Positions 1 through 64,000 of a stretch of 64,000 bases of DNA are shown piece by piece; within the stretch, counting starts at the first letter, position 1; the number at the start of each line of letters is the position of its first letter. The stretch spans positions 1-64,000 of the forward strand of contig JAFTVE010000038.1 in the NCBI GenBank assembly GCA_017465905.1, written 5' to 3'. The translations under genes were made by a program, and so were the position numbers. Origin of the DNA: Bacteroidaceae bacterium. Lineage in GTDB: Bacteria; Bacteroidota; Bacteroidia; Bacteroidales; Bacteroidaceae. The notes beneath the pieces are model-generated. The model saw nothing but the letters and a program-made list of their open reading frames with translations. It searched no databases and was not told the DNA's origin.

Positions 1-1101
1 ATCTACTCCAAGGGTACAGATATCGAGGTCGTTTATGCTACTGATGGGCCTAATGTCACCACTTCAGATGGTGCTCTTACCGCCATTACGCCTTCGGCTG
101 TCGGTCATACCTATACCGCCATCGTTGCTCCGGCCAAGTATGCGACTACTGACAAATTAATGACCTTCACCGTTGACGGACAGGAAATGACCGTCCTTGC
201 TACGACACCCAAGCTGACCAACGGCCTTAATGCAGGCTTGCACTATAGCTTCAACCTCATGGTGGGTAAGGATGCTGTGACCATCAGCAGCGTCAACGTA
301 ACTCCTTGGACGGAGATGGAGATTGATGGCGGTGTGGCGAAGGATGAGTCAACCTATACCTATTTCCCTGAAACCAAGACCTATTATGTTTTCAAGGCAG
401 AATCTCTGCCTGATGCCATATTCGAGGCTAGTTATAGCGCAGGTAACATCAAATTAATGGCAGACATGGAATTGGAAAACAATGTGGTTATCAACAAAGG
501 GAGTCCACGTATGTTATTCGATTTAAATGGTCATACGATAACCGTAGGGGATAATGCTACTTGCGTGTTTTCGATAGAAGAGATTGGCTCCTTTTACACC
601 TTTACCATCGATGACACGTCTGTTGGTAAGCATGGAAAAATTGTGGCCGGATTGAATTGCCAAAGCATAATACATTGCAATACTGATAAAGTATATTTGA
701 CCGTAAATAACGGGACATTACATGCTGCTGAAAGTACTACCTCAATCATTGAATGTCCCCAAGCATATTCCCTTGCCATCAATGGCGGAACCTTTATGGG
801 CGGCACTTATGCATTGAAAGGCACTGCAAATTCCCTATTGATAACGGGAGGCTGTTTCACTGGTGCAACATATGACATCAGTATGGGTGATAAAACCGGC
901 TATCTCTCTTACAATCCAGAGACAGGTATAGGCGCGACATTCACTGATGGCCTCAGCATTGAAGGTGGCTCTACACTCAAAAATAGTGCAGCTGCTGATG
1001 TAGGTTATTTTGCAGAGGATGGTACTCAGACAATAGTCACTGATGACCAGACTTCAATCAATGGAACAGTGATAGTGAAGAAAATAGAGACTAACGAATA
1101 A
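1..1101 (+). CDS. fimbrillin-family surface protein, 5' end outside window
   Basis: Frame 1 is open from the first base, so this is the 3' part (366 codons) of a longer gene. Codons about 70-105 resemble the C-terminal half of Bacteroidales fimbrillin-like domains: a segment around GLNAGLHYSFNLMVG, then KDAVTISS and VTPWTE, matching the usual pattern of a hydrophobic strand ending in a W-containing turn. From about codon 130 on, the sequence is rich in short strands and asparagine/glycine turns (LNGHTITV, LAINGGTF, LLITGG) and looks like a right-handed beta-helix. Such proteins are normally exported lipoproteins of the outer surface or pili, but the signal peptide would lie upstream of the window. 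A fimbrillin domain with a beta-helix tail is uncommon. The fimbrillin call is moderately sure; the beta-helix is inferred from pattern only. Confidence 0.6.
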   Translation: MYSKGTDIEVVYATDGPNVTTSDGALTAITPSAVGHTYTAIVAPAKYATTDKLMTFTVDGQEMTVLATTPKLTNGLNAGLHYSFNLMVGKDAVTISSVNVTPWTEMEIDGGVAKDESTYTYFPETKTYYVFKAESLPDAIFEASYSAGNIKLMADMELENNVVINKGSPRMLFDLNGHTITVGDNATCVFSIEEIGSFYTFTIDDTSVGKHGKIVAGLNCQSIIHCNTDKVYLTVNNGTLHAAESTTSIIECPQAYSLAINGGTFMGGTYALKGTANSLLITGGCFTGATYDISMGDKTGYLSYNPETGIGATFTDGLSIEGGSTLKNSAAADVGYFAEDGTQTIVTDDQTSINGTVIVKKIETNE

Positions 1102-1203
1102 CCCATCACAGGACAGGATGCCCTTACCGCCCTCCTGCTCACCAAGAGAAGAAATAGGATATAAAAATAAAGGTCCGCAGTAGACTTTCTAAAACCAAAT
1201 CGG

Positions 1204-1278
1204 ATAAAAAAAGATACTTTTGGGGAATTTTCCCTGCTATTTTATCGTTTTTGAGAATGATTATTGTATCTTTTTTAT
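1204..1278. terminator. possible terminator or palindrome after the fimbrillin gene
   Basis: Arms ATAAAAAAAGATAC (1204-1217) and GTATCTTTTTTAT (1266-1278) are complementary apart from one extra A, and enclose a smaller GGGAA/TTCCC hairpin near 1222-1233. It is AT-rich and lies about 100 bp past the stop codon. The role as terminator is inferred. Confidence 0.35.
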
Positions 1279-1340
1279 AAAAATAGATGTATGAAAAAGT
1301 TTATAGGATGCAACAAAACACTGAAATTACTGAAATATGT

Positions 1341-1371
1341 TTTGAAATGATTCTGTTTTTCTATATCTTTG
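1341..1371 (+). promoter_or_regulatory. Bacteroidetes-type promoter for the DUF4160/DUF2442 pair
   Basis: TTTG (1341-1344), 19 bp spacer, TATCTTTG (1364-1371). This matches the established primary-sigma consensus of Bacteroides (TTTG, 19-21 bp, TAnnTTTG). The start codon lies 20 bp downstream of the -7 box, so the leader is short. Confidence 0.7.
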
Positions 1372-1391
1372 CTAAATAAAAGAACAATGCT

Positions 1392-1694
1392 ATGCCGAAA
1401 ATTTTTGAATATTTTGGATTCATCTTCTATTTCTACTCCAATGAGCATGAGCCTATTCATGTTCATGTGCAACATGGAGGTAAGGAAAGCATTTTTGACC
1501 TTATCATGATGAATGGTGAGTTGTTGGAAGTCCGAGTACGCGAAAAGAAAAGCGCAGAGCCACTGCCAGAGAAGGACAAGCGTATCGCAGAGGAGTTTAT
1601 CCGAAAGTATCACAAAAATATCATCGACAAATGGGTGAAGTTCTTCATTATGAAGCAAGCCGTAAGAAGTACCAATATCAAGAAAAAAATATAG
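1392..1694 (+). CDS. DUF4160 domain protein
   Basis: Protein of 100 residues beginning MPKIFEYFGFIFYFYSNEH, with the family pattern in which a short aromatic strand precedes EHEPIHVHVQ (about residues 17-28). It resembles DUF4160, a small family usually encoded directly beside a DUF2442 protein, as here. The pair has been suspected to form a toxin-antitoxin or small regulatory module, but no biochemical function is established that I know of. The gene has its own good promoter and the partner starts 11 bp after its stop codon, so the two are probably one transcript. Function unknown. Confidence 0.75.
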   Translation: MPKIFEYFGFIFYFYSNEHEPIHVHVQHGGKESIFDLIMMNGELLEVRVREKKSAEPLPEKDKRIAEEFIRKYHKNIIDKWVKFFIMKQAVRSTNIKKKI

Positions 1695-1705
1695 GAGGCA
1701 GAAAT

Positions 1706-1957
1706 ATGAACGGATTGTATATTACCAGCGCTACCGCTGTGGGCGACTCGACGGTCAGCCTTACATTCAGCGATAATACTACGCAGGTCGTGAATGTGGG
1801 TGAATTCATCCGTCGTCATCCGCATCCGCAGTACAACAAGTATCTTGACAGTCGAAAGTTCCGTCGTTTTACCATTGAAAACGGAAATATCATTTGGGGA
1901 AAGAACTGGGATTTGATGTTCCCAATCGAGCAACTTCATAGTGGTTCGTTAGTCTAA
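1706..1957 (+). CDS. DUF2442 domain protein
   Basis: The start is placed at the ATG at 1706 because AGGAGG lies just upstream (1693-1698); a longer in-frame ATG at 1631 lies inside the preceding gene. The product of 83 residues has the DUF2442 pattern: a strand with SLTFSDN, a VNVGEF stretch, then a segment around FTIENGNIIWG ending in a WDL motif before the C-terminus. The family is small and partners DUF4160; a regulatory or antitoxin-like role is only inferred from this pairing. The strong Shine-Dalgarno is unusual among the genes of this window, where starts mostly lack one. Confidence 0.75.
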   Translation: MNGLYITSATAVGDSTVSLTFSDNTTQVVNVGEFIRRHPHPQYNKYLDSRKFRRFTIENGNIIWGKNWDLMFPIEQLHSGSLV

Positions 1958-1961
1958 TTCT

Positions 1962-2048
1962 CCGTCACGGAGGATATGCAGCCTTCGGCACTCCTTTGCT
2001 TTTCCCCTTCGGGCCTGCGACCCCGTCACGGCGGATATGTATCCGCCG
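1962..2048. repeat. short direct repeats and palindrome
   Basis: CCGTCACGG(A/C)GGATATG occurs at 1962-1978 and 2023-2039. The second copy extends into the palindrome CGGCGGATATGTATCCGCCG (2029-2048). The whole stretch 1958-2624 lacks a credible gene and is a mosaic of repeats ending in the promoter of the Abi gene. Confidence 0.6.
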
Positions 2049-2106
2049 TTAATGAGTATCAGGGTCTGTGACCCGAAAATATTACAGGGGGCAGAGACCC
2101 CTACCT

Positions 2107-2140
2107 CCGTCTCATCGGATAAACATATCCGATGAGACGG
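2107..2140. repeat. perfect 15-bp inverted repeat, 4-nt loop
   Basis: CCGTCTCATCGGATA (2107-2121) and TATCCGATGAGACGG (2126-2140) are exact reverse complements separated by AACA. The right arm recurs at 2480-2494, and all but its last base at 3941-3954, where it closes both copies of the long repeat described separately. Confidence 0.8.
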
Positions 2141-2237
2141 AACCAGGTCTATGAATATGTCTCACACAGATCTCACAATGCTTGCGCTTGGCTCGTCCAA
2201 GAAATCTCACAGATGGCAAGTCGCTACGCCCTTGCTT

Positions 2238-2493
2238 GTCGGCGTTGCCGAGTGCTTGCTTGGCTCACGCAGATTATATTTTTATGGCTCACGCAGAAAC
2301 CGCAGAAAGCGCAGACTTTGCGAGTCGCTGCGCCCTCGCTGCCATCCGGGATGTATACACTCGGCGAAACGCCGACACACGCGAGTTTACGATGCGTGCT
2401 TCGTGAGACAAAAAAAATCAGCGTGAGGCAAGATAATCAGTTGACAAAAGAGACAAAAATCAGCTAGAAGGGAACGGCATATCCGATGAGACG
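2238..2493. repeat. long intergenic repeat, copy A
   Basis: About 256 bp homologous to copy B at 3672-3954. Shared blocks include the stretch starting GTCGGCGTTG, TGGCTCACGCAGATTATATT, CGCAGACTTTGC, GGGATGTATACACTCGGCG, GCGTGAGGCAAGATAATCAG and ATATCCGATGAGACG. The short reading frames inside it are not conserved between the copies and are not annotated. Together with copy B it brackets the Abi gene. Confidence 0.85.
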
Positions 2494-2525
2494 GAAAACT
2501 TTTGTCTCATATTTTTCGTTGGATA

Positions 2526-2557
2526 TTTGGCCGGTAGGAAAAGAATCTCTATCTTTG
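2526..2557 (+). promoter_or_regulatory. promoter of the Abi_2 gene
   Basis: TTTG (2526-2529), 20 bp spacer, TATCTTTG (2550-2557): an exact Bacteroidetes-type promoter 67 bp ahead of the start codon. Confidence 0.7.
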
Positions 2558-2624
2558 CAGCAACAAACTTACCCCGCTTCCCGTCAGAACAGCGCGCTCA
2601 GGGTAAGTATTTTTTTATCCGCAT

Positions 2625-3512
2625 ATGAAACACTATACAGAGAGACCACTGACTGTTGATGAGCAGATTGAGCTACTGAAACAGCGTGGGCTCAACTTCG
2701 CAGATGAGAACAAAGCATACCATGTGCTGTCGCATGTCAGCTATTTCCGCCTGAAAAGCTACTTGACACCACTTACAAGCAATAAGGAGCAGTGGATATT
2801 CAAGCCAAGCGCAACGTTTGAAACAGCGTACCGACTATATAAGTTTGACAGCAAGCTACGCAAGCTCATCGCTGCAGAATCGGAGAAAGTGGAGGTATCT
2901 ATACGCACGCAAATGGCATATCAGTTGGCGAAGGATTATGGAACGTTTTGGTTCTTGAACAAAGAAAACTTCACCAACTTAGAGAAGCATACTAATCTTT
3001 TGGCAAGTATCAGTGCCGAGTTGACACGAAGTGACGATGACCAAATCCTACGTTTCAAGAGAGAGTATGACGACGAGATGCCACCGGCATGGATGACCAT
3101 GGAGGTATCTTCATTTGGCACATTGTCAATGCTATACAACTATTTCAGGCCAGGACATACGAAACGTGAGATTGCAAAGTTCTATGGCGTGAGTGACAGT
3201 GTATTCGAGTCATGGCTTCATAGTATCGTGTACGTGCGCAATATCTGTGCACATCATAGCCGATTGTGGAATAGAGCATTACGTATACGTCCGCTGTTCC
3301 CACGCAAGACCTTGAAACCTTTCTTGTCTGTTGCAGCCATCAACAATAGGGTATATTACGTCTTGTCTATCATTCAATATCTGTTGCAGACTATCAATCC
3401 GTCATCCACATTTCCGACTCGTCTAAAACAGCTGATTGCAGACTTTCCAGAAGTGGACTTATCTGCTATGGGCTTCCCTAAGAATTGGGAGAGCGAACCG
3501 TTGTGGAGGTAA
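2625..3512 (+). CDS. Abi_2 (AbiD/AbiF-like) family protein, HEPN-type
   Basis: 295 residues, the usual length for Abi_2 abortive-infection proteins. The N-terminus (LTVDEQIELLKQRGL) and the stretch LSHVSYFRLKSYL near residues 36-50 are typical. RNICAHHSRLWNR contains the HEPN ribonuclease-like R-x4-H motif at Arg205-His210, so an RNase or tRNA-targeting role in phage defence is expected from family knowledge. No partner gene is adjacent; the gene stands alone with its own promoter between two copies of a long repeat, which suggests a gained cargo gene. Membership of the family is confident; a defence role in this host is inferred. Confidence 0.85.
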   Translation: MKHYTERPLTVDEQIELLKQRGLNFADENKAYHVLSHVSYFRLKSYLTPLTSNKEQWIFKPSATFETAYRLYKFDSKLRKLIAAESEKVEVSIRTQMAYQLAKDYGTFWFLNKENFTNLEKHTNLLASISAELTRSDDDQILRFKREYDDEMPPAWMTMEVSSFGTLSMLYNYFRPGHTKREIAKFYGVSDSVFESWLHSIVYVRNICAHHSRLWNRALRIRPLFPRKTLKPFLSVAAINNRVYYVLSIIQYLLQTINPSSTFPTRLKQLIADFPEVDLSAMGFPKNWESEPLWR

Positions 3513-3530
3513 TCCCCGTCCCGGGCGGAC

Positions 3531-3596
3531 AAACTGAAAAGTTAAAGGTGAAAACGGAAAAGTAGCATTCACCTTTCACCTCTGACCTTTCAGTTT
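3531..3596. terminator. inverted repeat after the Abi gene, possible terminator
   Basis: Nested complementary segments AAACTG/CAGTTT (3531-3536, 3591-3596) and AAAGGTGA/TCACCTTT (3544-3551, 3569-3576) form a long imperfect stem 18 bp after the stop codon. The arms resemble common intergenic repeat sequence, so the terminator role is uncertain. Confidence 0.4.
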
Positions 3597-3671
3597 ACCG
3601 TTAACGAGCCTCAGGGCTTCTTGAGGGAAGAGGGAAGAAGGAAAAGTGCATACATCGCTTCGCTCGCATGT

Positions 3672-3954
3672 GTCGGCGTTGTCGAGTGCTTGCTTGGCTC
3701 ACGCAGATTATATTTTTATGGCTCACGCAGAGAACGCAGAGAACGCAGACTTTGCAAGTCGCTACGCTCTTGCTGCCTCCGGGATGTATACACTCGGCGA
3801 AACGCCGACAGCTGTGAGCGATAGCGATGCAGCCCATTCTGTGAAAGTCTGCGAAGTCTGCGTGAGACAAAAAAAAATCAGCGTGAGGCAAGATAATCAG
3901 TTGACAAAAGAGACAAAAAATCAGCGAGAAGGGAACGGCATATCCGATGAGACG
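3672..3954. repeat. long intergenic repeat, copy B
   Basis: About 283 bp, same orientation as copy A (2238-2493), differing by substitutions and an extra segment around 3815-3850 (GTGAGCGATAGCGATGCAGC). It ends in ATATCCGATGAGACG like copy A. The gap 3513-3992 contains only the hairpin, this repeat and a short leader before the S24 gene. Confidence 0.85.
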
Positions 3955-3992
3955 AAGACAAAGTATTATAACCCATATAACCCATAAAAACC

Positions 3993-4847
3993 ATGACCCA
4001 CGAAGAACTACAAGAAATCCTCGCCCTGCTCGAAGCGCAGGGTTGGAATCCCCAGCTGTGTGACACCCCTGTTCCCTACTACGACAATGCCGTGCCGTGT
4101 GGCAAGCCTACGGATGTGGGCGACGTGGTGAAGGGTAATTACTTCATGCTGCCGCACGACCTTGTAGAACGTAACTCCATTGTGATAGTACGCGCTACGG
4201 GCGACTCGATGATTGATGCTGGTATCGAGGATGGCGACGAGGTGCATATGCAGGTGGGCGTATCTATCCGCGATGGCGACCAGGTGGTGGCATACATTGA
4301 TGGCGAGAGCACACTGAAGTCCTATTTCCGTGACTCGGACGGCACGGTGTGGCTCGTGGCCTGCAACAACAAATATGATGCCATAGAGGTGACCGAGGAG
4401 ATGGACGTGCGCATCCTGGGCAAGGTGGTGAAGTGTGTGAAGAATACTCCATCTTCGTCGTTCCGCTATATGCAGGAGGCCGTGGCACGCACCAAGAGAA
4501 ACCGCACCGTGGGTACATATCCCCGACAGAGGTCCTACACCGACGATGACCTGCGCCGGATACTGCGCGAGGTGCTGGGCCCCGAGATGGTGGCTGCTGC
4601 CGACTGGGTGGCGGTGTATCGCATCCTCGTGGACAAGTGTGGGGCACCCTCGTCGCATACGGCCTTTGCCGATTATGTCAACGCGCTCAACATGGGCGAG
4701 TACCCTCCCTGCAGCCGCGACTTGCTGCGCAAGGCCGATGCCGTGTATATGCGTCCCCTCTATGAGTGGGACAATACCGACATGCGCTCGGTCGCTCATG
4801 ACCGACGCATTGCCATAGCCAAGCAGTTGAGGAAGCTGCTTGATTAG
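3993..4847 (+). CDS. S24-family (LexA/UmuD/CI-like) peptidase with helical C-terminal domain
   Basis: 284 residues. Residues about 35-145 form a signal-peptidase-like S24 domain: GDSM with the candidate catalytic Ser72, and STLKSYF with the candidate catalytic Lys109, followed by the strand WLVACNNKYDAI. Unlike LexA there is no evident N-terminal winged helix; only a short stretch precedes the protease domain. The C-terminal part (from about residue 180) is a helical region I do not recognise. S24 proteins typically self-cleave on RecA activation and control SOS or phage genes; here it heads a same-strand accessory gene set, so a regulator of that module is plausible but inferred. Confidence 0.75.
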   Translation: MTHEELQEILALLEAQGWNPQLCDTPVPYYDNAVPCGKPTDVGDVVKGNYFMLPHDLVERNSIVIVRATGDSMIDAGIEDGDEVHMQVGVSIRDGDQVVAYIDGESTLKSYFRDSDGTVWLVACNNKYDAIEVTEEMDVRILGKVVKCVKNTPSSSFRYMQEAVARTKRNRTVGTYPRQRSYTDDDLRRILREVLGPEMVAAADWVAVYRILVDKCGAPSSHTAFADYVNALNMGEYPPCSRDLLRKADAVYMRPLYEWDNTDMRSVAHDRRIAIAKQLRKLLD

Positions 4848-5072
4848 GTAAAGCATACCCCACGGATACCCCAAAAGTGTCCCAAAAATGTCCCATTCGG
4901 CCGCGCGAGGGACAATATTTCCCCCAAAAATATCCCAATCATACCCCATTCTCCTGCTCCCCCATCGAAATTTTCGGTGGGGGATTGCTTTATATGTAAC
5001 TTCGCTTTCGGAAAACGACGGTGGCCACCTCGACATTTCCATGATTGTATAACCCAAAAAAATGAAAGCGAA

Positions 5073-5504
5073 ATGAAGAAGTTTTTCAATTCAAACGAGA
5101 CACTGGAGATGTGTGATGTAAAGGTGGGCCAGGACGGCCGCATCGACATCGAAACCAATCCTTGCCACGCCACCGAGCTGGAGCGACTGGGAAATCCCGG
5201 AAGAGCTATTCGTGGCCGCGTAGTAATGGAGGAGGGCAACCTGCACTTTGCACCCTATGCCGAGAACTCGCGCCGCCCCACCTTCTCGAAGCAGGTGCAT
5301 GTGAGCAGCGCCACACTGTCGGTCACTGCCGATAAGGTGAAGCTATCGTTCATGATTCCGCGCCACCTCACCAAGCAGCTGATGCTCATGTACATCCAGA
5401 GCGAGATTGACGAGGTGAAGCGCCGCCTGGGCGAAGACCTTTACGATAGTATCGTGAGCGAGAGAGTCAACGTTAACGTCGAGAAGGAAGGAGGCATCGT
5501 ATGA
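5073..5504 (+). CDS. hypothetical protein
   Basis: 143 residues from the ATG at 5073; an upstream in-frame ATG (4977) lies in low-complexity sequence and would add an unlikely extension. The start context GAAATGAAG is typical of this genome. The product is a mixed alpha/beta protein with a strand-rich middle and a helical end (QLMLMYIQSEIDEVKRRLGE). I do not recognise it. It overlaps the next gene by ATGA (5501-5504), so the two are translationally coupled. Position between the S24 gene and the M15/primase genes suggests it belongs to the same mobile-type module. Confidence 0.65.
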   Translation: MKKFFNSNETLEMCDVKVGQDGRIDIETNPCHATELERLGNPGRAIRGRVVMEEGNLHFAPYAENSRRPTFSKQVHVSSATLSVTADKVKLSFMIPRHLTKQLMLMYIQSEIDEVKRRLGEDLYDSIVSERVNVNVEKEGGIV

Positions 5505-5746
5505 ACCGCCCCATCAAGAACCGCAAGACGTTTTTCGAGTGCTTGCACGAGGGTTTGCAGCGCTACTTCGACAGCCACGACAAGAGGTTCGACGGTGTCA
5601 TCTACCTCACCGTAGGCGTCAAGAAGGGGCATGTGGGCGGCATCATCAAGAGCGACGACCCCTTCCCCTTCGCCCCGAAGGAGTACATCGGCGACAGGCT
5701 GTACTATGAGAAACGTGTGAGAAGGAGAGAAGGAAACAAAAAATGA
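5501..5746 (+). CDS. small hypothetical protein
   Basis: 81 residues, starting within the ATGA overlap with the upstream gene. It is basic at the C-terminus (EKRVRRREGNKK), contains KTFFECLHEGLQRYF near the start and no recognised domain. Coupling to the previous gene supports it being translated. Function unknown. Confidence 0.55.
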   Translation: MNRPIKNRKTFFECLHEGLQRYFDSHDKRFDGVIYLTVGVKKGHVGGIIKSDDPFPFAPKEYIGDRLYYEKRVRRREGNKK

Positions 5747-5774
5747 AGTCTTGTAATAAAATAACTCGTAGCTT

Positions 5775-6185
5775 ATGAAATATTTTAGGTTATCGGAATT
5801 CACCCGTAGCGCCACCGCGCAGCATTTCGGCATTGAGAACATCCCCTCGGAGGAGGCCGTGAAGAACCTCTCCCACTTGGTGCGGAACGTGCTCGACCCT
5901 TTGCGCGAGCGGTGGGGCAGTGCCATCATCGTCAACAGCGGCTTTCGCTGTGAGGCGCTGAACAAGGCCGTTGGCGGAGCCAAGGCAAGCTATCACCGAC
6001 TGGGCATGGCTGCCGACATCCGCCCCCGGAATGGGAGGCTTGCCGAGCTGTACGAGCTTGTCCATGTGATGTTCCGCGAGGGCAAGCTGGGCCTCACCGA
6101 GTGCTACCTTGATGGCAAGAAGGGATACATCCACATTGCCTACGATGTGACAGGGTTCAATACGTGGCCGTTCATTCACAATTGA
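5775..6185 (+). CDS. M15-family (Peptidase_M15_3) D-Ala-D-Ala peptidase
   Basis: 136 residues with the M15 zinc-site pattern: SYHRLGMAADI (His74, Asp81) and GYIHIAY (His120). The N-terminal part (residues 1-60, FTRSATAQHFGIEN to NSGFRC) is the typical beginning of phage-lysin-like M15_3 proteins. There is no signal peptide, so it would reach peptidoglycan only via a holin, lysis or another route; such small M15 proteins are common in Bacteroidales mobile modules. The last two codons and the stop (CACAATTGA) belong to an AT-rich tandem repeat (6179-6212), so the native C-terminus may have been replaced. Confidence 0.8.
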   Translation: MKYFRLSEFTRSATAQHFGIENIPSEEAVKNLSHLVRNVLDPLRERWGSAIIVNSGFRCEALNKAVGGAKASYHRLGMAADIRPRNGRLAELYELVHVMFREGKLGLTECYLDGKKGYIHIAYDVTGFNTWPFIHN

Positions 6186-6212
6186 AAATTGAAAATTCAT
6201 AATTCAGAATTC
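6179..6212. repeat. AT-rich tandem repeat supplying the M15 stop codon
   Basis: Units AATTGAA, AATTGAA, AATTCATAATTCAGAATTC run from the end of the M15 frame to just before the primase start. Same repeat family as at 7326, 14412, 17214, 38648, 61611 and 62102. Confidence 0.65.
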
Positions 6213-6218
6213 TAAAAC

Positions 6219-8630
6219 ATGATTAACTATGTCAACAACGCATACGACAAGGTATTGAAACCTTGCGATGCACAGCAATTCAACATACTCGTCAAGTCCC
6301 TGGAGACCGAGAAGCTCATTCTCGGTCACCGCGGAGGCGACCAGCGCTGCAAGCCCAAGCTCCCTGCCATTACCTACATGGGAGCACTCGACAGCGAGAA
6401 GTACAAGCAATATCTGCGCCAGTGCGAGGAGCAGGGAGCGAAGCCCCTCGGCTCGCGCCGTGCCGAGTTCATGCGCCCAACGGGCCTCTTCATGCTCGAC
6501 TTCGACCACGTGGAAGACCCACGCTTCGTGTATGAGCGCATCCTGCAAGTGCTCGACGTTGCAGGCTTGAAGCCTGCCGAGATTCTTGCCCTTGTGCACA
6601 TAACGCCCAGTGGCGACGGCTTGCGTGTGGTGATGGAGCGCACCAAGGGGCAGACCATCGAGCAAGATCAGTTGCGGTGGTCGGAACTTATCGGCATCAA
6701 GATTGATGCTGTGTGCAAGGACATCTCACGCCTCTCTTTTGCACCCATGCAGAAGGAAATCCTCTACTTCAACCCCTCGCTGCTGTTTGCGCCACTGCCC
6801 GATGCAGCGGAGTATCCCGACGGGAGTTTGTTTTCAGGAGTGCAGACAAATGCTTCGACTATGAGTGGCGGTTACCCCCTCCGCACTACGTGCTCGTCCC
6901 CCTTAAAGGGCGACAGTGCAGAGTCCGCTGGAAGTACCGCGAACGAAAGTAACCCAAAAGAACTGTCGCCCTTTAAGGGGGACGAGCGGAATGGAGCAGG
7001 GCGTAATGGAGCGGAGGGGGTAACAGAATACCCCACGGAATACGAAGGGATGCCGTATGCCGAAATCGTGAAGCGCCTCGAAGAGCAGCTAGGCGGCCGC
7101 CCCGAGCACGGTGCACGCAACGCCTTCATCTTCTCCATGGCGTGCAACCTGCGCTACATCTGCAACGACGATGCTGCATGGGTAGCGAGCATCCTGCCCA
7201 CCTACGGTGAAGACCCGCAGAAACACCGCGCCACGGTGCAGAGTGCCGTCAACCGCCCCATGAGCCGTGAAGTGCCTGCTACGCTCGCTCGCGCCCTGCG
7301 CATCTGCGATGCTGCGAAGGAAGCCAATTGTCAATTGTCAATTGTGAATTGTCAATTGCCCCCCGAGTTGCCTGCCACGCTCCCCGAACCAATAGTGCTG
7401 CTCACCTCGTGCACTCCCGGAAAGATGCGCCCGGCAGTAGCCATGGCGGTGTTTCCACCTCTCGGAGCGCATCTGCAGGGCACGCGCTTCTCCTACTGGG
7501 ATGGACGCCTCTATGAGCCAACGTTTATGAACGTGCTCGTGGCGGAGTTGTCGACGGGTAAGAGTGCTGTGAACGCTCCCATCGATTACATCATTGCCGA
7601 CATGGAGGCGCGCGACGAAGTCTCGCGCAAGCGCCTCAATGAGTGGAAGGGCTCGTACAACCGCGTGTCGTCCACGCAGGAGAAGCCCGAGCGACCCCAA
7701 GGGCTGGTGATGCAGGTGCTCGACCCCGACATGACCAATGCGGCTTTCGTGCAGGCGCTGGCCGATGCCAACGGACACTTCCTCTACACGCAGATGGACG
7801 AGATTGAGCTGCTCAATGCCTTGAAGACCAACACGCAGGGCAACTCCGTGAGCGCCATCCTGCGCCTCGCGTTCGATTGCGGCAAGTATGGGCAGGTGCG
7901 CGTGGCAGCCAATGCCGTGAATGCCAAGGTGCGCGTGCGCTGGAACTGGAATGCCTCGTCTACTATTCAGCGAGTGCGCAAGTTCTTTGCCCGCAACATT
8001 GCCGACGGTACCCTCTCGCGTGTGTCCTTCGCCACCATCATTAAGGAGAAGGGCACCTACGGACGCAACCGCCCCACCTTCGGGCAATATGGGGAGACCT
8101 TTGCCAAGGAGCTGCAGCCCTACATCGATGCTCTCAACACCTGCAGTGGCGACATCCATTGCCCCGAGGCTACGGCTTGGGCACTCGCGCTCTGCGATGA
8201 GCTGGCCGACTTTGCCGAGGAGATGGAGGACGAGGTGTATGCTCAGATTTCGCACCGTGCCGTGCTCATGGGCTTCTTCCGCGCCATGCTGCTCTACGTG
8301 ATGAACGGCATGCAGTGGAGCCAGCCGATAGCCGACTTTGCCGCATGGACGGTCAAGTATGACCTGTGGTGCAAGATGCGCTTCTTCGGCGACATGCTCC
8401 ATGCCGACCTCGAAGGCGAGGAGGAAGCCCTGCAGCGTGGCCCCAAAAGCCTGCTCGACATGCTCCCCCGAGAATTTACTAAACAGCAGGTGGTTGACAT
8501 GCGCAAGTCGATGGGGATGAGTAGTGACGCAAAGCCAATGATTGATAATTGGATGAGGCGCAAGAAGGTGTCAAGAGGCTCGGAGCGCGGCGTATACGTA
8601 AAAAGCAGTCAGCAGTCAGCAGTCAATTAA
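6219..8630 (+). CDS. BT4734/VirE-like primase fused to DUF3987-type helicase domain
   Basis: 803 residues. The N-terminal domain (about 1-200) is a BT4734-like archaeo-eukaryotic primase: LDFDH with Asp94 and Asp96, HITPSGDGLR (128-137) and KDISRLSF (168-175). The second half (about 400-790) resembles DUF3987/RepA-like helicases, with a degenerate Walker A (AELSTGKSAV, about 441-450) and a candidate Walker B (TQMDEIELL). Such proteins replicate or accompany mobile elements in Bacteroidales. Two repeat elements sit in frame in the linker: a palindromic element at residues about 218-269 and an AT-rich repeat at about 369-380 ([11 protein letters not shown]). The final codons and stop are a third repeat (CAGTCAG units, 8604-8630). 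All keep the frame open, so the gene may still be functional. Confidence 0.8.
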   Translation: MINYVNNAYDKVLKPCDAQQFNILVKSLETEKLILGHRGGDQRCKPKLPAITYMGALDSEKYKQYLRQCEEQGAKPLGSRRAEFMRPTGLFMLDFDHVEDPRFVYERILQVLDVAGLKPAEILALVHITPSGDGLRVVMERTKGQTIEQDQLRWSELIGIKIDAVCKDISRLSFAPMQKEILYFNPSLLFAPLPDAAEYPDGSLFSGVQTNASTMSGGYPLRTTCSSPLKGDSAESAGSTANESNPKELSPFKGDERNGAGRNGAEGVTEYPTEYEGMPYAEIVKRLEEQLGGRPEHGARNAFIFSMACNLRYICNDDAAWVASILPTYGEDPQKHRATVQSAVNRPMSREVPATLARALRICDAAKEANCQLSIVNCQLPPELPATLPEPIVLLTSCTPGKMRPAVAMAVFPPLGAHLQGTRFSYWDGRLYEPTFMNVLVAELSTGKSAVNAPIDYIIADMEARDEVSRKRLNEWKGSYNRVSSTQEKPERPQGLVMQVLDPDMTNAAFVQALADANGHFLYTQMDEIELLNALKTNTQGNSVSAILRLAFDCGKYGQVRVAANAVNAKVRVRWNWNASSTIQRVRKFFARNIADGTLSRVSFATIIKEKGTYGRNRPTFGQYGETFAKELQPYIDALNTCSGDIHCPEATAWALALCDELADFAEEMEDEVYAQISHRAVLMGFFRAMLLYVMNGMQWSQPIADFAAWTVKYDLWCKMRFFGDMLHADLEGEEEALQRGPKSLLDMLPREFTKQQVVDMRKSMGMSSDAKPMIDNWMRRKKVSRGSERGVYVKSSQQSAVN
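6871..7024. repeat. 154-bp palindromic element inserted in frame in the primase gene
   Basis: Outer arms GTTACCCCCTCCGC (6871-6884) and GCGGAGGGGGTAAC (7011-7024) are exact complements. Inner arms 6892-6917 and 6962-6987 form a perfect 26-bp inverted repeat (core CCCCCTTAAAGGGCGACAG). The loop is about 44 nt. No stop codon is introduced; the insert encodes about 52 residues of low-complexity linker. Confidence 0.85.
7326..7358. repeat. in-frame AATTGTC tandem repeat in the primase gene
   Basis: Five AATTG units spaced by TC or TGA-type trinucleotides, translated as [11 protein letters not shown]. The same peptide pattern appears in the nfnAB-type gene at 62.1 kb, showing the same repeat was inserted twice in coding linkers. 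Confidence 0.75.
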
Positions 8631-8685
8631 ATGCGCACTCAATTTGGCTATTGGCCGTTGGCTCATAACCCACAACTCAAAAAAA

Positions 8686-8904
8686 ATGAACAAGTTTCAG
8701 ATTAGAGAATACGGCTTCGGCGAATTGGCCGAGCTGTATTACCCCGACAGAGACCCGAGAACTGTTGCTCGGGCTTTTCGGGAAGAGATTGAGAAGACAC
8801 GCAACTTGAAAGCTTCGTTGAAGCTACTGGGCTACAGAGGCAACGAGCGCGTGCTCACCCGAAATCAAGTGAAGAAGATTATCAAGTTCCTGGGCGAACC
8901 GTAA
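8686..8904 (+). CDS. DUF4248 domain protein
   Basis: 72 residues; the start at 8686 (MNKFQIREYGFGELAELYY) is the family start, a longer frame from 8644 runs through repeat-like sequence. Small DUF4248 proteins routinely accompany BT4734/VirE primases in Bacteroidales, often with an HU-like protein and an amidase. Here the HU-like gene is absent and the lytic enzyme is an M15 peptidase instead. The sequence is basic and helical (RDPRTVARAFREEIEKTRNL) with a possible DNA-binding helix-turn-helix character, which is only an inference. Confidence 0.75.
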   Translation: MNKFQIREYGFGELAELYYPDRDPRTVARAFREEIEKTRNLKASLKLLGYRGNERVLTRNQVKKIIKFLGEP

Positions 8905-8914
8905 GGGTAAAGAA

Positions 8915-8950
8915 AACAGCCCCGACGACTCTGTGGAGTCGGGGGCTGTT
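8915..8950. terminator. bidirectional terminator
   Basis: AACAGCCCCGAC (8915-8926) pairs with GTCGGGGGCTGTT (8938-8950), with one bulged G and an inner GACT/AGTC extension; T-rich on the plus side and A-rich on the other, between the convergent DUF4248 and M13 genes. Confidence 0.75.
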
Positions 8951-8970
8951 GTTGTTTTCATATCAGGTTG

Positions 8971-11004
8971 TTACCACACCTGTGCACGCTTCTCTGCAGG
9001 GATGTAGAGCTTGTGCTCGGGAGTGATGCCGAACGCCTCGTACCAAGCATCGATGTGGGGCAATGTGCCGTTCACGCGCCAGCGGCCCAGTGAGTGGGGG
9101 TCGCTCTTGGTGTATACGCGAATCTGCTCGTCGCGGATGTTGCCAGCCCATACGGCCGAGTAGGCAAGGAAGAAGCGCTGCTCGGGAGTGAAGCCATCCT
9201 TCACGGGGAGCGGAGCATCCTTGGTGGCGTTCTTGAATGCCTGGTATGCTACCATGATACCACCATGGTCGGCGATGTTTTCACCCAGGGTGAGCTCACC
9301 ATTGGCCTGCAAGCCGGGAAGTACCTCGATAGCGTTGAAGTGGTCAACGAGTACCTGAGTCTTGGCCTTGAACTTATCTCCATCGCCCGGTGCCCACCAA
9401 TCAGAGAGGTTGCCCTCCTTGTCGAACTGACGGCCCTGGTCGTCAAATCCGTGAGTCATCTCATGACCGATAACTACACCGATGGCACCATAGTTGAAGG
9501 CATCGTCGGCATTCATGTCGAAGAAGGGATACTGGAGGATACCTGCCGGGAAGCAGATCTCGTTGGTTGTGGGGTTATAGTAGGCATTTACTGTCTGCGG
9601 AGTCATGTGCCACTCGGTGTTGTCTACGGGCTTGCCATACTTGCGGGCAATCATATCGTTCCAGAAGAATTCGTTGGCAGCCATCAGGTTCTCAGAATAT
9701 GTCTTCGCGGGGTCGATAACCAAGCCCGTATAGTCCTTCCACTTGTCGGGATAGCCCACCTTGACGATGAAGGAGTTGAGCTTCTCGTGAGCACGCTTCT
9801 TGGTGTCGTCGCTCATCCAGTCCTGCGCATCGATACGCTGTCCGAGAGCCACCTGCAGGTTCTTCACGAGGGTAAGCATACGCTCCTTGGCCTCGGCGGG
9901 GAAGTACTTCTCCACATACATCTGACCTACAGCCTCGCCCAACACACCGTTGACAACACCCACAGCACGCTTCCAGCGAGGTTGCTGCTCCTTGCGGCCG
10001 CTGAGTGTACGGCCATAGAAGTCGAAACTCTCGTCTGCAAAGGCGTCGCTGAGTTCGTTGGCCGAGCCATCGAGCAGGTGCCACTGCAGATAAGCGATGA
10101 GGTTCTCTACCGGCTCCTCGTTCACGATACGCGCTACCTCTTGGATAGGCTCCAGCTGCGATACGCTGAGCTCCTTCAGGCCATTGATGCCCAAGATGCT
10201 GAAGTAGTTCTCCCAATCGATACCGGGGAACTGAGCCTTGAGCTCCTCCATTGTCATCTTATGATAGTTGGCAGCAGGGTTGCGCTGCTCCGTTGCGCTG
10301 AACGACTTGTCGGCCAGTGCAGTCTCAATCTTCATCACCGCCTCCATCTTCTTGGTAGCAGCAGCCTCGTCAAATCCAGCCAGCTTGAACATATTCACGA
10401 TATGCTTCTTGAAAGCCTCACGGATGGCTGTCGTTGCCTCATCGGTGTCGAGGTAATACTCCTTCTCGCCCAATGAGATGCCACCCTGATACAGCTGCAC
10501 GAGGTTCTGCTTGCTGTCCATGATGTCGGCATCGATATATACATGGAAGAATCCGCCCATGCCCTGGCGTGAGAGCTCAGCCACCAGCGGCATCACCTCG
10601 CTGTTCTTCTTGAGGGCCGCGATACGGTCCATCACAGGCTGTATAGGAGCTATGCCGCGTTCGTTGCGTGCAGTGCTGTCCATAGCCATATTGTAGAGGT
10701 CGCCAATCTTCTGAGCCACAGTGCCGGGCGCATTCTCAGCCTCGGCGATACCCGTAATGAGCGTGCGCAGCTGCTCGCGGTTATCCTCGGCCAGCTTGTC
10801 GAAGCTGCCAAAGCGTGAATACTCGTCGGTGAGCGGGTGACTGTCCATCCATCCGCCACATGCATAGCGGAAGAAGTCATCACCAGGGACGGCTTTCGTG
10901 TCCAGATTCTCCAATTTGATTCCTGATTCCATTGTTTTGTTGTTCGTGCAGGCCACGGTGGCAAATGCCGCAATGACCAGAGTTGCTAAAGTTTTTGTTT
11001 TCAT
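8971..11004 (-). CDS. pepO: M13-family zinc metallopeptidase (PepO/neprilysin-like), lipoprotein
   Basis: 677 residues from MKTKTLATLVIAAF; the upstream in-frame ATG is rejected because a -7 box TACTTTTG lies at 11053-11046. The signal peptide ends in a lipobox (ATVAC, Cys19), so the enzyme is probably an envelope lipoprotein. The catalytic motif HEMTH is at about residues 514-518 and the third zinc ligand motif ENIAD at about 574-579, both intact, with the family C-terminal W. Length matches bacterial M13 peptidases. It degrades short peptides in the periplasm or at the surface according to family knowledge. Monocistronic, with a shared terminator at its 3' end. Confidence 0.92.
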   Translation of the reverse strand: MKTKTLATLVIAAFATVACTNNKTMESGIKLENLDTKAVPGDDFFRYACGGWMDSHPLTDEYSRFGSFDKLAEDNREQLRTLITGIAEAENAPGTVAQKIGDLYNMAMDSTARNERGIAPIQPVMDRIAALKKNSEVMPLVAELSRQGMGGFFHVYIDADIMDSKQNLVQLYQGGISLGEKEYYLDTDEATTAIREAFKKHIVNMFKLAGFDEAAATKKMEAVMKIETALADKSFSATEQRNPAANYHKMTMEELKAQFPGIDWENYFSILGINGLKELSVSQLEPIQEVARIVNEEPVENLIAYLQWHLLDGSANELSDAFADESFDFYGRTLSGRKEQQPRWKRAVGVVNGVLGEAVGQMYVEKYFPAEAKERMLTLVKNLQVALGQRIDAQDWMSDDTKKRAHEKLNSFIVKVGYPDKWKDYTGLVIDPAKTYSENLMAANEFFWNDMIARKYGKPVDNTEWHMTPQTVNAYYNPTTNEICFPAGILQYPFFDMNADDAFNYGAIGVVIGHEMTHGFDDQGRQFDKEGNLSDWWAPGDGDKFKAKTQVLVDHFNAIEVLPGLQANGELTLGENIADHGGIMVAYQAFKNATKDAPLPVKDGFTPEQRFFLAYSAVWAGNIRDEQIRVYTKSDPHSLGRWRVNGTLPHIDAWYEAFGITPEHKLYIPAEKRAQVW

Positions 11005-11045
11005 ATTATATAGGTTATAATGCTTCTGTTCATCGAAATGCGCTG

Positions 11046-11053
11046 CAAAAGTA
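11046..11053 (-). promoter_or_regulatory. -7 box of the M13 peptidase gene
   Basis: TACTTTTG read on the minus strand, 42 bp ahead of the chosen start codon; it excludes the longer start at 11058. Confidence 0.5.
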
Positions 11054-11104
11054 ATCAATAATTATACAGGTGTGAGTAACTGAGTCCTGTGTGGCTTCTG
11101 CACC

Positions 11105-12397
11105 TTATAGGAATATGTATTTCATCATGAAGAGGGCAGCAAGGATATACATCGTGGGGGTGAGCTTGCTGAACTTTCCGCTGATGAGGTTGAGTAGCAC
11201 ATAGCTTATCATGCCGAGGAGGATACCATCGGAAATAGAGTAGGCCAAAGGCATCATGATGAGGCAAATGAAGGCGGGGATTGACTCTGTGTAGTCATCG
11301 AAAGTGATGTGCTTCACTGGCTCCAGCATGAGCAAACCTACGATGATGAGCACAGGGGCTGTTGCTGCCGAGGGAATGGAGAGGAACAGCGGTGAGAAGA
11401 ACAGGGTTATGGCAAAGCAGCAAGCGATAACAAAGGCTGTGAGGCCTGAGCGGCCACCCTGAGATACACCTGAAGCACTCTCGACGTAGGTGGTTGTGGT
11501 AGATGTACCGATGCATGCACCTACGGTAGTGGCAATGGCGTCGGCCATGAAAGCCTGCTTGATACGGTTGATGTGTCCGTCCTTATCAACCATGCCTGCC
11601 TTGGTACATACACCAATGAGGGTACCTACGGTGTCGAACATGTCGATGAAGAGGAAGGTGAACACTACTACCAGCATGTCGAGGGTGAAGATCTTGTCCC
11701 ACTCGAACTGGCAGAAGATGGGGGCAATGGAGTGGGGCTGTGAGAGAATGCCCTTGAACTCGGTAACTCCCATGGGAATACCGATAATAGTGGTCAAGAG
11801 GATACCGATAAGCATGGCTCCACGTACGTTCTTGGCATAGAGGAAACCGGTGATGATCAATCCTATCAAAGCGAGCAGGGCGGAACCTGAAGTGATATCG
11901 CCCAATACTACGAGGGTGGCATTGTCGTTGATGATGACACCGGCATTCTGCAATCCGATGAAGGCGATAAACAGGCCAATACCGGCACCGATGGCGTAGC
12001 GTAGATTGAGTGGAATGGCATTGACAATGGCTTCGCGCACATTGGTCACCGTCATTATGATAAATAGAATACCCTCGATGAGTACGGCTGTGAGCGCAAA
12101 CTGCCAGGAGTAGCCCATGCCCAAACATACGGTATACACAAAGAAGGCGTTGAGGCCCATTCCTGGAGCCAGGCCAAAGGGCAGCTTGCCCCAAAAGGCC
12201 ATAGCCATGGTGCCGACGATAGCAGCCAAGGCGGTGGAGGTGAACACTGCGCCTGCAGGCATTCCTTCAAGCTCACTGAACATAGCCGGATTGACGGCCA
12301 AGATGTACGACATGGTCAAGAATGTCGTGATGCCCGCAAGTACTTCGGTGCGAACGGTCGTTTCTTTGGGATTAAACCCGAAAAGTTTTTTCAGCAT
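11105..12397 (-). CDS. NCS2-family purine permease (AzgA/PbuG type)
   Basis: 430 residues, polytopic throughout, with the family signature GLAPGMGLNAFF near residues 76-87 and the start MLKKLFGFNPKETTVRTEVLAGITTFLTMSYIL that is characteristic of the adenine/guanine/hypoxanthine branch. It imports nucleobases with protons across the inner membrane. The closest upstream same-strand gene is the ABC-F gene 63 bp away, so co-transcription is possible. No purine riboswitch is visible in the 63-bp gap. Substrate assignment within purines is uncertain. Confidence 0.9.
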   Translation of the reverse strand: MLKKLFGFNPKETTVRTEVLAGITTFLTMSYILAVNPAMFSELEGMPAGAVFTSTALAAIVGTMAMAFWGKLPFGLAPGMGLNAFFVYTVCLGMGYSWQFALTAVLIEGILFIIMTVTNVREAIVNAIPLNLRYAIGAGIGLFIAFIGLQNAGVIINDNATLVVLGDITSGSALLALIGLIITGFLYAKNVRGAMLIGILLTTIIGIPMGVTEFKGILSQPHSIAPIFCQFEWDKIFTLDMLVVVFTFLFIDMFDTVGTLIGVCTKAGMVDKDGHINRIKQAFMADAIATTVGACIGTSTTTTYVESASGVSQGGRSGLTAFVIACCFAITLFFSPLFLSIPSAATAPVLIIVGLLMLEPVKHITFDDYTESIPAFICLIMMPLAYSISDGILLGMISYVLLNLISGKFSKLTPTMYILAALFMMKYIFL

Positions 12398-12460
12398 AAT
12401 GATGATATATAGATTTTATAAATGATTGTTGGATGATGCTATTGTGTGTTGCCTGATCAA

Positions 12461-14389
<1,929 letters not shown>

Positions 14390-14397
14390 AATGGCTG

Positions 14398-14405
14398 CAA
14401 AATTA
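14398..14405 (-). promoter_or_regulatory. -7 box of the ABC-F gene
   Basis: TAATTTTG on the minus strand immediately ahead of the chosen start; implies a very short or absent leader. Confidence 0.4.
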
Positions 14406-14411
14406 AGCATT

Positions 14412-14450
14412 AAAATTGACAATCGTTAATTGATAATTGATAATTTTAAT
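14412..14450. repeat. AT-rich tandem repeat between divergent genes
   Basis: AAATTGACAATCGTTAATTGATAATTGATAATTTTAAT-type units (shown here only as unit names AATTGAC and AATTGAT). It overlaps the -33 region of the esterase promoter. Confidence 0.5.
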
Positions 14451-14459
14451 GTACATTTG
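14429..14459 (+). promoter_or_regulatory. promoter of the esterase gene
   Basis: ATTG (14429-14432), 19 bp, TACATTTG (14452-14459), 28 bp ahead of the start codon. The -33 half is formed by the AT-rich repeat. Confidence 0.5.
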
Positions 14460-14487
14460 CACATAACAACGATAAAATTCTGTTAAG

Positions 14488-15786
14488 ATGAAAAAACTAT
14501 TATGTATGTGGGCAGCACTGACAATGTGCGTCGTCGGATTTGCACAAAATCAGATACACCAGAGCGATGTGCGCTTTGTGGCTGTGCCTGACCATGCCGA
14601 TTGGAATTACCGCACAGGAGAGAATGCACGCATCGACCTGCAAGTATTTGCCTACGGAGTACCTTGTGATGGTATGGAGGTAAACTACGAGATTGGCCCT
14701 GAGTTGCTGCCAGCAGATACCCAAGGATCATTGACTCTGAAGAACGGACGTGCTACCCTACAGATAGGTACCATGAAGAAACCTGGGTTTCGCGACTGCC
14801 GCTTCACGGTGAAGCACGGTGGCAAGCAATACAAGCATCACGTGAAGGTCGCCTTCTCGCCCGAGAAGATAGTACCCACGGTGAAGATGCCTGCTGACTT
14901 CGAGGAATTCTGGACACGCACCAAGGAGGAGGCTGCCAAATGTCCAATGACTGTGGAGCGCACCTTCGTGCCCGAATACAGTAATGAAAAGGTCGATTGC
15001 TACCTCATCAAACTTCAATGCTACCGCAAGGGACAATACGTATATGGCTACCTCACCCAGCCCAAGGCCAAGGGAACCTATCCCGTGGTGTTCAATCCAC
15101 CCGGTGCAGGCATCAAGCCCATGGACCCGTTGAAGACGATGTACTTTGCCGAGAATGGCATCATCTGTTTCAATATGGAGATTCACGGCATACGGCCCAA
15201 CCTCGACGCTGCTACCTACAAAGAGGTGAGCGCCGCTTTCGGCAATGGCGACAACAGCTATCTGGTCAATGGTCTCGACAATCGGGATAATTACTATATG
15301 CGCAAGGTGTATATGGCTTGCGTGCGTGCTCTCGACTACCTCACCTCACTTCCCGAATGGGACGGCAAGAACCTCATCGCACAGGGCGGTAGCCAAGGTG
15401 GAGCCTTGGCCATCATCACTGCAGGCCTCGACAAGCGCATCACCCAATGTGTAGCCAATCACCCTGCCTTGAGCGATATGGAGGGTTATCTGCACGACCA
15501 ATGCGGTGGCTACCCTCACCTGACCAAATACAATGAACAATTGACCAGGGATAAGGTTAAAGTATTGGCCTACTACGATGTGGTGAACTTTGCCAAACAG
15601 CTCACCGTGCCTACCTACCTCACGTGGGGCTACAATGACAACACCTGTCCGGCCACCACGAGCTATGCCGTATACAACAGTATCACGGCACCGAAGGAGG
15701 CGCTCATCACACCCATCAACGAGCATTGGGTGTCGACAGAGACAAGGCACAATCAGATGTATTGGATAAAAGATCATCTAAAATGA
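14488..15786 (+). CDS. secreted CE7-like acetyl esterase (acetylxylan esterase family)
   Basis: 432 residues. A signal peptide (MKKLLCMWAALTMCVVGFAQ) precedes an N-terminal beta-sandwich-like region (about 25-130) and an alpha/beta hydrolase domain (about 140-432). The nucleophile elbow GGSQGG and the downstream WGYNDNTCP and NEHW motifs supply the candidate Ser, Asp and His. The family removes acetyl groups from xylan oligomers or cephalosporin C; the extra N-terminal domain is frequent in Bacteroidetes versions. No SusCD or xylanase genes are adjacent, so the substrate is inferred from family only. Confidence 0.85.
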   Translation: MKKLLCMWAALTMCVVGFAQNQIHQSDVRFVAVPDHADWNYRTGENARIDLQVFAYGVPCDGMEVNYEIGPELLPADTQGSLTLKNGRATLQIGTMKKPGFRDCRFTVKHGGKQYKHHVKVAFSPEKIVPTVKMPADFEEFWTRTKEEAAKCPMTVERTFVPEYSNEKVDCYLIKLQCYRKGQYVYGYLTQPKAKGTYPVVFNPPGAGIKPMDPLKTMYFAENGIICFNMEIHGIRPNLDAATYKEVSAAFGNGDNSYLVNGLDNRDNYYMRKVYMACVRALDYLTSLPEWDGKNLIAQGGSQGGALAIITAGLDKRITQCVANHPALSDMEGYLHDQCGGYPHLTKYNEQLTRDKVKVLAYYDVVNFAKQLTVPTYLTWGYNDNTCPATTSYAVYNSITAPKEALITPINEHWVSTETRHNQMYWIKDHLK

Positions 15787-15837
15787 AGTTTTTTTGAAAA
15801 AATATCGCATAAATGTGTTAGTTTATAAAAAAACGAT

Positions 15838-15845
15838 TAACTTTG
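15838..15845 (+). promoter_or_regulatory. promoter (-7 box) of the aromatic amino acid leader
   Basis: TAACTTTG, with GTTAG about 19 bp upstream as a weak -33. It lies 28 bp ahead of a Phe/Tyr-rich leader peptide and 199 bp ahead of the structural gene, leaving a long transcribed leader. Confidence 0.6.
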
Positions 15846-15872
15846 CACCCAACAAAAGTGAATTTGTAAGCA

Positions 15873-15932
15873 ATGCGCAACTTTGGCTTTACATATTATA
15901 CCTATTTTTACTTTTACTTTAGCACGAAGTAG
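15873..15932 (+). CDS. Phe/Tyr-rich leader peptide
   Basis: An open frame of 19 codons, MRNFGFTYYTYFYFYFSTK then TAG. Five Phe and five Tyr codons make up 10 of 19 residues, nine of them between codons 6 and 16. It is too short for ordinary ORF calling. It starts 28 bp after a -7 box and lies directly upstream of an antiterminator/terminator pair and an aromatic biosynthesis gene, exactly the arrangement of ribosome-mediated attenuation of phe/tyr operons in other phyla. The stop codon overlaps the antiterminator strand (15932-15939). No purine-rich ribosome site is obvious, as is usual in this phylum. Translation is inferred. Confidence 0.75.
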   Translation: MRNFGFTYYTYFYFYFSTK

Positions 15933-16019
15933 AGCGGGATAGGTTATGTAGCAACAAATAGTTATGTAAGATATATTGTAAAAGATACACGCAAGTCCCG
16001 CTCAGCAATGGCGGGACTT
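15932..16019 (+). promoter_or_regulatory. attenuator: alternative antiterminator and terminator hairpins
   Basis: GAGCGGGA (15932-15939) is an exact complement of TCCCGCTC (15996-16003), the candidate antiterminator. AAGTCCCGC (15993-16001) is also an exact complement of GCGGGACTT (16011-16019), a 9-bp hairpin with a 9-nt loop. The two structures share 15996-16001 and are mutually exclusive. The terminator is followed by ACTTATTAAATATATA, which is AU-rich rather than a pure U-tract. A ribosome stalled at the Phe/Tyr codons would free the first strand; one reaching the stop codon would cover it. The hairpin ends 24 bp before the ATG, so blocking translation initiation is an alternative outcome. 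Confidence 0.7.
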
Positions 16020-16043
16020 ACTTATTAAATATATATAAGGATT

Positions 16044-18311
16044 ATGAACGAAGCAAGCAAGACATATGCGATACAGCCGGCACAGCGTCTCGAGTCGGTG
16101 AGCGAGTACTACTTCTCGCGAAAGCTCAAGGAGGTAGCTGCTATGAATGCAGCCGGCATGCAGGTGATAAGCTTAGGCGTAGGAAGCCCCGACATGCCAC
16201 CCTCGGAAGAGACCGTAGAGACACTCTGCACCGAGGCACACAACCCCGACGGACACGGCTATCAGCCCTATGTGGGCATACCCGAGTTGCGCGAGGCTTT
16301 TTCACGATTTTATAAGCGTTGGTACGGCGTGGAGCTCGATGCCAAGAGCGAGATACAGCCACTTATCGGTTCCAAGGAGGGTATACTGCACGTGACGTTG
16401 GCTTTCGTGAACCCAGGCGAACAGGTGCTCGTGCCCAATCCTGGCTACCCCACCTACACCTCGCTGAGCCGTCTGCTCGGTGCCGAGGTGGTGCACTACG
16501 ACCTCAAGGAGGAGAATGGATGGATGCCCGACTTCGATGCACTGGAGCGTATGGACCTCAGCCGTGTGAAGCTCATGTGGACCAACTATCCCAACATGCC
16601 CACCGGTGCCAATGCTACGCCCGAGCTGTATGAGCGCTTGGTCGACTTTGCCCGCCGCAAGGGCATCGTCATCGTCAACGACAACCCCTACAGCTTCATC
16701 CTCAACGACCATCCACTGAGCATCCTCTCCGTAGAGGGAGCCAAGGAGTGCTGCATCGAGTTCAACTCCATGAGCAAGAGCCACAACATGCCCGGATGGC
16801 GCATCGGCATGATAGCCGCCAACCCCACCTTCATCAGCTGGATACTCAAGGTAAAGAGCAATATCGATAGCGGTATGTACCGCGCCATGCAGCTGGCCGC
16901 CGTGAAAGCACTCGATGCCGAGGCCGACTGGTACGAAGGCAACAACGCCAACTACAGTGCACGCCGTAAGACGGCAGGAGCCATCATGGATGCCTTGGGC
17001 TGCACCTACGACGAGAACCAAGTGGGCATGTTCCTCTGGGGCCGCATCCCCGATCACTACACCGATGTGGAAGAGCTCACCGAGCGTGTACTGCACGAAG
17101 CCCGCGTATTCATCGTGCCCGGATTCATCTTCGGCAGTAACGGAAGCCGCTACATACGCATCTCGCTCTGTGCCAAAAACGACAAACTGGAAGAAGCGCT
17201 GAAGCGCATTCTTCAATTGACAAATGACAAATATCAAATTTTACGCCATATGGAACTAAAACCAATCAAACTCGCAGGCGTTGAGGACAAGCGTCCTCTC
17301 GTGATAGCAGGTCCGTGCAGTGCCGAGACCGAAGAACAAGTGATGAACACCGCCACCCAACTGGCCAAGAAGGGTGTCAAGATATTCCGTGCAGGCATCT
17401 GGAAGCCACGCACTAAGCCCGGTGGTTTCGAGGGTATCGGCACCGAAGGACTCGGATGGCTACAGCGCGTGAAGCGTGAAACTGGCATGTACGTGACTAC
17501 CGAGGTTGCCACTGCCAAGCATGTAGAGGAGGCCTTGAAGGCAGGCGTGGACATCCTGTGGATAGGTGCCCGCACCTCGGCCAACCCCTTTGCCATGCAA
17601 GAGATTGCCGACTCGCTGAAGGGAGTTGACGTGCCCGTATTTGTAAAGAACCCCGTGAACCCCGACCTCGAACTGTGGATTGGCGGCATGGAGCGTCTCA
17701 ACAATGCCGGTATCACACGCCTCGGCGCCATACACCGCGGATTCAGCACCTATGAGAAGAAGATTTACCGCAACCTGCCCCAATGGCACATCCCCCTCGA
17801 GCTGCGCCGCCGCTACCCCGACCTGCCCCTCCTGTGCGACCCCAGCCATATCGGCGGTAAGCGCGAGCTCATCGCTCCGCTCTGCCAGCAGGCCATGGAC
17901 CTCAACTTCGACGGTCTCATCATCGAGAGTCACTGCACCCCCGACAAGGCATGGAGCGACGCCTCGCAACAAGTTACTCCCGACTCACTCGAATACATCC
18001 TCGAGATGCTCGTCATCCGTGCAGAGACCCACAGCACCGAAGACCTAGGACAGCTGCGCAAGCTCATCGACGAGTGCGACGACAGCATCATACAGGAGCT
18101 CGCCAAGCGCATGCGTGTAGCCCGCGAGATTGGTCAGTTCAAGAAGGAACACGGTGTCACCGTATTCCAGAACACCCGCTACAACGAAATCCTCGAGCGC
18201 CGTGCCGCACAAGCCGTGCAGTGCGATATGAGTGGCGACTTCATGAAGAAGGTCTTCGAAGCCATCCACGAAGAGTCCGTACGCCAGCAGATGGAGATAT
18301 TGAACAAGTAA
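16044..18311 (+). CDS. aminotransferase fused to DAHP synthase/chorismate mutase
   Basis: 755 residues. Residues 1 to about 392 are a class I/II aminotransferase (PLP lysine Lys245 in SMSKSHNMPGW). Residues 403 to about 665 are a type I DAHP synthase starting at MELKPIK (GPCSAET, IWKPRTKPG, DPSHIGG). Residues about 668-750 are an AroQ chorismate mutase (LRKLIDECDDSI). In Bacteroidetes the DAHP synthase/mutase fusion is normal and the aminotransferase is typically a separate neighbour; here no stop codon separates them. The junction (17214-17240) is an AT-rich tandem repeat (QLTNDKYQILRH). An internal start at Met403 (17250) could still give a separate enzyme. It catalyses the first shikimate step, chorismate to prephenate, and an aromatic transamination. 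pheA and tyrA are not in the window. Confidence 0.88.
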   Translation: MNEASKTYAIQPAQRLESVSEYYFSRKLKEVAAMNAAGMQVISLGVGSPDMPPSEETVETLCTEAHNPDGHGYQPYVGIPELREAFSRFYKRWYGVELDAKSEIQPLIGSKEGILHVTLAFVNPGEQVLVPNPGYPTYTSLSRLLGAEVVHYDLKEENGWMPDFDALERMDLSRVKLMWTNYPNMPTGANATPELYERLVDFARRKGIVIVNDNPYSFILNDHPLSILSVEGAKECCIEFNSMSKSHNMPGWRIGMIAANPTFISWILKVKSNIDSGMYRAMQLAAVKALDAEADWYEGNNANYSARRKTAGAIMDALGCTYDENQVGMFLWGRIPDHYTDVEELTERVLHEARVFIVPGFIFGSNGSRYIRISLCAKNDKLEEALKRILQLTNDKYQILRHMELKPIKLAGVEDKRPLVIAGPCSAETEEQVMNTATQLAKKGVKIFRAGIWKPRTKPGGFEGIGTEGLGWLQRVKRETGMYVTTEVATAKHVEEALKAGVDILWIGARTSANPFAMQEIADSLKGVDVPVFVKNPVNPDLELWIGGMERLNNAGITRLGAIHRGFSTYEKKIYRNLPQWHIPLELRRRYPDLPLLCDPSHIGGKRELIAPLCQQAMDLNFDGLIIESHCTPDKAWSDASQQVTPDSLEYILEMLVIRAETHSTEDLGQLRKLIDECDDSIIQELAKRMRVAREIGQFKKEHGVTVFQNTRYNEILERRAAQAVQCDMSGDFMKKVFEAIHEESVRQQMEILNK
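17214..17240. repeat. AT-rich tandem repeat at the gene-fusion junction
   Basis: Units CAATTGA, CAAATGA, CAAATAT, CAAATTT occupy exactly the region between the aminotransferase end and the DAHP synthase start, in frame and without stop codons. Confidence 0.65.
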
Positions 18312-18372
18312 TGGAAATCCCCGCAATGTTTCCGCTGGTATAATCCTTCACCAAGTCAGAAACGCCAATTTT

Positions 18373-18420
18373 ATAAACATCAGGCCTGAGCACTCGTGGA
18401 TGCTCAGGCCTGATGTTTAT
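18373..18420. terminator. 20-bp perfect stem terminator
   Basis: 18373-18392 and 18401-18420 are exact complements around the loop CTCGTGGA; core CATCAGGCCTGAGCA. It lies 62 bp after the aromatic gene and next to a converging surface-protein remnant, so it could act in both directions. Confidence 0.8.
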
Positions 18421-18424
18421 ATCC

Positions 18425-18541
18425 CTATTTTATCATCACTTTACGACCATTGACAATATAAACACCACGCTCCTTAGGCTTACTGTTCAGCAGGGCAGAC
18501 GCATCAGAAATTCTATAAAACCCGATTTTCGAAAATATTAT
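18425..18541 (-). pseudogene. remnant C-terminus of a Bacteroidales surface protein
   Basis: On the minus strand 38 codons end in KERGVYIVNGRKVMIK and a stop (18427-18425). This matches the widespread tail of Prevotella and Bacteroides secreted proteins, GVYIVNGKKVxxK. Upstream the frame is closed (TAA at 18544-18542) and no body of the gene remains. It is read as a fragment left by deletion next to an insertion sequence. Confidence 0.65.
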
Positions 18542-18569
18542 TTATCGACTTGATATTTATGTTATTAAA

Positions 18570-18602
18570 TTTGTTTATGTCATAGATTTTTTAGTAACTT
18601 TA
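18570..18602 (+). promoter_or_regulatory. promoter of the ISAs1 fragment
   Basis: TTTG (18570-18573), 21 bp, TAACTTTA (18595-18602), ahead of the truncated transposase. One mismatch in the -7 box. Confidence 0.4.
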
Positions 18603-18635
18603 CAACTATAAAGTTTTACAAATTTTGGCATAAAA

Positions 18636-18980
18636 ATGGACCTGATTAGCATAATTAAATACTTGGACGACCCTCGTCGTGAGCAAGGGCGTATCCATTC
18701 TCTGGAGAGCATCATGTACATCTCGATTGCCGCAGTCATCGGTGGTGCCGAGAGTTGGAACGAGGTTGAGGAGTTCGGTCATCTGAAGGAGGACTTCTTC
18801 GCTTCTCGGATAAAGGGATTCTCCGGAGTCCCTTCTCACGACACCTTCAATCGAGTATTCAGCCTTCTTGACCCCATGCAGCTGGAACGCTGCTTTCGGT
18901 CATCCGGATGGAACATACAAGCGCCAGCGATGTATGCTTCGCGTTCTCTGCGGCCTCTGCGTGAAACAAAATCATTCTAA
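18636..18980 (+). pseudogene. truncated ISAs1-family transposase
   Basis: The first 88 or so residues match the start of ISAs1 (H-repeat-type) transposases: YLDDPRREQGRIHSLESIM, then GGAESWNEVEEFG and GVPSHDTFNRVFSLLDP. The DDE catalytic domain is entirely missing. At about 18900 the frame runs into unrelated repeat sequence (CGTTCTCTGCGGCCTCTGCG), the same intergenic repeat vocabulary as at 2238 and 3672. The element cannot be autonomous. Confidence 0.85.
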
Positions 18981-19129
18981 TAAATTGCAGGCCTGTGATA
19001 ATTTTATCAGACAGCTGTGATTTTTCAACTGGAGGCCTAGAACAAATTTGCCGGACAGCTCCGTTTTGCACGGTACATGCATGTAGTAAATCCATTGCAT
19101 GTGTGTACCAATTTCATTGTATGTGGTGG

Positions 19130-19213
19130 CTACTAAAAAGTAGTTGATGCGAGCGAAATAGTACTTTGTACGAGCAGAATAGTAGTAAGTACAAACAAAA
19201 AAGTAGTAAGTAC
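19130..19213. repeat. four 21-bp imperfect tandem repeats
   Basis: Units at 19130, 19151, 19172 and 19193, each about GAGCxxAATAGTAxTAAGTAC. Read on the minus strand they give a 7-residue periodic peptide (YYFARxN-like), which creates a spurious reading frame through 18972-19436. The gap 18981-19548 contains no gene I would call. Confidence 0.7.
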
Positions 19214-19214
19214 T

Positions 19215-19352
19215 GGGTGATAAAAGTTCATTTTTGGGGTGGCAGTGGCAGGGATGACTTGTAAATTTGTACAATATCTTACGCCGAAAATGTACAATAA
19301 TCCACGTAAAGACTCTGCCATTGCCACCCCAAAAATAAACTTTTTTCACCTG
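19215..19352. repeat. inverted-repeat (MITE-like) element
   Basis: Arms 19222-19251 and 19315-19344 (core TTTTTGGGGTGGCAGTGGCAG) match at 28 of 30 positions in inverse orientation, with weaker pairing to 19215 and 19352. The 63-bp centre has no gene. Followed at 19350-19480 by reiterated ACAGCCCTTTT/GGGAGAAA motifs. Confidence 0.65.
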
Positions 19353-19490
19353 ATTTAGGGCTTTGGGAGAAATCAGACAGCCCTTTTGGGAGAAACGAAC
19401 AGCCCTTTTCAGGAAAACACATAGCCGTTTCTGCAAAAAAGGCTGTGTGATTTTTGGGAAAGGGATAGCTGTTTTTTAATCTAAAAGTAA

Positions 19491-19518
19491 AAACCTGCCA
19501 GGTGAACCCAGCAGGTTT
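19491..19518. terminator. terminator of the prs-tlpA transcript
   Basis: AAACCTGC (19491-19498) and GCAGGTTT (19511-19518), 12-nt loop, flanked by A/T, 31 bp after the stop codon of the minus-strand thioredoxin-like gene. Confidence 0.6.
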
Positions 19519-19548
19519 AATATTGTCAAGAACTATTGCTTCCAGCTG

Positions 19549-20631
19549 TTATTTCAACACTTCGACGAGTCTTTCTTGGATGGCTTCGCCACGAAGGTTC
19601 TTTGCCAAGATGGTGCCATCTTTAGCTACGAGTACGGTAGCGGGGATGGAGTTCACACCATAGAGTTTAGCACCGGCACAGTTCCAGCCTTGAAGGTCTG
19701 AAATCTGTGGCCATTCGATACCAAGGTCGGCAATGGCCTTTACCCATGCTTCCTTGTTGCTGTCGAGTGATACACCAATGATGCCAAATCCCTTGCCTTT
19801 GTAAGCGTTATAGGCTTCCTTAACGGCAGGCATCTCGGCACGGCAGGGACCACACCAGCTTGCCCAGAAATCGATAAGAGTTACCTCGTTGGCTGAGATG
19901 TACTCTGAGAGCTTATGCATGTTGCCGTCAACATCGGCCATCTCGAAATCCTTGAACTGCTTGCCTACGGCTGTCTCGAGTGAGAGGTCGTTGTTGGCCT
20001 TGATGCGTGCCAAACGGGTGTTGGTGGGGAACGCTGCCAAGTAGCCATCGAGTAGGGGAGCGAGCTCTTCGGGGCTGAAATAGTAGTAGCTGTTGCAGAG
20101 GTTGTAAAGACCGAAATCGTTGCCTACATTGTCGGAAATGCTGTTCTTGATAGCTTCGTAGTACTTGGCTTCAAACTCGCCCATCTGCTTCTTAATCTCT
20201 GCTTTCTCGGCATCGGAGAGCTCGGGGTTCTGAGCGCTCTTGGCAATCTCGGCATATTCATCCTCGAGAGCTTTCATGTCGGACATGAATGATTCATAGG
20301 CATTGTTGTTGGGGGTACCAAGAGCGAGAGCCATCTGTGCTTTCTTGAGGTCGACCTTGATTTGGCCGGGCTCAAGGAACAGCTGGCAGAATGCATCGCC
20401 GATGGTCAGGGCTGCCACCTGTACGCTATCTGCGACGCCCTTAATTTCAAACTTGCCATTTACTACGGGTACCTTCTGGATGTCGACTCTCTTGCGTCCT
20501 TCCATGAGCTGCAGGCTCACTGAGTCGCCTTCGGCGGCGGCATCGTAGGTTCCGGTGATAGTGTAGGCATTCTTATCTTGGCAGGCTACCATCATGAGGG
20601 CAGCCATTGCCATTAATCCTAATTTCTTCAT
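19549..20631 (-). CDS. DUF4369/TlpA-like thiol-disulfide oxidoreductase lipoprotein
   Basis: 360 residues. The N-terminus (MKKLGLMAMAALMMVACQDK) is a lipoprotein signal with Cys17. Residues about 22-120 are a DUF4369 beta-domain; a helical middle follows; residues about 225-360 are a thioredoxin-fold AhpC/TSA domain with the active site WASWCGPCRAE. Such proteins reduce or oxidise envelope thiols in Bacteroidetes, often in great paralogous number; a second one is at 41.8 kb. The gene begins 16 bp after prs on the same strand, so it is probably co-transcribed. Its redox partner is not visible. Confidence 0.88.
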   Translation of the reverse strand: MKKLGLMAMAALMMVACQDKNAYTITGTYDAAAEGDSVSLQLMEGRKRVDIQKVPVVNGKFEIKGVADSVQVAALTIGDAFCQLFLEPGQIKVDLKKAQMALALGTPNNNAYESFMSDMKALEDEYAEIAKSAQNPELSDAEKAEIKKQMGEFEAKYYEAIKNSISDNVGNDFGLYNLCNSYYYFSPEELAPLLDGYLAAFPTNTRLARIKANNDLSLETAVGKQFKDFEMADVDGNMHKLSEYISANEVTLIDFWASWCGPCRAEMPAVKEAYNAYKGKGFGIIGVSLDSNKEAWVKAIADLGIEWPQISDLQGWNCAGAKLYGVNSIPATVLVAKDGTILAKNLRGEAIQERLVEVLK

Positions 20632-20647
20632 TTTCTTTCTAATGTCG

Positions 20648-21586
20648 TTAGATAATATATTGTGAGCTGATTGACTCGTTTGACATCACGCGACGGATGG
20701 TCTCTGCAAATATTGGAGCAATGGAGAGCTGCTTGAGTTTCTTGCACTCTCTGTTGAACGGAATACTATTGGTAAAGACGATCTCTTCGAGGTTGGAGGT
20801 GTCGACGCGCTCGGGAGCGGGGCCTGACATCACACAGTGTGAAGCGATGGCACGAACAGATTTGGCGCCTGCCTCGAACATCACATCGGCTGCCTTGCAG
20901 ATGGTGCCTGCAGTGTCGACGATGTCATCAATGAGGACTACATTCTTTCCTTCTACATCACCGATAATCTGAATAGACTCTACCTGATTGGCCTTGGCGC
21001 GTGTCTTGTGGCACAGCACGAGGGGTACATGGAGGTACTTGGAGTAGCTGCTGGCTCGCTTGCTGCCGCCCACGTCGGGGGTGGCAATCACCAGGTTCTC
21101 AAGGTTGAGCGACTGGATATAGGGTACAAATACGTTGGAGGCGTAGAGGTGGTCAACAGGTACGTCGAAGAAGCCCTGAATCTGATCGGCATGGAGGTCC
21201 ATGGTGATGATGCGGTTTACGCCTGCTACACTGAGGAGGTCGGCTACCAGTTTGGCGCCAATAGAAACACGGGGCTTGTCCTTACGGTCCTGACGTGCCC
21301 AACCGAAATAGGGCATCACAGCGATGATGCTATGAGCAGACGCACGCTTGGCGGCATCAATCATCAGGAGCAGCTCCATGAGGTTGTCGGAGTTGGGGAA
21401 GGTGGACTGTACGAGGAAGACGTCGGCGCCACGCACTGATTCTTCGTACGACACAGCGAACTCACCATCGGCAAAGTGTGTGATAATCATGTTACCCAAC
21501 TTGCAACCCAATTCTTCACAAATCTGCTCTGCAAGGTATCTCGACTTTGTGCCTGAGAATACCATAAAAGGTCTATTTGTACTCAT
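20648..21586 (-). CDS. prs: ribose-phosphate pyrophosphokinase
   Basis: 312 residues, normal family length. The PRPP-binding loop VLIDDIVDTAGT and the catalytic flexible-loop region (GWARQDRKDKPR) are intact, as is the start region FSGTKSRYLAEQI. It makes PRPP from ribose-5-phosphate and ATP in the cytoplasm for nucleotide, His and Trp synthesis. A minus-strand -7 box TAATTTTG lies at 21634-21627. It is followed 16 bp later by the tlpA-like gene. Confidence 0.95.
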   Translation of the reverse strand: MSTNRPFMVFSGTKSRYLAEQICEELGCKLGNMIITHFADGEFAVSYEESVRGADVFLVQSTFPNSDNLMELLLMIDAAKRASAHSIIAVMPYFGWARQDRKDKPRVSIGAKLVADLLSVAGVNRIITMDLHADQIQGFFDVPVDHLYASNVFVPYIQSLNLENLVIATPDVGGSKRASSYSKYLHVPLVLCHKTRAKANQVESIQIIGDVEGKNVVLIDDIVDTAGTICKAADVMFEAGAKSVRAIASHCVMSGPAPERVDTSNLEEIVFTNSIPFNRECKKLKQLSIAPIFAETIRRVMSNESISSQYII

Positions 21587-21744
21587 TATTTTAGATGATA
21601 GTGTGATTATGTGTGTTTATTGACGACAAAATTACGCATTATTGTTTAATTGAAGAAACTTTTCTTAAAAATTGTGATGACAGAATGTGTTGTTGGGGAT
21701 TTGTGTAGGATTTTCGGTGTGTGGTGAGGGGAGGGGTAGTAGCC

Positions 21745-22320
21745 TCATTTCCCTCCTTTGACACGACTGGGGTTTTTGGCTACGAACTCCTTCCAGTTGC
21801 TACATCCCTTGCCTATTTCAGGACGACCCATCTGCAAGTAATGGCAGTAGGCGGCTCCGAGGGCATCGGTGGCGTCGAGGAAATGGGGCATCTCCTCCTT
21901 GTCTATGTTGAGCATACGGCGTAGCATGTCGGCTACCTGCTCCTTGCCTGCCGAGCCGTTGCCCGTGATGGCCATCTTGATTTTTGTGGGGGCATACTCG
22001 GTGATTGGCACTTCGCGACTGATGGCTGCCGCCATGGCTACTCCTTGTGCACGGCCCAGCTTGAGGGTGGTCTGCACATTCTTACCGAAGAATGGTGCCT
22101 CGATGGCAAGTTCGTCGGGGAGGTAGGAGTCGATGATGCCACGTACGCGTTCGAAGATGCGGCCGAGCTTAAGGTAGGTGTCGCCATATTTGCGCAGGTC
22201 GATGACGCCCATTGCTACCATAGATGCTTTGGTACCAACGACTTTGATTACACCGTAGCCCATCAGATTGGTGCCGGGGTCTATGCCGAGAATTATTCTT
22301 TCCTTGACTGGATGTAGCAT
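21745..22320 (-). CDS. ruvC: Holliday junction resolvase RuvC
   Basis: 191 residues. The N-terminal catalytic motif [14 protein letters not shown], the middle IEAPFFGKN and the C-terminal [14 protein letters not shown] carry the acidic active-site residues of RuvC. It cleaves Holliday junctions with RuvAB. Transcription probably starts from the -7 box TATCTTTG at 22359-22352, which lies back to back with the tRNA-Ala promoter. ruvA and ruvB are not in the window. Confidence 0.95.
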
Positions 22321-22351
22321 GTGTGAAAAATATTTCTGAAAAAAAGTGATG

Positions 22352-22389
22352 CAAAGATACGATTTATTCCAATATTATTCGTAAATTTG
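22352..22389. promoter_or_regulatory. divergent -7 boxes for ruvC and tRNA-Ala
   Basis: TATCTTTG on the minus strand (22359-22352) and TAAATTTG on the plus strand (22382-22389) are only 22 bp apart, so each promoter's upstream region overlaps the other. Confidence 0.55.
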
Positions 22390-22407
22390 CAGCGCAAAAG
22401 GAAAAAA

Positions 22408-22481
22408 GGGGCATTAGCTCATCTGGCTAGAGCGTTTGACTGGCAGTCAAGAGGTGGCGAGTTCGAGTCTCGCATGCTCCA
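22408..22481 (+). tRNA. tRNA-Ala, anticodon GGC
   Basis: Folds as a complete 74-nt cloverleaf: acceptor GGGGCAT/ATGCTCC, D-stem GCTC/GAGC, anticodon stem TTTGA/TCAAG with loop CTGGCAG (anticodon GGC), T-arm GCGAG TTCGAGT CTCGC, discriminator A. The acceptor carries the G3-U70 wobble, the alanine identity element. Encoded 3' end ACA, then a terminator. Confidence 0.95.
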
Positions 22482-22488
22482 CAAAAAA

Positions 22489-22512
22489 AGAGGTGTCGAA
22501 ACACCTCTTTTT
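22489..22512 (+). terminator. terminator of the tRNA gene
   Basis: AGAGGTGT (22489-22496), tetraloop CGAA, ACACCTCT (22501-22508), then a T run; preceded by an A run that extends the stem. Confidence 0.85.
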
Positions 22513-22566
22513 TCTTATAGATATGCTATCTCAGCTCTATGCTGAGTTTGTTGAGTATCCCAGTGA

Positions 22567-22938
22567 CTACTTCAGGAATACAAAGAATACGGCTGCAATG
22601 AGGCAGCCAAAGGCCACAAAATGATTCCATTGCAGTGTCTCGCCTTTGAAGAATACGATGGTGAAGAGGGTGAAGATGGTGATGGAGATAACCTCTTGAA
22701 TAACTTTGAGCTGCATGAGGGTGAAGGCTCCGCCATTGCCTACAAAGCCTATGCGGTTGGCTGGCACTTGACAGGCATACTCGAACAGCGCCAGAAACCA
22801 ACTGATGAGGATGACTATGTAGAGTGGTGTGTTGTCTGATATGAGTTTCATCTGCTGCAGCTTGAGATGGCCATACCAAGCAAAGGTCATAAAAATATTC
22901 GATACGATGAGTAATAGGATGGTTCCGATTCCGTGCAT
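22567..22938 (-). CDS. DUF486/DMT-like small membrane protein
   Basis: 123 residues with four predicted transmembrane helices (about 5-23, 37-55, 68-102 interrupted by a short loop, 105-122), starting MHGIGTILLLIVSNIFMTFAWYGHL, typical of DUF486 proteins related to drug/metabolite transporters. The family substrate is not known. It lies 42 bp downstream of the ttcA-like gene on the same strand. Small size suggests it works as a dimer, which is inference. Confidence 0.8.
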   Translation of the reverse strand: MHGIGTILLLIVSNIFMTFAWYGHLKLQQMKLISDNTPLYIVILISWFLALFEYACQVPANRIGFVGNGGAFTLMQLKVIQEVISITIFTLFTIVFFKGETLQWNHFVAFGCLIAAVFFVFLK

Positions 22939-22980
22939 GATGTGTATTTTTAGATTTATTGTTTGTCAAGATAGATATTC

Positions 22981-23766
22981 TCAAGAGATTGTCGGCTCAC
23001 TTTGCTGGGTGATGGCAGATGCCTTTGTTGGCGGTGGCAACAGTTCTGCCTGTATGTTGGTCATGCTGCCCCAGAGGTTGAATTGTGCCTCGGGATTAAG
23101 CTGCTCCAGCGTGTGCAAAACCTCGGTTATGCGACTTCGATTGGAGGTGTGCTCGTAAGGACAGTTCTTGTGCTGTTTCCGATATTCGTGCAGCTCGGCC
23201 AAACGTGCTATCTCCTTCTCTTCGATACGGCATAAAGGGCGTATTATGGTCATGTTGAACTTGTCCATCTTCAAAGCTGGCGGCATGGTGGAGAAGGCTC
23301 CCTGAAAGGTCATGTTCATCAACAGGGTCACCAGTACATCGTCTTGATGATGTCCTAATGCTATTTTGTTGCAACCTAATGATTTGGCTGTCTCAAAAAG
23401 AGCTTTTCGACGATTCCACGAACATAGGAAACAGGGCGATTTACGGGTGTCGCCCGTAGCATCAAATGAGGTCTCCACGATATGCATCTCTACCCCGAGG
23501 TTTCGGGAGAATTCGGTCAGATAGGCCATGTCGGTCTGATAGGGGATGTTGGTCATTACGACATGGGCGGCTACCACTTCGAAGCGTGGTTTGAGCACTT
23601 TGACGCGGGCAGCCATCAGTTCGAGCAAAGCCAAAGAATCTTTACCTCCCGATACGGCGATGAGTATGCGGTCGCCCTCTTCTATGAGGCCGTACTCTGC
23701 TGCCGCCTTATGGAATTTGTGGCGGAGTCGGTGCATGAGTTGCTCTTCTTCGCTGCGCTGAGCCAT
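22981..23766 (-). CDS. TtcA-family tRNA thiolation PP-loop ATPase
   Basis: 261 residues from MAQRSEEEQLMHRL. A longer start at 23790 is rejected because a -7 box TAATTTTG occupies 23795-23788. The PP-loop SGGKDSLALL, the CFLCSW pair of cysteines and GHHQDDVLVTLLMN are typical of TtcA-like enzymes, which make 2-thiocytidine at position 32 using an iron-sulfur cluster; a third conserved Cys appears in NCPYEH. It may instead be another member of the tRNA sulfur-transfer group. Cytoplasmic. Confidence 0.88.
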   Translation of the reverse strand: MAQRSEEEQLMHRLRHKFHKAAAEYGLIEEGDRILIAVSGGKDSLALLELMAARVKVLKPRFEVVAAHVVMTNIPYQTDMAYLTEFSRNLGVEMHIVETSFDATGDTRKSPCFLCSWNRRKALFETAKSLGCNKIALGHHQDDVLVTLLMNMTFQGAFSTMPPALKMDKFNMTIIRPLCRIEEKEIARLAELHEYRKQHKNCPYEHTSNRSRITEVLHTLEQLNPEAQFNLWGSMTNIQAELLPPPTKASAITQQSEPTIS

Positions 23767-23787
23767 ATACTTTTGCGTTTCGGGCTG

Positions 23788-23795
23788 CAAAATTA
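23788..23795 (-). promoter_or_regulatory. -7 box of the ttcA-like gene
   Basis: TAATTTTG on the minus strand, 21 bp ahead of the chosen start codon; it decides the start. Confidence 0.5.
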
Positions 23796-23896
23796 CATCA
23801 AAATGTATAAAAAACTATAAATTGTTTTTCTTTTTCACCTAAAATCCCAATAAAAATGTATAACTTCGCCCTATACTATATATAATATGTAGAAAG

Positions 23897-25339
23897 ATGC
23901 TGTTGAGACATAAAAAATATGTATTTCTCAGTCTTGCCCTATGCTTGTGTATGGGTATGAACGGTCAGAGCCAGAGCGATGCAAAAAGATGGTTTGCTGC
24001 CGGTGAATATGAGAAGGCTAAACCTGTATTTGCCAAACTGGTAAAAGGTAATCCACGTAGCGGAAGCCTCAATTATTGGTACGGCGTATGCCTGAACGAG
24101 ACGGGCGAGCACAAGAAGGCATTGCCCTATTTGGAAAAGGCCGTGGAGCGCGATGTGGAGAATGCTTACCGATATATCGGCGACTATTATCTAGAAGATG
24201 GAGAGTATGAGCTGGCTATCGAGAACTATGAGATATATCTGGACAAGGTAGACCCGGCGGACAGTCGTTTTGAGGAGTATACCAAACGAATGGAACAAGC
24301 CAATCGTGAGCTCAAGTATGTGCGTAAGGTGCAAAAGGTGGTGATTGTTGACAGTGTTATCCTGCCTAAGAAACACTTCCTGAGTGCATACCTTCTCAGC
24401 AAGGAGAATGGTAGCTTGAGTACTACGCCGCAGAAGATCAAGGAGAGTAAAACAGTGGAAGGCACGGCATACCGCACGGAGATTGGCGACAAGATATACT
24501 ATAGCGATGTTGATGATTCGGGACAACTGCAATTGTACATGCGTTACAAGATGCTGGATGGTTGGAGTCAGCCTACCGTTCTTGAGGGTATGCCCGAGGG
24601 AGATAACAACTATCCCTATATGTCATCGGACGGTGTCACAATCTATTTTGCCAACAATAGCCTTGAAGGATTAGGAGGATATGATATCTTCGTTACCCGT
24701 TTCAACACCAACACCAACCGATACCTGCTCCCAGAGAACATGGGCATGCCTTTCAACTCTACGGCCAATGACTATATGATGGTCATTGATGAGATCAACG
24801 AACTTGGGTGGTTTGCTACCGACCGTAACCAACCGGATAGCCTGGTATGTGTGTACACCTTCATTCCCAGCAAGGAAAAACAGTATTATGACTATGATAA
24901 AGATGACCGTCGCAAGATATTGGCAGCGGCAAATATTAGTAGCATAACTGACACTCAGGTAGATGGCAAGGCAGTGCAGAAGGCTAGAAAGACATTGCTC
25001 GAAATCAGTCTGCAAAATATGCAGACCGAGAAAAATGCACCTGAATTTACCTTTGTCATTGATGATTTCACCGATTATCATCATCTCAAGGATTTCAACA
25101 GTCCTAAAGCTCGGGAATTGTATGAGGAGTGGCAACGTAAAGGTGAGAGCTTGAAAAAACTGACTAAGCAACTCGAAGACCAACGTATGCTCTACACCCG
25201 CTCATCGGCTTCGGAGCGCAACCGCATGACACCTCAGCTACTCAAGCTGGAGAAGCAGCAGGAAGAACTCGAAACAGAGGTTGCTGGTATGGAGAGGCTC
25301 ATCCGAAATGCTGAGATTGAACACGTGCAAAAAAAATAA
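23897..25339 (+). CDS. exported TPR and WD40-like (PD40) repeat protein
   Basis: 480 residues. A signal peptide (about 1-24, LSLALCLCMGMNGQS) precedes three TPR-like repeats (about 27-135), a beta-propeller-like region of PD40 type (about 185-330; IYYSDVDDSGQLQLY, NYPYMSSDGVTIYFANN), and a C-terminal coiled coil (about 410-480). TPR-PD40 proteins of Bacteroidetes often end in an OmpA domain (as in PorE); this one does not. It is likely periplasmic or outer-membrane associated. No partner is known; nfeD and floA follow on the same strand. Confidence 0.7.
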   Translation: MLLRHKKYVFLSLALCLCMGMNGQSQSDAKRWFAAGEYEKAKPVFAKLVKGNPRSGSLNYWYGVCLNETGEHKKALPYLEKAVERDVENAYRYIGDYYLEDGEYELAIENYEIYLDKVDPADSRFEEYTKRMEQANRELKYVRKVQKVVIVDSVILPKKHFLSAYLLSKENGSLSTTPQKIKESKTVEGTAYRTEIGDKIYYSDVDDSGQLQLYMRYKMLDGWSQPTVLEGMPEGDNNYPYMSSDGVTIYFANNSLEGLGGYDIFVTRFNTNTNRYLLPENMGMPFNSTANDYMMVIDEINELGWFATDRNQPDSLVCVYTFIPSKEKQYYDYDKDDRRKILAAANISSITDTQVDGKAVQKARKTLLEISLQNMQTEKNAPEFTFVIDDFTDYHHLKDFNSPKARELYEEWQRKGESLKKLTKQLEDQRMLYTRSSASERNRMTPQLLKLEKQQEELETEVAGMERLIRNAEIEHVQKK

Positions 25340-25418
25340 GGGCTGTTGCAATTGTATAGAGATTTAAACTGAAAGAACGATACAAATAAGAAGAAGTCAA
25401 TCTTAATAATCTTAAATT

Positions 25419-25892
25419 ATGACACTTGATATCATTATTATCATCGCCCTCATTATAGTGGCTCTTGTACTCATGGTAATAGAAATGCTGCTGATTCCGG
25501 GCTTTGGAATTGCTGGTCTTGGCGCAATTGGTGCATTTGGCTATGCCAACTACTATGCTTTTACTGAAATAGGCAATCTGGCAGGTTTTATAACCTTGAC
25601 GTCGACTCTGTTTCTGGCTATTGTTATCATCGTTTTCGTGCTGAGAAGTCGTAGTATGGACAAGCTTGCTCTGAATAAGAATATAGACTCCACTGTAGCC
25701 AATGAGGCAAGCAAAGCGGTTAGGGTAGGAGACACCGGTGTAACCATCACGCGTCTGGCACTCATTGGCAATGCGCTTATTAACGACAGTATTATTGAAG
25801 TGAGGTCATGCGACGGATTTCTCGATGAAAACACTCCCATCATTGTGGAGCGCATCGTTGAAAACGTTATCATGGTTAAGAAACATTCATAA
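25419..25892 (+). CDS. NfeD-family membrane protein
   Basis: 157 residues. An N-terminal hydrophobic half with about three transmembrane helices (DIIIIIALIIVALVLMVIEML, GIAGLGAIGAFGYANYY and IITLTSTLFLAIVIIV regions) precedes a short OB-fold-like NfeD domain (about 95-157, RVGDTGVTITRLALIGNALI). NfeD proteins are partners of flotillins; the next gene is floA, 27 bp away. Truncated NfeD without the ClpP-like protease domain is usual for this arrangement. Confidence 0.85.
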   Translation: MTLDIIIIIALIIVALVLMVIEMLLIPGFGIAGLGAIGAFGYANYYAFTEIGNLAGFITLTSTLFLAIVIIVFVLRSRSMDKLALNKNIDSTVANEASKAVRVGDTGVTITRLALIGNALINDSIIEVRSCDGFLDENTPIIVERIVENVIMVKKHS

Positions 25893-25919
25893 TTTTATTA
25901 ATTCATAATTAATCGACCT

Positions 25920-26894
25920 ATGTCACCATTCATTCTGTTGGGAGTAGTACTACTCATTGTATTGCTATTCTTCTATTATTTCCCCATCATGCTTTGGTTT
26001 TCTACCAAAGTTTCGGGTGTGAAAATCTCTTTGTGGCAATTATTCCTGATGCGTTTTCGTAAAGTGCCACCAAGTGTCATTGCTTCAGCTATGGTCGAGG
26101 CTCACAAGGCAGGCCTTAGCACTATTACTCGTGACGAACTGGAGGCCCACTACCTCGCCGGAGGTCATGTGGAGCGTGTAGTTCATGCGCTTGTGTCTGC
26201 ATCAAAGGCCAACATTGACCTTACCTTCCAGATGGCTACAGCCATCGACCTTGCAGGTCGTGATGTGTTTGAAGCCGTGCAGATGTCTGTCAATCCCAAA
26301 GTTATCGATACACCTCCAGTGACAGCTGTTGCCAAGGATGGTATTCAGCTTATAGCCAAGGCTCGTGTGACAGTACGTGCCAATATCCGCCAATTGGTGG
26401 GTGGTGCCGGCGAAGATACCATCTTGGCTCGCGTTGGTGAGGGTATCGTATCATCTATCGGCTCGTCAGAGAATCATAAGTCGGTACTTGAGAATCCTGA
26501 TAGCATCTCTAAGCTTGTGCTCCGTAAGGGATTGGATGCAGGTACAGCTTTTGAGATTCTGTCTATTGACATTGCTGATATTGATATAGGTAAGAATATC
26601 GGTGCTACCCTGCAGATGGACCAGGCCAATGCCGATAAGAATATTGCACAGGCTAAGGCTGAGGAACGTCGTGCGATGGCAGTAGCACTTGAACAGGAGA
26701 TGAAGGCCAAGGCACAAGAGGCTCGCGCTAATGTTATACAGGCCGAGGCTGAGGTGCCTAAGGCTATGGCAGAGGCTTTCCGCAGCGGAAATCTAGGTAT
26801 CATGGACTATTATCGCATGAAAAACATTCAGGCCGATACAGCCATGCGCGATAATATTGCCAAGCCTGAAGCGCCCGTGAACAATGCAAAATAA
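25920..26894 (+). CDS. floA: flotillin-like protein FloA
   Basis: 324 residues. One N-terminal membrane anchor (about 5-24), then the UPF0365/FloA region with [21 protein letters not shown], an SPFH-like core and a long alanine/glutamate-rich helix (about 225-295, [21 protein letters not shown]) for oligomerisation. FloA organises membrane microdomains. Pairs with the upstream nfeD. A hairpin ends the transcript. Confidence 0.92.
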
Positions 26895-26908
26895 TACGTT
26901 GTTGTATT

Positions 26909-26968
26909 AGGAGTGGATAATGAGGAACTGCATGAGCAATAATCCGTCATTGTTCACTCCTATTTTTT
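26909..26968 (+). terminator. terminator after floA
   Basis: AGGAGTG (26909-26915) pairs with CACTCCT (26955-26961), with partial inner pairing GATAATGA/TCATTGTT, followed by ATTTTTTTT. Confidence 0.55.
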
Positions 26969-27002
26969 TTACTCTTCATCCTTAATTCTTCACTTTTCAC
27001 TC

Positions 27003-27875
27003 ATGAGCACCTATTACGCCCCATCAGAACTTATTATCAACGAAGATGGTTCTGTATTTCATCTTCATCTGAAACCCGAACAGTTGGCTTCAAAGGTCAT
27101 TCTTGTAGGCGACCCCGGACGTGTGGCTCTAGTGGCATCGCATTTTGACCTTATTGAATGCGATATCACAAGCCGTGAGTTCCATACAATAACTGGTATA
27201 TATAAAGGAAAGCGCGTTACGGTACTCTCTACAGGTATCGGATGTGACAACATTGACATAGTTGTCAATGAACTTGATGCTCTTGCCAATATTGACTTTG
27301 ATAGTCGTACACAGAAGCCCGAGTTCCGTCAGTTAGAGATGGTGCGTATCGGTACTTGTGGCGGTCTACAGCCAGACACTCCTGTTGGTACCTATGTGTG
27401 TTCGCGCAAAAGCATCGGTTTTGATGGTCTGCTTAACTATTATGCCGGGCGCGATGAAGTGTGTGACCTATCCTTCGAGGAGGCTTTCACCTACCACATG
27501 CATTGGAACCCACAGAAGGGAGCTCCCTATGTCATCGACAATGATGCCGAACTTCTCTCCCGTATTAATCAGGGTGATATGGTAGATGGTGTCACAATCT
27601 CTGCTGGTGGATTCTTTGGACCTCAGGGACGTAAGCTCCGTATTCCGCTTGAAGACCCGGATCAGAATGAAAAGATTATGGCTTTTGAGTATGCAGGACA
27701 TCGCATTACCAATTTCGAGATGGAAGGATCGGCCATAGCTGGTCTCTCCCGTCTGCTCGGTCATAAGGCAATGACAGTTTGTATGGTTATAGCCAATCGT
27801 CGTGCAAAAGAGGCCAATACAGGATACAAGAACAGTATAGACTATCTCATAGAGAAAGTTGTAGAAAGAATTTAA
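27003..27875 (+). CDS. nucleoside phosphorylase (uridine phosphorylase-like)
   Basis: 290 residues. VGDPGRVALVASHFD near the N-terminus and the middle IGTCGGLQPDTPVG are the phosphate and nucleoside binding motifs of the PNP/UDP family; FEMEGSAIAGLSRLLGH carries the E-M-E ribose-binding motif. It cleaves nucleosides with phosphate into base and ribose-1-phosphate in the cytoplasm. Uridine preference is suggested by the overall pattern but not proven. The fRMsr gene starts 6 bp later, so they are probably co-transcribed. Confidence 0.88.
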   Translation: MSTYYAPSELIINEDGSVFHLHLKPEQLASKVILVGDPGRVALVASHFDLIECDITSREFHTITGIYKGKRVTVLSTGIGCDNIDIVVNELDALANIDFDSRTQKPEFRQLEMVRIGTCGGLQPDTPVGTYVCSRKSIGFDGLLNYYAGRDEVCDLSFEEAFTYHMHWNPQKGAPYVIDNDAELLSRINQGDMVDGVTISAGGFFGPQGRKLRIPLEDPDQNEKIMAFEYAGHRITNFEMEGSAIAGLSRLLGHKAMTVCMVIANRRAKEANTGYKNSIDYLIEKVVERI

Positions 27876-27881
27876 GAAACA

Positions 27882-28367
27882 ATGGAACCCGCATTCACTT
27901 ATCATATTACAGACAAAGCTGCACGCTACGAGCAATTTATCAGTGATTTCCTACCTTACATTGCCGATGAGCATGAAGAGGTAAGCGTGTTGGCCAATAC
28001 CACTGCAGCCCTTCGCCAAGCTTTCGGATGGTTCTGGATAGGCTTCTATATTGTACGTGATGGACTACTCCTCCTTGGCCCCTTCCAGGGCGACGTGGCT
28101 TGCTACCGAATTCGTCATGGACGCGGTGTGTGTGGTACGGCATGGGCTGAAGCTACAACTCAAGTGGTTCCCGATGTAGAGCAGTTCCCTGGACATATTG
28201 CATGTAGTGGTAGCTCACGATCCGAGATAGTTGTTCCCCTTATAGCCAATGGAGATGTGCGAGGTGTTCTCGATATTGATAGCGATCAATTAGCCACATT
28301 TGACGAAACCGACCGCCACTACTTGGAAATCTTATGTAAGCATCTATGTGATGCCTTATATCAATAA
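27882..28367 (+). CDS. GAF-domain free-methionine-R-sulfoxide reductase
   Basis: 161 residues forming a single GAF domain as in fRMsr. Three cysteines of the type expected for the catalytic and resolving positions are visible: ACYRI, GVCGTAW and HIACSGSSRSEIVVP. The enzyme reduces free methionine-R-sulfoxide using thioredoxin. Size and start (YHITDKAARYEQF) fit. The link with the upstream nucleoside phosphorylase is only positional. Confidence 0.88.
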   Translation: MEPAFTYHITDKAARYEQFISDFLPYIADEHEEVSVLANTTAALRQAFGWFWIGFYIVRDGLLLLGPFQGDVACYRIRHGRGVCGTAWAEATTQVVPDVEQFPGHIACSGSSRSEIVVPLIANGDVRGVLDIDSDQLATFDETDRHYLEILCKHLCDALYQ

Positions 28368-28371
28368 TAAG

Positions 28372-28397
28372 AAAGGGATAGTTTGTGCTATCCCTTT
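28372..28397. terminator. terminator between convergent genes
   Basis: AAAGGGATAG (28372-28381), loop TTTGTG, CTATCCCTTT (28388-28397), then TCTG and a T-rich tail; convergent to the sigma factor gene. Confidence 0.75.
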
Positions 28398-28466
28398 TCT
28401 GTATATTCTTTTTCCCTGTACATGACTACAATGGATAGATTGTAAAAGGAAGAGAAGGATTCTTTT

Positions 28467-29060
28467 CTAGTACATCTGTAGAACAATATCTTTTTCTTGG
28501 GCTATGCGTCGCATGTTAAGGATTGCATAACGCATGCGACCAAGAGCTGTATTGATGCTAACGCCTGTGATGTCAGCTATTTCCTTGAAACTAAGGTCTT
28601 GGTAGTAGCGCATATATACAACTTCACGTTGGTTGTCGGGTAGGGCATCAACAAGGCGACGAACATCGTTGAGGGTTTGATCATTGACCATCTGCATCTC
28701 TATATTGTCATCGCATAGCTCGGCATTATTGAACAAATCAATTTCGCCTTCTTCATTAGATACGGTGTTTTCGTTACGTTCCTGACGGAAAGAGTCGATA
28801 ACCAAATTATGGGCAATACGGGTTATCCATGCACTGAACTTACCATCTGCAGTGTAGCGCCCTTGCTGTATAGTCACAATCGCTTTGACGAAGGTCTCTT
28901 GAAAGATGTCTTCAGCCAATTCTTGGTTGTGGACCACAAAATAGATATAATTGAAGAGCTTGTCCTGATAACGAGAGAGCAACTCATCAAACGCCTTATT
29001 CTCACCCTTTGAATAGAGAGCTACCAACATATCGTCGGTCAGCTGATTCAAATTTTTCAT
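28467..29060 (-). CDS. ECF-type RNA polymerase sigma factor
   Basis: 197 residues with region 2 (YIYFVVHNQELAEDIFQETFVKAI) and region 4 (LSFKEIADITGVSINTALGRMRYAI) and a long acidic linker (about 95-120). There is no anti-sigma factor or SusC-like receptor next to it, so it is not of the usual polysaccharide-signalling type; it resembles the solitary, conserved sigma factor of Bacteroidetes that has no dedicated anti-sigma. The upstream 189 bp contain no second gene. Regulon unknown. Confidence 0.88.
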   Translation of the reverse strand: MKNLNQLTDDMLVALYSKGENKAFDELLSRYQDKLFNYIYFVVHNQELAEDIFQETFVKAIVTIQQGRYTADGKFSAWITRIAHNLVIDSFRQERNENTVSNEEGEIDLFNNAELCDDNIEMQMVNDQTLNDVRRLVDALPDNQREVVYMRYYQDLSFKEIADITGVSINTALGRMRYAILNMRRIAQEKDIVLQMY

Positions 29061-29249
29061 TACTACTTACTTTTGTTGTTTAGAGTAAGAGTGTTTCGAT
29101 AGGCGTTCTGTTTAAATTGTTGTTAAATAAAATTTCACTCCATCTGTAATAATTACACATGGTTTTCGTTGGCAAAGGAAAGCATAATTTTGTTATCGTG
29201 CAACATTTTTGCTCGATTTTAACACAATAAGGGGTGCATTTCTTCGTTT

Positions 29250-30227
29250 TTATGCCATTTTGTAATCATTGGTAAGGCGAAAACCGCGCAAAAAGTCCTC
29301 TACATCCATACGCTTCTTCCCTGCCAGTTGCAGCGTGCGAAGGCTTAAGGCACCATCAAGTGTGTGAACATAGATATAGTGCTTGCCATCGGTCTCTATA
29401 CTTCCGCATGGGAGCTCTGGATTCTTGGGGGGTACGATGGTTGACTCAAATACTTTTACGACCATCTCTGTGCCTTCGGGAGTGATGAGATTAGTCCATG
29501 CGGCAGGGTAAGGGGAGAGCCCCCGGATAAAGTCGTAAACCTGCTTGGCTGGCTTTTGCCAATTGATGCGGCAGGTATCCTTGAAAATTTTTGGTGCAGG
29601 ACGCAATTCTTCCGTAATCATCTGCTCCTGAGGAGTCGCTTGTGCCGTTCCTGCAATAATGTCATCAACAGTATCGCATACCACATTGCCACCGAGCATC
29701 ATCAAACGATCGTGTACATCGCCCACACAATCGGTGTCACTGATGGGCACACGTACTTGGCGAATCACTGCCCCAGTATCAATCTCGTGCTTGAGAAAGA
29801 AGGTTGTAACGCCTGTCTCTTTATCACCATTGATTACAGCCCAATTAATTGGGGCTGCACCTCGGTATTGGGGAAGGAGTGAGGCGTGCAGATTAAAGGT
29901 GCCAAGTCTCGGCATAGACCAAACAATCTCGGGAAGCATACGGAAAGCCACGACAATCTGAAGGTCGGCTTGCAAGGAACGGAGTTCCTCAATAAAGGCT
30001 TCATCCTTGAGTCTCTCGGGCTGCAAAACTCGTAATCCATGCTCAACAGCATATTGCTTAACAGGTGTAGGCTGCAATACGCTACCATGACGGCCTACCG
30101 CTTTATCGGGGCCAGTGACTACACCTACTATATTATAGCCTCTCTCAACGAGGCAACGAAGGCTCTCGACTGCAAAGTCGGGAGTACCCATATATACAAT
30201 TCTTAGATTCTCTTTGGTCAATTCCAT
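29250..30227 (-). CDS. fmt: methionyl-tRNA formyltransferase
   Basis: 325 residues. The catalytic region FNLHASLLPQYRGAAPINWA and the binding loop around LGTF are intact; the C-terminal domain (about 210-325) is the OB-fold typical of Fmt. It formylates initiator Met-tRNA. It is the last gene of the minus-strand set prfC, sua5, clc, fmt (gaps of 5, 37 and 41 bp). No def gene is nearby. Confidence 0.95.
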   Translation of the reverse strand: MELTKENLRIVYMGTPDFAVESLRCLVERGYNIVGVVTGPDKAVGRHGSVLQPTPVKQYAVEHGLRVLQPERLKDEAFIEELRSLQADLQIVVAFRMLPEIVWSMPRLGTFNLHASLLPQYRGAAPINWAVINGDKETGVTTFFLKHEIDTGAVIRQVRVPISDTDCVGDVHDRLMMLGGNVVCDTVDDIIAGTAQATPQEQMITEELRPAPKIFKDTCRINWQKPAKQVYDFIRGLSPYPAAWTNLITPEGTEMVVKVFESTIVPPKNPELPCGSIETDGKHYIYVHTLDGALSLRTLQLAGKKRMDVEDFLRGFRLTNDYKMA

Positions 30228-30268
30228 ATATTTTGTTTTTTTGACAAATAAGTACTCCTTTATTACTA

Positions 30269-32092
30269 TTATTCGTCGGAGTAGTCGAGCATTATCTTAC
30301 GATATTCGTTGAATATCTTTGAGCGTGAGGCAAAGCCCAGGTAACGTCCCTCTTCATCCTCTACAGGAAGATTCCATGCGCGTGTCTCATCAAATTTACG
30401 CATTACGACATCCATGGCATCGGTGACTGAAAGGCGTGCGAGAGGTTCACGCATGAACTTATCTACAGTATAGCGGTGATAGAGTTCACTGCGGAACATA
30501 TAATGGCGCACATCATCAAGCTGTACGATGCCGACAAGGCGATTGTCCTTGTTGAGTACGGGGAAAAGATTGCGACGTGACTCTGAAATAAGGCTTGTAA
30601 GCTGTCCTAACTCCATATCAATCGTCGCAGATTTAAAGTCCTTCTCGATAACATTCTCTGTACGCATCAGTGTTAATATTGATTGGTCCTTGTCATGAGT
30701 AAGTAGCTCACCCTTCTTAGCAAGACGCATCGAATAGATACTGTGTGACTGGAACACACGGATGGTAAGATAGGAGAATAGAGAGGTTATCATCAAGGGT
30801 AGGAAAAGATCGTATCCACCAGTGAGCTCTGCAATGAGGAAGATACCCGTGAGCGGTGCATGCATGACTCCGCTCATGAGACCAGCCATACCGAATAGAG
30901 CAAAATTGTTCTCTGGCAAGTATACGCTTATACCAATATTATTGCAGAAGTGCGAATATACGAAGCCGGTAATGCAGCCTAAGAAGAGGCTGGGAGCAAA
31001 TATACCTCCACATCCGCCGCCACCGTTCGTGGCAGTGGTGGCAAATACCTTAAAAAGTACTACTAAGCTAAGGTATATAAGCAGCATTTGAGAGTGTCCA
31101 TAAAAGAATGAGCCCTCCATTGCGGCACTCCACTCCATAGAGTCTCTTCCATTTAGTAGCAGTTCTATCGTTTCGTATCCTTCTCCGTAGAGTGACGGGA
31201 AAAGGAAGATAAGTAGGCTAAGTGTAGCTCCACCGATAAGGAGTTTTACGTATGGATTCTTGAAACGACGGAATACGTCTTCAAGCTTGTTCATCGTCTC
31301 AGAGAAATAAAGCGAAACAAATCCGCATATAATACCCATCAGTATCACGTAGGGAATACGTTCCATTGCAAACGTATTAGCTAGACTGAATCGGAACATC
31401 GCCTCGGTACCTGTAGCTATGTACGATACTGTTGCTGCCGTCACACTTGAGATGAGAAGGGGCATGAGCGACGACATGGTGAGGTCGATGAGCAGCACCT
31501 CAATAGTAAACACCAGTCCGGCTATGGGGGCCTTGAAGATACCTGCCACTGCACCAGCAGCACCACAGCCCACGAGAAGCATCATCGTACGGGCATCTAC
31601 TCGAAATAGTTTGCCTAGGTTGGAACCAATAGCCGAACCTGTCAGTACTATTGGTGCCTCGGCACCCACCGAACCTCCAAAGCCAATGGTGATGGAAGAG
31701 GCTACTACCGAAGAATACATGTTGTGTGGGCGTATGCGGGCCTGTTTCCGCGAGATAGCATAAAGAATCTTTGTTACTCCATGCCCTATATCGTCACGCA
31801 CGATATAGCGAATAAAAAGTCCGGCCAGAAAGATTCCTGCTACAGGATAGAGTAGGTATAGATAGTTGGCTTCATCTGTAGAAAAATTTTCTGTAAGAAA
31901 ATGCTGAATGAAATGAATGAGGCTCTTAAGCACGAGTGCGGCAAAGGCGGAGAAGAGTCCTACAATTACAGCCAATATAAGTGTGAAGTTTTTCGTACCG
32001 ATATGTTGTTCGCGCCATTGGGTAAAGCGTAAAAACCAAGATGCCTTTTGAGACATACCCATTGCTTCAGATGTATTAACACTTCTAATCAT
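30269..32092 (-). CDS. ClC-family anion channel/transporter with CBS pair
   Basis: 607 residues. About ten to twelve membrane segments fill residues 35-440, followed by two CBS domains (about 455-600). In the second ClC signature the gating glutamate is kept (GSVGAEAP). The first signature reads GHGVTKI where the E. coli protein has GSGIP, so the anion-coordinating serine is replaced by histidine; the third reads GGIFAP, normal. Transport could be chloride, proton-coupled, or another anion; this is not decided by the sequence. CBS domains suggest nucleotide regulation. Between sua5 and fmt in one operon. Confidence 0.88.
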   Translation of the reverse strand: MIRSVNTSEAMGMSQKASWFLRFTQWREQHIGTKNFTLILAVIVGLFSAFAALVLKSLIHFIQHFLTENFSTDEANYLYLLYPVAGIFLAGLFIRYIVRDDIGHGVTKILYAISRKQARIRPHNMYSSVVASSITIGFGGSVGAEAPIVLTGSAIGSNLGKLFRVDARTMMLLVGCGAAGAVAGIFKAPIAGLVFTIEVLLIDLTMSSLMPLLISSVTAATVSYIATGTEAMFRFSLANTFAMERIPYVILMGIICGFVSLYFSETMNKLEDVFRRFKNPYVKLLIGGATLSLLIFLFPSLYGEGYETIELLLNGRDSMEWSAAMEGSFFYGHSQMLLIYLSLVVLFKVFATTATNGGGGCGGIFAPSLFLGCITGFVYSHFCNNIGISVYLPENNFALFGMAGLMSGVMHAPLTGIFLIAELTGGYDLFLPLMITSLFSYLTIRVFQSHSIYSMRLAKKGELLTHDKDQSILTLMRTENVIEKDFKSATIDMELGQLTSLISESRRNLFPVLNKDNRLVGIVQLDDVRHYMFRSELYHRYTVDKFMREPLARLSVTDAMDVVMRKFDETRAWNLPVEDEEGRYLGFASRSKIFNEYRKIMLDYSDE

Positions 32093-32129
32093 TACTTACA
32101 GTTTGCTATCCATTAATACTCACCAAACT

Positions 32130-32705
32130 CTAAACTCTAATCACCTTCACCTGTCCGCCGGCTCCGAGTTTGATGATGCTCGACGGTGTGGCATAGGGCG
32201 GTTCGTCTTGACGCACAGCTACGATATAGTCTACCGCCTGCTTTATTTCTTCGCTGATTTCAGCAAACGAAGCTGGTGAGGGCTCGCCGCTGATATTGGC
32301 CGAGGTAGATACTATCGGTTTGCGGAAGCGGAAGCAAAGCTGGTTGGAGAACTCCTCGCGCGTGACCCTCATGCCCACGCTGCCATCTTCGGCCACAAGG
32401 CTGGGGGCCAGGTTGTGTGCTCCGTCATAGATGATCGTGAGCGGCTTTTCAGAGAGTTCGATGAGGTCCCATGCCACATCGGGCACTTCGCGGATGAAGC
32501 TCTGCACCTTTACGTCGCTATCCACCAAGACTAGCATTGCCTTGCTGTCGGCACGCCGCTTGATCTCGTACACCCGACGCACAGCCTCCTCGTTGGTGGC
32601 ATCGCATCCGATGCCCCATATCGTATCGGTGGGATACAGGATTACTCCCCCCTTGTGCAGCACGTCACATGCCCGTTTTATCTCTTCGCGATACAGTTCG
32701 TTCAT
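32130..32705 (-). CDS. threonylcarbamoyl-AMP synthase (Sua5/YrdC)
   Basis: 191 residues forming only the YrdC domain (no Sua5 C-terminal part): LYPTDTIWGIGCDA at the start, KRRADSKAMLVLVDS, and the STSANISGEPSPASFAEI loop. It makes threonylcarbamoyl-AMP for the t6A modification of tRNA position 37. The gene ends before clc and starts 5 bp after prfC, consistent with a translation-linked operon. Confidence 0.92.
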   Translation of the reverse strand: MNELYREEIKRACDVLHKGGVILYPTDTIWGIGCDATNEEAVRRVYEIKRRADSKAMLVLVDSDVKVQSFIREVPDVAWDLIELSEKPLTIIYDGAHNLAPSLVAEDGSVGMRVTREEFSNQLCFRFRKPIVSTSANISGEPSPASFAEISEEIKQAVDYIVAVRQDEPPYATPSSIIKLGAGGQVKVIRV

Positions 32706-32710
32706 CTCTT

Positions 32711-34276
32711 TTAGAATTCGCTGGTGAAGTGAAAACGGATGTTCTTGAAGTCTATCTGCGCCATCTGAAGGACGTAGCCACTGTCGGCAAGGAAGACATC
32801 GCGTCCCTCGATGTCCTTGGCCATGAACTGGTACTTGCGTTTCTTGAATGCCTCCAGTTCGGCCTCGTCATCGCTCTCTATCCAGCAGGCTTTGTAGAGG
32901 CTCACTGGCTCCCAGCGACACTTGGCGTTGTACTCGTTCTCCAGGCGGTATTGAATAACTTCGAACTGAAGTTGTCCCACGGTACCAATGATTTTACGGC
33001 CGTTGAACTGGTTCACGAACAGCTGTGCCACACCTTCGCCCATGAGTTGGTCGATACCCTTGGCCAGTTGCTTGGTCTTCATGGGGTCGGCATTCTCGAT
33101 GTACTTGAACATCTCGGGCGAGAACGAGGGCAATCCCTTGAAGTGGAGCAGTTCGCCTTCGGTGAGCGTGTCGCCAATCTTGAAGTTACCTGTATCGGGC
33201 AGACCAATGATATCGCCAGGGTAGGCTACATCGATGGTGCTCTTGCGCTGCGCCATGAACTGGGTCGGCGAAGAGAAACGCATCGTCTTTCCGGAACGGA
33301 TATGCAGGTAGGGCGCATTGCGCACAAACTTACCCGAGCACACCTTGCAGAAGGCCACGCACGAGCGGTGGTTGGGGTCGATGTTGGCGGTGATCTTGAA
33401 GATGAAGCCGGTGAACTTGTCCTCGGCGGGCACCACCTCGCGCTCTACGGCAGGTGTGGGGCGCGGACTTGGGGCTATCTCCACGAAGCAGTCGAGCAGT
33501 TCCTTCACACCGAAGTTGTTGAGTGCCGAACCAAAGAACACGGGTGCCACAGTCGCCGAGAGGTAATCCTCCACATTGAACTCGGGGTAAACGCCCTCGA
33601 TGAGTTCGAGGTCGGCACGCAGCTTTTCGGCTTGTGCCTCACCGATATTCTCCTCCAGCTCGCTGCTGTTGATATCAATCTCCTTCTTCTCGGTCACGGT
33701 TTGCTTGCTCGGTGTATAGAGGTCGAACTTCTTCTCGTACCTATTATATACTCCCTTGAAGCGAGCTCCCTGCTCGATAGGCCAGCTCAGGGGGAGCACA
33801 CTGATCTTCAGTTCATCCTCCAGCTCGTCGAGCAGCTCGAAGGGGTCGCGTCCCTCGCGGTCCATCTTGTTGACGTAGATGATAACTGGTGTATTGCGCA
33901 TGCGGCACACCTCCATGAGCTTGCGGGTCTGTGTCTCCACACCCTTGGCACTGTCGACCACGATGATAACGCTGTCTACGGCCGTGAGTGTGCGGAAGGT
34001 ATCTTCGGCAAAGTCCTGGTGACCGGGCGTGTCGAGGATATTTACCTTGTAGTCCTTATAGTCAAACTCCATCACCGATGTGGTCACCGATATACCGCGC
34101 TGCTTCTCTATCTCCATCCAGTCCGATGTGGCGGTCTTCTTTATCTTGTTAGACTTCACGGCACCGGCCACCTGTATCTGTCCGCCGAAGAGCAGCAACT
34201 TCTCGGTGAGGGTGGTCTTGCCGGCATCGGGGTGCGATATGATTGCAAACGTACGTCTTCTTTCTATTTCGTTCAT
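32711..34276 (-). CDS. prfC: peptide chain release factor 3
   Basis: 521 residues with GTPase motifs HPDAGKTT (G1), DTPGHQDF (G3) and [10 protein letters not shown] (G4), followed by an RF3-type domain III (about 390-521; [24 protein letters not shown]). RF3 releases RF1/RF2 from the ribosome. It heads the operon. The whole reverse strand is open in one frame (a shadow frame of similar length), which I take as codon-bias artefact. A -7 box TACCTTTG is at 34341-34334. Confidence 0.95.
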
Positions 34277-34465
34277 GTCTATTTTTGTTCTTCAGTTTTT
34301 TTGTGATTTTTTTATATGTTTGTCATATTCGAACAAAGGTAGTGCTTTTTTTTGGTATACAGAAAACAAAGCGGATTTATTTGCTAGTTGTGAGCTGAGT
34401 GTAAATGGTATTCATCTTTTATATGTTACTTTCTCCGTATGATGGTATAAATAAATTCGTGTAAT

Positions 34466-34497
34466 CTTCGCTTAATCGATTTTTTACACTAATTTTG
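34466..34497 (+). promoter_or_regulatory. promoter of aspS, copy 1 of a repeated block
   Basis: TTCG (34466-34469), spacer beginning CTTAATCG and a T6 run, then TAATTTTG (34490-34497). Almost identical to the blocks before panC and the DUF4924 gene, including the spacer. Confidence 0.75.
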
Positions 34498-34527
34498 CAC
34501 TCATTAATATATTATATAGAATTTGAT

Positions 34528-36288
34528 ATGTACAGAACGAATACTTGTGGAGAGCTTCGTCTCTCTAACGTAGGACAGAAGGTGACCCTGGCTGGATGGG
34601 TGCAGCGTACCCGTAAGATGGGTGGTATGACCTTTGTGGATCTCCGCGACCGCTACGGTCTCACCCAGTTGGTGTTTGATGAGAACCACGATGCCTCGCT
34701 CACCGAGCAGGCCAACAAGTTGGGCCGTGAATATGTGGTTCAGGTGACGGGTACCGTGAGCGAGCGCTCGGCCAAGAACCCCAAGATGGAGACAGGCGAC
34801 ATCGAGATTATCGTAGAGGCAATGACCGTGCTCAATGCCTCGCAGACTCCTCCCTTCACTATTGAGGACAATACCGATGGCGGTGACGATATCCGTATGA
34901 AATACCGCTACCTCGACCTGCGTCGTGGTGCCGTTCGCCGCAACCTTGAGCTGCGCCATAAGATGGCTTTCGAGGTACGCCGCTACCTCGACGAACGTGG
35001 CTTCCTTGAGGTGGAGACACCGGTGCTCATCGGCTCTACTCCCGAGGGTGCCCGCGACTTCGTGGTGCCTTCACGCATGAACCCCGGACAGTTCTACGCT
35101 CTGCCCCAGAGCCCACAGCTCTTCAAGCAGATTCTGATGGTTTCGGGCTTCGACCGCTACTTCCAGATTGTGAAGTGCTTCCGCGATGAGGACCTCCGTG
35201 CCGACCGTCAGCCTGAGTTTACCCAGATCGACTGCGAGATGTCGTTCGTGGAGCAGGAAGATGTGATTTCACTCTTCGAGGACATGTCCAAGCACCTCTT
35301 CAAGTCAATCCTCGGTATCGATATGCCCGAGGCATTCCCCCGCATGACCTGGCACGATGCCATGAAGTACTACGGTAGCGACAAGCCCGACCTCCGCTTC
35401 GACATGCGCTTCGTGGAACTCATGGATGTATTGCAGGGACATGGCTTCAGTGTATTTGAAAGTGCTGCCTACATTGGCGGTATCTGTGCCAAGGGTGCAG
35501 CCACCTATACCCGCAAGCAGCTCGATGCACTCACCGAGTATGTGAAGCGTCCGCAGATTGGTGCCAAGGGTATGGTATATGCCCGTGTGGAGGCCGACGG
35601 CAATGTGAAGTCAAGCGTTGATAAGTTCTATACCCAAGAGGTGTTGCAGCAGCTGAAGGCTGCCATGAATGCCGAGCCCGGTGACCTCATCCTCATCCTC
35701 TCGGGCGACGATGTGATGAAGACCCGCAAGCAACTCTGTGAGCTTCGTCTCGAAGTGGCTGAGCAGCTTGGCTTGCGCGACAAGAATAAGTTTGCTTGCC
35801 TTTGGGTGGTAGACTTCCCCATGTTTGAGTGGAGCGACGAGGAGCAGCGCCTTATGGCCATGCACCATCCGTTCACCTCACCCAAACCTGAAGATATCGA
35901 ACTCCTCAGCACCAATCCTGCTGCCGTACGTGCCAATGCCTACGACATGGTCATCAATGGTGTAGAGGTAGGTGGCGGCTCTATCCGTATCCACGACAAC
36001 GAGTTGCAGAAGAAGGCCTTCGAGATTCTCGGCTTCTCTGAGGAGCGTGCCCAGTCACAGTTTGGCTACCTGCTCAACGCCTTCAAGTACGGTGCGCCCC
36101 CTCACGGTGGCTTGGCCTATGGCCTCGACCGCTTCGTAAGCCTCTTTGCCGGTCTCGACAGCATTCGCGACTGTATCGCCTTCCCGAAGAACAACTCGGG
36201 TCGTGATGTCATGATCGATGCTCCCGCACCTCTGGAGCAAACCCAGCTCGACGAACTCAATATCCTGGTGGACTTGAAGGAGAAGTAA
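34528..36288 (+). CDS. aspS: aspartyl-tRNA synthetase
   Basis: 586 residues from [14 protein letters not shown]; the in-frame ATG at 34495 lies inside the promoter and is rejected. An N-terminal OB-fold anticodon domain (about 1-110) is followed by class II catalytic motifs [18 protein letters not shown] and [10 protein letters not shown], with the GAD insertion between them, the normal bacterial architecture. It charges tRNA-Asp. A terminator hairpin follows. Its promoter is shared in sequence with panC and the DUF4924 gene. Confidence 0.96.
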
Positions 36289-36345
36289 TATATACATTGC
36301 AGATACATTTTGCAAAGTATTAATACATAAAGAGATTATTGAGAG

Positions 36346-36376
36346 GCCAACTTACCCGTATGGTGAGTTGGCTTTT
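36346..36376 (+). terminator. terminator of aspS
   Basis: GCCAACTTACC (36346-36356), loop CGTAT, GGTGAGTTGGC (36362-36372), one G-U pair, then TTTT. Confidence 0.7.
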
Positions 36377-36405
36377 CAGAATAAGAACCTAAAACTACGT
36401 ACACG

Positions 36406-37578
36406 ATGCAATATGATTTTGATAAAGTGGTGGACCGCCGTGGTACAGGCGCTTTGAAATGGGATGCTCTCAATCGATTCTATGGTGAAAAAGACCTTTT
36501 GCCCTTGTGGGTAGCAGACATGGATTTTGAGACACCTCCATTCATTGTTGATGCATTGAAGAAGCGTATGGAGCATCCGGTATTTGGTTACACGATGGAG
36601 CCGGATGATTATTGGCCTACAGTAGCGCGTTGGATAGCTGATCGACATGGTTGGCAGGTGCAGACAGACTGGATGACCTATATTCCAGGTATTGTCAAAG
36701 GTATAGGTATGGTCATTAATGTCTTTGTCAAGGAAGATGAAAAGGTTATCATTCAGCCGCCTGTGTATCATCCATTCCGTCTGACTCCGCAAAACAATGG
36801 GCGAGAGGTTGTATATAATCCTTTGCGTCGTTTGGCGGACGGTTCTTATGAGATGGACTTCGACAATCTTGCGCAGATTGTTGACGACAAGTGCCGTTTG
36901 CTTATTCTCTCTAACCCTCATAATCCTGCAGGTATCGTATGGGATAGGACCACCCTCATACGTTTGGCGCAGTTCTGCCACCAACGTGGTATTTTGGTTA
37001 TCTCAGACGAGATACATGGTGATATGGCTTTATGGGATAATCGTCATATACCCTTTGCTTCTGTCTCGCCCGAGGCGGCTGCATGCAGTATTACATTTGC
37101 GGCACCATCAAAGACGTTCAATATTGCAGGCATTGTAAGTTCTTATGCCATCGTTCCGAATGATGCTCTTCGCCACCGTTTCTTTAGCTGGCTTGAAGCT
37201 AATGAGCTGAACATGCCGACACTCTTTGCTCCTATTGCCACGATGGCAGCTTTCAAAAACGGTGAGCCTTGGCGTCAGGAGATGCTTCGCTACATAGAGG
37301 AGAATGTTGTCTATGTTGAGAACTTTTGTCGCGACCATTTGCCACAGATACGTCTTTTGCGCCCACAAGCCTCTTTCCTCATATGGCTTGATTGTAGAGG
37401 CTTGAATCTCTCACATGATTCTTTGGTAGAGTTGTTCGTAAAGAATGCACGTCTAGCACTTAATGATGGCGTTATGTTTGGTGCTGAAGGTGAGGGATAC
37501 ATGCGTCTCAATATCGGGTGTCCCCGCTCAATACTTCGAGAAGCGATGGAACACCTTGCAAGGGCAATTAATGAATGA
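36406..37578 (+). CDS. MalY/PatB-type PLP C-S lyase or aminotransferase
   Basis: 390 residues of the class I/II fold. The N-terminal LPLWVADMDFETPPFI is the hallmark of the MalY/PatB (cystathionine beta-lyase) branch, SNPHNPAG and DEIHGDM are usual, and APSKTFNIAG carries the PLP lysine. It may form homocysteine from cystathionine or act on other C-S substrates. It stands alone, with its own terminator. Substrate is uncertain between cystathionine and related beta-C-S compounds. Confidence 0.88.
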   Translation: MQYDFDKVVDRRGTGALKWDALNRFYGEKDLLPLWVADMDFETPPFIVDALKKRMEHPVFGYTMEPDDYWPTVARWIADRHGWQVQTDWMTYIPGIVKGIGMVINVFVKEDEKVIIQPPVYHPFRLTPQNNGREVVYNPLRRLADGSYEMDFDNLAQIVDDKCRLLILSNPHNPAGIVWDRTTLIRLAQFCHQRGILVISDEIHGDMALWDNRHIPFASVSPEAAACSITFAAPSKTFNIAGIVSSYAIVPNDALRHRFFSWLEANELNMPTLFAPIATMAAFKNGEPWRQEMLRYIEENVVYVENFCRDHLPQIRLLRPQASFLIWLDCRGLNLSHDSLVELFVKNARLALNDGVMFGAEGEGYMRLNIGCPRSILREAMEHLARAINE

Positions 37579-37592
37579 AACATGATTAAAAG

Positions 37593-37631
37593 AATTGCAG
37601 CCGTCTTTCCAAATGATAGACGGCTGCAATT
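37593..37631. terminator. terminator between convergent genes
   Basis: AATTGCAGCCGTCT (37593-37606) and AGACGGCTGCAATT (37618-37631), exact 14-bp stem, 11-nt loop. Convergent with purC. Confidence 0.8.
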
Positions 37632-37701
37632 GTTATAAATGCTTTACTTGTTTTGTTTTCTTCTTTTTTATTCAGTTAGCGATTATCTGAATCTAGACAG
37701 A

Positions 37702-38640
37702 TTACTTCGCCAGCCACTCGGTAACATTCTTTTCAATACGAGCAGCAATATCTTCTGTATTCTCTTTGACGAAAGGCTCGCCGGTGATGTGCTCGTAGAG
37801 CTCGATGTAGCGCTCGCTGATGCCTGTAACAATCTCGTCGGTCATCTCCGGCACTTGTTGGCCCTCCTTGCCTTGGAAGCCGTTGTCCATGAGCCACTCG
37901 CGCACGAACTCCTTGGAGAGCTGCTTCTGGGGTTCGCCCTTCTCGAAACGCTCTTCGTAGCCTTCGCTGTAGAAGTATCGGCTGCTGTCGGGGGTGTGAA
38001 TCTCGTCCATGAGGTAGATGGTTCCGTTGTGCTTACCAAACTCATACTTGGTGTCTACGAGGATGAGTCCGCGCTCGGCAGCTATTTCGGTGCCGCGCTT
38101 GAAGAGGGCGAGGGTGTACTTCTCGAGCAGTGCATACTCTTCGGGAGTAGCGAGACCCTGAGCCAAAATCTCTTCCTTGGAGATATCGGCATCGTGCTCA
38201 CCAATCTCAGCCTTGGTGGTGGGGGTGATGATGGGTTCGGGGAAACGCTGGTTCTCGCGCATGCCTTCGGGGAGCTTCACGCCGCATATCTCGCGCACAC
38301 CGCTCTTGTATGCACGCCATGCCGAGCCGCAGAGGTAGCCACGCACGATCATCTCTACGGGGAATCCCTCGCACAGCACGCCCACGGTTACCATGGGGTC
38401 GGGGGTGGCGAGCTTCCAGTTGGGGCAGATGTCGGTGGTGGCGTCGAGGAATTTTGCCGCAATCTGATTGAGCATCTGTCCCTTGAAGGGGATGCCCTTG
38501 GGCAATACTACGTCGAATGCCGAGATGCGGTCGGTAGCTACCATAACGAGCTTGTCGCCCATGTTGTACACATCACGTACCTTGCCGTGATACACTCCCT
38601 GCTGACCGGGAAAGTTGAATTCTGTTGCTGTAAGTGCCAT
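37702..38640 (-). CDS. purC: SAICAR synthetase
   Basis: 312 residues from [15 protein letters not shown]; the longer frame from 38703 is translated repeat (NCQLSIVN) and is rejected. The ATP-grasp-like SAICAR synthase motifs [24 protein letters not shown], and [20 protein letters not shown] region ([17 protein letters not shown]) are present. It converts CAIR and aspartate to SAICAR in purine synthesis. Bacteroidetes length. It follows phoH on the same strand after 223 bp of repeat-rich spacer. Confidence 0.95.
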
Positions 38641-38647
38641 GATTTTT

Positions 38648-38681
38648 GAATTGACAATTGACAATTGACAATTGACAATTA
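38648..38681. repeat. TTGACAA tandem repeat in the purC leader
   Basis: Four exact 8-bp TTGACAA(T)-type units lie immediately ahead of the purC start. Further single units occur at 38768 and 38863. The stretch 38641-38863 also has an unassigned patch CGGCTGCACTCGCTGAGCG. No gene seen. Confidence 0.75.
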
Positions 38682-38863
38682 TCTTGCCTGTGTCATGTGC
38701 CAATTGTGGTTATTACTTTATTTTACTTTTATTTATCTATAATGTTCATCTTACAATTTGTTGCTAACAATTGTCAATTGCTCATTTGCTTTGCTGAACT
38801 TCGGCTGCACTCGCTGAGCGATTAGTAAGCAAGCTTACATCGCGCTCGTTTGCACGAACCTTG

Positions 38864-39823
38864 TCAATTGTCCATTAAAGGAGAATTCGTAGATTTCTCC
38901 TTTTCGTATGCCTCCACAATCTTGGTCACGAGCTTATGACGCACGATGTCCTTCTTGTTCATCTCAATGATGCCTATACCCTTGATGTCGCGCAGTATGT
39001 GCATGGCGTGTGAGAGGCCGCTACGGGTAGAGGAGGGGAGGTCTATCTGTGTGAGGTCGCCCGTGATGATCATCTTGGTGTTCATGCCCATACGGGTAAG
39101 GAACATCTTGATTTGCGGGATGGTGGTGTTTTGTGCTTCGTCGAGGATGACTACAGCGTCGTTGAGTGTGCGGCCACGCATGAATGCTAATGGGGCTATT
39201 TGTATGACGTTGAGCTCCATGAACTCCTTGAGCTTCTGTGGGGGGATCATGTCCTCCAATGCGTCATAGAGAGGTTGCAGATAAGGATCAATCTTTTCTT
39301 TCATATCACCAGGAAGGAAACCGAGCTTCTCTCCAGCCTCTACGGCAGGACGGCAGAGGATGAGTTTCTTCACCTCCTTGTTTTTCAGCGCACGCACGGC
39401 AAGGGCGATGGCGGTGTAGGTCTTGCCCGAGCCTGCAGGGCCTACAGCGAAGAGCATATCGTTCTCCTTGTAGCTCTTGACGAGGCGGAGCTGGTTTTCG
39501 CTGCGCGGTGTGATGGGACGGCCTGTGACGGAGAATACAATCACATCGCCTTCGCGCTCTACGGCGGGGCGGTTGCCATTGAAGATGTCGAGCAGTACCT
39601 CCTCTTTCAGTGAGTTGTAGCGTGAGCCGTGCTCTTCGAGTTGTTTGATGTAGCTCTCGAATGTTGTCAGTATCTCATCGTCGCCCATAGCTCGGATTAC
39701 ATTGCCGCGTGCCACGATACGCAGCTTGGGAAACAATGCCTTTATCATCTGCAGGTTGGCATTGTTCACTCCATAGATGAGTGTTGGGTCTATTTCTTCC
39801 AGTACAATATGCTTCTCTATCAT
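38864..39823 (-). CDS. PhoH-family ATPase
   Basis: 319 residues. The P-loop GPAGSGKTYTAIALA and Walker B VVILDEAQNTT are intact, within the PhoH family core (about 95-300). A PhoH-like ATPase with possible RNA-helicase activity, function incompletely known. A -7 box TACCTTTG is at 39860-39853. Upstream is fur, downstream purC, all on the minus strand. Confidence 0.9.
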   Translation of the reverse strand: MIEKHIVLEEIDPTLIYGVNNANLQMIKALFPKLRIVARGNVIRAMGDDEILTTFESYIKQLEEHGSRYNSLKEEVLLDIFNGNRPAVEREGDVIVFSVTGRPITPRSENQLRLVKSYKENDMLFAVGPAGSGKTYTAIALAVRALKNKEVKKLILCRPAVEAGEKLGFLPGDMKEKIDPYLQPLYDALEDMIPPQKLKEFMELNVIQIAPLAFMRGRTLNDAVVILDEAQNTTIPQIKMFLTRMGMNTKMIITGDLTQIDLPSSTRSGLSHAMHILRDIKGIGIIEMNKKDIVRHKLVTKIVEAYEKEKSTNSPLMDN

Positions 39824-39883
39824 CAGTATATGCTTATCTTTGCATTTGTCTGCAAAGGTAATATTTTATTCATAGTTATACAA

Positions 39884-40321
39884 TCATATTTCCTCTCTTT
39901 TCGTGCAATTGCCACATATACCTGTTACGATATAGTTGATACGATGTACATGAAAGCCTTCAGGTAATGTGATGGCTGGCATTTGAAGTTCGGTCAGACA
40001 TATGGTCTGTCCGCAGCGTAGGCAACGGAAGTGAGGATGGAGGTCGTTGTCGTAAGATGAGTGATGGGCATGGCAGAGTTCATACCGGGTGGCTCCACTG
40101 CCATCATCAATGGCATGAACTAAATGCTGTTCCTCAAATACCGATAAAGTGCGGAATATGGTGGAGCGGTCAGCGGGATGGAGTAATTCTTCCAGCTCAC
40201 GCAACGTGAGTGTCTGGTTAGAAGTTGCCAATTGGCGCAATACAAGGATGCGCATTGCTGTTGACTTTATACCGCGTTCTTGAAGCATTTGTGACAATCC
40301 TTCTTCTGTGATTTCTATCAT
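39884..40321 (-). CDS. Fur-family transcriptional regulator
   Basis: 145 residues. A winged helix (about 8-80) with LRELEELLHPADRSTIFRTLSVFEEQHL and a metal-binding C-terminal part with HPHFRCLRCGQTIC and GICGNCTK, two CxxC pairs for structural zinc. The family covers Fur, Zur and PerR; which metal is sensed cannot be told. A -7 box TATTTTTG is at 40367-40360. It precedes phoH by 60 bp. Confidence 0.9.
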   Translation of the reverse strand: MIEITEEGLSQMLQERGIKSTAMRILVLRQLATSNQTLTLRELEELLHPADRSTIFRTLSVFEEQHLVHAIDDGSGATRYELCHAHHSSYDNDLHPHFRCLRCGQTICLTELQMPAITLPEGFHVHRINYIVTGICGNCTKREEI

Positions 40322-40495
40322 GCGTAATATTGAATGTATTCTAACTATATAACTATGCGCAAAAATAAGGCTTTTTCAGCAAAGATATGATATAAGTGTG
40401 GCAATTTTATACGACTTTGATTACTAAAAACAGCTTATTTTGCGTATCAAATCGTAATTTCTATCCCTCCGTTGTGTAAGTTTGCTTGGATAGTC

Positions 40496-40527
40496 TTCGC
40501 TTAATCGGATTTTTTGCACTAATTTTG
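40496..40527 (+). promoter_or_regulatory. promoter of panC, copy 2 of a repeated block
   Basis: TTCG (40496-40499), 20 bp spacer starting CTTAATCGG with a T6 run, then TAATTTTG (40520-40527). Same block as before aspS and DUF4924, with one extra G in the spacer. Confidence 0.75.
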
Positions 40528-40552
40528 CATCGTTTTACAAGAATCAAAAGAA

Positions 40553-41395
40553 ATGTTGGTAGTAGAAACTGTAGACAAATTGCGCACATGTCTTGCTGAA
40601 GCTCGTGCTGAGGGCAAGGATGTGGGATTGGTTCCCACTATGGGTGCATTGCATGACGGACATGCTTCATTGGTGAAGCGAAGCGTTGAGGAAAATGGTG
40701 TGACTGTGGTGAGTGTCTTCGTAAACCCCACCCAATTCAATGACAAGGGCGACCTTGAACGCTATCCACGTACGTTGGATGCCGATTGTCACCTGTTAGA
40801 GGGTTTAGGTGTTGATTACGTTTTTGCACCTTCTGTAGAAGAGGTATATCCGGAGCCTGATACTCGAGTATTCGACTTCTCGCCGCTTGATAAGGTGATG
40901 GAGGGAGTTTATCGCCCCGGACATTTTAATGGTGTAGCTCAGATTGTAAGCAAACTCTTCATGTATGTTGAGCCTGATCGGGCTTATTTTGGTGAAAAGG
41001 ATTTCCAGCAGTTGGCAATCATTCGCGAAATGGTGCGTCAGCTTGGTCTTGACCTTGAGATTATTGGCTGTCCTATCGTGCGTGAAGCCGATGGCTTGGC
41101 TCTCAGCAGTCGCAATGCATTGCTCACTCCAGAACAGCGTACAACAGCATTGGCTATCTCTAAGAGCTTGTTCGCTAGTGTTGACTTTGCCAAGAGTCAT
41201 TCTTTGGAGGAGACAAAACAAATGGTTGAGTCAGCTGTTGCTGATACAGAAGGATTGGAACTTGAGTATTACGAAATCGTGAATGGCACAACCTTGCAGA
41301 CTGTGCATTCTTGGGATGAAGCAGATTATATAGTGGGATGTATCACCGTATATTGCGGTAAGGTCCGCTTGATTGATAATATTAGATACAAATAA
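40553..41395 (+). CDS. panC: pantothenate synthetase
   Basis: 280 residues. The HIGH-like [14 protein letters not shown], the [21 protein letters not shown] pantoate region, and LSSRNALL are all present. It joins pantoate and beta-alanine. The stop codon precedes panD by one base, so the two genes are translationally linked and supply the two last enzymes named in pantothenate synthesis, except panB, which is not in the window. Confidence 0.95.
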
Positions 41396-41396
41396 T

Positions 41397-41741
41397 ATGC
41401 TACTGACAGTACTGAAATCGAAGATACACTGTGCTCGCGTTACCGAGGCTAACCTCAACTATATGGGCAGCATAACCATCGATGAAGATTTGATGGATGC
41501 TGCTGGTATGCTCGAAGGTGAACAAGTACATATTGTAAACAATAACAACGGTGAACGCTTCATTACTTATATTATTAAGGGGGAGCGTGGTTCAGGAAAG
41601 ATTTGCCTCAATGGAGCAGCTGCTCGCTTGGTGCAACCCAACGATGTGGTCATCATCATGGCTTATGCACAAATGACTCCTGATGAAGCACGTGCTTTTC
41701 ACCCTACAGTAATATTCCCCAAGGAGGGAAATTGTCTGTAA
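41397..41741 (+). CDS. panD: aspartate 1-decarboxylase precursor
   Basis: 114 residues from [19 protein letters not shown], start chosen right after the panC stop. The self-cleavage site is YMGSITID with Gly24-Ser25, which gives the pyruvoyl group. Makes beta-alanine for panC. Ends before a terminator. Confidence 0.95.
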
Positions 41742-41757
41742 ACCTATATCATTATAT

Positions 41758-41791
41758 AAAAGAGGATGTGTCATGTAGCACATCCTCTTTT
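41758..41791. terminator. terminator of panCD and the opposite gene
   Basis: AAAAGAGGATGTG (41758-41770), loop of 8 nt, CACATCCTCTTTT (41779-41791), exact 13-bp stem with T tail; convergent genes on both sides. Confidence 0.85.
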
Positions 41792-41798
41792 ATTTTTT

Positions 41799-42368
41799 TC
41801 ATTCTGCTAGCAAGCTGTCGATGGTGGCTACCAAATCATTGAACTCGGGTTCAACGAAGCGGCGAGTGAGTTTGACAATACGGCCATCGTGGTCGATGAG
41901 TACGTTGCGTGTGATGCCTGACTTGCGCAGGGCATAGCTGGCAAAGACATCGCCCTTTTCGTCGAGGAGCATTGGGTAGGTGGTACCTATCTTTGCGGTA
42001 TATTCCTCTACCACTTCGCGCGGTTCTTCGCGGTCAACACCTACAAGTACAAAGTCGGCATTGTCTTTGTGGGGCTGCCAGATACGGCTCTCGATGTGAG
42101 GCATTTCGCCACGGCAGATACCGCACCAGCTGGCAGTGAATTGCAGCATCACTACCTTGCCACGCAGTTTGGAGAGGGTAAACTCCGTGCCATCGGTGTA
42201 CTTCAGCGTGAAGTCGGGAGCCATGTCACCTACCTTCACAAGGTATTCGTGTTCGTACACGATGGTGTCTTTTGTGGGAGTCTGATCGGCTATCTCACTC
42301 TTCTTGTTGCTGTTGTTGCATGAAGCGAACATCATGAGTGCTGCCATCAGAAATGTAAATTTCTTCAT
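41799..42368 (-). CDS. TlpA-like thioredoxin-fold lipoprotein
   Basis: 189 residues. Lipoprotein signal (MKKFTFLMAALMMFASCNN, Cys17), then a single thioredoxin-fold domain with active site TASWCGICRGE. A shorter relative of the one at 19.5 kb, lacking the DUF4369 domain. It follows the peptidyl-prolyl isomerase gene by 25 bp, so envelope redox and folding functions may be transcribed together. Confidence 0.88.
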   Translation of the reverse strand: MKKFTFLMAALMMFASCNNSNKKSEIADQTPTKDTIVYEHEYLVKVGDMAPDFTLKYTDGTEFTLSKLRGKVVMLQFTASWCGICRGEMPHIESRIWQPHKDNADFVLVGVDREEPREVVEEYTAKIGTTYPMLLDEKGDVFASYALRKSGITRNVLIDHDGRIVKLTRRFVEPEFNDLVATIDSLLAE

Positions 42369-42393
42369 ACCTTATTATATATACACTATAGGG

Positions 42394-43266
42394 TTATTCA
42401 AGTACGGTCATCGTCATCACCACATCTTCCTTGGGACGGTCAGCAGTGCCTGTGGCCACTTTTTGTATCTTTTCCACTACCTCAAGACCGCTTACTACCT
42501 CGCCGAATACAGTATATTGGTTATCGAGGTGAGGTGTACCGCCAACGGTGGTGTATGCCTCCATCTGCTCGGGAGTAAATGTAAAACCTGGAGTAGAAGC
42601 CAAAATCTTGTCGGTCTCAGCTGCCAGACGATTCTGCAACTCCATCAGTCCTTTCTGGTCGCCACGTTGATACATGGCCTGTATGCTGTCGCGATGCTGG
42701 GCTGCCAATCCGTTGAAGATTTGTTGACCACGCTGTCCGTCGAGTTGGGCAGCCATCTGCTTCAGTCCCGATTCGGTATTGGTCTTGCCCCATACAATAT
42801 AGAACTGTGAACCAGAAGAACGACGTTCTGGATTTACCTGATCAGCTTGACGAGCAGCACTGAGGACACCTCGCTTGTGGAAATACTTAGGGTATACGAT
42901 TTCGGCAGGGAGTGTGTACTTGGGTCCACCGCTGCCAAGTTGCTTGCTTGCAGGTGCTCCCTTTGAATCGGGATCGCCACCCTGAATCATGAAATCTTTG
43001 ATGACACGATGAAACAATGTGCTGTCATAATACCCCTCACGGGCCAATTTGAGGAAGTTGTCACGGTGTTCGGGAGTCTCTTCATAAAGGCGCACCACAA
43101 TGTCGCCATAGTTGGTACTGATACGTACCTGAGGTGTAGTTGATTCCATCATTATATTATTATTAGTTTGTTTGTCCACATACTGGGTTATAGCAAATCC
43201 TGTACATATTGCAAACAGCCCGATGACAGTTGCCACAGCATAACGAATAGATGAGGGTTTGTTCAT
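42394..43266 (-). CDS. exported cyclophilin-type peptidyl-prolyl isomerase
   Basis: 290 residues from MNKPSSIRYAVATVIG; the ATG at 43299 falls inside the -7 box TACCTTTG (43304-43297) and is rejected. A signal anchor (about 8-27) precedes a cyclophilin domain with FHRVIKDFMIQGGDPDSKG and SGSQFYIVWG. An insertion of about 90 residues with helical MAAQLDGQRGQQIFNGLAAQHRD lies before the last strands (LDNQYTVFGEVVSGLEVVEKI). It assists protein folding in the periplasm. The insertion is seen in Bacteroidetes relatives. Confidence 0.92.
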   Translation of the reverse strand: MNKPSSIRYAVATVIGLFAICTGFAITQYVDKQTNNNIMMESTTPQVRISTNYGDIVVRLYEETPEHRDNFLKLAREGYYDSTLFHRVIKDFMIQGGDPDSKGAPASKQLGSGGPKYTLPAEIVYPKYFHKRGVLSAARQADQVNPERRSSGSQFYIVWGKTNTESGLKQMAAQLDGQRGQQIFNGLAAQHRDSIQAMYQRGDQKGLMELQNRLAAETDKILASTPGFTFTPEQMEAYTTVGGTPHLDNQYTVFGEVVSGLEVVEKIQKVATGTADRPKEDVVMTMTVLE

Positions 43267-43296
43267 ATATATACCGCTTTTTAATTCTTGTTTGTG

Positions 43297-43327
43297 CAAA
43301 GGTACTACGATTCTCTGTCATATACAA
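43297..43327 (-). promoter_or_regulatory. promoter of the isomerase gene
   Basis: On the minus strand TTG (43327-43325), 20 bp, TACCTTTG (43304-43297). Confidence 0.5.
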
Positions 43328-43378
43328 TTCCTTGCCAATTTTTCTTCCAGTGACCTAAAGGTTCCGGCATACCGCATC

Positions 43379-43440
43379 TTCTCCGATATAATGATTTGCA
43401 TTTCCACCAAGGGATAAATGCGAATCATTATATCGGAGAA
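43379..43440. repeat. 25-bp inverted repeat in a divergent intergenic region
   Basis: Arm 43379-43403 (TTCTCCGATATAATGATTTG, then CATTT) matches arm 43416-43440 in inverse with one mismatch, 12-nt loop. It lies midway between the isomerase and URO-D promoters. The 357-bp gap 43267-43623 holds this and the two promoters; the reading frame 43318-43530 is not credible. Confidence 0.75.
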
Positions 43441-43540
43441 AAAGGTTTGCTGAATCTGAAACAAACATACCTTGGGTGATGGGGTAAGGGAAAATGCGTT
43501 ATTTGTGATGAATAAAGTATCAACTATCAAATATAATTGC

Positions 43541-43548
43541 TACATTTG
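43541..43548 (+). promoter_or_regulatory. -7 box of the URO-D-like gene
   Basis: TACATTTG, 76 bp ahead of the start codon; no clear -33. Confidence 0.4.
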
Positions 43549-43623
43549 CATGACACGAGGAATGAACGTCAATACCATGAGGCTTCAATAAACACAATAT
43601 TCACAAATTATAAAATCGAGGTT

Positions 43624-44637
43624 ATGAAAAAGAACTTATTGTCTGCTGTATGCCTGTTAGCTATATGTGCATCGTGCCAGCAACCAGTGAAAGATTCGGT
43701 CAATACTCAATTGACCAAGCGTGAACTCATGCAGGACTTCCTTGAGGGGAAGACACATGGGGATTATGTGCCAACGGCTTACTTCTCGCATTTCCCAGCT
43801 CGGGTGGGACAGGATGCGGTGTACTATCATATTCGCCACTTGGCACGTACGGGGATTGATATTCTGAAGGTGCAGTTCGAGCAGCACCAGCCGAAGATTA
43901 AGGTGGAGACTGTGGCCGACTGGCAACAGATACAACCCTTGCCACGCGACTACTATGCGCCTACCGTGGCGGTGGTGAAGGAAGTGGTCGACATCGTGGG
44001 GCACGAGACAATGGTGCTGCCTACCATATATTCACCCTTTCAGGTACTGCGCATGCAGATTGGCATACCTAACGTTATCCGTTGGGCCAAGGAGGATCCC
44101 GACCAAGTGTTGAGAGTGCTGCGTATCTATACCGATGCTTTGCTCAACTTTGCACGCGATTGCAAGGAGGTGGGCGTGGACGGATTCTTCACCCCGACTC
44201 AGGGTGGCGAGACTATCTACTATGAGGTGCCCGACTTCTTCGAGCGATTCATTCGTCCGTTCGATATGGAGATTATGAACGAATGTAATGCCGGCACACA
44301 GTGTAACATCCTGCACATCTGTGATTGGGAGGGCCCGTATGATGATTTGAGCCGTTTCGTGTCGTATCCCGGACAGATTGTGAATACGCCGAACTTCGTG
44401 GATGGCAAACCGTTTACTCCGGCCGATGCTGAGAGGTTGTTTGACCGTATTACTCTCGGTGGACTTGATCGCAAAGGAGTCATTAATAAGGGTACACCCG
44501 AAGAGGTGGTTGCCGAGGTAGAGCGTGTAAAGAAGGAGAACACTGGTCGCTTGATTATCGGTGCTGAGTGTACGATTGATGGTAAGACCCCTATTGAGAA
44601 CATCCGTGCTGCCGTGCGCACTGCTCATGGAAAGTAA
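43624..44637 (+). CDS. URO-D (MtaA/CmuA-like) family lipoprotein
   Basis: 337 residues from MKKNLLSAVCLLAICASC; the start at 43624 gives a lipobox-bearing signal peptide with Cys18. The rest matches the uroporphyrinogen decarboxylase/methylcobamide methyltransferase fold (TYFSHFP-like start region, GVDGFFTPTQGGET, HICDWEGPYDD, RLIIGAECTIDG). Classical URO-D and MtaA proteins are cytoplasmic, so a predicted envelope lipoprotein of this family is unusual. Substrate unknown; it could act on a corrinoid or methylated compound. Followed by a strong terminator. Confidence 0.75.
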   Translation: MKKNLLSAVCLLAICASCQQPVKDSVNTQLTKRELMQDFLEGKTHGDYVPTAYFSHFPARVGQDAVYYHIRHLARTGIDILKVQFEQHQPKIKVETVADWQQIQPLPRDYYAPTVAVVKEVVDIVGHETMVLPTIYSPFQVLRMQIGIPNVIRWAKEDPDQVLRVLRIYTDALLNFARDCKEVGVDGFFTPTQGGETIYYEVPDFFERFIRPFDMEIMNECNAGTQCNILHICDWEGPYDDLSRFVSYPGQIVNTPNFVDGKPFTPADAERLFDRITLGGLDRKGVINKGTPEEVVAEVERVKKENTGRLIIGAECTIDGKTPIENIRAAVRTAHGK

Positions 44638-44655
44638 GATGGCGGTATGAAGAAT

Positions 44656-44698
44656 ACACCGAGGGCGTGCCACGATGAAGATGGCACGCCCTCGGTGT
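44656..44698. terminator. 17-bp stem terminator
   Basis: 44656-44672 (ACACCGAGGGCGTGCCA) and 44682-44698 are exact complements, loop CGATGAAGA, then TTTAAT. It serves the convergent URO-D and GH43 genes. Confidence 0.85.
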
Positions 44699-44723
44699 TT
44701 AATCCTTTAACAGCTTTGCAGGA

Positions 44724-45788
44724 CTATTCAGCAATAATCCAACCATCTTTGTCGAAATTCATCGGACGTATGAAGAGGCGGGCTCTGCTACCTTCAGATT
44801 TCTCATAGGCGTGAGAGATGAACATCGGCTGGCCATTGTGGATGAAAGCTGCGCTATGACCTACACCGAAGTATTCCTCGTTGGGACCATAGAGGTAAGT
44901 GCCGCCACCTTTATCCATGCGCTTGCCATCTTTGTCTACATAGGGTCCAGCTATCTTCTTCGAACGTCCATAGACCGTCTTATAGGTAGAGTTCTCACCA
45001 CGGCAACAGTAATCGAAGCTCACGAAGAGATAGTAGTATTTGCCATGCTTGAAGATGAAGGGAGCCTCCACGGCGTTGGGGCCTGCCTCGATGATGTTTT
45101 GTCCCTCTTGGGTGAACTCAATCTTGTCGAGGGTGAACTCGCGGTCGACGCGGCGTGAGATGGTTACAGGCTTGCTTACTGGAGTTTGGAAATCCTTCTT
45201 GGAGAGCTTGATGAGCTGTATACCGTCCCAAAATGAGCCGAACGTGAGGTAGGGGTTGCCGCGCTTGTCGACAATGAGGTTTGGGTCGATGGCGTTCCAG
45301 CAATCCTTACCCTTGTGCGAAGCGATAACCATGCCTCTGTCTTCCCACTTGAAGTCGGGCGACTTGGGGTCGAGGGTTTTGTTGACGGCCAGTCCTATGG
45401 CACTACCGTTTTTACCAAAAGTAGAGCATGAGTAATAGAGATGCCACAAACCATTGTGGAAGCTGATGTCGGGTGCCCATGTGTGGCCACGGTAACCTGG
45501 TACGGTGTCGATGGCCCATGCTGGTGTCTCGGGCAGTGCAGGTGCCTCGAAACGCCATTCTTCAAGGTCGGCACTCGACATGACGCCTACGTTCATTCCT
45601 GTGGAGAAGATGTAGTAGCGTCCGTCCTCACCCAATGCGATGACGGGGTCGTGTACTCCTGGATTCTTCATGGGACGCGACATCCAGTCGGCTCTTCTCT
45701 TGTTAGCCTCTTTCTTTTGTGTGTCTGCTTGGGAATAGCCTGCAATGGCGCTTGAAAGCAATGCGCATAGAATAAATAGCTTCTTCAT
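44724..45788 (-). CDS. secreted GH43 glycoside hydrolase (arabinan-type)
   Basis: 354 residues from MKKLFILCALLSSAIAGYSQ, a signal peptide start; the ATG at 45845 is rejected since a -7 box TATATTTG lies at 45822-45815. The five-blade propeller residues appear: HDPVIAL (Asp nucleophile-base), AIDPNLIVD, and VEAPFIFKH (acid Glu). It resembles alpha-L-arabinosidase or arabinanase-like GH43 enzymes of Bacteroidetes. The nearest transporter or carbohydrate regulators are absent. Activity assignment is by family only. Confidence 0.88.
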   Translation of the reverse strand: MKKLFILCALLSSAIAGYSQADTQKKEANKRRADWMSRPMKNPGVHDPVIALGEDGRYYIFSTGMNVGVMSSADLEEWRFEAPALPETPAWAIDTVPGYRGHTWAPDISFHNGLWHLYYSCSTFGKNGSAIGLAVNKTLDPKSPDFKWEDRGMVIASHKGKDCWNAIDPNLIVDKRGNPYLTFGSFWDGIQLIKLSKKDFQTPVSKPVTISRRVDREFTLDKIEFTQEGQNIIEAGPNAVEAPFIFKHGKYYYLFVSFDYCCRGENSTYKTVYGRSKKIAGPYVDKDGKRMDKGGGTYLYGPNEEYFGVGHSAAFIHNGQPMFISHAYEKSEGSRARLFIRPMNFDKDGWIIAE

Positions 45789-45898
45789 AATCGTGTTGTT
45801 TTCGTTTGTTGATGCAAATATATAATAAAATGTACAGATATTCACTTGTCTAAATAAAAAAAACTCACACTCAACAATACAAGTTAACTTACAATGTC

Positions 45899-45929
45899 TT
45901 CGCTTAATCGATTTTTTGCACTAAATTTG
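45899..45929 (+). promoter_or_regulatory. promoter of the DUF4924 gene, copy 3 of a repeated block
   Basis: TTCG (45899-45902), 19 bp spacer with CTTAATCG, a T6 run and GCAC, then TAAATTTG (45922-45929). Third copy of the block before aspS and panC. Confidence 0.75.
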
Positions 45930-45949
45930 TACATTGAAAAAGAATTAAG

Positions 45950-46495
45950 ATGTATATATCAAGAAAACTTAAGGAACAGAGTATCTCGGAATACTTGCTG
46001 TATATGTGGCAGGTGGAGGATATGATACGTGCCAATGGATGCGACGTGGAGCGACTGGAGCAGACGGTGGTGGCAGCGTATAACCTTCCTGAGGAGCAAC
46101 GAGCAGAACTTACTGAATGGTATGCCAACTTAGTGGAGATGATGCACCTTGAAAGAGTGGAGCAGAGCGGTCATTTGCAGATAAACAAGAATGTAATCAT
46201 AACGCTCACCGACCTGCACTTCCGGTTGATGCACTCTCAGAAGTTCCCCTTTTATCAAGCGGCTTATTACAAGGCATTGCCCTTCATTGTGGAATTGCGT
46301 GCCAAGGGCGGACAGAACAAATCGGAACTGGAAAACTGCTTCGATGCACTTTACGGCGTGTGGATGTTGCGCCTCGGGCACAAGGAGGTGAGTAAGGAGA
46401 CGGCTGCTGCCGTGGCAGATATCGTTAAGTTCGTGGGCCTGCTGTCCGACTATTATAATAAGGATAGGGCAGGGGAATTGGATTTAGAGAATTAA
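45950..46495 (+). CDS. DUF4924 family protein
   Basis: 181 residues, all-helical, with the family start MYISRKLKEQSISEYLLYMWQVEDMIRA and the C-terminal ADIVKFVGLLSDYYNKD. Function is unknown. It is conserved in Bacteroidetes, often beside rfbD, which follows here after 46 bp. Its promoter is nearly identical to those of aspS and panC. Confidence 0.85.
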   Translation: MYISRKLKEQSISEYLLYMWQVEDMIRANGCDVERLEQTVVAAYNLPEEQRAELTEWYANLVEMMHLERVEQSGHLQINKNVIITLTDLHFRLMHSQKFPFYQAAYYKALPFIVELRAKGGQNKSELENCFDALYGVWMLRLGHKEVSKETAAAVADIVKFVGLLSDYYNKDRAGELDLEN

Positions 46496-46541
46496 AAACT
46501 ATAGTTATTCATGAAATAGCTGATTGAATGTGAACTGTCAA

Positions 46542-47393
46542 ATGAAAAATATATTGATTACCGGTGCCAACGGTCAGCTTGGCAATGAAATGCGTGTGGT
46601 GTCTGCTGAGCAGCAAGAGTTGGTGTATCACTTTACCGATGTGGCAGAACTCGATATCTGCGATATCGATGCTATAGAGCGCTTCGTGGTGGAGCATGCC
46701 ATCGATTGTATTGTCAATTGTGCTGCCTATACCAATGTGAACAAGGCTGAGGAGGATACCGTGCTATGCGATAAGCTTAACCACCTCGCTCCTGCTAACC
46801 TTGCCCGTGTGGCGGCCAAGTATCAGATTGGACTCATACATGTATCGACAGACTATGTGTTCAACGGAGAGCACCATATCCCTTACCGTGAGGATGATGC
46901 CACTTGCCCCAACTCTGTGTATGGCTCTACCAAGCTGGCTGGCGAGCAGGCTATACGGGAGATTCATCCCGATGCTGTCATCATCCGTACGGCATGGCTC
47001 TACAGTACCTTTGGTAATAACTTTGTGAAGACTATGCTACGCCTCGGAAGCGAACGCGAGGAACTGGGCGTAGTGTTCGATCAAATCGGTACTCCGACCT
47101 ATGCTCGCGACTTAGCCCGTGCTATACAGCATATATTGCACCAAGGAATTGTGCCCGGTATCTACCATTACAGCAACGAGGGAGTGTGCTCGTGGTACGA
47201 CTTTACGAAGATGATATTTGTTTTGGGTGGCATTAATCGTTGTAACCTGAAGCCCCTGCATACCGACGAATATCCCACACCAGCTGCCCGTCCTCACTAT
47301 TCAGTGCTTGACAAGTCAAAGATTAAGCAAACATACGGTGTATCAGTTCCCTATTGGATGGATTCGCTGAAAGAGTGTCTTGTGGCGTTGTGA
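46542..47393 (+). CDS. rfbD: dTDP-4-dehydrorhamnose reductase
   Basis: 283 residues from MKNILITGANGQLG. The Rossmann ITGANGQLGNE loop, STDYVFNGE, and YGSTKLAGEQ (Tyr-x3-Lys pair) are intact. It makes dTDP-L-rhamnose for surface polysaccharide. It stands outside an rfb cluster, as is usual in this phylum. Cytoplasmic. Confidence 0.93.
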   Translation: MKNILITGANGQLGNEMRVVSAEQQELVYHFTDVAELDICDIDAIERFVVEHAIDCIVNCAAYTNVNKAEEDTVLCDKLNHLAPANLARVAAKYQIGLIHVSTDYVFNGEHHIPYREDDATCPNSVYGSTKLAGEQAIREIHPDAVIIRTAWLYSTFGNNFVKTMLRLGSEREELGVVFDQIGTPTYARDLARAIQHILHQGIVPGIYHYSNEGVCSWYDFTKMIFVLGGINRCNLKPLHTDEYPTPAARPHYSVLDKSKIKQTYGVSVPYWMDSLKECLVAL

Positions 47394-47464
47394 TGAATTG
47401 GTAAAAAAACTCAACAGATGCTAAGATATGCATTGCTTTTTCCACAAGTATGTGGAAAAAAGTG

Positions 47465-47472
47465 TACTTTTG
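47465..47472 (+). promoter_or_regulatory. -7 box of the rel gene
   Basis: TACTTTTG, 56 bp ahead of the ATG; just upstream is a small hairpin TTTTCCACA/TGTGGAAAA (about 47439-47459). Confidence 0.45.
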
Positions 47473-47527
47473 TATTCCGAAGGTAGCATCAAGTTACTTT
47501 CTGTAAAGTTATTTAAAAGTACAAGCC

Positions 47528-49753
47528 ATGGGCGAAACAAAAGATATATCATTCTTCACTCCCGAAGAACTGGTACGGCTCGTAGAGCTGAAGAGCAGGT
47601 TGCAAGAGCTTGCGGGTGACTGCTTGCGCCCCGAAGATACGGAACGTATGCATACTTTGCTTGCTACGGCTATCGAGGAGGGGCGATTAGGACGCGATAA
47701 CTTCGGGCTGAATCCCATTGTCAATAATCTGCAGACGGCTATCATTGTGGTTGATGAAATGGGTATGCGTCGGGCGGCCATTATCAGTATCTTACTCCAC
47801 GATATCGTAAAAAACGGCTTCATTAGCACCGACGAGGTGGCTACTCAGTTTGGAACCGATGTGGCTGGCATACTTGGCGGATTGGTGCGTATTAACAAAC
47901 TCTATGAAAAGAATCCGACCATTGAGTCGGAGAACTTCCGCAACTTGCTGCTCTCGTTTGCCGAGGACATGCGCGTTATTCTCATCATGATTGCCGATCG
48001 CGTCAACATCATGCGCCAGATCAAGGACAGCGAGAATGAGGCAGCCCGCCTACAGGTAGCCAATGAGGCGGCCTACCTGTATGCTCCGTTGGCACATAAG
48101 CTGGGTTTGTACAAGCTGAAGTCGGAGTTGGAGGACCTTTCGCTCAAGTACACGCAGCACGACATGTACTACCATATCAAGGAGAAGCTCAATGCCACCA
48201 AGGCGGCCCGCGACAAGTATATCGCCGCATTCATCGACCCTATAGACAAGAAACTGGCTGCTGCCGGACTCAAGTACCACATCAAGGGACGCACGAAGAG
48301 TATCCACTCCATCAGCCAGAAGATGAAGAAGCAGAAGACCAACTTCGAGGGTATATACGACCTCTTTGCCATACGCATCATCCTGGACTCGGAGTATGAG
48401 AAGGAAAAGCAGGAGTGCTGGCAGGCCTACTCCATCGTGACCGATATGTACCAGCCCAACCCCAAGCGCCTGCGCGACTGGCTCTCCATACCGAAGAGCA
48501 ACGGCTACGAGTCGCTACACACCACGGTGATGGGCCCCGAGGGCAAGTGGGTGGAGGTGCAGATACGCACCGAGCGCATGGACGAGATTGCCGAGCGCGG
48601 ACTGGCTGCCCACTGGCGATACAAGGGTGTGAAGAGCGAGACGGGCCTTGACGAATGGCTCACAAGCATACGCGAGGCGCTGGAGCACACGGACGATGAC
48701 GGCATCGAACTGATGGACCAGTTCAAGATGGACCTCTACAAGGACGACGTGTTTGTGTTCACCCCGAAGGGCGACCTATTCAAGCTGCCCCACGGAGCCA
48801 CGGTGCTCGACTTTGCCTTCCATATACATACCAATGTGGGGAGCCGATGCACAGGAGCCAAGGTCAACGGCAAGCACGCCCAGCTACGCTATGTGCTCAA
48901 CAATGGCGACCAGGTAGAGATACTCACCTCGAGCACGCAGACTCCCAAGCAGGGCTGGCTCGACATCGTCACTACCTCGAAGGCACGCACCAAGATACGA
49001 CAGAGCCTCAAGGAGATAGAGTCGCGCCAGGCAGCCTTTGCCCGCGAAACCATAGAGCGCAAGTTCAAGAACCGCAAGATAGAGTACGATGAGCCCACGA
49101 TGATGCGCCTCATCCGTCAGATGGGCTACAAGCAGGTGACGGAGTTCTATCAGAAGATTGCCGAGGGATCGCTCGATGTGAACCAATTCATTGACCGCTA
49201 CGTGCAAGCCATCGAGCAGGTGACCGAGCCGCACGATGTGGTGACCCGCAGTGCCGAGGGATATAACCTGCAGCAAGACGAACAACTCAAGCAAAGCTTC
49301 TCGGGCGATGTGCTCGTGATAGACCAGAACCTCAAGGGTATCGACTTCAAGCTGGCTCATTGCTGCAACCCCATCTATGGCGACGAGGTATTTGGCTTTG
49401 TAACCACGGGCGGCGGCATCAAGATACACCGCTGCGACTGTCCCAACGCTCCCGACCTGCACTCCCGCTTCGGATACCGTGTGGTGAAGGCCCGTTGGGC
49501 AGGCAAGAGCAAGGGGGCGCTCTACCCAATTACACTCACTGTCATCGGACACGACGATATCGGCATCGTCAACAACATCACCTCCATCATCTCGAAAGAG
49601 GAGAACATACAGCTACGCAACATCAGCATCAACTCGCACGACGGACTCTTCTCGGGCACACTCACCGTACTCATCGAGGAGAACGCCCGCCTGCAAGCCC
49701 TGGTGAAGAAGCTGCGCACGGTGAAGGGCGTGAAGCAGGTAAACAGAAATTGA
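47528..49753 (+). CDS. RelA/SpoT-type (p)ppGpp synthetase/hydrolase
   Basis: 741 residues. The HD hydrolase domain (about 60-200) keeps ILLHDIVKNG and EDMRVILIMIADR. The synthetase region (about 240-370) keeps YDLFAIRIILDSE and NGYESLHTTVMGPEGKWVEVQIRT. TGS (DVFVFTPKGDLFKLPHGAT) and a C-terminal ACT domain complete the bifunctional architecture. It makes and degrades the stringent-response alarmone. The DUF1573 gene begins 26 bp later. Confidence 0.93.
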   Translation: MGETKDISFFTPEELVRLVELKSRLQELAGDCLRPEDTERMHTLLATAIEEGRLGRDNFGLNPIVNNLQTAIIVVDEMGMRRAAIISILLHDIVKNGFISTDEVATQFGTDVAGILGGLVRINKLYEKNPTIESENFRNLLLSFAEDMRVILIMIADRVNIMRQIKDSENEAARLQVANEAAYLYAPLAHKLGLYKLKSELEDLSLKYTQHDMYYHIKEKLNATKAARDKYIAAFIDPIDKKLAAAGLKYHIKGRTKSIHSISQKMKKQKTNFEGIYDLFAIRIILDSEYEKEKQECWQAYSIVTDMYQPNPKRLRDWLSIPKSNGYESLHTTVMGPEGKWVEVQIRTERMDEIAERGLAAHWRYKGVKSETGLDEWLTSIREALEHTDDDGIELMDQFKMDLYKDDVFVFTPKGDLFKLPHGATVLDFAFHIHTNVGSRCTGAKVNGKHAQLRYVLNNGDQVEILTSSTQTPKQGWLDIVTTSKARTKIRQSLKEIESRQAAFARETIERKFKNRKIEYDEPTMMRLIRQMGYKQVTEFYQKIAEGSLDVNQFIDRYVQAIEQVTEPHDVVTRSAEGYNLQQDEQLKQSFSGDVLVIDQNLKGIDFKLAHCCNPIYGDEVFGFVTTGGGIKIHRCDCPNAPDLHSRFGYRVVKARWAGKSKGALYPITLTVIGHDDIGIVNNITSIISKEENIQLRNISINSHDGLFSGTLTVLIEENARLQALVKKLRTVKGVKQVNRN

Positions 49754-49779
49754 AAATTTGCATAATAAGAAATAAGAAT

Positions 49780-50238
49780 ATGAAGAAGTACATTTTAATG
49801 GTAGCCATGCTGCTCGCAGCAGTTACTGGTTTTGCCCAAGAAGAGGTAAAGCCTAAGGATAAAGGTGAAATGAAGTTTGAGAAAACACGTCATAACTTTG
49901 GCGTTTTCTCGCAAGATACAGCCGTGGTAAGTCATGAGTTCGTATTCACTAATGTGGGCAAATCGCCACTTATCATTCATCAAGCCAACGCCTCGTGTGG
50001 CTGCACCGTTCCTGAGTATACGCTCGAACCCATTATGCCGGGGGAGAAGGGTAAGATTTCCGTTACATACAATGGAAAGAATCGTCGCCCAGGCGTCTTC
50101 CGTAAGAGTGTTACTATTCACAATAACGGTCGTCAGTCGCCTATACGCATTTATATTGAAGGCGAGATGATTGAATCAGAGAATGCGATAAAGCCCGTGG
50201 AGATAGTACAGGATAGTACATTGTACCTCATTGATTAA
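49780..50238 (+). CDS. DUF1573 exported protein
   Basis: 152 residues. Signal peptide MKKYILMVAMLLAAVTGFAQ, then one DUF1573 Ig-like domain with the signature ANASCGCTVPEY. DUF1573 proteins are periplasmic or surface proteins of unknown role in Bacteroidetes. Likely read through from rel, 26 bp upstream. Confidence 0.88.
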   Translation: MKKYILMVAMLLAAVTGFAQEEVKPKDKGEMKFEKTRHNFGVFSQDTAVVSHEFVFTNVGKSPLIIHQANASCGCTVPEYTLEPIMPGEKGKISVTYNGKNRRPGVFRKSVTIHNNGRQSPIRIYIEGEMIESENAIKPVEIVQDSTLYLID

Positions 50239-50320
50239 GTGACGTGTAAAAAAGATAAAATAATAAAAAAAGCGGATAATCATTTGTGTAATCAAAATAA
50301 ATCCGCTAATTTCGTCACTT
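50237..50320. promoter_or_regulatory. nested palindrome upstream of uxaC
   Basis: Outer arms AAGTGACG (50237-50244) and CGTCACTT (50313-50320) and inner arms AGCGGAT (50271-50277) and ATCCGCT (50301-50307) are exact complements. The first outer arm overlaps the DUF1573 stop codon region. Could be a terminator or a regulator site for uxaC. Confidence 0.5.
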
Positions 50321-50356
50321 GCGAAAACATTATACAACTTATAAAAATAGCAACGT

Positions 50357-51763
50357 ATGAAAAACTTTATGGATGAAAACTTTCTGCTGACCACCGAAAC
50401 GGCACAGAAGTTGTATCACGAGCATGCCAAGAAGATGCCCATCATCGATTATCACTGTCACCTTATTCCACAGATGGTAGCTGATGACCATCAGTTCCGT
50501 TCACTTACAGAGATTTGGCTTGGTGGCGACCACTACAAGTGGCGTGCCATGCGTACCAACGGTGTTGACGAGCGCTATTGCACAGGCAAGGATACCACTG
50601 ATTGGGAAAAGTTTGAGAAGTGGGCCGAGACAGTACCCTATACCTTCCGTAATCCACTCTATCACTGGACACATTTGGAACTGAAGACCGCATTCGGTAT
50701 TGACAAGATCTTGAGCCCAAAGACAGCACGCGAAATCTACGAAGAGTGTAACGAGAAGCTGAAACAGCCTGAGTATACTGCTCGCGGATTCATGCGTCGC
50801 TACAACGTGGAGGTGGTATGTACAACTGACGATCCCATTGATTCACTCGAATATCATATCAAGACCCGTGAAAGCGGCTTTGAGGTGAAGATGCTGCCCA
50901 CATGGCGTCCCGACAAGGCTATGGCCGTAGAGGTTCCCGCCAACTTCCGTGCCTACATCGACAAGCTGTCTGAAGTGAGCGGCGTGAGCATCAGCAAGTT
51001 CAGCGATGTCATCGAAGCTCTGCGCGTACGTCACAAATTCTTCGAGGAGCAGGGCTGTAAGCTCAGCGACCACGGTATCGAAGAGTTCTATGCCGAGGAC
51101 TACACTGATGCTGAGATTGAAGCAATCTTCAACAAGGTTTACGGTGGCACCGAGCTAACCAAGGAGGAGATCCTGAAGTACAAGAGCGCCATGATGATTG
51201 AGTTCGGTATCATGGATGCAGAAACAGGCTGGACACAACAGTTCCATTACGGAGCTATACGCGACAACAACAGCAAGATGTTCAAGCTCCTCGGTCCTGA
51301 TACCGGTTTCGACTCTATCGGCGAGTTCACTACAGCTAAGGCTATGGCCAAGTATCTCGACAAGCTCAACACCATGGGCAAGCTGGCCAAGACTATCCTC
51401 TACAACCTCAATCCCTGCGCCAATGAGGTGATTGCCACTATGTTGGGAAACTTCCAGGACGGCAGCGTACCCGGAAAGATACAGTTCGGTTCAGGCTGGT
51501 GGTTCCTCGATCAGAAGGATGGTATGGAGAAGCAGATGAATGCCCTCTCTGTACTCGGCTTGCTGAGCCGCTTCGTAGGTATGCTTACCGACTCACGTTC
51601 ATTCCTCTCTTATCCTCGTCACGAGTACTTCCGTCGTACCCTATGTAACCTCGTAGGCCGTGATGTAGAGAATGGTGAGATTCCTTACAGCGAGATGGAA
51701 CGCGTAAATCAGATGATCGAAGATATCAGCTACAACAACGCGAAGAACTTCTTCCAGTTCTGA
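50357..51763 (+). CDS. uxaC: glucuronate isomerase
   Basis: 468 residues, normal length. The N-terminal MPIIDYHCHLIPQMVADD metal motif, the middle VVCTTDDPIDSLEYH, and GSGWWFLDQKDGMEKQM are family hallmarks. Converts D-glucuronate to fructuronate, or galacturonate to tagaturonate. The rest of the hexuronate pathway (uxuA, kdgK) is not in the window. Confidence 0.95.
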   Translation: MKNFMDENFLLTTETAQKLYHEHAKKMPIIDYHCHLIPQMVADDHQFRSLTEIWLGGDHYKWRAMRTNGVDERYCTGKDTTDWEKFEKWAETVPYTFRNPLYHWTHLELKTAFGIDKILSPKTAREIYEECNEKLKQPEYTARGFMRRYNVEVVCTTDDPIDSLEYHIKTRESGFEVKMLPTWRPDKAMAVEVPANFRAYIDKLSEVSGVSISKFSDVIEALRVRHKFFEEQGCKLSDHGIEEFYAEDYTDAEIEAIFNKVYGGTELTKEEILKYKSAMMIEFGIMDAETGWTQQFHYGAIRDNNSKMFKLLGPDTGFDSIGEFTTAKAMAKYLDKLNTMGKLAKTILYNLNPCANEVIATMLGNFQDGSVPGKIQFGSGWWFLDQKDGMEKQMNALSVLGLLSRFVGMLTDSRSFLSYPRHEYFRRTLCNLVGRDVENGEIPYSEMERVNQMIEDISYNNAKNFFQF

Positions 51764-51794
51764 TACGAAAACGCAGTATCTACGTTTTATATTA

Positions 51795-51824
51795 GGGAGA
51801 GGGGCCATGTGGAGCCTCTCTCCT
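51795..51824 (+). terminator. terminator of uxaC
   Basis: GGAGAGGGGC (51796-51805) and GCCTCTCTCC (51814-51823), one G-U pair, then TTTATTTT. Confidence 0.75.
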
Positions 51825-51914
51825 TTATTTTGGATATGTGTGCTTGGCTTTTTCTCTTTTCTTAAAAAAGATAATAATCTTCTTATAGTTCTTTTTCCAT
51901 ACAAAGAATTGTAG

Positions 51915-51922
51915 TATATTTG
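51915..51922 (+). promoter_or_regulatory. -7 box of the sorting-domain gene and uvrA
   Basis: TATATTTG, 25 bp ahead of the start at 51947. Confidence 0.45.
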
Positions 51923-51946
51923 CAAGAACGAATTCTTGACCCAGTT

Positions 51947-52696
51947 ATGAAGAAATATATTTTGTTTGTCTTCCTCTTATATGCCTTTGCCATGCAGGCT
52001 GCTGCATCCCCCGATTGGTATCCGATAGTGTCTCCTGCGGGTGTGTTTGTCAATCATGATGGTGAGGAGGAAATGCTTGAGGTTGGCAGCTCGTATGATG
52101 CGCCTCTCTCAGTTACCTTTATGGCCAATCCTGTTGATACAGCTGAGTATGAAGTGCTCTATGAGTGGAGTATCATGCAGATAAAGAATAATGTGGAGCG
52201 TCTGCTTGCCAAGCGTAACGAGGAGGTCACAGCCTTTACCTTCACCGAAGGAGGTACTGATGTTACCTACCGGGTAACCTTGGCAATCACTTACCGTCAT
52301 CGTGATACTGGCATTGAGGGAGAAGGAGAGGGCGAACCCGTCACCTTCTCGCTTCGCGGTTCTTCAGTCCATCTATACAATGCCTTTTCGCCCAATGGAG
52401 ATGGAGTGAACGATGTGTTTCGTGTAAAGACTCAGTCGCTGTTGTCGTTCCGTATGAAAATTTTTAATCGTTGGGGACAAGAAATTGTTTCGGGCGACCA
52501 AAATACGCTGCCCGCAGTTTACGAGGACAACTATACCTATTATATATGTTGGGATGGAACCTATCATGGGAGCCGTGTTGAGGATGGTGTATACTTCATT
52601 CTTGTTGAGGCTGAAGGTTCTGATGGTATCAAGTATGTACGACGTGGCGATATCAATGTTTTGACACGTTCAAGAAAGGAGGAAACCCATGAGTAA
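51947..52696 (+). CDS. exported protein with CHU_C-like (T9SS type B) C-terminal domain
   Basis: 249 residues. Signal peptide MKKYILFVFLLYAFAMQAAA; a short Ig-like region with strands follows; residues about 150-249 match the gliding-motility-associated type B sorting domain, YNAFSPNGDGVNDVF, FNRWGQEI and WDGTYHG...GVYFILVEAEG. Export by the type IX system is expected from the family, although no T9SS gene is in the window. The stop overlaps the uvrA start by 8 bp, so both are one transcript, an odd pairing. Confidence 0.82.
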   Translation: MKKYILFVFLLYAFAMQAAASPDWYPIVSPAGVFVNHDGEEEMLEVGSSYDAPLSVTFMANPVDTAEYEVLYEWSIMQIKNNVERLLAKRNEEVTAFTFTEGGTDVTYRVTLAITYRHRDTGIEGEGEGEPVTFSLRGSSVHLYNAFSPNGDGVNDVFRVKTQSLLSFRMKIFNRWGQEIVSGDQNTLPAVYEDNYTYYICWDGTYHGSRVEDGVYFILVEAEGSDGIKYVRRGDINVLTRSRKEETHE

Positions 52697-55499
52697 TATC
52701 GAGGTTTACGGTGCCCGCGAACATAATCTGAAAAATATAGATGCAACCATCCCTCACGGTTCGTTGACCGTGATTACTGGTTTGAGTGGCAGTGGTAAGT
52801 CATCCTTAGCTTTTGATACGTTGTTTGCCGAGGGGCAGCGTCGTTATATAGAGACCTTCTCGGCCTATGCCCGTAACTTCCTCGGTGGTATGCAGCGTCC
52901 CGATGTCGATAAAGTGACTGGACTTTCTCCCGTCATTTCCATCGAGCAGAAGACTACCAACAAGAATCCTCGTTCTACCGTAGGAACCATTACCGAGGTG
53001 TACGATTATTTGCGTCTGCTCTTTGCTCGAGCCGGTGAAGCCTATTCTTATGCTTCAGGTGAAAAGATGGTTAAGTATACCGAGGAGCAGATTATTGATC
53101 TTATATTGAAAGATTATAAGAGTAGGCCTATCTTCATTCTCGCTCCGCTTGTCAAAGCCCGTAAGGGACACTACCGTGAACTCTTCGAGCAGGTGCGCCG
53201 CAAGGGATTCCTCTATGTGCGTGTCGATGGTGAGGTGCGCGAGGTTATGCACGGTATGCGTCTCGATCGCTACAAGAACCATGATATCGAGGTTGTTGTC
53301 GATAAGCTCAAGGTTGATGACAAGGACGACAAACGCCTGCGCGAAAGCGTGGCGAATGCCATGACTCAGGGCGAAGGGCTCATCATGATTATGGATAAGG
53401 ACAGTGGTGAGGTGCGCCATTACAGTAAACGTCTGATGTGTCCTGTTACCGGCCTTTCATATAAGGAGCCGGCTCCACATAACTTTTCGTTTAATTCACC
53501 TCAAGGCGCCTGTCCCAAGTGTAAGGGGCTTGGTCAGGTGACGCAGCTCGATATCGATAAACTTATTCCCGACAAGAGTCTCTCCATACATAAAGGTGCC
53601 ATTGTGCCTTTGGGGAGCTATAAGAACACCCTCATCTTTCGCACTATTGAGGCCTTGCTTGCCCGTTATGAATATACGCTCAAGACACCTGTTGAGGAAA
53701 TCGAGGAAAGTGTGCTTGAAGAAATATTCTACGGCTGTCCCGAGCGTATCAAGGTGAAGACTACCATTCTTGAAGAGTCCGATATGTTCATCTCTTATGA
53801 TGGACTCGTGAAATATTTTCTCAGTGAGCATGATGTAGAGCCCACGGCTGCGCAACAGAAATGGATTGATCAGTTCTCTGCTACCACTGTATGTCCTGCA
53901 TGTCACGGTACTCGCCTCAATCGTGAAGCTCTGCACTATCGCATCCTTGATAAGAATATCCATGAGCTCGCCTCTATGGATATCAGCGACCTTTATGAGT
54001 GGACTTCCACTGCTGTTACCCGCCTCGAAGGTAATCAGCAGAAGATTGCCGTAGAGATACTTAAAGAAATCAATACCCGTTTGCGTTTCCTCCTCGACGT
54101 AGGACTCGATTACTTGTCGTTATCACGCTCTTCGATGACCCTTTCGGGCGGAGAGAGCCAGCGCATACGTCTTGCTACGCAGATTGGCTCACAGCTTGTC
54201 AATGTGCTCTATATCCTTGATGAACCTAGCATAGGCTTGCACCAGCGCGACAATCAGCGTCTCATTGACTCGCTCAAGTCGCTTCGCGACATAGGCAACA
54301 CCGTCATCGTCGTAGAGCACGACAAGGATATGATGCTAGCTGCCGATCACGTCATTGACCTTGGTCCTTATGCCGGCCGTCGTGGCGGTGAGGTCGTCTT
54401 CATGGGTACCCCAGAGGAGATGTTGCGTACCCATACCCTCACCTCGCAGTATCTCAATGGTGAGATGAAGATTGAGGTCCCCACTGAGCGTCGCAAGGGT
54501 AACGGCCATGTACTACGTCTCATTGGTGCCACAGGCAATAATCTCAAGGGTGTCGACGTGAACTTCCCCTTGGGTACCCTCATTTGCGTTACCGGCGTCA
54601 GCGGATCGGGCAAGTCGTCGCTCATCAACGATACCCTGCAGCCCATCCTCTCCAAGCACTTCTACCGCTCCCTGCGTGAGCCGCTGCCCTATACCGCTAT
54701 CGAGGGCCTCGAACATATTGACAAGGTGGTCAATGTAGATCAGTCGCCCTTGGGTCGTACGCCCCGCTCTAATCCTGCTACCTATACCGGTGTGTTCAGC
54801 GATATCCGTAGCCTCTTCGTCAGCCTCCCCGAAGCCAAGATACGTGGCTACAAGCCCGGCCGCTTCTCCTTCAACGTGAGTGGAGGCCGCTGCGAGGCCT
54901 GCGGAGGCAACGGATACAAGAATGTGGAGATGAACTTCCTCCCCAACGTGCTCGTTCCCTGCGAGGTATGTCAGGGCAAGCGCTACAACCACGAGACCCT
55001 CGAGGTGCGCTTCAAGGGCAAGAGCATTGCCGATGTGCTCGACATGACCATCAACCGTGCCGTAGAGTTCTTCGAGAACGTGCCTACCATCCTTAATAAG
55101 ATAAAGGTGCTGCAGGACGTGGGTCTCGGCTACATCAAGCTGGGGCAACCCTCTACCACCCTCTCCGGTGGTGAGAGCCAGCGCGTGAAGCTCGCCACCG
55201 AACTCTCCAAGCGCGACACCGGCAACACCCTATACATCCTCGACGAGCCCACCACAGGACTCCACTTCGAGGACATCCGTGTGCTGATGAGCGTGCTCCA
55301 GCGCCTTGTCGACAAAGGCAACACTGTCATCGTCATCGAGCATAACCTCGACGTCATCAAGATGGCCGACTACCTCATCGATATGGGTCCCGAGGGCGGT
55401 CGTGGTGGTGGCCAGCTCCTCATGGCCGGTACGCCCGAAGAGATTGCCCAATGCCCCGAAAGCTACACGGCGCGGTATCTGAAGGAGTATCTTGATTGA
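52689..55499 (+). CDS. uvrA: excinuclease ABC subunit A
   Basis: 936 residues. Two ABC ATPase halves, Walker A motifs GLSGSGKSSLAFDT and GVSGSGKSSLIND, and LSGGESQRIRLATQ and LSGGESQRVKLATE signatures. The second zinc finger CEACGGNGYKNVEMNF...CEVCQGKRY is intact; in the first, the leading pair reads CPVTG, so one Cys is missing, seen in other Bacteroides UvrA. Acts with UvrB/C in nucleotide excision repair. Starts 8 bp inside the preceding gene. Confidence 0.95.
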   Translation: MSNIEVYGAREHNLKNIDATIPHGSLTVITGLSGSGKSSLAFDTLFAEGQRRYIETFSAYARNFLGGMQRPDVDKVTGLSPVISIEQKTTNKNPRSTVGTITEVYDYLRLLFARAGEAYSYASGEKMVKYTEEQIIDLILKDYKSRPIFILAPLVKARKGHYRELFEQVRRKGFLYVRVDGEVREVMHGMRLDRYKNHDIEVVVDKLKVDDKDDKRLRESVANAMTQGEGLIMIMDKDSGEVRHYSKRLMCPVTGLSYKEPAPHNFSFNSPQGACPKCKGLGQVTQLDIDKLIPDKSLSIHKGAIVPLGSYKNTLIFRTIEALLARYEYTLKTPVEEIEESVLEEIFYGCPERIKVKTTILEESDMFISYDGLVKYFLSEHDVEPTAAQQKWIDQFSATTVCPACHGTRLNREALHYRILDKNIHELASMDISDLYEWTSTAVTRLEGNQQKIAVEILKEINTRLRFLLDVGLDYLSLSRSSMTLSGGESQRIRLATQIGSQLVNVLYILDEPSIGLHQRDNQRLIDSLKSLRDIGNTVIVVEHDKDMMLAADHVIDLGPYAGRRGGEVVFMGTPEEMLRTHTLTSQYLNGEMKIEVPTERRKGNGHVLRLIGATGNNLKGVDVNFPLGTLICVTGVSGSGKSSLINDTLQPILSKHFYRSLREPLPYTAIEGLEHIDKVVNVDQSPLGRTPRSNPATYTGVFSDIRSLFVSLPEAKIRGYKPGRFSFNVSGGRCEACGGNGYKNVEMNFLPNVLVPCEVCQGKRYNHETLEVRFKGKSIADVLDMTINRAVEFFENVPTILNKIKVLQDVGLGYIKLGQPSTTLSGGESQRVKLATELSKRDTGNTLYILDEPTTGLHFEDIRVLMSVLQRLVDKGNTVIVIEHNLDVIKMADYLIDMGPEGGRGGGQLLMAGTPEEIAQCPESYTARYLKEYLD

Positions 55500-55535
55500 T
55501 GGTTCTATTCTTTATCCTTATCGCAGATTATTAGA

Positions 55536-57971
55536 ATGCACAACGATATAAGCAACGAACTCAATGAGAGCCAGCTGGCTGCAGTGACCTATAATGATGG
55601 ACCCTCGCTGGTGATTGCCGGTGCAGGATCGGGCAAGACCCGTGTGCTCACCTATAAGGTGGCCTACCTGATGGAACTGGGCCTGGAGCCATGGCGCATA
55701 CTGGCACTCACATTTACCAATAAGGCGGCACGCGAGATGCGTGAGCGCATAGGACGCAGGGTAGGCGAGCATCGGGCTCGCTACCTGTGGATGGGTACCT
55801 TCCACAGCATGTTTCTGCGGATACTGAGGGCCGAGGCTGAGCATATTGGCTTTGCTCCCAACTTCACCATCTATGACCAGACCGACTCGAAGAGTCTGCT
55901 CAAGAGCATCATCAAGGAGATGCAACTCGACGATAAGGTGTACAAGCCTAGCGTGGTCCAATGTCGCATATCGAATGCCAAGAACCGCCTCATGACAGCC
56001 CAGGTGTATGCTGCTGATGCTCTTGCCGTGGCCGACGACCGCCAGGCCAAGGTGCCCGAGACGCGCGAGATATACCTGCGCTATCAGGAACGCTGCCGGC
56101 AGGCTGGGGCGATGGACTTTGACGATATACTGCTGTATACTTACCTGCTGTTTCAGAATCATCCCGAGGTGCTGGCAAGGTATGCTTCGCAGTTTGCTTA
56201 CGTGCTGGTAGACGAGTATCAGGATACCAACTATGCACAGCACAGCATCGTGTGGCAGCTCACACGCTACAATCAGCATATATGCGTGGTGGGCGACGAT
56301 GCGCAGAGCATCTACTCGTTCCGGGGAGCCAATATCGACAATATCCTCGGGTTTACCCGCCAATATACAGGGGCACGCGTGTTCAAGCTGGAGCAGAACT
56401 ACCGCTCCACGCAGATGATCGTGGGAGCGGCCAACAGCCTGATAGAGAAGAACAGCGAGCAGATACACAAGGAGGTATACTCGCGTGGCGATGTGGGTAC
56501 GCCCTTGCAGGTGATAGAGGCATACTCCGATGTGGAAGAGGGCGAGATTGTGGCACAGCGCATAGGTAAGCTCAAACGTGGCGAGGGACTCGGCAACGAC
56601 CACTTTGCCATACTCTACCGCACCAATGCGCAGTCGCGTATCTTCGAGGAAGCGTTGCGCAAGCATGGTATTGCCTACCGTATCTATGGCGGACTGTCGT
56701 TCTACCAACGCAAGGAGGTGAAGGATGTGATATCTTACTTCCGCTTGGCGGTGAACCCGCACGATGAGGAGGCCTTCAAGCGTGTCATCAACTATCCCGC
56801 ACGAGGCATCGGTGACACTACCGTGGGTAAGATCATGGCGGCGGCTTCGGAGCATGGGGTGAGCCTGTGGACCGTGATTGGCGCCCCCGCAGCCTATGAC
56901 CTGGCTGTCAACAGGGGGACGCTGAGCAAGCTGGCTGGTTTCTACAACCTCGTGAGCCGCTTCATGGCGCAGGCCGACAAGGTAGATGCCTATGAGCTGG
57001 GCCGTATGGTGGTGCAGGAGACGGGTATCATGACAGACCTCATGCAAGACCGCACCGTTGAGGGCGTAAGCCGCCAGGAGAATGTGCAGGAACTGATGGA
57101 TGGTATGTACGACTTCCTGCGCTCGCGACAGGAGGAGGGCAACGAGGAGGTGATGCTCGCTCACTTCCTCAGCGATGTGGCGCTGCTCACCGATCAGGAC
57201 AATACCGAGGAGGATGACACGCCGAAGGTGACCCTCATGACGGTGCATGCTGCCAAGGGACTGGAGTTTGACACGGTGTTCATCGTGGGCATGGAGGAGC
57301 AGCTGTTCCCCTCGATGATGGCCTACGACAGCACACGTCAGATGGAGGAGGAGCGCCGACTGCTCTATGTGGCTATCACGCGTGCCGAGAAGCGCTGCCT
57401 GCTCTCTTACGCCAAGAGCCGTTTCCGCTATGGTAAGGTGGAGTATGGCATGCCCAGCCGATTCCTTAAGGACATAGACCGCGGATATATAGAACAGTCC
57501 TCTCAGGGTGGGCAGACTGCACTCTTCGGTGCCGACCGCTCTGCAACGCCTTGGGGACGAAGCTCATCGCAATCGGGCATGTGGGGCGCATCAGACGCTC
57601 CGCGGTTTATGAGCAGTCGCACGCAGTCTGCATCGAGAACACAGACTATTCAGCCCACACAGCGGAGGACCATTATTTCGGCGAAGCCTGCAGCCTCCCC
57701 TTCTTGGGAGCAGACGAAGCCAGAAGTCCCTATTTCCATGAAGCCTGTAGCTCCCTCCTCACGTCGTCTTGTATCGCCCAATGCCAGTGGAGGTGCCACG
57801 CGAGTGGCGCAGCTCACGCCCGGACAGCTTATCGGGCACGAACGTTTCGGGGTAGGAGAGGTTATCAAGGTGGAGGGCACTGGAGAGAATACCAAGGCAC
57901 TCATCCGATTCAAGAATGCAGGTGAGAAACAGCTGTTGCTCAAGTTTGCCCGATTCCGTGTGCTCGGGTGA
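55536..57971 (+). CDS. UvrD/PcrA-family superfamily 1 helicase
   Basis: 811 residues. Walker A VIAGAGSGKTRVL, GTFHSMFLRILR, DEYQDTNYAQ, DDAQSIYSFRG, QNYRSTQMI and TVHAAKGLEFDTVF are the SF1 motifs. The last about 170 residues (from 640) are low-complexity, Ser/Thr/Pro-rich with a final conserved GERFGVGEV-like segment (RFGVGEVIKVEGTGEN) as in PcrA C-termini. DNA unwinding in repair, consistent with uvrA 36 bp upstream. The reverse strand carries a 576-codon shadow frame, rejected. Confidence 0.92.
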   Translation: MHNDISNELNESQLAAVTYNDGPSLVIAGAGSGKTRVLTYKVAYLMELGLEPWRILALTFTNKAAREMRERIGRRVGEHRARYLWMGTFHSMFLRILRAEAEHIGFAPNFTIYDQTDSKSLLKSIIKEMQLDDKVYKPSVVQCRISNAKNRLMTAQVYAADALAVADDRQAKVPETREIYLRYQERCRQAGAMDFDDILLYTYLLFQNHPEVLARYASQFAYVLVDEYQDTNYAQHSIVWQLTRYNQHICVVGDDAQSIYSFRGANIDNILGFTRQYTGARVFKLEQNYRSTQMIVGAANSLIEKNSEQIHKEVYSRGDVGTPLQVIEAYSDVEEGEIVAQRIGKLKRGEGLGNDHFAILYRTNAQSRIFEEALRKHGIAYRIYGGLSFYQRKEVKDVISYFRLAVNPHDEEAFKRVINYPARGIGDTTVGKIMAAASEHGVSLWTVIGAPAAYDLAVNRGTLSKLAGFYNLVSRFMAQADKVDAYELGRMVVQETGIMTDLMQDRTVEGVSRQENVQELMDGMYDFLRSRQEEGNEEVMLAHFLSDVALLTDQDNTEEDDTPKVTLMTVHAAKGLEFDTVFIVGMEEQLFPSMMAYDSTRQMEEERRLLYVAITRAEKRCLLSYAKSRFRYGKVEYGMPSRFLKDIDRGYIEQSSQGGQTALFGADRSATPWGRSSSQSGMWGASDAPRFMSSRTQSASRTQTIQPTQRRTIISAKPAASPSWEQTKPEVPISMKPVAPSSRRLVSPNASGGATRVAQLTPGQLIGHERFGVGEVIKVEGTGENTKALIRFKNAGEKQLLLKFARFRVLG

Positions 57972-57996
57972 CGATAGGTAAAGAAGGCTCGGATTG

Positions 57997-60561
57997 CTAT
58001 TCCGACTTCGCCCGCACTCTCCGGAGATCGGACTCTGCTTTGGTGATACCTGCAGCGATAGCGAGTTTGTAGTTCATGGCTGCATCTTCCAAGTTGACCG
58101 GTGTGCCTATGCCATATTCATAGCAATGTCCGAGGTAATAGTAAGATGAAAATTCGTAATATTTGCTGGCTTCATAAAGTGCTTGGAATGCCAGTTTGGC
58201 GCATAGGGGATTGCTGCGTTTTATGTAGTGGTATATGCCGAGGAGGCTGAGCGATTGCGGGTGTCGTTGCTCGGCTGCTCGGCGCAGCCAATATGCGGCT
58301 CTGTCCATGTCTTTTCCTGTCACCTCTCCGTTCCAGTATATAACACCAAGTTTGTTTTGTGCCTTGTCGTATCCGTTGACAGCTACCTTCTCTAGCAGGG
58401 TGAATGCTCCCTGATAGTCGCCCTCATCGAGTTTCCTAAGGGCTGTGTAGTAGTCTGTGTCATCCTGGAGGGTAGGCTCGTAGCGATCGGTGAACTGGAG
58501 CTTTGACAAGTCTACCTCGTAGTCGATAGTGCTGTTGGTAGAGGTGACTGGTGTAATGGTCTTTGCCGGTGCGGCTTCAGTCTTTGCCGTGGCTTGTGGT
58601 TGGGGCTTGTCACTATTTGTAGATGGGGCCTGCTGGGCAGTGCCTTGTGTAGAGGTAGGCTGTGCAGTAGGTTTAGGCGTGGCAGGCTTGGCTGTTGCAG
58701 TCGGTTTTGTGACTTCGGTGACGGTCTGGTCTTTTGGCAAATAATCGCCACTCTGCTTGCCGCTAAGTCTTTTGTAGCCCTCCTTGGCCTTGCTTAGATC
58801 GGCAGCAGCTGCTACATAGTAGTGATCGAGAGCTTTCTTGAGATCTTTCTTACCAGCTATTCCGTTTTCGTAGTAATAACCCAAGCGGTAGTGCGAGTAG
58901 GCGATGTTCTCCTCAGCTGCCTTCTCGTAATAATAACGTGCCAATGTGTAGTTGCGCATGCCCTCTCTTTCCTCGTATATCATGGCAAGCGACTGCAGGG
59001 AGAGTCCGTGACCTGTGGCGGCCGACATCTGATACCAGTAGATGGCTGCGAGGAATTGGTTTTTCGCTTCGTAGCAGGTGGCTACGTTGTATTGTGTCTC
59101 GGTATCTCCTGCCCGGGCTATCTCTCCCGTCAGCTCAGCGTAGCGTGCCTTGTCGTTGGCGTTGAATGCCTTGTCTCTTTCGACTTTCAGGCGCTGTATG
59201 GTTGCCTTCTGCTCTTGGGTGAGTGTCGTCTTTTTGACGGGTATGCGCGTATGCTTTACCTGACTTGACGGGGTCTCGGGCAACGCATCCGAGGGATAGA
59301 AGTTGGGCGGTGTGTTCGGGTTGGCCGTAGGGATTGACGGGGTTTTAGTGCCTGATGATTTGGCGCTTGACGATGTTGTCTTGGTCTTGCGTGTTTCGCG
59401 CTCGGCATTCTTCTTGCGTGTTTCGGCGTTCTGCTGCTCTCTCCTTTTGCGTTCAGCGACCTCTTGCTCCTGACGTTTCTTTTCTACCTTCTCTTCGTAT
59501 GTTTGCTTGGCCTCGCTCCACAATGTGCTGTTGTGGTAGTGGGCAGTGGAATAGAGGCAAATGGTGACGAAACCTACGACGGCTGCAATGGGCACGACGT
59601 GTCCTAATCGCTTGTCGGTCTTCAGGTAGTAGCGGTACTGCAGTATGCGGTAGGCTTGTGTGAGATGCGCCTCGGCGCTGCGGTAACGGTTGTAAAAACT
59701 GATGAGGCCTTCCTGTTTCTTGCGGTTGAGGTAGGGTATAAGTATTCGTGAGCGCAGCATGGGCACTGCGAAGATGTATAGGATGAAGCTGAGTGTATGG
59801 ATGCCCGAGACGATGATGTCGGCTGTCAGGTAACTTACTCCCAAATCGATGAGCCAACACCCTATGGCGGGCTTGTAGAAGCCTTGGGAAAACTTGCAGA
59901 AGAGGGCTATGCCGAGGAGTATTGCCAAAAGGTAGTACCAGTTGCTTACCTTGGTGGCATTGTATGCGTGGGGTACGTTCTTTTCTTGGGACAGTACCCC
60001 GAGGATGTTGGTAAATAGTGTGCGGGCATCGTCCCAGGTGCGGGGTACATCGCGGTCGTAGAGCCGGTAGCTTCCCTTAAACCTTTTTCTGACAATGAAT
60101 ACACATTCGTCTTCGGGGGATGTCCACTCTTTGGGTGGAGTGTCAAACTTGACAAACCCATATATGCCGTGCATCTTGACGATGGGCAGCAGGTAGAAAC
60201 GCTGATCGCCGCAATAGACATAAATAAGCTCTTTGATGGGCTCGCGGGGCTTCAATATACTATTTCCTTCATCTTCACTCCGTTCCTGCCACTTCCTCAA
60301 CTGCTCTTCGTATTTCTCCTTCTCTCCTATATCGAACATCACGCGCTGCAGTACGCTCCATTCGCCATGGGTAGTGCCACGTGGCTTGGTGATATGTACC
60401 CTGTTGCCGACGGTAAACTCAATGCTACCTGTACTGATACCATTGTCGAGGATAGTATAGACACCATGTAGGTCGTCTGCAATATCTTTAATGCCTCCAT
60501 AGGGGTCTATGAGGCTGTGGTTGCGTAACTGGTGAGCTATGTTGAGCGTAGAGGCAAACAT
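57997..60561 (-). CDS. large membrane protein with Sel1-like repeats
   Basis: 854 residues; function not recognised. Residues 1 to about 200 are a soluble N-terminal region of unknown fold. About 205-350 contain four hydrophobic helices. A Lys/Glu/Arg-rich coiled coil (about 350-410) and a Ser/Thr/Pro linker follow. Two blocks of Sel1/TPR repeats (about 485-610 and 710-850; ATCYEAKNQFLAAIYWYQ, AAYWLRRAAEQRHPQSLSLLG) are separated by a Thr/Ala/Pro/Gln-rich linker (about 620-695). Sel1 repeats usually mediate protein complexes. It converges on the uvrD gene and follows nfnAB on the same strand after a hairpin. Confidence 0.7.
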   Translation of the reverse strand: MFASTLNIAHQLRNHSLIDPYGGIKDIADDLHGVYTILDNGISTGSIEFTVGNRVHITKPRGTTHGEWSVLQRVMFDIGEKEKYEEQLRKWQERSEDEGNSILKPREPIKELIYVYCGDQRFYLLPIVKMHGIYGFVKFDTPPKEWTSPEDECVFIVRKRFKGSYRLYDRDVPRTWDDARTLFTNILGVLSQEKNVPHAYNATKVSNWYYLLAILLGIALFCKFSQGFYKPAIGCWLIDLGVSYLTADIIVSGIHTLSFILYIFAVPMLRSRILIPYLNRKKQEGLISFYNRYRSAEAHLTQAYRILQYRYYLKTDKRLGHVVPIAAVVGFVTICLYSTAHYHNSTLWSEAKQTYEEKVEKKRQEQEVAERKRREQQNAETRKKNAERETRKTKTTSSSAKSSGTKTPSIPTANPNTPPNFYPSDALPETPSSQVKHTRIPVKKTTLTQEQKATIQRLKVERDKAFNANDKARYAELTGEIARAGDTETQYNVATCYEAKNQFLAAIYWYQMSAATGHGLSLQSLAMIYEEREGMRNYTLARYYYEKAAEENIAYSHYRLGYYYENGIAGKKDLKKALDHYYVAAAADLSKAKEGYKRLSGKQSGDYLPKDQTVTEVTKPTATAKPATPKPTAQPTSTQGTAQQAPSTNSDKPQPQATAKTEAAPAKTITPVTSTNSTIDYEVDLSKLQFTDRYEPTLQDDTDYYTALRKLDEGDYQGAFTLLEKVAVNGYDKAQNKLGVIYWNGEVTGKDMDRAAYWLRRAAEQRHPQSLSLLGIYHYIKRSNPLCAKLAFQALYEASKYYEFSSYYYLGHCYEYGIGTPVNLEDAAMNYKLAIAAGITKAESDLRRVRAKSE

Positions 60562-60584
60562 TGAGGTAGAGGATATATAGATAG

Positions 60585-60629
60585 AGGTGGCTTATGCAAG
60601 AATTTTCGGTCCTCTGTCATAAGCCACCT
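60585..60629 (-). terminator. hairpin after the nfnAB-like gene
   Basis: AGGTGGCTTATG (60585-60596) and CATAAGCCACCT (60618-60629), exact 12-bp stem, 21-nt loop, 15 bp past the gene's stop codon on the minus strand. Confidence 0.65.
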
Positions 60630-60644
60630 TGGGTATGTTGATGA

Positions 60645-63002
60645 TTACTCACCTTGGAGTCTCTTGGCCATGGCTGCTGCAGCACGGCGTCCGTCGCCCA
60701 TGGCGAGGATTACCGTAGCACCACCACGCACGATGTCGCCCCCGGCATAGATGGTGGGTATGTTCGACTGCATGTCGTCGTTCACGGCAATGGTGTTCTT
60801 GCGACCCAGCTCGAGTCCCTTCACCGAGGTGGGCACGATGGGGTTGGGGCTCACACCTACGGCTACGATGGCCATGTCGATGTCGATGGTCTCGGTAGCA
60901 CCGGGGATGGCCACAGGGCTGCGTCGTCCGCTGGCATCGGGCTCGCCCAACTCCATCTTCTGCAGCACTACCTGCTTCACGCGGCCCTTCTCGTCGGCAA
61001 TGTACTCGATGGGGTTGTGCAGGGTGAGGAACTCTACGCCCTCCTCCTTGGCATGCTTCACCTCTTCTACACGGGCGGGCATCTCCTCCTCGCTGCGGCG
61101 ATAGATGATCATGGCACGCTCGGCACCGAGGCGAAGGGCTGTGCGCACCGAGTCCATGGCGGTGTTACCGCCACCGATGACGGCCACGCGCTTGCCGAAG
61201 ATGACGGGAGTGTCGGTCTCGGGGTTCGAGGCATCCATGAGGTTGACGCGGGTGAGGTATTCGTTCGATGAGAATATGCCTGTGCTGTTCTCGCCGGGGA
61301 TGTTCATGAAGTTGGGCAAGCCGGCACCTGAGGCGATGAAGATACCCTTGTATCCCTCGGCTTCGAGCTGCTCTACGGTGAGCGTCTTGCCTATGATGCA
61401 GTCCTTCACGAAGTGTACGCCAAGGCGGCGCAGACCCTCAATCTCTACATCCACGATGTGGTTGGGGAGGCGGAACTCGGGGATACCATACTTCAGCACA
61501 CCGCCAATCTCGTGCAGTGCCTCGTATACGGTGACGTCGAAGCCCTTCTTGGCCATGTCGCCGGCAAAGCTGAGGCCGGCGGGGCCTGAACCTACGACGG
61601 CAACCTTTATCAATTCTGAATTATGAATTATGAATTCTGAATTAGCCTTTGATGCTCCATGCTCTCTCTCATAGTCGGCAGCGAAGCGCTCGAGGTAGCC
61701 GATGGCTACGGGCTTGTACCCCATCTTGAGGTGTATGCAGCGGCTCTCGCACTGCTTCTCCTGCGGACATACGCGACCACATACGGCAGGCAGGGCCGAG
61801 GTGAGCTTGAGCACGCGGGCTGCTTCGAGTATCTCGCCACGCTCGATGTTCTTGATGAACGAGGGTATGTTGATGCTCACGGGGCATCCCTCCATACAGG
61901 TGGGGTTGGCGCAGTCGAGACAGCGCTTGGCCTCGGTGAGTGCCTGCTCCATGGTGAGTCCTTGGTTTACCTCCTCGCGCAGCTTGTGGCGACGGTAAGC
62001 GGGGTCGAGCTCGGGCATCACCTGGCGCTCTATGGCAGTGCGCTCCTTCGGCTTCATGCTCTTGCGCAGGGCCTCGCGCCATTCGCTGTTACGGTCGATG
62101 TTCAATTGACAATTGACAGTTGACAATTGACAATTGGCTGAGTTCTCTATTGCTGATTCTGAATTGTCAATTATTACGGGATGCACATGCTCGGGCTTCT
62201 CCATCTCATGTACTTCGATGTCCTTGAAGGCACCCATGCGCTTGAGCATCTCGTCGAAGTCTACCTGATGGCCGTCAAACTCGGGACCGTCGACACATAC
62301 AAACTTGGTCTTGCCGCCTACGGTGACACGGCAAGCACCGCACATACCCGTACCGTCTACCATGATCGTGTTGAGCGATACGTCGGTGGGTATCTCGTAT
62401 TTCTTGGTCAGTAAGCATACGAACTTCATCATGATGGCAGGGCCGATGGCAAAGCACTTGTCCACCTTCTCGCGCTTGATGATGCTCTCTATACCCTCGG
62501 TCACGAGGCCCTTGGTGCCGTATGAACCGTCATCGGTCATGATGACTACCTCGTCGGAGCTCTTGCGCACCTCCTCCTCTAATATAATAAGGTCTTTGGA
62601 GCGGCCTGCCAGTACCGAGATCACGTGGTTGCCCGCTGCCTTCAGCGCCTGTATGATGGGGAGCATGGGTGCTACACCTACGCCACCACCGGCACACACC
62701 ACCGTGCCGAAGTTCTCAATGTGGGTAGCTTGTCCGAGCGGACCTACGATATCGGCAATCTGGTCGCCTACGTTCAGGTCACAGATGGAGGTCGATGAGT
62801 GGCCTACCTTCTGGATGACCAGCGTGATGGTGCCCTTCTCTACATCGGCACCGGCAATGGTGAGGGGTACACGCTCGCCCTTCTCACCGAGGCGTACTAT
62901 AACAAAGTGGCCCGCCTTGCGTGAGCGTGCAATGAGCGGAGCGGTAATCTCAAGTTTGAAAACCTTCTCCGAAAACTGTTGTTTGCTTACTACAGTATAC
63001 AT
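60645..63002 (-). CDS. fused NfnAB-type NADH-dependent ferredoxin:NADP oxidoreductase
   Basis: 785 residues. The first part (about 1-275) is a flavodoxin-reductase-like NfnA/PyrK-type subunit with VCAGGGVGVAPM and the [2Fe-2S] ligands GMCGACRVTVGG...FVCVDGPEFDGHQVDF. The second part (about 325-785) is NfnB/GltD-like: CANPTCMEGCPV, VCGRVCPQEKQCESRC, two NADPH/FAD Rossmann motifs (VVGSGPAGLSFAGD, AVIGGGNTAMDS). The domain fusion is known in Bacteroidetes and is usually annotated as a bifunctional dihydroorotate dehydrogenase B NAD-binding subunit/glutamate synthase. Here two linkers carry in-frame AT-rich repeats. -7 box TACCTTTG at 63077-63070. Confidence 0.88.
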   Translation of the reverse strand: MYTVVSKQQFSEKVFKLEITAPLIARSRKAGHFVIVRLGEKGERVPLTIAGADVEKGTITLVIQKVGHSSTSICDLNVGDQIADIVGPLGQATHIENFGTVVCAGGGVGVAPMLPIIQALKAAGNHVISVLAGRSKDLIILEEEVRKSSDEVVIMTDDGSYGTKGLVTEGIESIIKREKVDKCFAIGPAIMMKFVCLLTKKYEIPTDVSLNTIMVDGTGMCGACRVTVGGKTKFVCVDGPEFDGHQVDFDEMLKRMGAFKDIEVHEMEKPEHVHPVIIDNSESAIENSANCQLSTVNCQLNIDRNSEWREALRKSMKPKERTAIERQVMPELDPAYRRHKLREEVNQGLTMEQALTEAKRCLDCANPTCMEGCPVSINIPSFIKNIERGEILEAARVLKLTSALPAVCGRVCPQEKQCESRCIHLKMGYKPVAIGYLERFAADYEREHGASKANSEFIIHNSELIKVAVVGSGPAGLSFAGDMAKKGFDVTVYEALHEIGGVLKYGIPEFRLPNHIVDVEIEGLRRLGVHFVKDCIIGKTLTVEQLEAEGYKGIFIASGAGLPNFMNIPGENSTGIFSSNEYLTRVNLMDASNPETDTPVIFGKRVAVIGGGNTAMDSVRTALRLGAERAMIIYRRSEEEMPARVEEVKHAKEEGVEFLTLHNPIEYIADEKGRVKQVVLQKMELGEPDASGRRSPVAIPGATETIDIDMAIVAVGVSPNPIVPTSVKGLELGRKNTIAVNDDMQSNIPTIYAGGDIVRGGATVILAMGDGRRAAAAMAKRLQGE
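61611..61644. repeat. in-frame TGAATTA repeat in the nfnAB-like gene
   Basis: Units AATTCTGAATTATG, AATTATG, AATTCTGAATTA, translated on the minus strand as NSEFIIHNSELI between the cysteine-rich and the FAD Rossmann regions. Confidence 0.75.
62102..62173. repeat. in-frame AATTGAC repeats in the nfnAB-like gene
   Basis: Two blocks (62102-62137 and 62146-62173) of AATTGAC and AATTGTC units translated as NCQLSTVNCQLN and NSESAIENS, at the boundary of the NfnA and NfnB halves. Confidence 0.75.
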
Positions 63003-63152
63003 AGTGTTCTGTATTTATTGTTTTATATCTATTTTGTTCGTTTTATGACATTTTATTGTCAATTGGCCGCAAAGGTAAGCATTTCTTTTTAGAATAGTGG
63101 CTGTTAGTACCAGTTTTGTGCATAATAATATTCGCTTATTTGTAGCATAAGG

Positions 63153-63983
63153 CTACATTGCATCGAAGAATGCCACTACCAGTTCGGCCACCTTCCGTGT
63201 CTTCTTGCTCAGGCGGTGGTTCTCGCCCTCCACGACTATCAGCTCGGCAGCCTCGCCATAGGTCTTCACGAAGTCCTCGCTACACCACATCGGCACCAGT
63301 CGGTCGTTGCCGCCGTGGATGATTCTCACGGGGCCTCGGTATGCTCCGGCGGTGCCGTAGATGTCGAGCTGCTGTGTGCTGAGCAGGTACTCGCGCCCCA
63401 GCTTCATCATCTTGAAGCAGCGCACATATTCGGGTGGGTCGGCAGGGTTGAACTTGGCGTCGAAGAGTCGGCCATTGCGGCAAGCGTTCTTGAGCACCGA
63501 TGCCGGAGCCAGCAGTGCCAGCCCGTAGAGCGGCTTGGCTGTGTGTTCTTGGCTGGCTATGCGCCCGGCTGTCATCGAGGCCACCACACCCCCTTGCGAG
63601 TGGCCCAGCAGACCTATCTTGCTCACGTAGGGCAGCGAGCAGGCATAGTCCCACATGGCCAGCGCGTCGGCAATCTCCTTCTCTATGGTCATCAGCTGCA
63701 TCTCGCCCTCGCTGCTCCAGTGTCCGCCAAAGTCGAAGCGTATGGAGGCTATGCCCGCCTTGGCGAGCTGCTTGGCTATCTTGGGCATGGGGGTGAAGTT
63801 CTTGCTCGAGAAGATGCCGTGCATGAGTATCACCAGCGGACAGCTGTCTGTCGCGGTATCAAAGCCGTCGGGTAGGGTGAGTGTCATGGCCAGTCCGCCC
63901 TGCGGTCCGCTAACCTTGTAGTCCTTAGCATACATCCATTGCCCCAGCAGGGCAACGATGAGGATTGTTATAATTCGTTTCAT
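63153..63983 (-). CDS. exported alpha/beta hydrolase
   Basis: 276 residues with a signal peptide (MKRIITILIVALLGQWMYA). The serine hydrolase fold includes the oxyanion region MHGIFSSKNF, the nucleophile elbow LGHSQGGV, and IHGGNDRLVP and GENHRLS for Asp and His. Likely a periplasmic esterase, lipase or peptidase of the S33-like group; substrate unknown. The 5' region lies at the window edge. Confidence 0.85.
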   Translation of the reverse strand: MKRIITILIVALLGQWMYAKDYKVSGPQGGLAMTLTLPDGFDTATDSCPLVILMHGIFSSKNFTPMPKIAKQLAKAGIASIRFDFGGHWSSEGEMQLMTIEKEIADALAMWDYACSLPYVSKIGLLGHSQGGVVASMTAGRIASQEHTAKPLYGLALLAPASVLKNACRNGRLFDAKFNPADPPEYVRCFKMMKLGREYLLSTQQLDIYGTAGAYRGPVRIIHGGNDRLVPMWCSEDFVKTYGEAAELIVVEGENHRLSKKTRKVAELVVAFFDAM

Positions 63984-64000
63984 AGTGTTTTGGTGTTTTT

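What the first reader, a model, noticed from the sequence alone, without database searches (positions are those of the whole stretch)
15838..16043. Candidate Phe/Tyr ribosome-mediated attenuator in a Bacteroidetes aromatic operon
A 19-codon leader with ten aromatic residues (MRNFGFTYYTYFYFYFSTK) stands between a Bacteroidetes-type -7 box and a pair of mutually exclusive hairpins (GAGCGGGA/TCCCGCTC versus AAGTCCCGC/GCGGGACTT), upstream of DAHP synthase/chorismate mutase. The stop codon overlaps the antiterminator strand, so a ribosome stalled on Phe/Tyr codons versus one finishing at the stop would select opposite structures. Classical phe/tyr attenuators are described mostly in Proteobacteria. 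Response to both amino acids fits an enzyme that serves both branches.
Basis: partly seen in the sequence, partly recalled or inferred. Interest (0 to 1): 0.82.

Follow-up and report, generated by a model that had tools for sequence, protein, structure and literature searches.

The report
Phe/Tyr leader-peptide switch in Bacteroidia
A tiny reading frame packed with phenylalanine and tyrosine codons, followed by two RNA hairpins that cannot form together, sits in front of an aromatic amino-acid gene here and in most relatives checked, and is predicted to let a stalled ribosome turn that gene on when phenylalanine or tyrosine runs short; the kind of switch is known, but this one matches no entry of the RNA-family library, and in this lineage its hairpin lacks the run of U that normally stops transcription.

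Summary
The leader (15873-15932, 10 of 19 codons Phe/Tyr), the -7 box and the two exclusive hairpins are as described. Comparative tests support a leader-peptide attenuator. An F/Y-rich leader stands at 74 of 75 named Bacteroidales loci with enough upstream sequence (null 6 of 1300). An RNA model hits 211 of 301 family genomes and 56 of 295 of the order. Terminator and antiterminator helices covary, the latter with 53 double changes although the model did not contain it. The antiterminator strand is read in all three frames, yet stays 10-15 nt behind the last aromatic codon. Three lone pheA genes carry Phe-only runs. F/Y leaders also precede pheA in 20 of 24 genomes of other orders of the class. 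New here: in the window's lineage the hairpin has no U-run (9 of 9 loci, against 1 of 18 relatives), so the output step is uncertain. Prior art: a pheA 5' element without Rfam hit is reported in Flavobacteriaceae (PMC9723704).

The parts
15838..15845 (+). Bacteroidota-type -7 promoter box TAACTTTG
   Evidence: sequence; TAnnTTTG within 80 nt upstream of the leader ATG in 71 of 73 loci, 46 of 1460 shuffles. Start of transcription not mapped.
15873..15932 (+). leader ORF MRNFGFTYYTYFYFYFSTK* (10 of 19 Phe/Tyr)
   Evidence: conserved in relatives; null 6 of 1300
15912..15919 (+). segment 1 (TTTTACTT, last aromatic codons), pairs with 15927-15934
   Evidence: 1:2 helix, 95.8% of cells paired in 27 loci but no covariation beyond shuffles; 5 of 8 pairs with double changes in the 89-row alignment that was fitted to the model
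15927..15934 (+). partner of segment 1 (AAGTAGAG), overlaps segment 2
15932..15939 (+). segment 2 GAGCGGGA, antiterminator strand
   Evidence: 2:3 helix with 15996-16003; 8 cells with double changes in 27 loci, 53 in 89 rows
15996..16003 (+). segment 3 TCCCGCTC, shared by antiterminator and terminator hairpin
15993..16002 (+). 5' arm of hairpin 3:4 (AAGTCCCGCT)
16010..16019 (+). 3' arm of hairpin 3:4 (GGCGGGACTT)
   Evidence: 5 of 11 pairs with double changes in 27 loci
16020..16043 (+). tail without a U-run, 24 nt to the start codon
16044..18311 (+). regulated gene: aminotransferase - DAHP synthase - chorismate mutase in one frame
   Evidence: Pfam PF00155, PF00793, PF01817; a stop between the first two domains is present in nearest relatives L003, L004

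Best explanation
A 19-codon leader with ten Phe/Tyr codons and two mutually exclusive RNA hairpins stand before the aminotransferase-DAHP synthase-chorismate mutase gene, and a ribosome slowed by lack of charged tRNA-Phe or tRNA-Tyr is predicted to select the hairpin that lets the gene be expressed. SHOWN by sequence and comparison: the F/Y frame, the possible helices 1:2, 2:3 and 3:4, their conservation, and covariation of 2:3 and 3:4. INFERRED from geometry: a ribosome with the last Phe codon (15918-15920) in its A site would reach to about 15930-15931 (recalled footprint of +15/16 from the first P-site base), leaving segment 2 free to capture segment 3; a ribosome at the stop codon would reach about 15942 and cover segment 2, so that hairpin 3:4 forms. 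INFERRED and least certain here: hairpin 3:4 would cause premature end of transcription, as expected for relatives with a U-run; in this lineage the U-run is gone, so termination would be weak, or the hairpin acts in another way.
For: Leader frame in 28 of the 30 loci L002-L031 (L010, below the cut-off, added; L004 and L008 are cut by contig ends). In named loci 72 of 80 plus L167 and L176; 5 of the remaining 6 lack enough upstream sequence. RNA model R1 hits 211 of 301 family and 56 of 295 order genomes; without the 26 and 4 genomes that R1 was built from, 185 of 275 and 52 of 291. 57 of the 59 order matches have an F/Y leader. Covariation of 3:4 and of 2:3, which R1 does not contain (85.7% of cells paired against 36-50% for slid versions; 53 double changes against a shuffle mean of 21). 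AGCGGG-like element read in frames 1, 2 and 0 in 43, 19 and 7 of 69 leaders, while it lies 10-15 nt behind the last aromatic codon in 69 of 69, 13-14 nt in 60. Lone pheA in G054, G064 and G272 has Phe-only runs, and tyrA in G054 a 4F/6Y leader. Stepwise folds give 2:3 before arm 4 exists and 3:4 afterwards.
Against: No U-run behind the hairpin in 9 of 9 loci of the window's lineage. The 1:2 helix shows no covariation above shuffles in the first alignment. In 53 of the 69 leaders segment 2 lies inside the ORF, so the stop codon is not at a fixed place as it is in the window. One named locus with pheA and full upstream sequence, L223, has no leader, and 239 of 295 order genomes give no R1 hit. 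No transcript, ribosome-profiling or starvation data. The genome is 79.7% complete.
Confidence: 0.85

Rival explanations
1. The same ribosome-controlled switch, but its output in this lineage is translation or message stability, not termination: hairpin 3:4 hinders start of the aminotransferase, the 2:3 form frees it.
For: T-run 3 or less in 9 of 9 lineage loci against 5 or more in 17 of 18 relatives; in named loci run 2 in 5 of 5 (window included) against 4 or more in 59 of 61 parsed. Segment 2 and the hairpin core are identical in all nine. The title of a work on Bacteroides TPP riboswitches, seen only in a reference list, says that they regulate transcription or translation.
Against: The hairpin ends 24 nt before the ATG, a spacing like that in relatives with a U-run, so the start site is not directly hidden; no conserved pairing with the start region in RNAalifold of the nine loci.
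Confidence: 0.35
2. A decaying attenuator: pheA and tyrA have left the operon, the U-run has gone, and leader and hairpins are remnants.
For: pheA and tyrA on other contigs and without aromatic leader in G000; U-run lost.
Against: GAGCGGGA, TCCCGCTC and GCGGGA are identical in nine of nine species, while linker and tail drift; in G011 of the same lineage tyrA still follows the operon.
Confidence: 0.1
3. The short frame is chance in a T-rich stretch, and the hairpin is an ordinary upstream terminator.
For: The codons are T-rich.
Against: 72 of 80 loci against 6 of 1300 resamples; covarying second helix; fixed distance; amino-acid content follows the enzyme.
Confidence: 0.02
4. Another RNA sensor (T-box, riboswitch) or a protein-binding leader.
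For: Structured 5' region before an amino-acid gene.
Against: No Rfam family reaches its gathering score at the leader and at E 10 only a chance microRNA hit on the other strand appears; 13 relatives give only sub-threshold hits, several to proteobacterial peptide leaders; the conserved features include a reading frame.
Confidence: 0.03

Closest known systems
E. coli pheA leader / Rfam Phe_leader RF01859 (mechanism recalled)
   Same: Phe-rich short peptide, alternative hairpins, aromatic operon
   Different: No RF01859 match in the window at E 10; in 5 of 13 relatives 25.8-29.5 bits against gathering 55, and other leaders score as well or better (Thr_leader 35.8 in L007, Leu_leader 31.8 in L022). 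Here Phe and Tyr together; no U-run in this lineage.
Bacteroid-trp RF01692 (table entry in Weinberg 2010, PMC2864571, passages seen)
   Same: Listed as a probable cis-regulatory RNA of Bacteroidetes; by its name a trp element
   Different: No match in the window genome; 5 of 41 genomes searched have one at E 0.001, 3 over the cut-off. Different sequence.
Structured 5' element upstream of pheA in Flavobacterium psychrophilum and other Flavobacteriaceae (PMC9723704, section on 5' cis-regulatory RNAs read)
   Same: Same gene, transcribed, no Rfam hit; the authors report clues for leader-peptide attenuation upstream of amino-acid operons
   Different: That section gives no peptide, no amino-acid specificity and no Bacteroidales; its supplements could not be read here
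Multi-amino-acid leaders ilvGMEDA and thrABC of E. coli (recalled)
   Same: One leader senses more than one amino acid
   Different: Branched-chain and Thr/Ile, Proteobacteria

Membership tests
Ribosome-mediated transcription attenuator | short translated ORF rich in codons for the pathway's product | tested here: met
   10 of 19 F/Y, conserved; translation itself not tested
Ribosome-mediated transcription attenuator | mutually exclusive antiterminator and terminator hairpins | tested here: met
Ribosome-mediated transcription attenuator | control codons placed so that a stall exposes the antiterminator strand | tested here: met
   gap 10-15 nt in 69 of 69; 12 nt in the window
Ribosome-mediated transcription attenuator | intrinsic terminator with U-run | tested here: not met
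   window T-run 2; 9 of 9 lineage loci 3 or less; met in 17 of 18 other relatives and 59 of 61 parsed named loci at 4 or more. So the window copy is said to work like one and is not filed as a strict member.
Ribosome-mediated transcription attenuator | expression rises on starvation for the cognate amino acid | not testable with these tools
   no expression data
Rfam Phe_leader RF01859 | score at or above gathering (55 bits) | tested here: not met
Bacteroid-trp RF01692 | score at or above gathering (49 bits) | tested here: not met
   no match in the window or in its genome
T-box RF00230 | Rfam match | tested here: not met
   no match

The most novel reading that the evidence does not exclude
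One ancient Phe/Tyr leader-peptide switch governs the pheA-aminotransferase-DAHP synthase/chorismate mutase operon throughout the class Bacteroidia. It follows its genes when the operon splits, retuning its codons (Phe only before lone pheA), it is doubled in series in several Bacteroidales families, and in the window's lineage it has dropped the U-run and moved its output from transcription termination to another level.
Probability: 0.35. Interest if true: 0.75.

Novelty: new variant of a known kind. Interest (0 to 1): 0.6.

Why it matters
It gives Bacteroides and Prevotella relatives, abundant in the gut, a concrete sensor of phenylalanine and tyrosine, absent from Rfam, ahead of the entry enzyme of aromatic synthesis. 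[quoted passage not shown] The frame-free but distance-locked antiterminator strand, the codon retuning after operon splits, the tandem copies and the loss of the U-run make natural experiments on how attenuators evolve. The element can be tested in tractable species: leader-bearing loci here include Bacteroides fragilis (L149) and Phocaeicola vulgatus ATCC 8482 (L179).

Tried and rejected
Rfam at gathering and at E 10 and in 13 relatives at E 5: no family. NCBIfam on four leader peptides: nothing relevant. Chance: rejected by the null. Bacteroid-trp as the same element: rejected. A leader in the 330 nt before the window genome's pheA or tyrA: none found. A start-codon-hiding structure in the window's lineage: none in RNAalifold. 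A first measure of the U-run that let A-T pairs extend the stem gave a blurred picture, 32 of 100 loci below 5, so I re-measured from the GGG core (7 loci could not be parsed). A first measure of the distance to the last aromatic codon, limited to the best 12-residue window, gave 10-17 nt; one search uses the last aromatic codon anywhere before the element. Spread outside the class: 0 of 28 loci examined, out of 77 such genomes with a pheA match. The order-level count by the RNA model is a lower bound: of 18 stretches fetched from genomes without a hit, 7 show a clear F/Y leader, in 6 of them ahead of a located pheA; the other 11 show none or nothing clear, and not all of them need cover the right place. 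The 89-row alignment holds two antisense matches (L170, L171) that I dropped but that stay; its sources were 53 of the 56 loci L035-L090 (L075, L083 and L089 left out), 31 of the 80 named loci, and the window.

Full report
WHAT IS THERE. The next gene is a 755-aa frame with aminotransferase, DAHP synthase and chorismate mutase domains.

RELATIVES. 61 genomes were searched with the protein and loci L002-L031 were read. 28 of 30 have an F/Y-rich leader, directly before the aminotransferase in the window's lineage, and before pheA where the order is pheA-aminotransferase-DAHP synthase/chorismate mutase (L010). L004 and L008 are cut by contig ends. Of 80 named loci, 72 have an ATG-started leader in the 1400 nt searched. 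Of the 8 misses, L145, L153, L162, L183 and L203 lack enough upstream sequence, L167 has its leader further up, L176 has one with a GTG start, and L223 has none: 74 of 75. Named carriers include Bacteroides fragilis, B. xylanisolvens, Phocaeicola vulgatus ATCC 8482 and P. massiliensis. A first-order Markov null (ATG only, 1400 nt) gave 6 of 1300. A -7 box lies within 80 nt upstream in 71 of 73.

STRUCTURE. In 27 loci (alignment A1), hairpin 3:4 has 91.6% of cells paired and 5 of 11 pairs with changes on both sides. The antiterminator helix 2:3 has 92.6% paired and 3 of 8 pairs with double changes. Helix 1:2, between the last aromatic codons and the strand overlapping segment 2, is 95.8% paired but shows no covariation above shuffles. 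A covariance model R1 with 1:2 and 3:4 hit 211 of 301 genomes of the family and 56 of 295 of the order; leaving out the genomes it was built from, 185 of 275 and 52 of 291. Of the 59 order matches, 57 lie at an F/Y leader; L083 and L089 do not. In 89 matches aligned to R1, helix 2:3, which R1 does not contain, has 85.7% of cells paired (slid versions 36-50%) and 53 cells with double changes (shuffle mean 21, 0 of 500 as high). Shuffles do not remove relatedness, but the slid controls do keep it.

FRAME AND DISTANCE. An element of the pattern A(G/A)C(G/A)GG was found behind 69 of 73 leaders (not in L200, L201, L205, L220). It begins in frame 1, 2 or 0 relative to the leader ATG in 43, 19 and 7. 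It lies inside the ORF in 53, behind the stop in 15, and overlaps the stop in 1. The distance from the last aromatic codon before it is nevertheless 10-15 nt in all 69, and 13-14 nt in 60. So the peptide behind the aromatic run is free to change, and RNA sequence plus distance are kept. In the window the gap is 12 nt. With a recalled ribosome front of 15-16 nt from the first P-site base, a stall on codon 16 ends at 15930-15931, next to segment 2 (15932), and a ribosome at the stop covers segment 2. Folding gives the 2:3 helix while arm 4 is not yet made, and 3:4 once it is. The 3:4 helix is the more stable (-16.4 against -12.7 kcal/mol as bare helices), so timing matters, as in classical attenuation (recalled).

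SPECIFICITY. The 73 leaders scored (window and 72 named loci) have at least 3 F and 3 Y in a 12-residue run. Where pheA stands apart in G054, G064 and G272, its leader has a Phe-only run (two Tyr occur later, behind the run, in the last two). In G054 tyrA has its own leader, 4F and 6Y. Not every lone pheA has one: those of G177, G143 and the nine found in the window's lineage do not. In G000 pheA lies on C28 and tyrA on C5, both without an aromatic leader in 330 nt; in G011 of the same lineage tyrA still follows the operon.

THE CLASS. Among 24 pheA-bearing genomes of the same class but other orders, 20 have an F/Y leader within about 520 nt (misses L235, L266, L271 and L275). In 18 of 19 parsed, a hairpin with a T-rich tail and a competing strand follow the aromatic run, with sequences unlike those of Bacteroidales; L265 did not parse convincingly and L248 was not parsed. 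Some add Trp codons. 28 loci from outside the class show none. Common descent across the class is inferred from position and layout, not from a tree.

THE MISSING U-RUN. In the nine lineage loci the longest T-run behind the core is 2-3; in 17 of 18 relatives it is 5-9, L025 being the exception. In the named set, 5 of 5 (window included) have 2 against 4 or more in 59 of 61 parsed others; 7 did not parse. G143, where the aminotransferase is also first, keeps its run (L078), so loss of pheA from the front does not by itself explain it. The hairpin ends 24 nt before the start codon. I therefore say that the window copy works like an attenuator, and leave the output step open: weak termination, or another level.

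PRIOR ART. PMC9723704 (one section read) reports structured 5' elements, among them one upstream of pheA shared by Flavobacteriaceae genera and without Rfam hit, and clues for leader-peptide attenuation before amino-acid operons. PMC7366714 (passages) mentions short frames in long 5' UTRs of B. thetaiotaomicron, 'reminiscent of leader peptides'. PMC4833913 (passages) treats leader genes close to structural genes, Bacteroidetes included, not this element. PMC2864571 (passages) lists Bacteroid-trp, RF01692. PMC2965389 (passages) knows peptide leaders from Proteobacteria and Actinobacteria and adds Firmicutes; PMC3766115 (passages) suggests a gamma-proteobacterial origin. Ten full-text searches, judged by their listings, some of them capped, and by the papers named here, gave no description of a Phe/Tyr leader in Bacteroidales; only open-licence papers are held.

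VERDICT. A well-supported Phe/Tyr leader-peptide switch without an Rfam family, widespread in Bacteroidia, with an unusual U-run-less form in this lineage.

Noticed in passing
L041, L043, L058, L063, L065, L071, L073, L074, L075, L077: Two F/Y leaders in series before pheA, in six Bacteroidales families; in L041, L043, L065, L074 and L077 both carry a hairpin with a T-rich tail: tandem attenuators.
   Followed up: partly
window 16044-18311: Aminotransferase and DAHP synthase-chorismate mutase are one frame here; in nearest relatives L003 and L004 a TAA stands where the window has TAT. A real fusion or an assembly error in an incomplete genome.
   Followed up: partly
L081/L120 (G054), L084/L130 (G064), L126 (G272): Lone pheA genes with Phe-only leader runs; tyrA in G054 (L076/L136) with a 4F/6Y leader.
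   Followed up: partly
G005, G015, G017 (same genus): No RNA-model hit and only distant or partial matches to the fused protein; G005 and G017 also lack a prephenate dehydratase match. Possible loss of the pathway, or incomplete assemblies.
   Followed up: no
window 18636-18980: 114-aa frame that looks like the start of a transposase-associated protein (recalled resemblance, not searched).
   Followed up: no
class-level loci such as L254, L257, L260, L262: Leaders outside Bacteroidales also hold Trp codons in or near the aromatic run, which could add Trp sensing.
   Followed up: no
L090 (G042): Two model hits in series before a gene not identified here.
   Followed up: no
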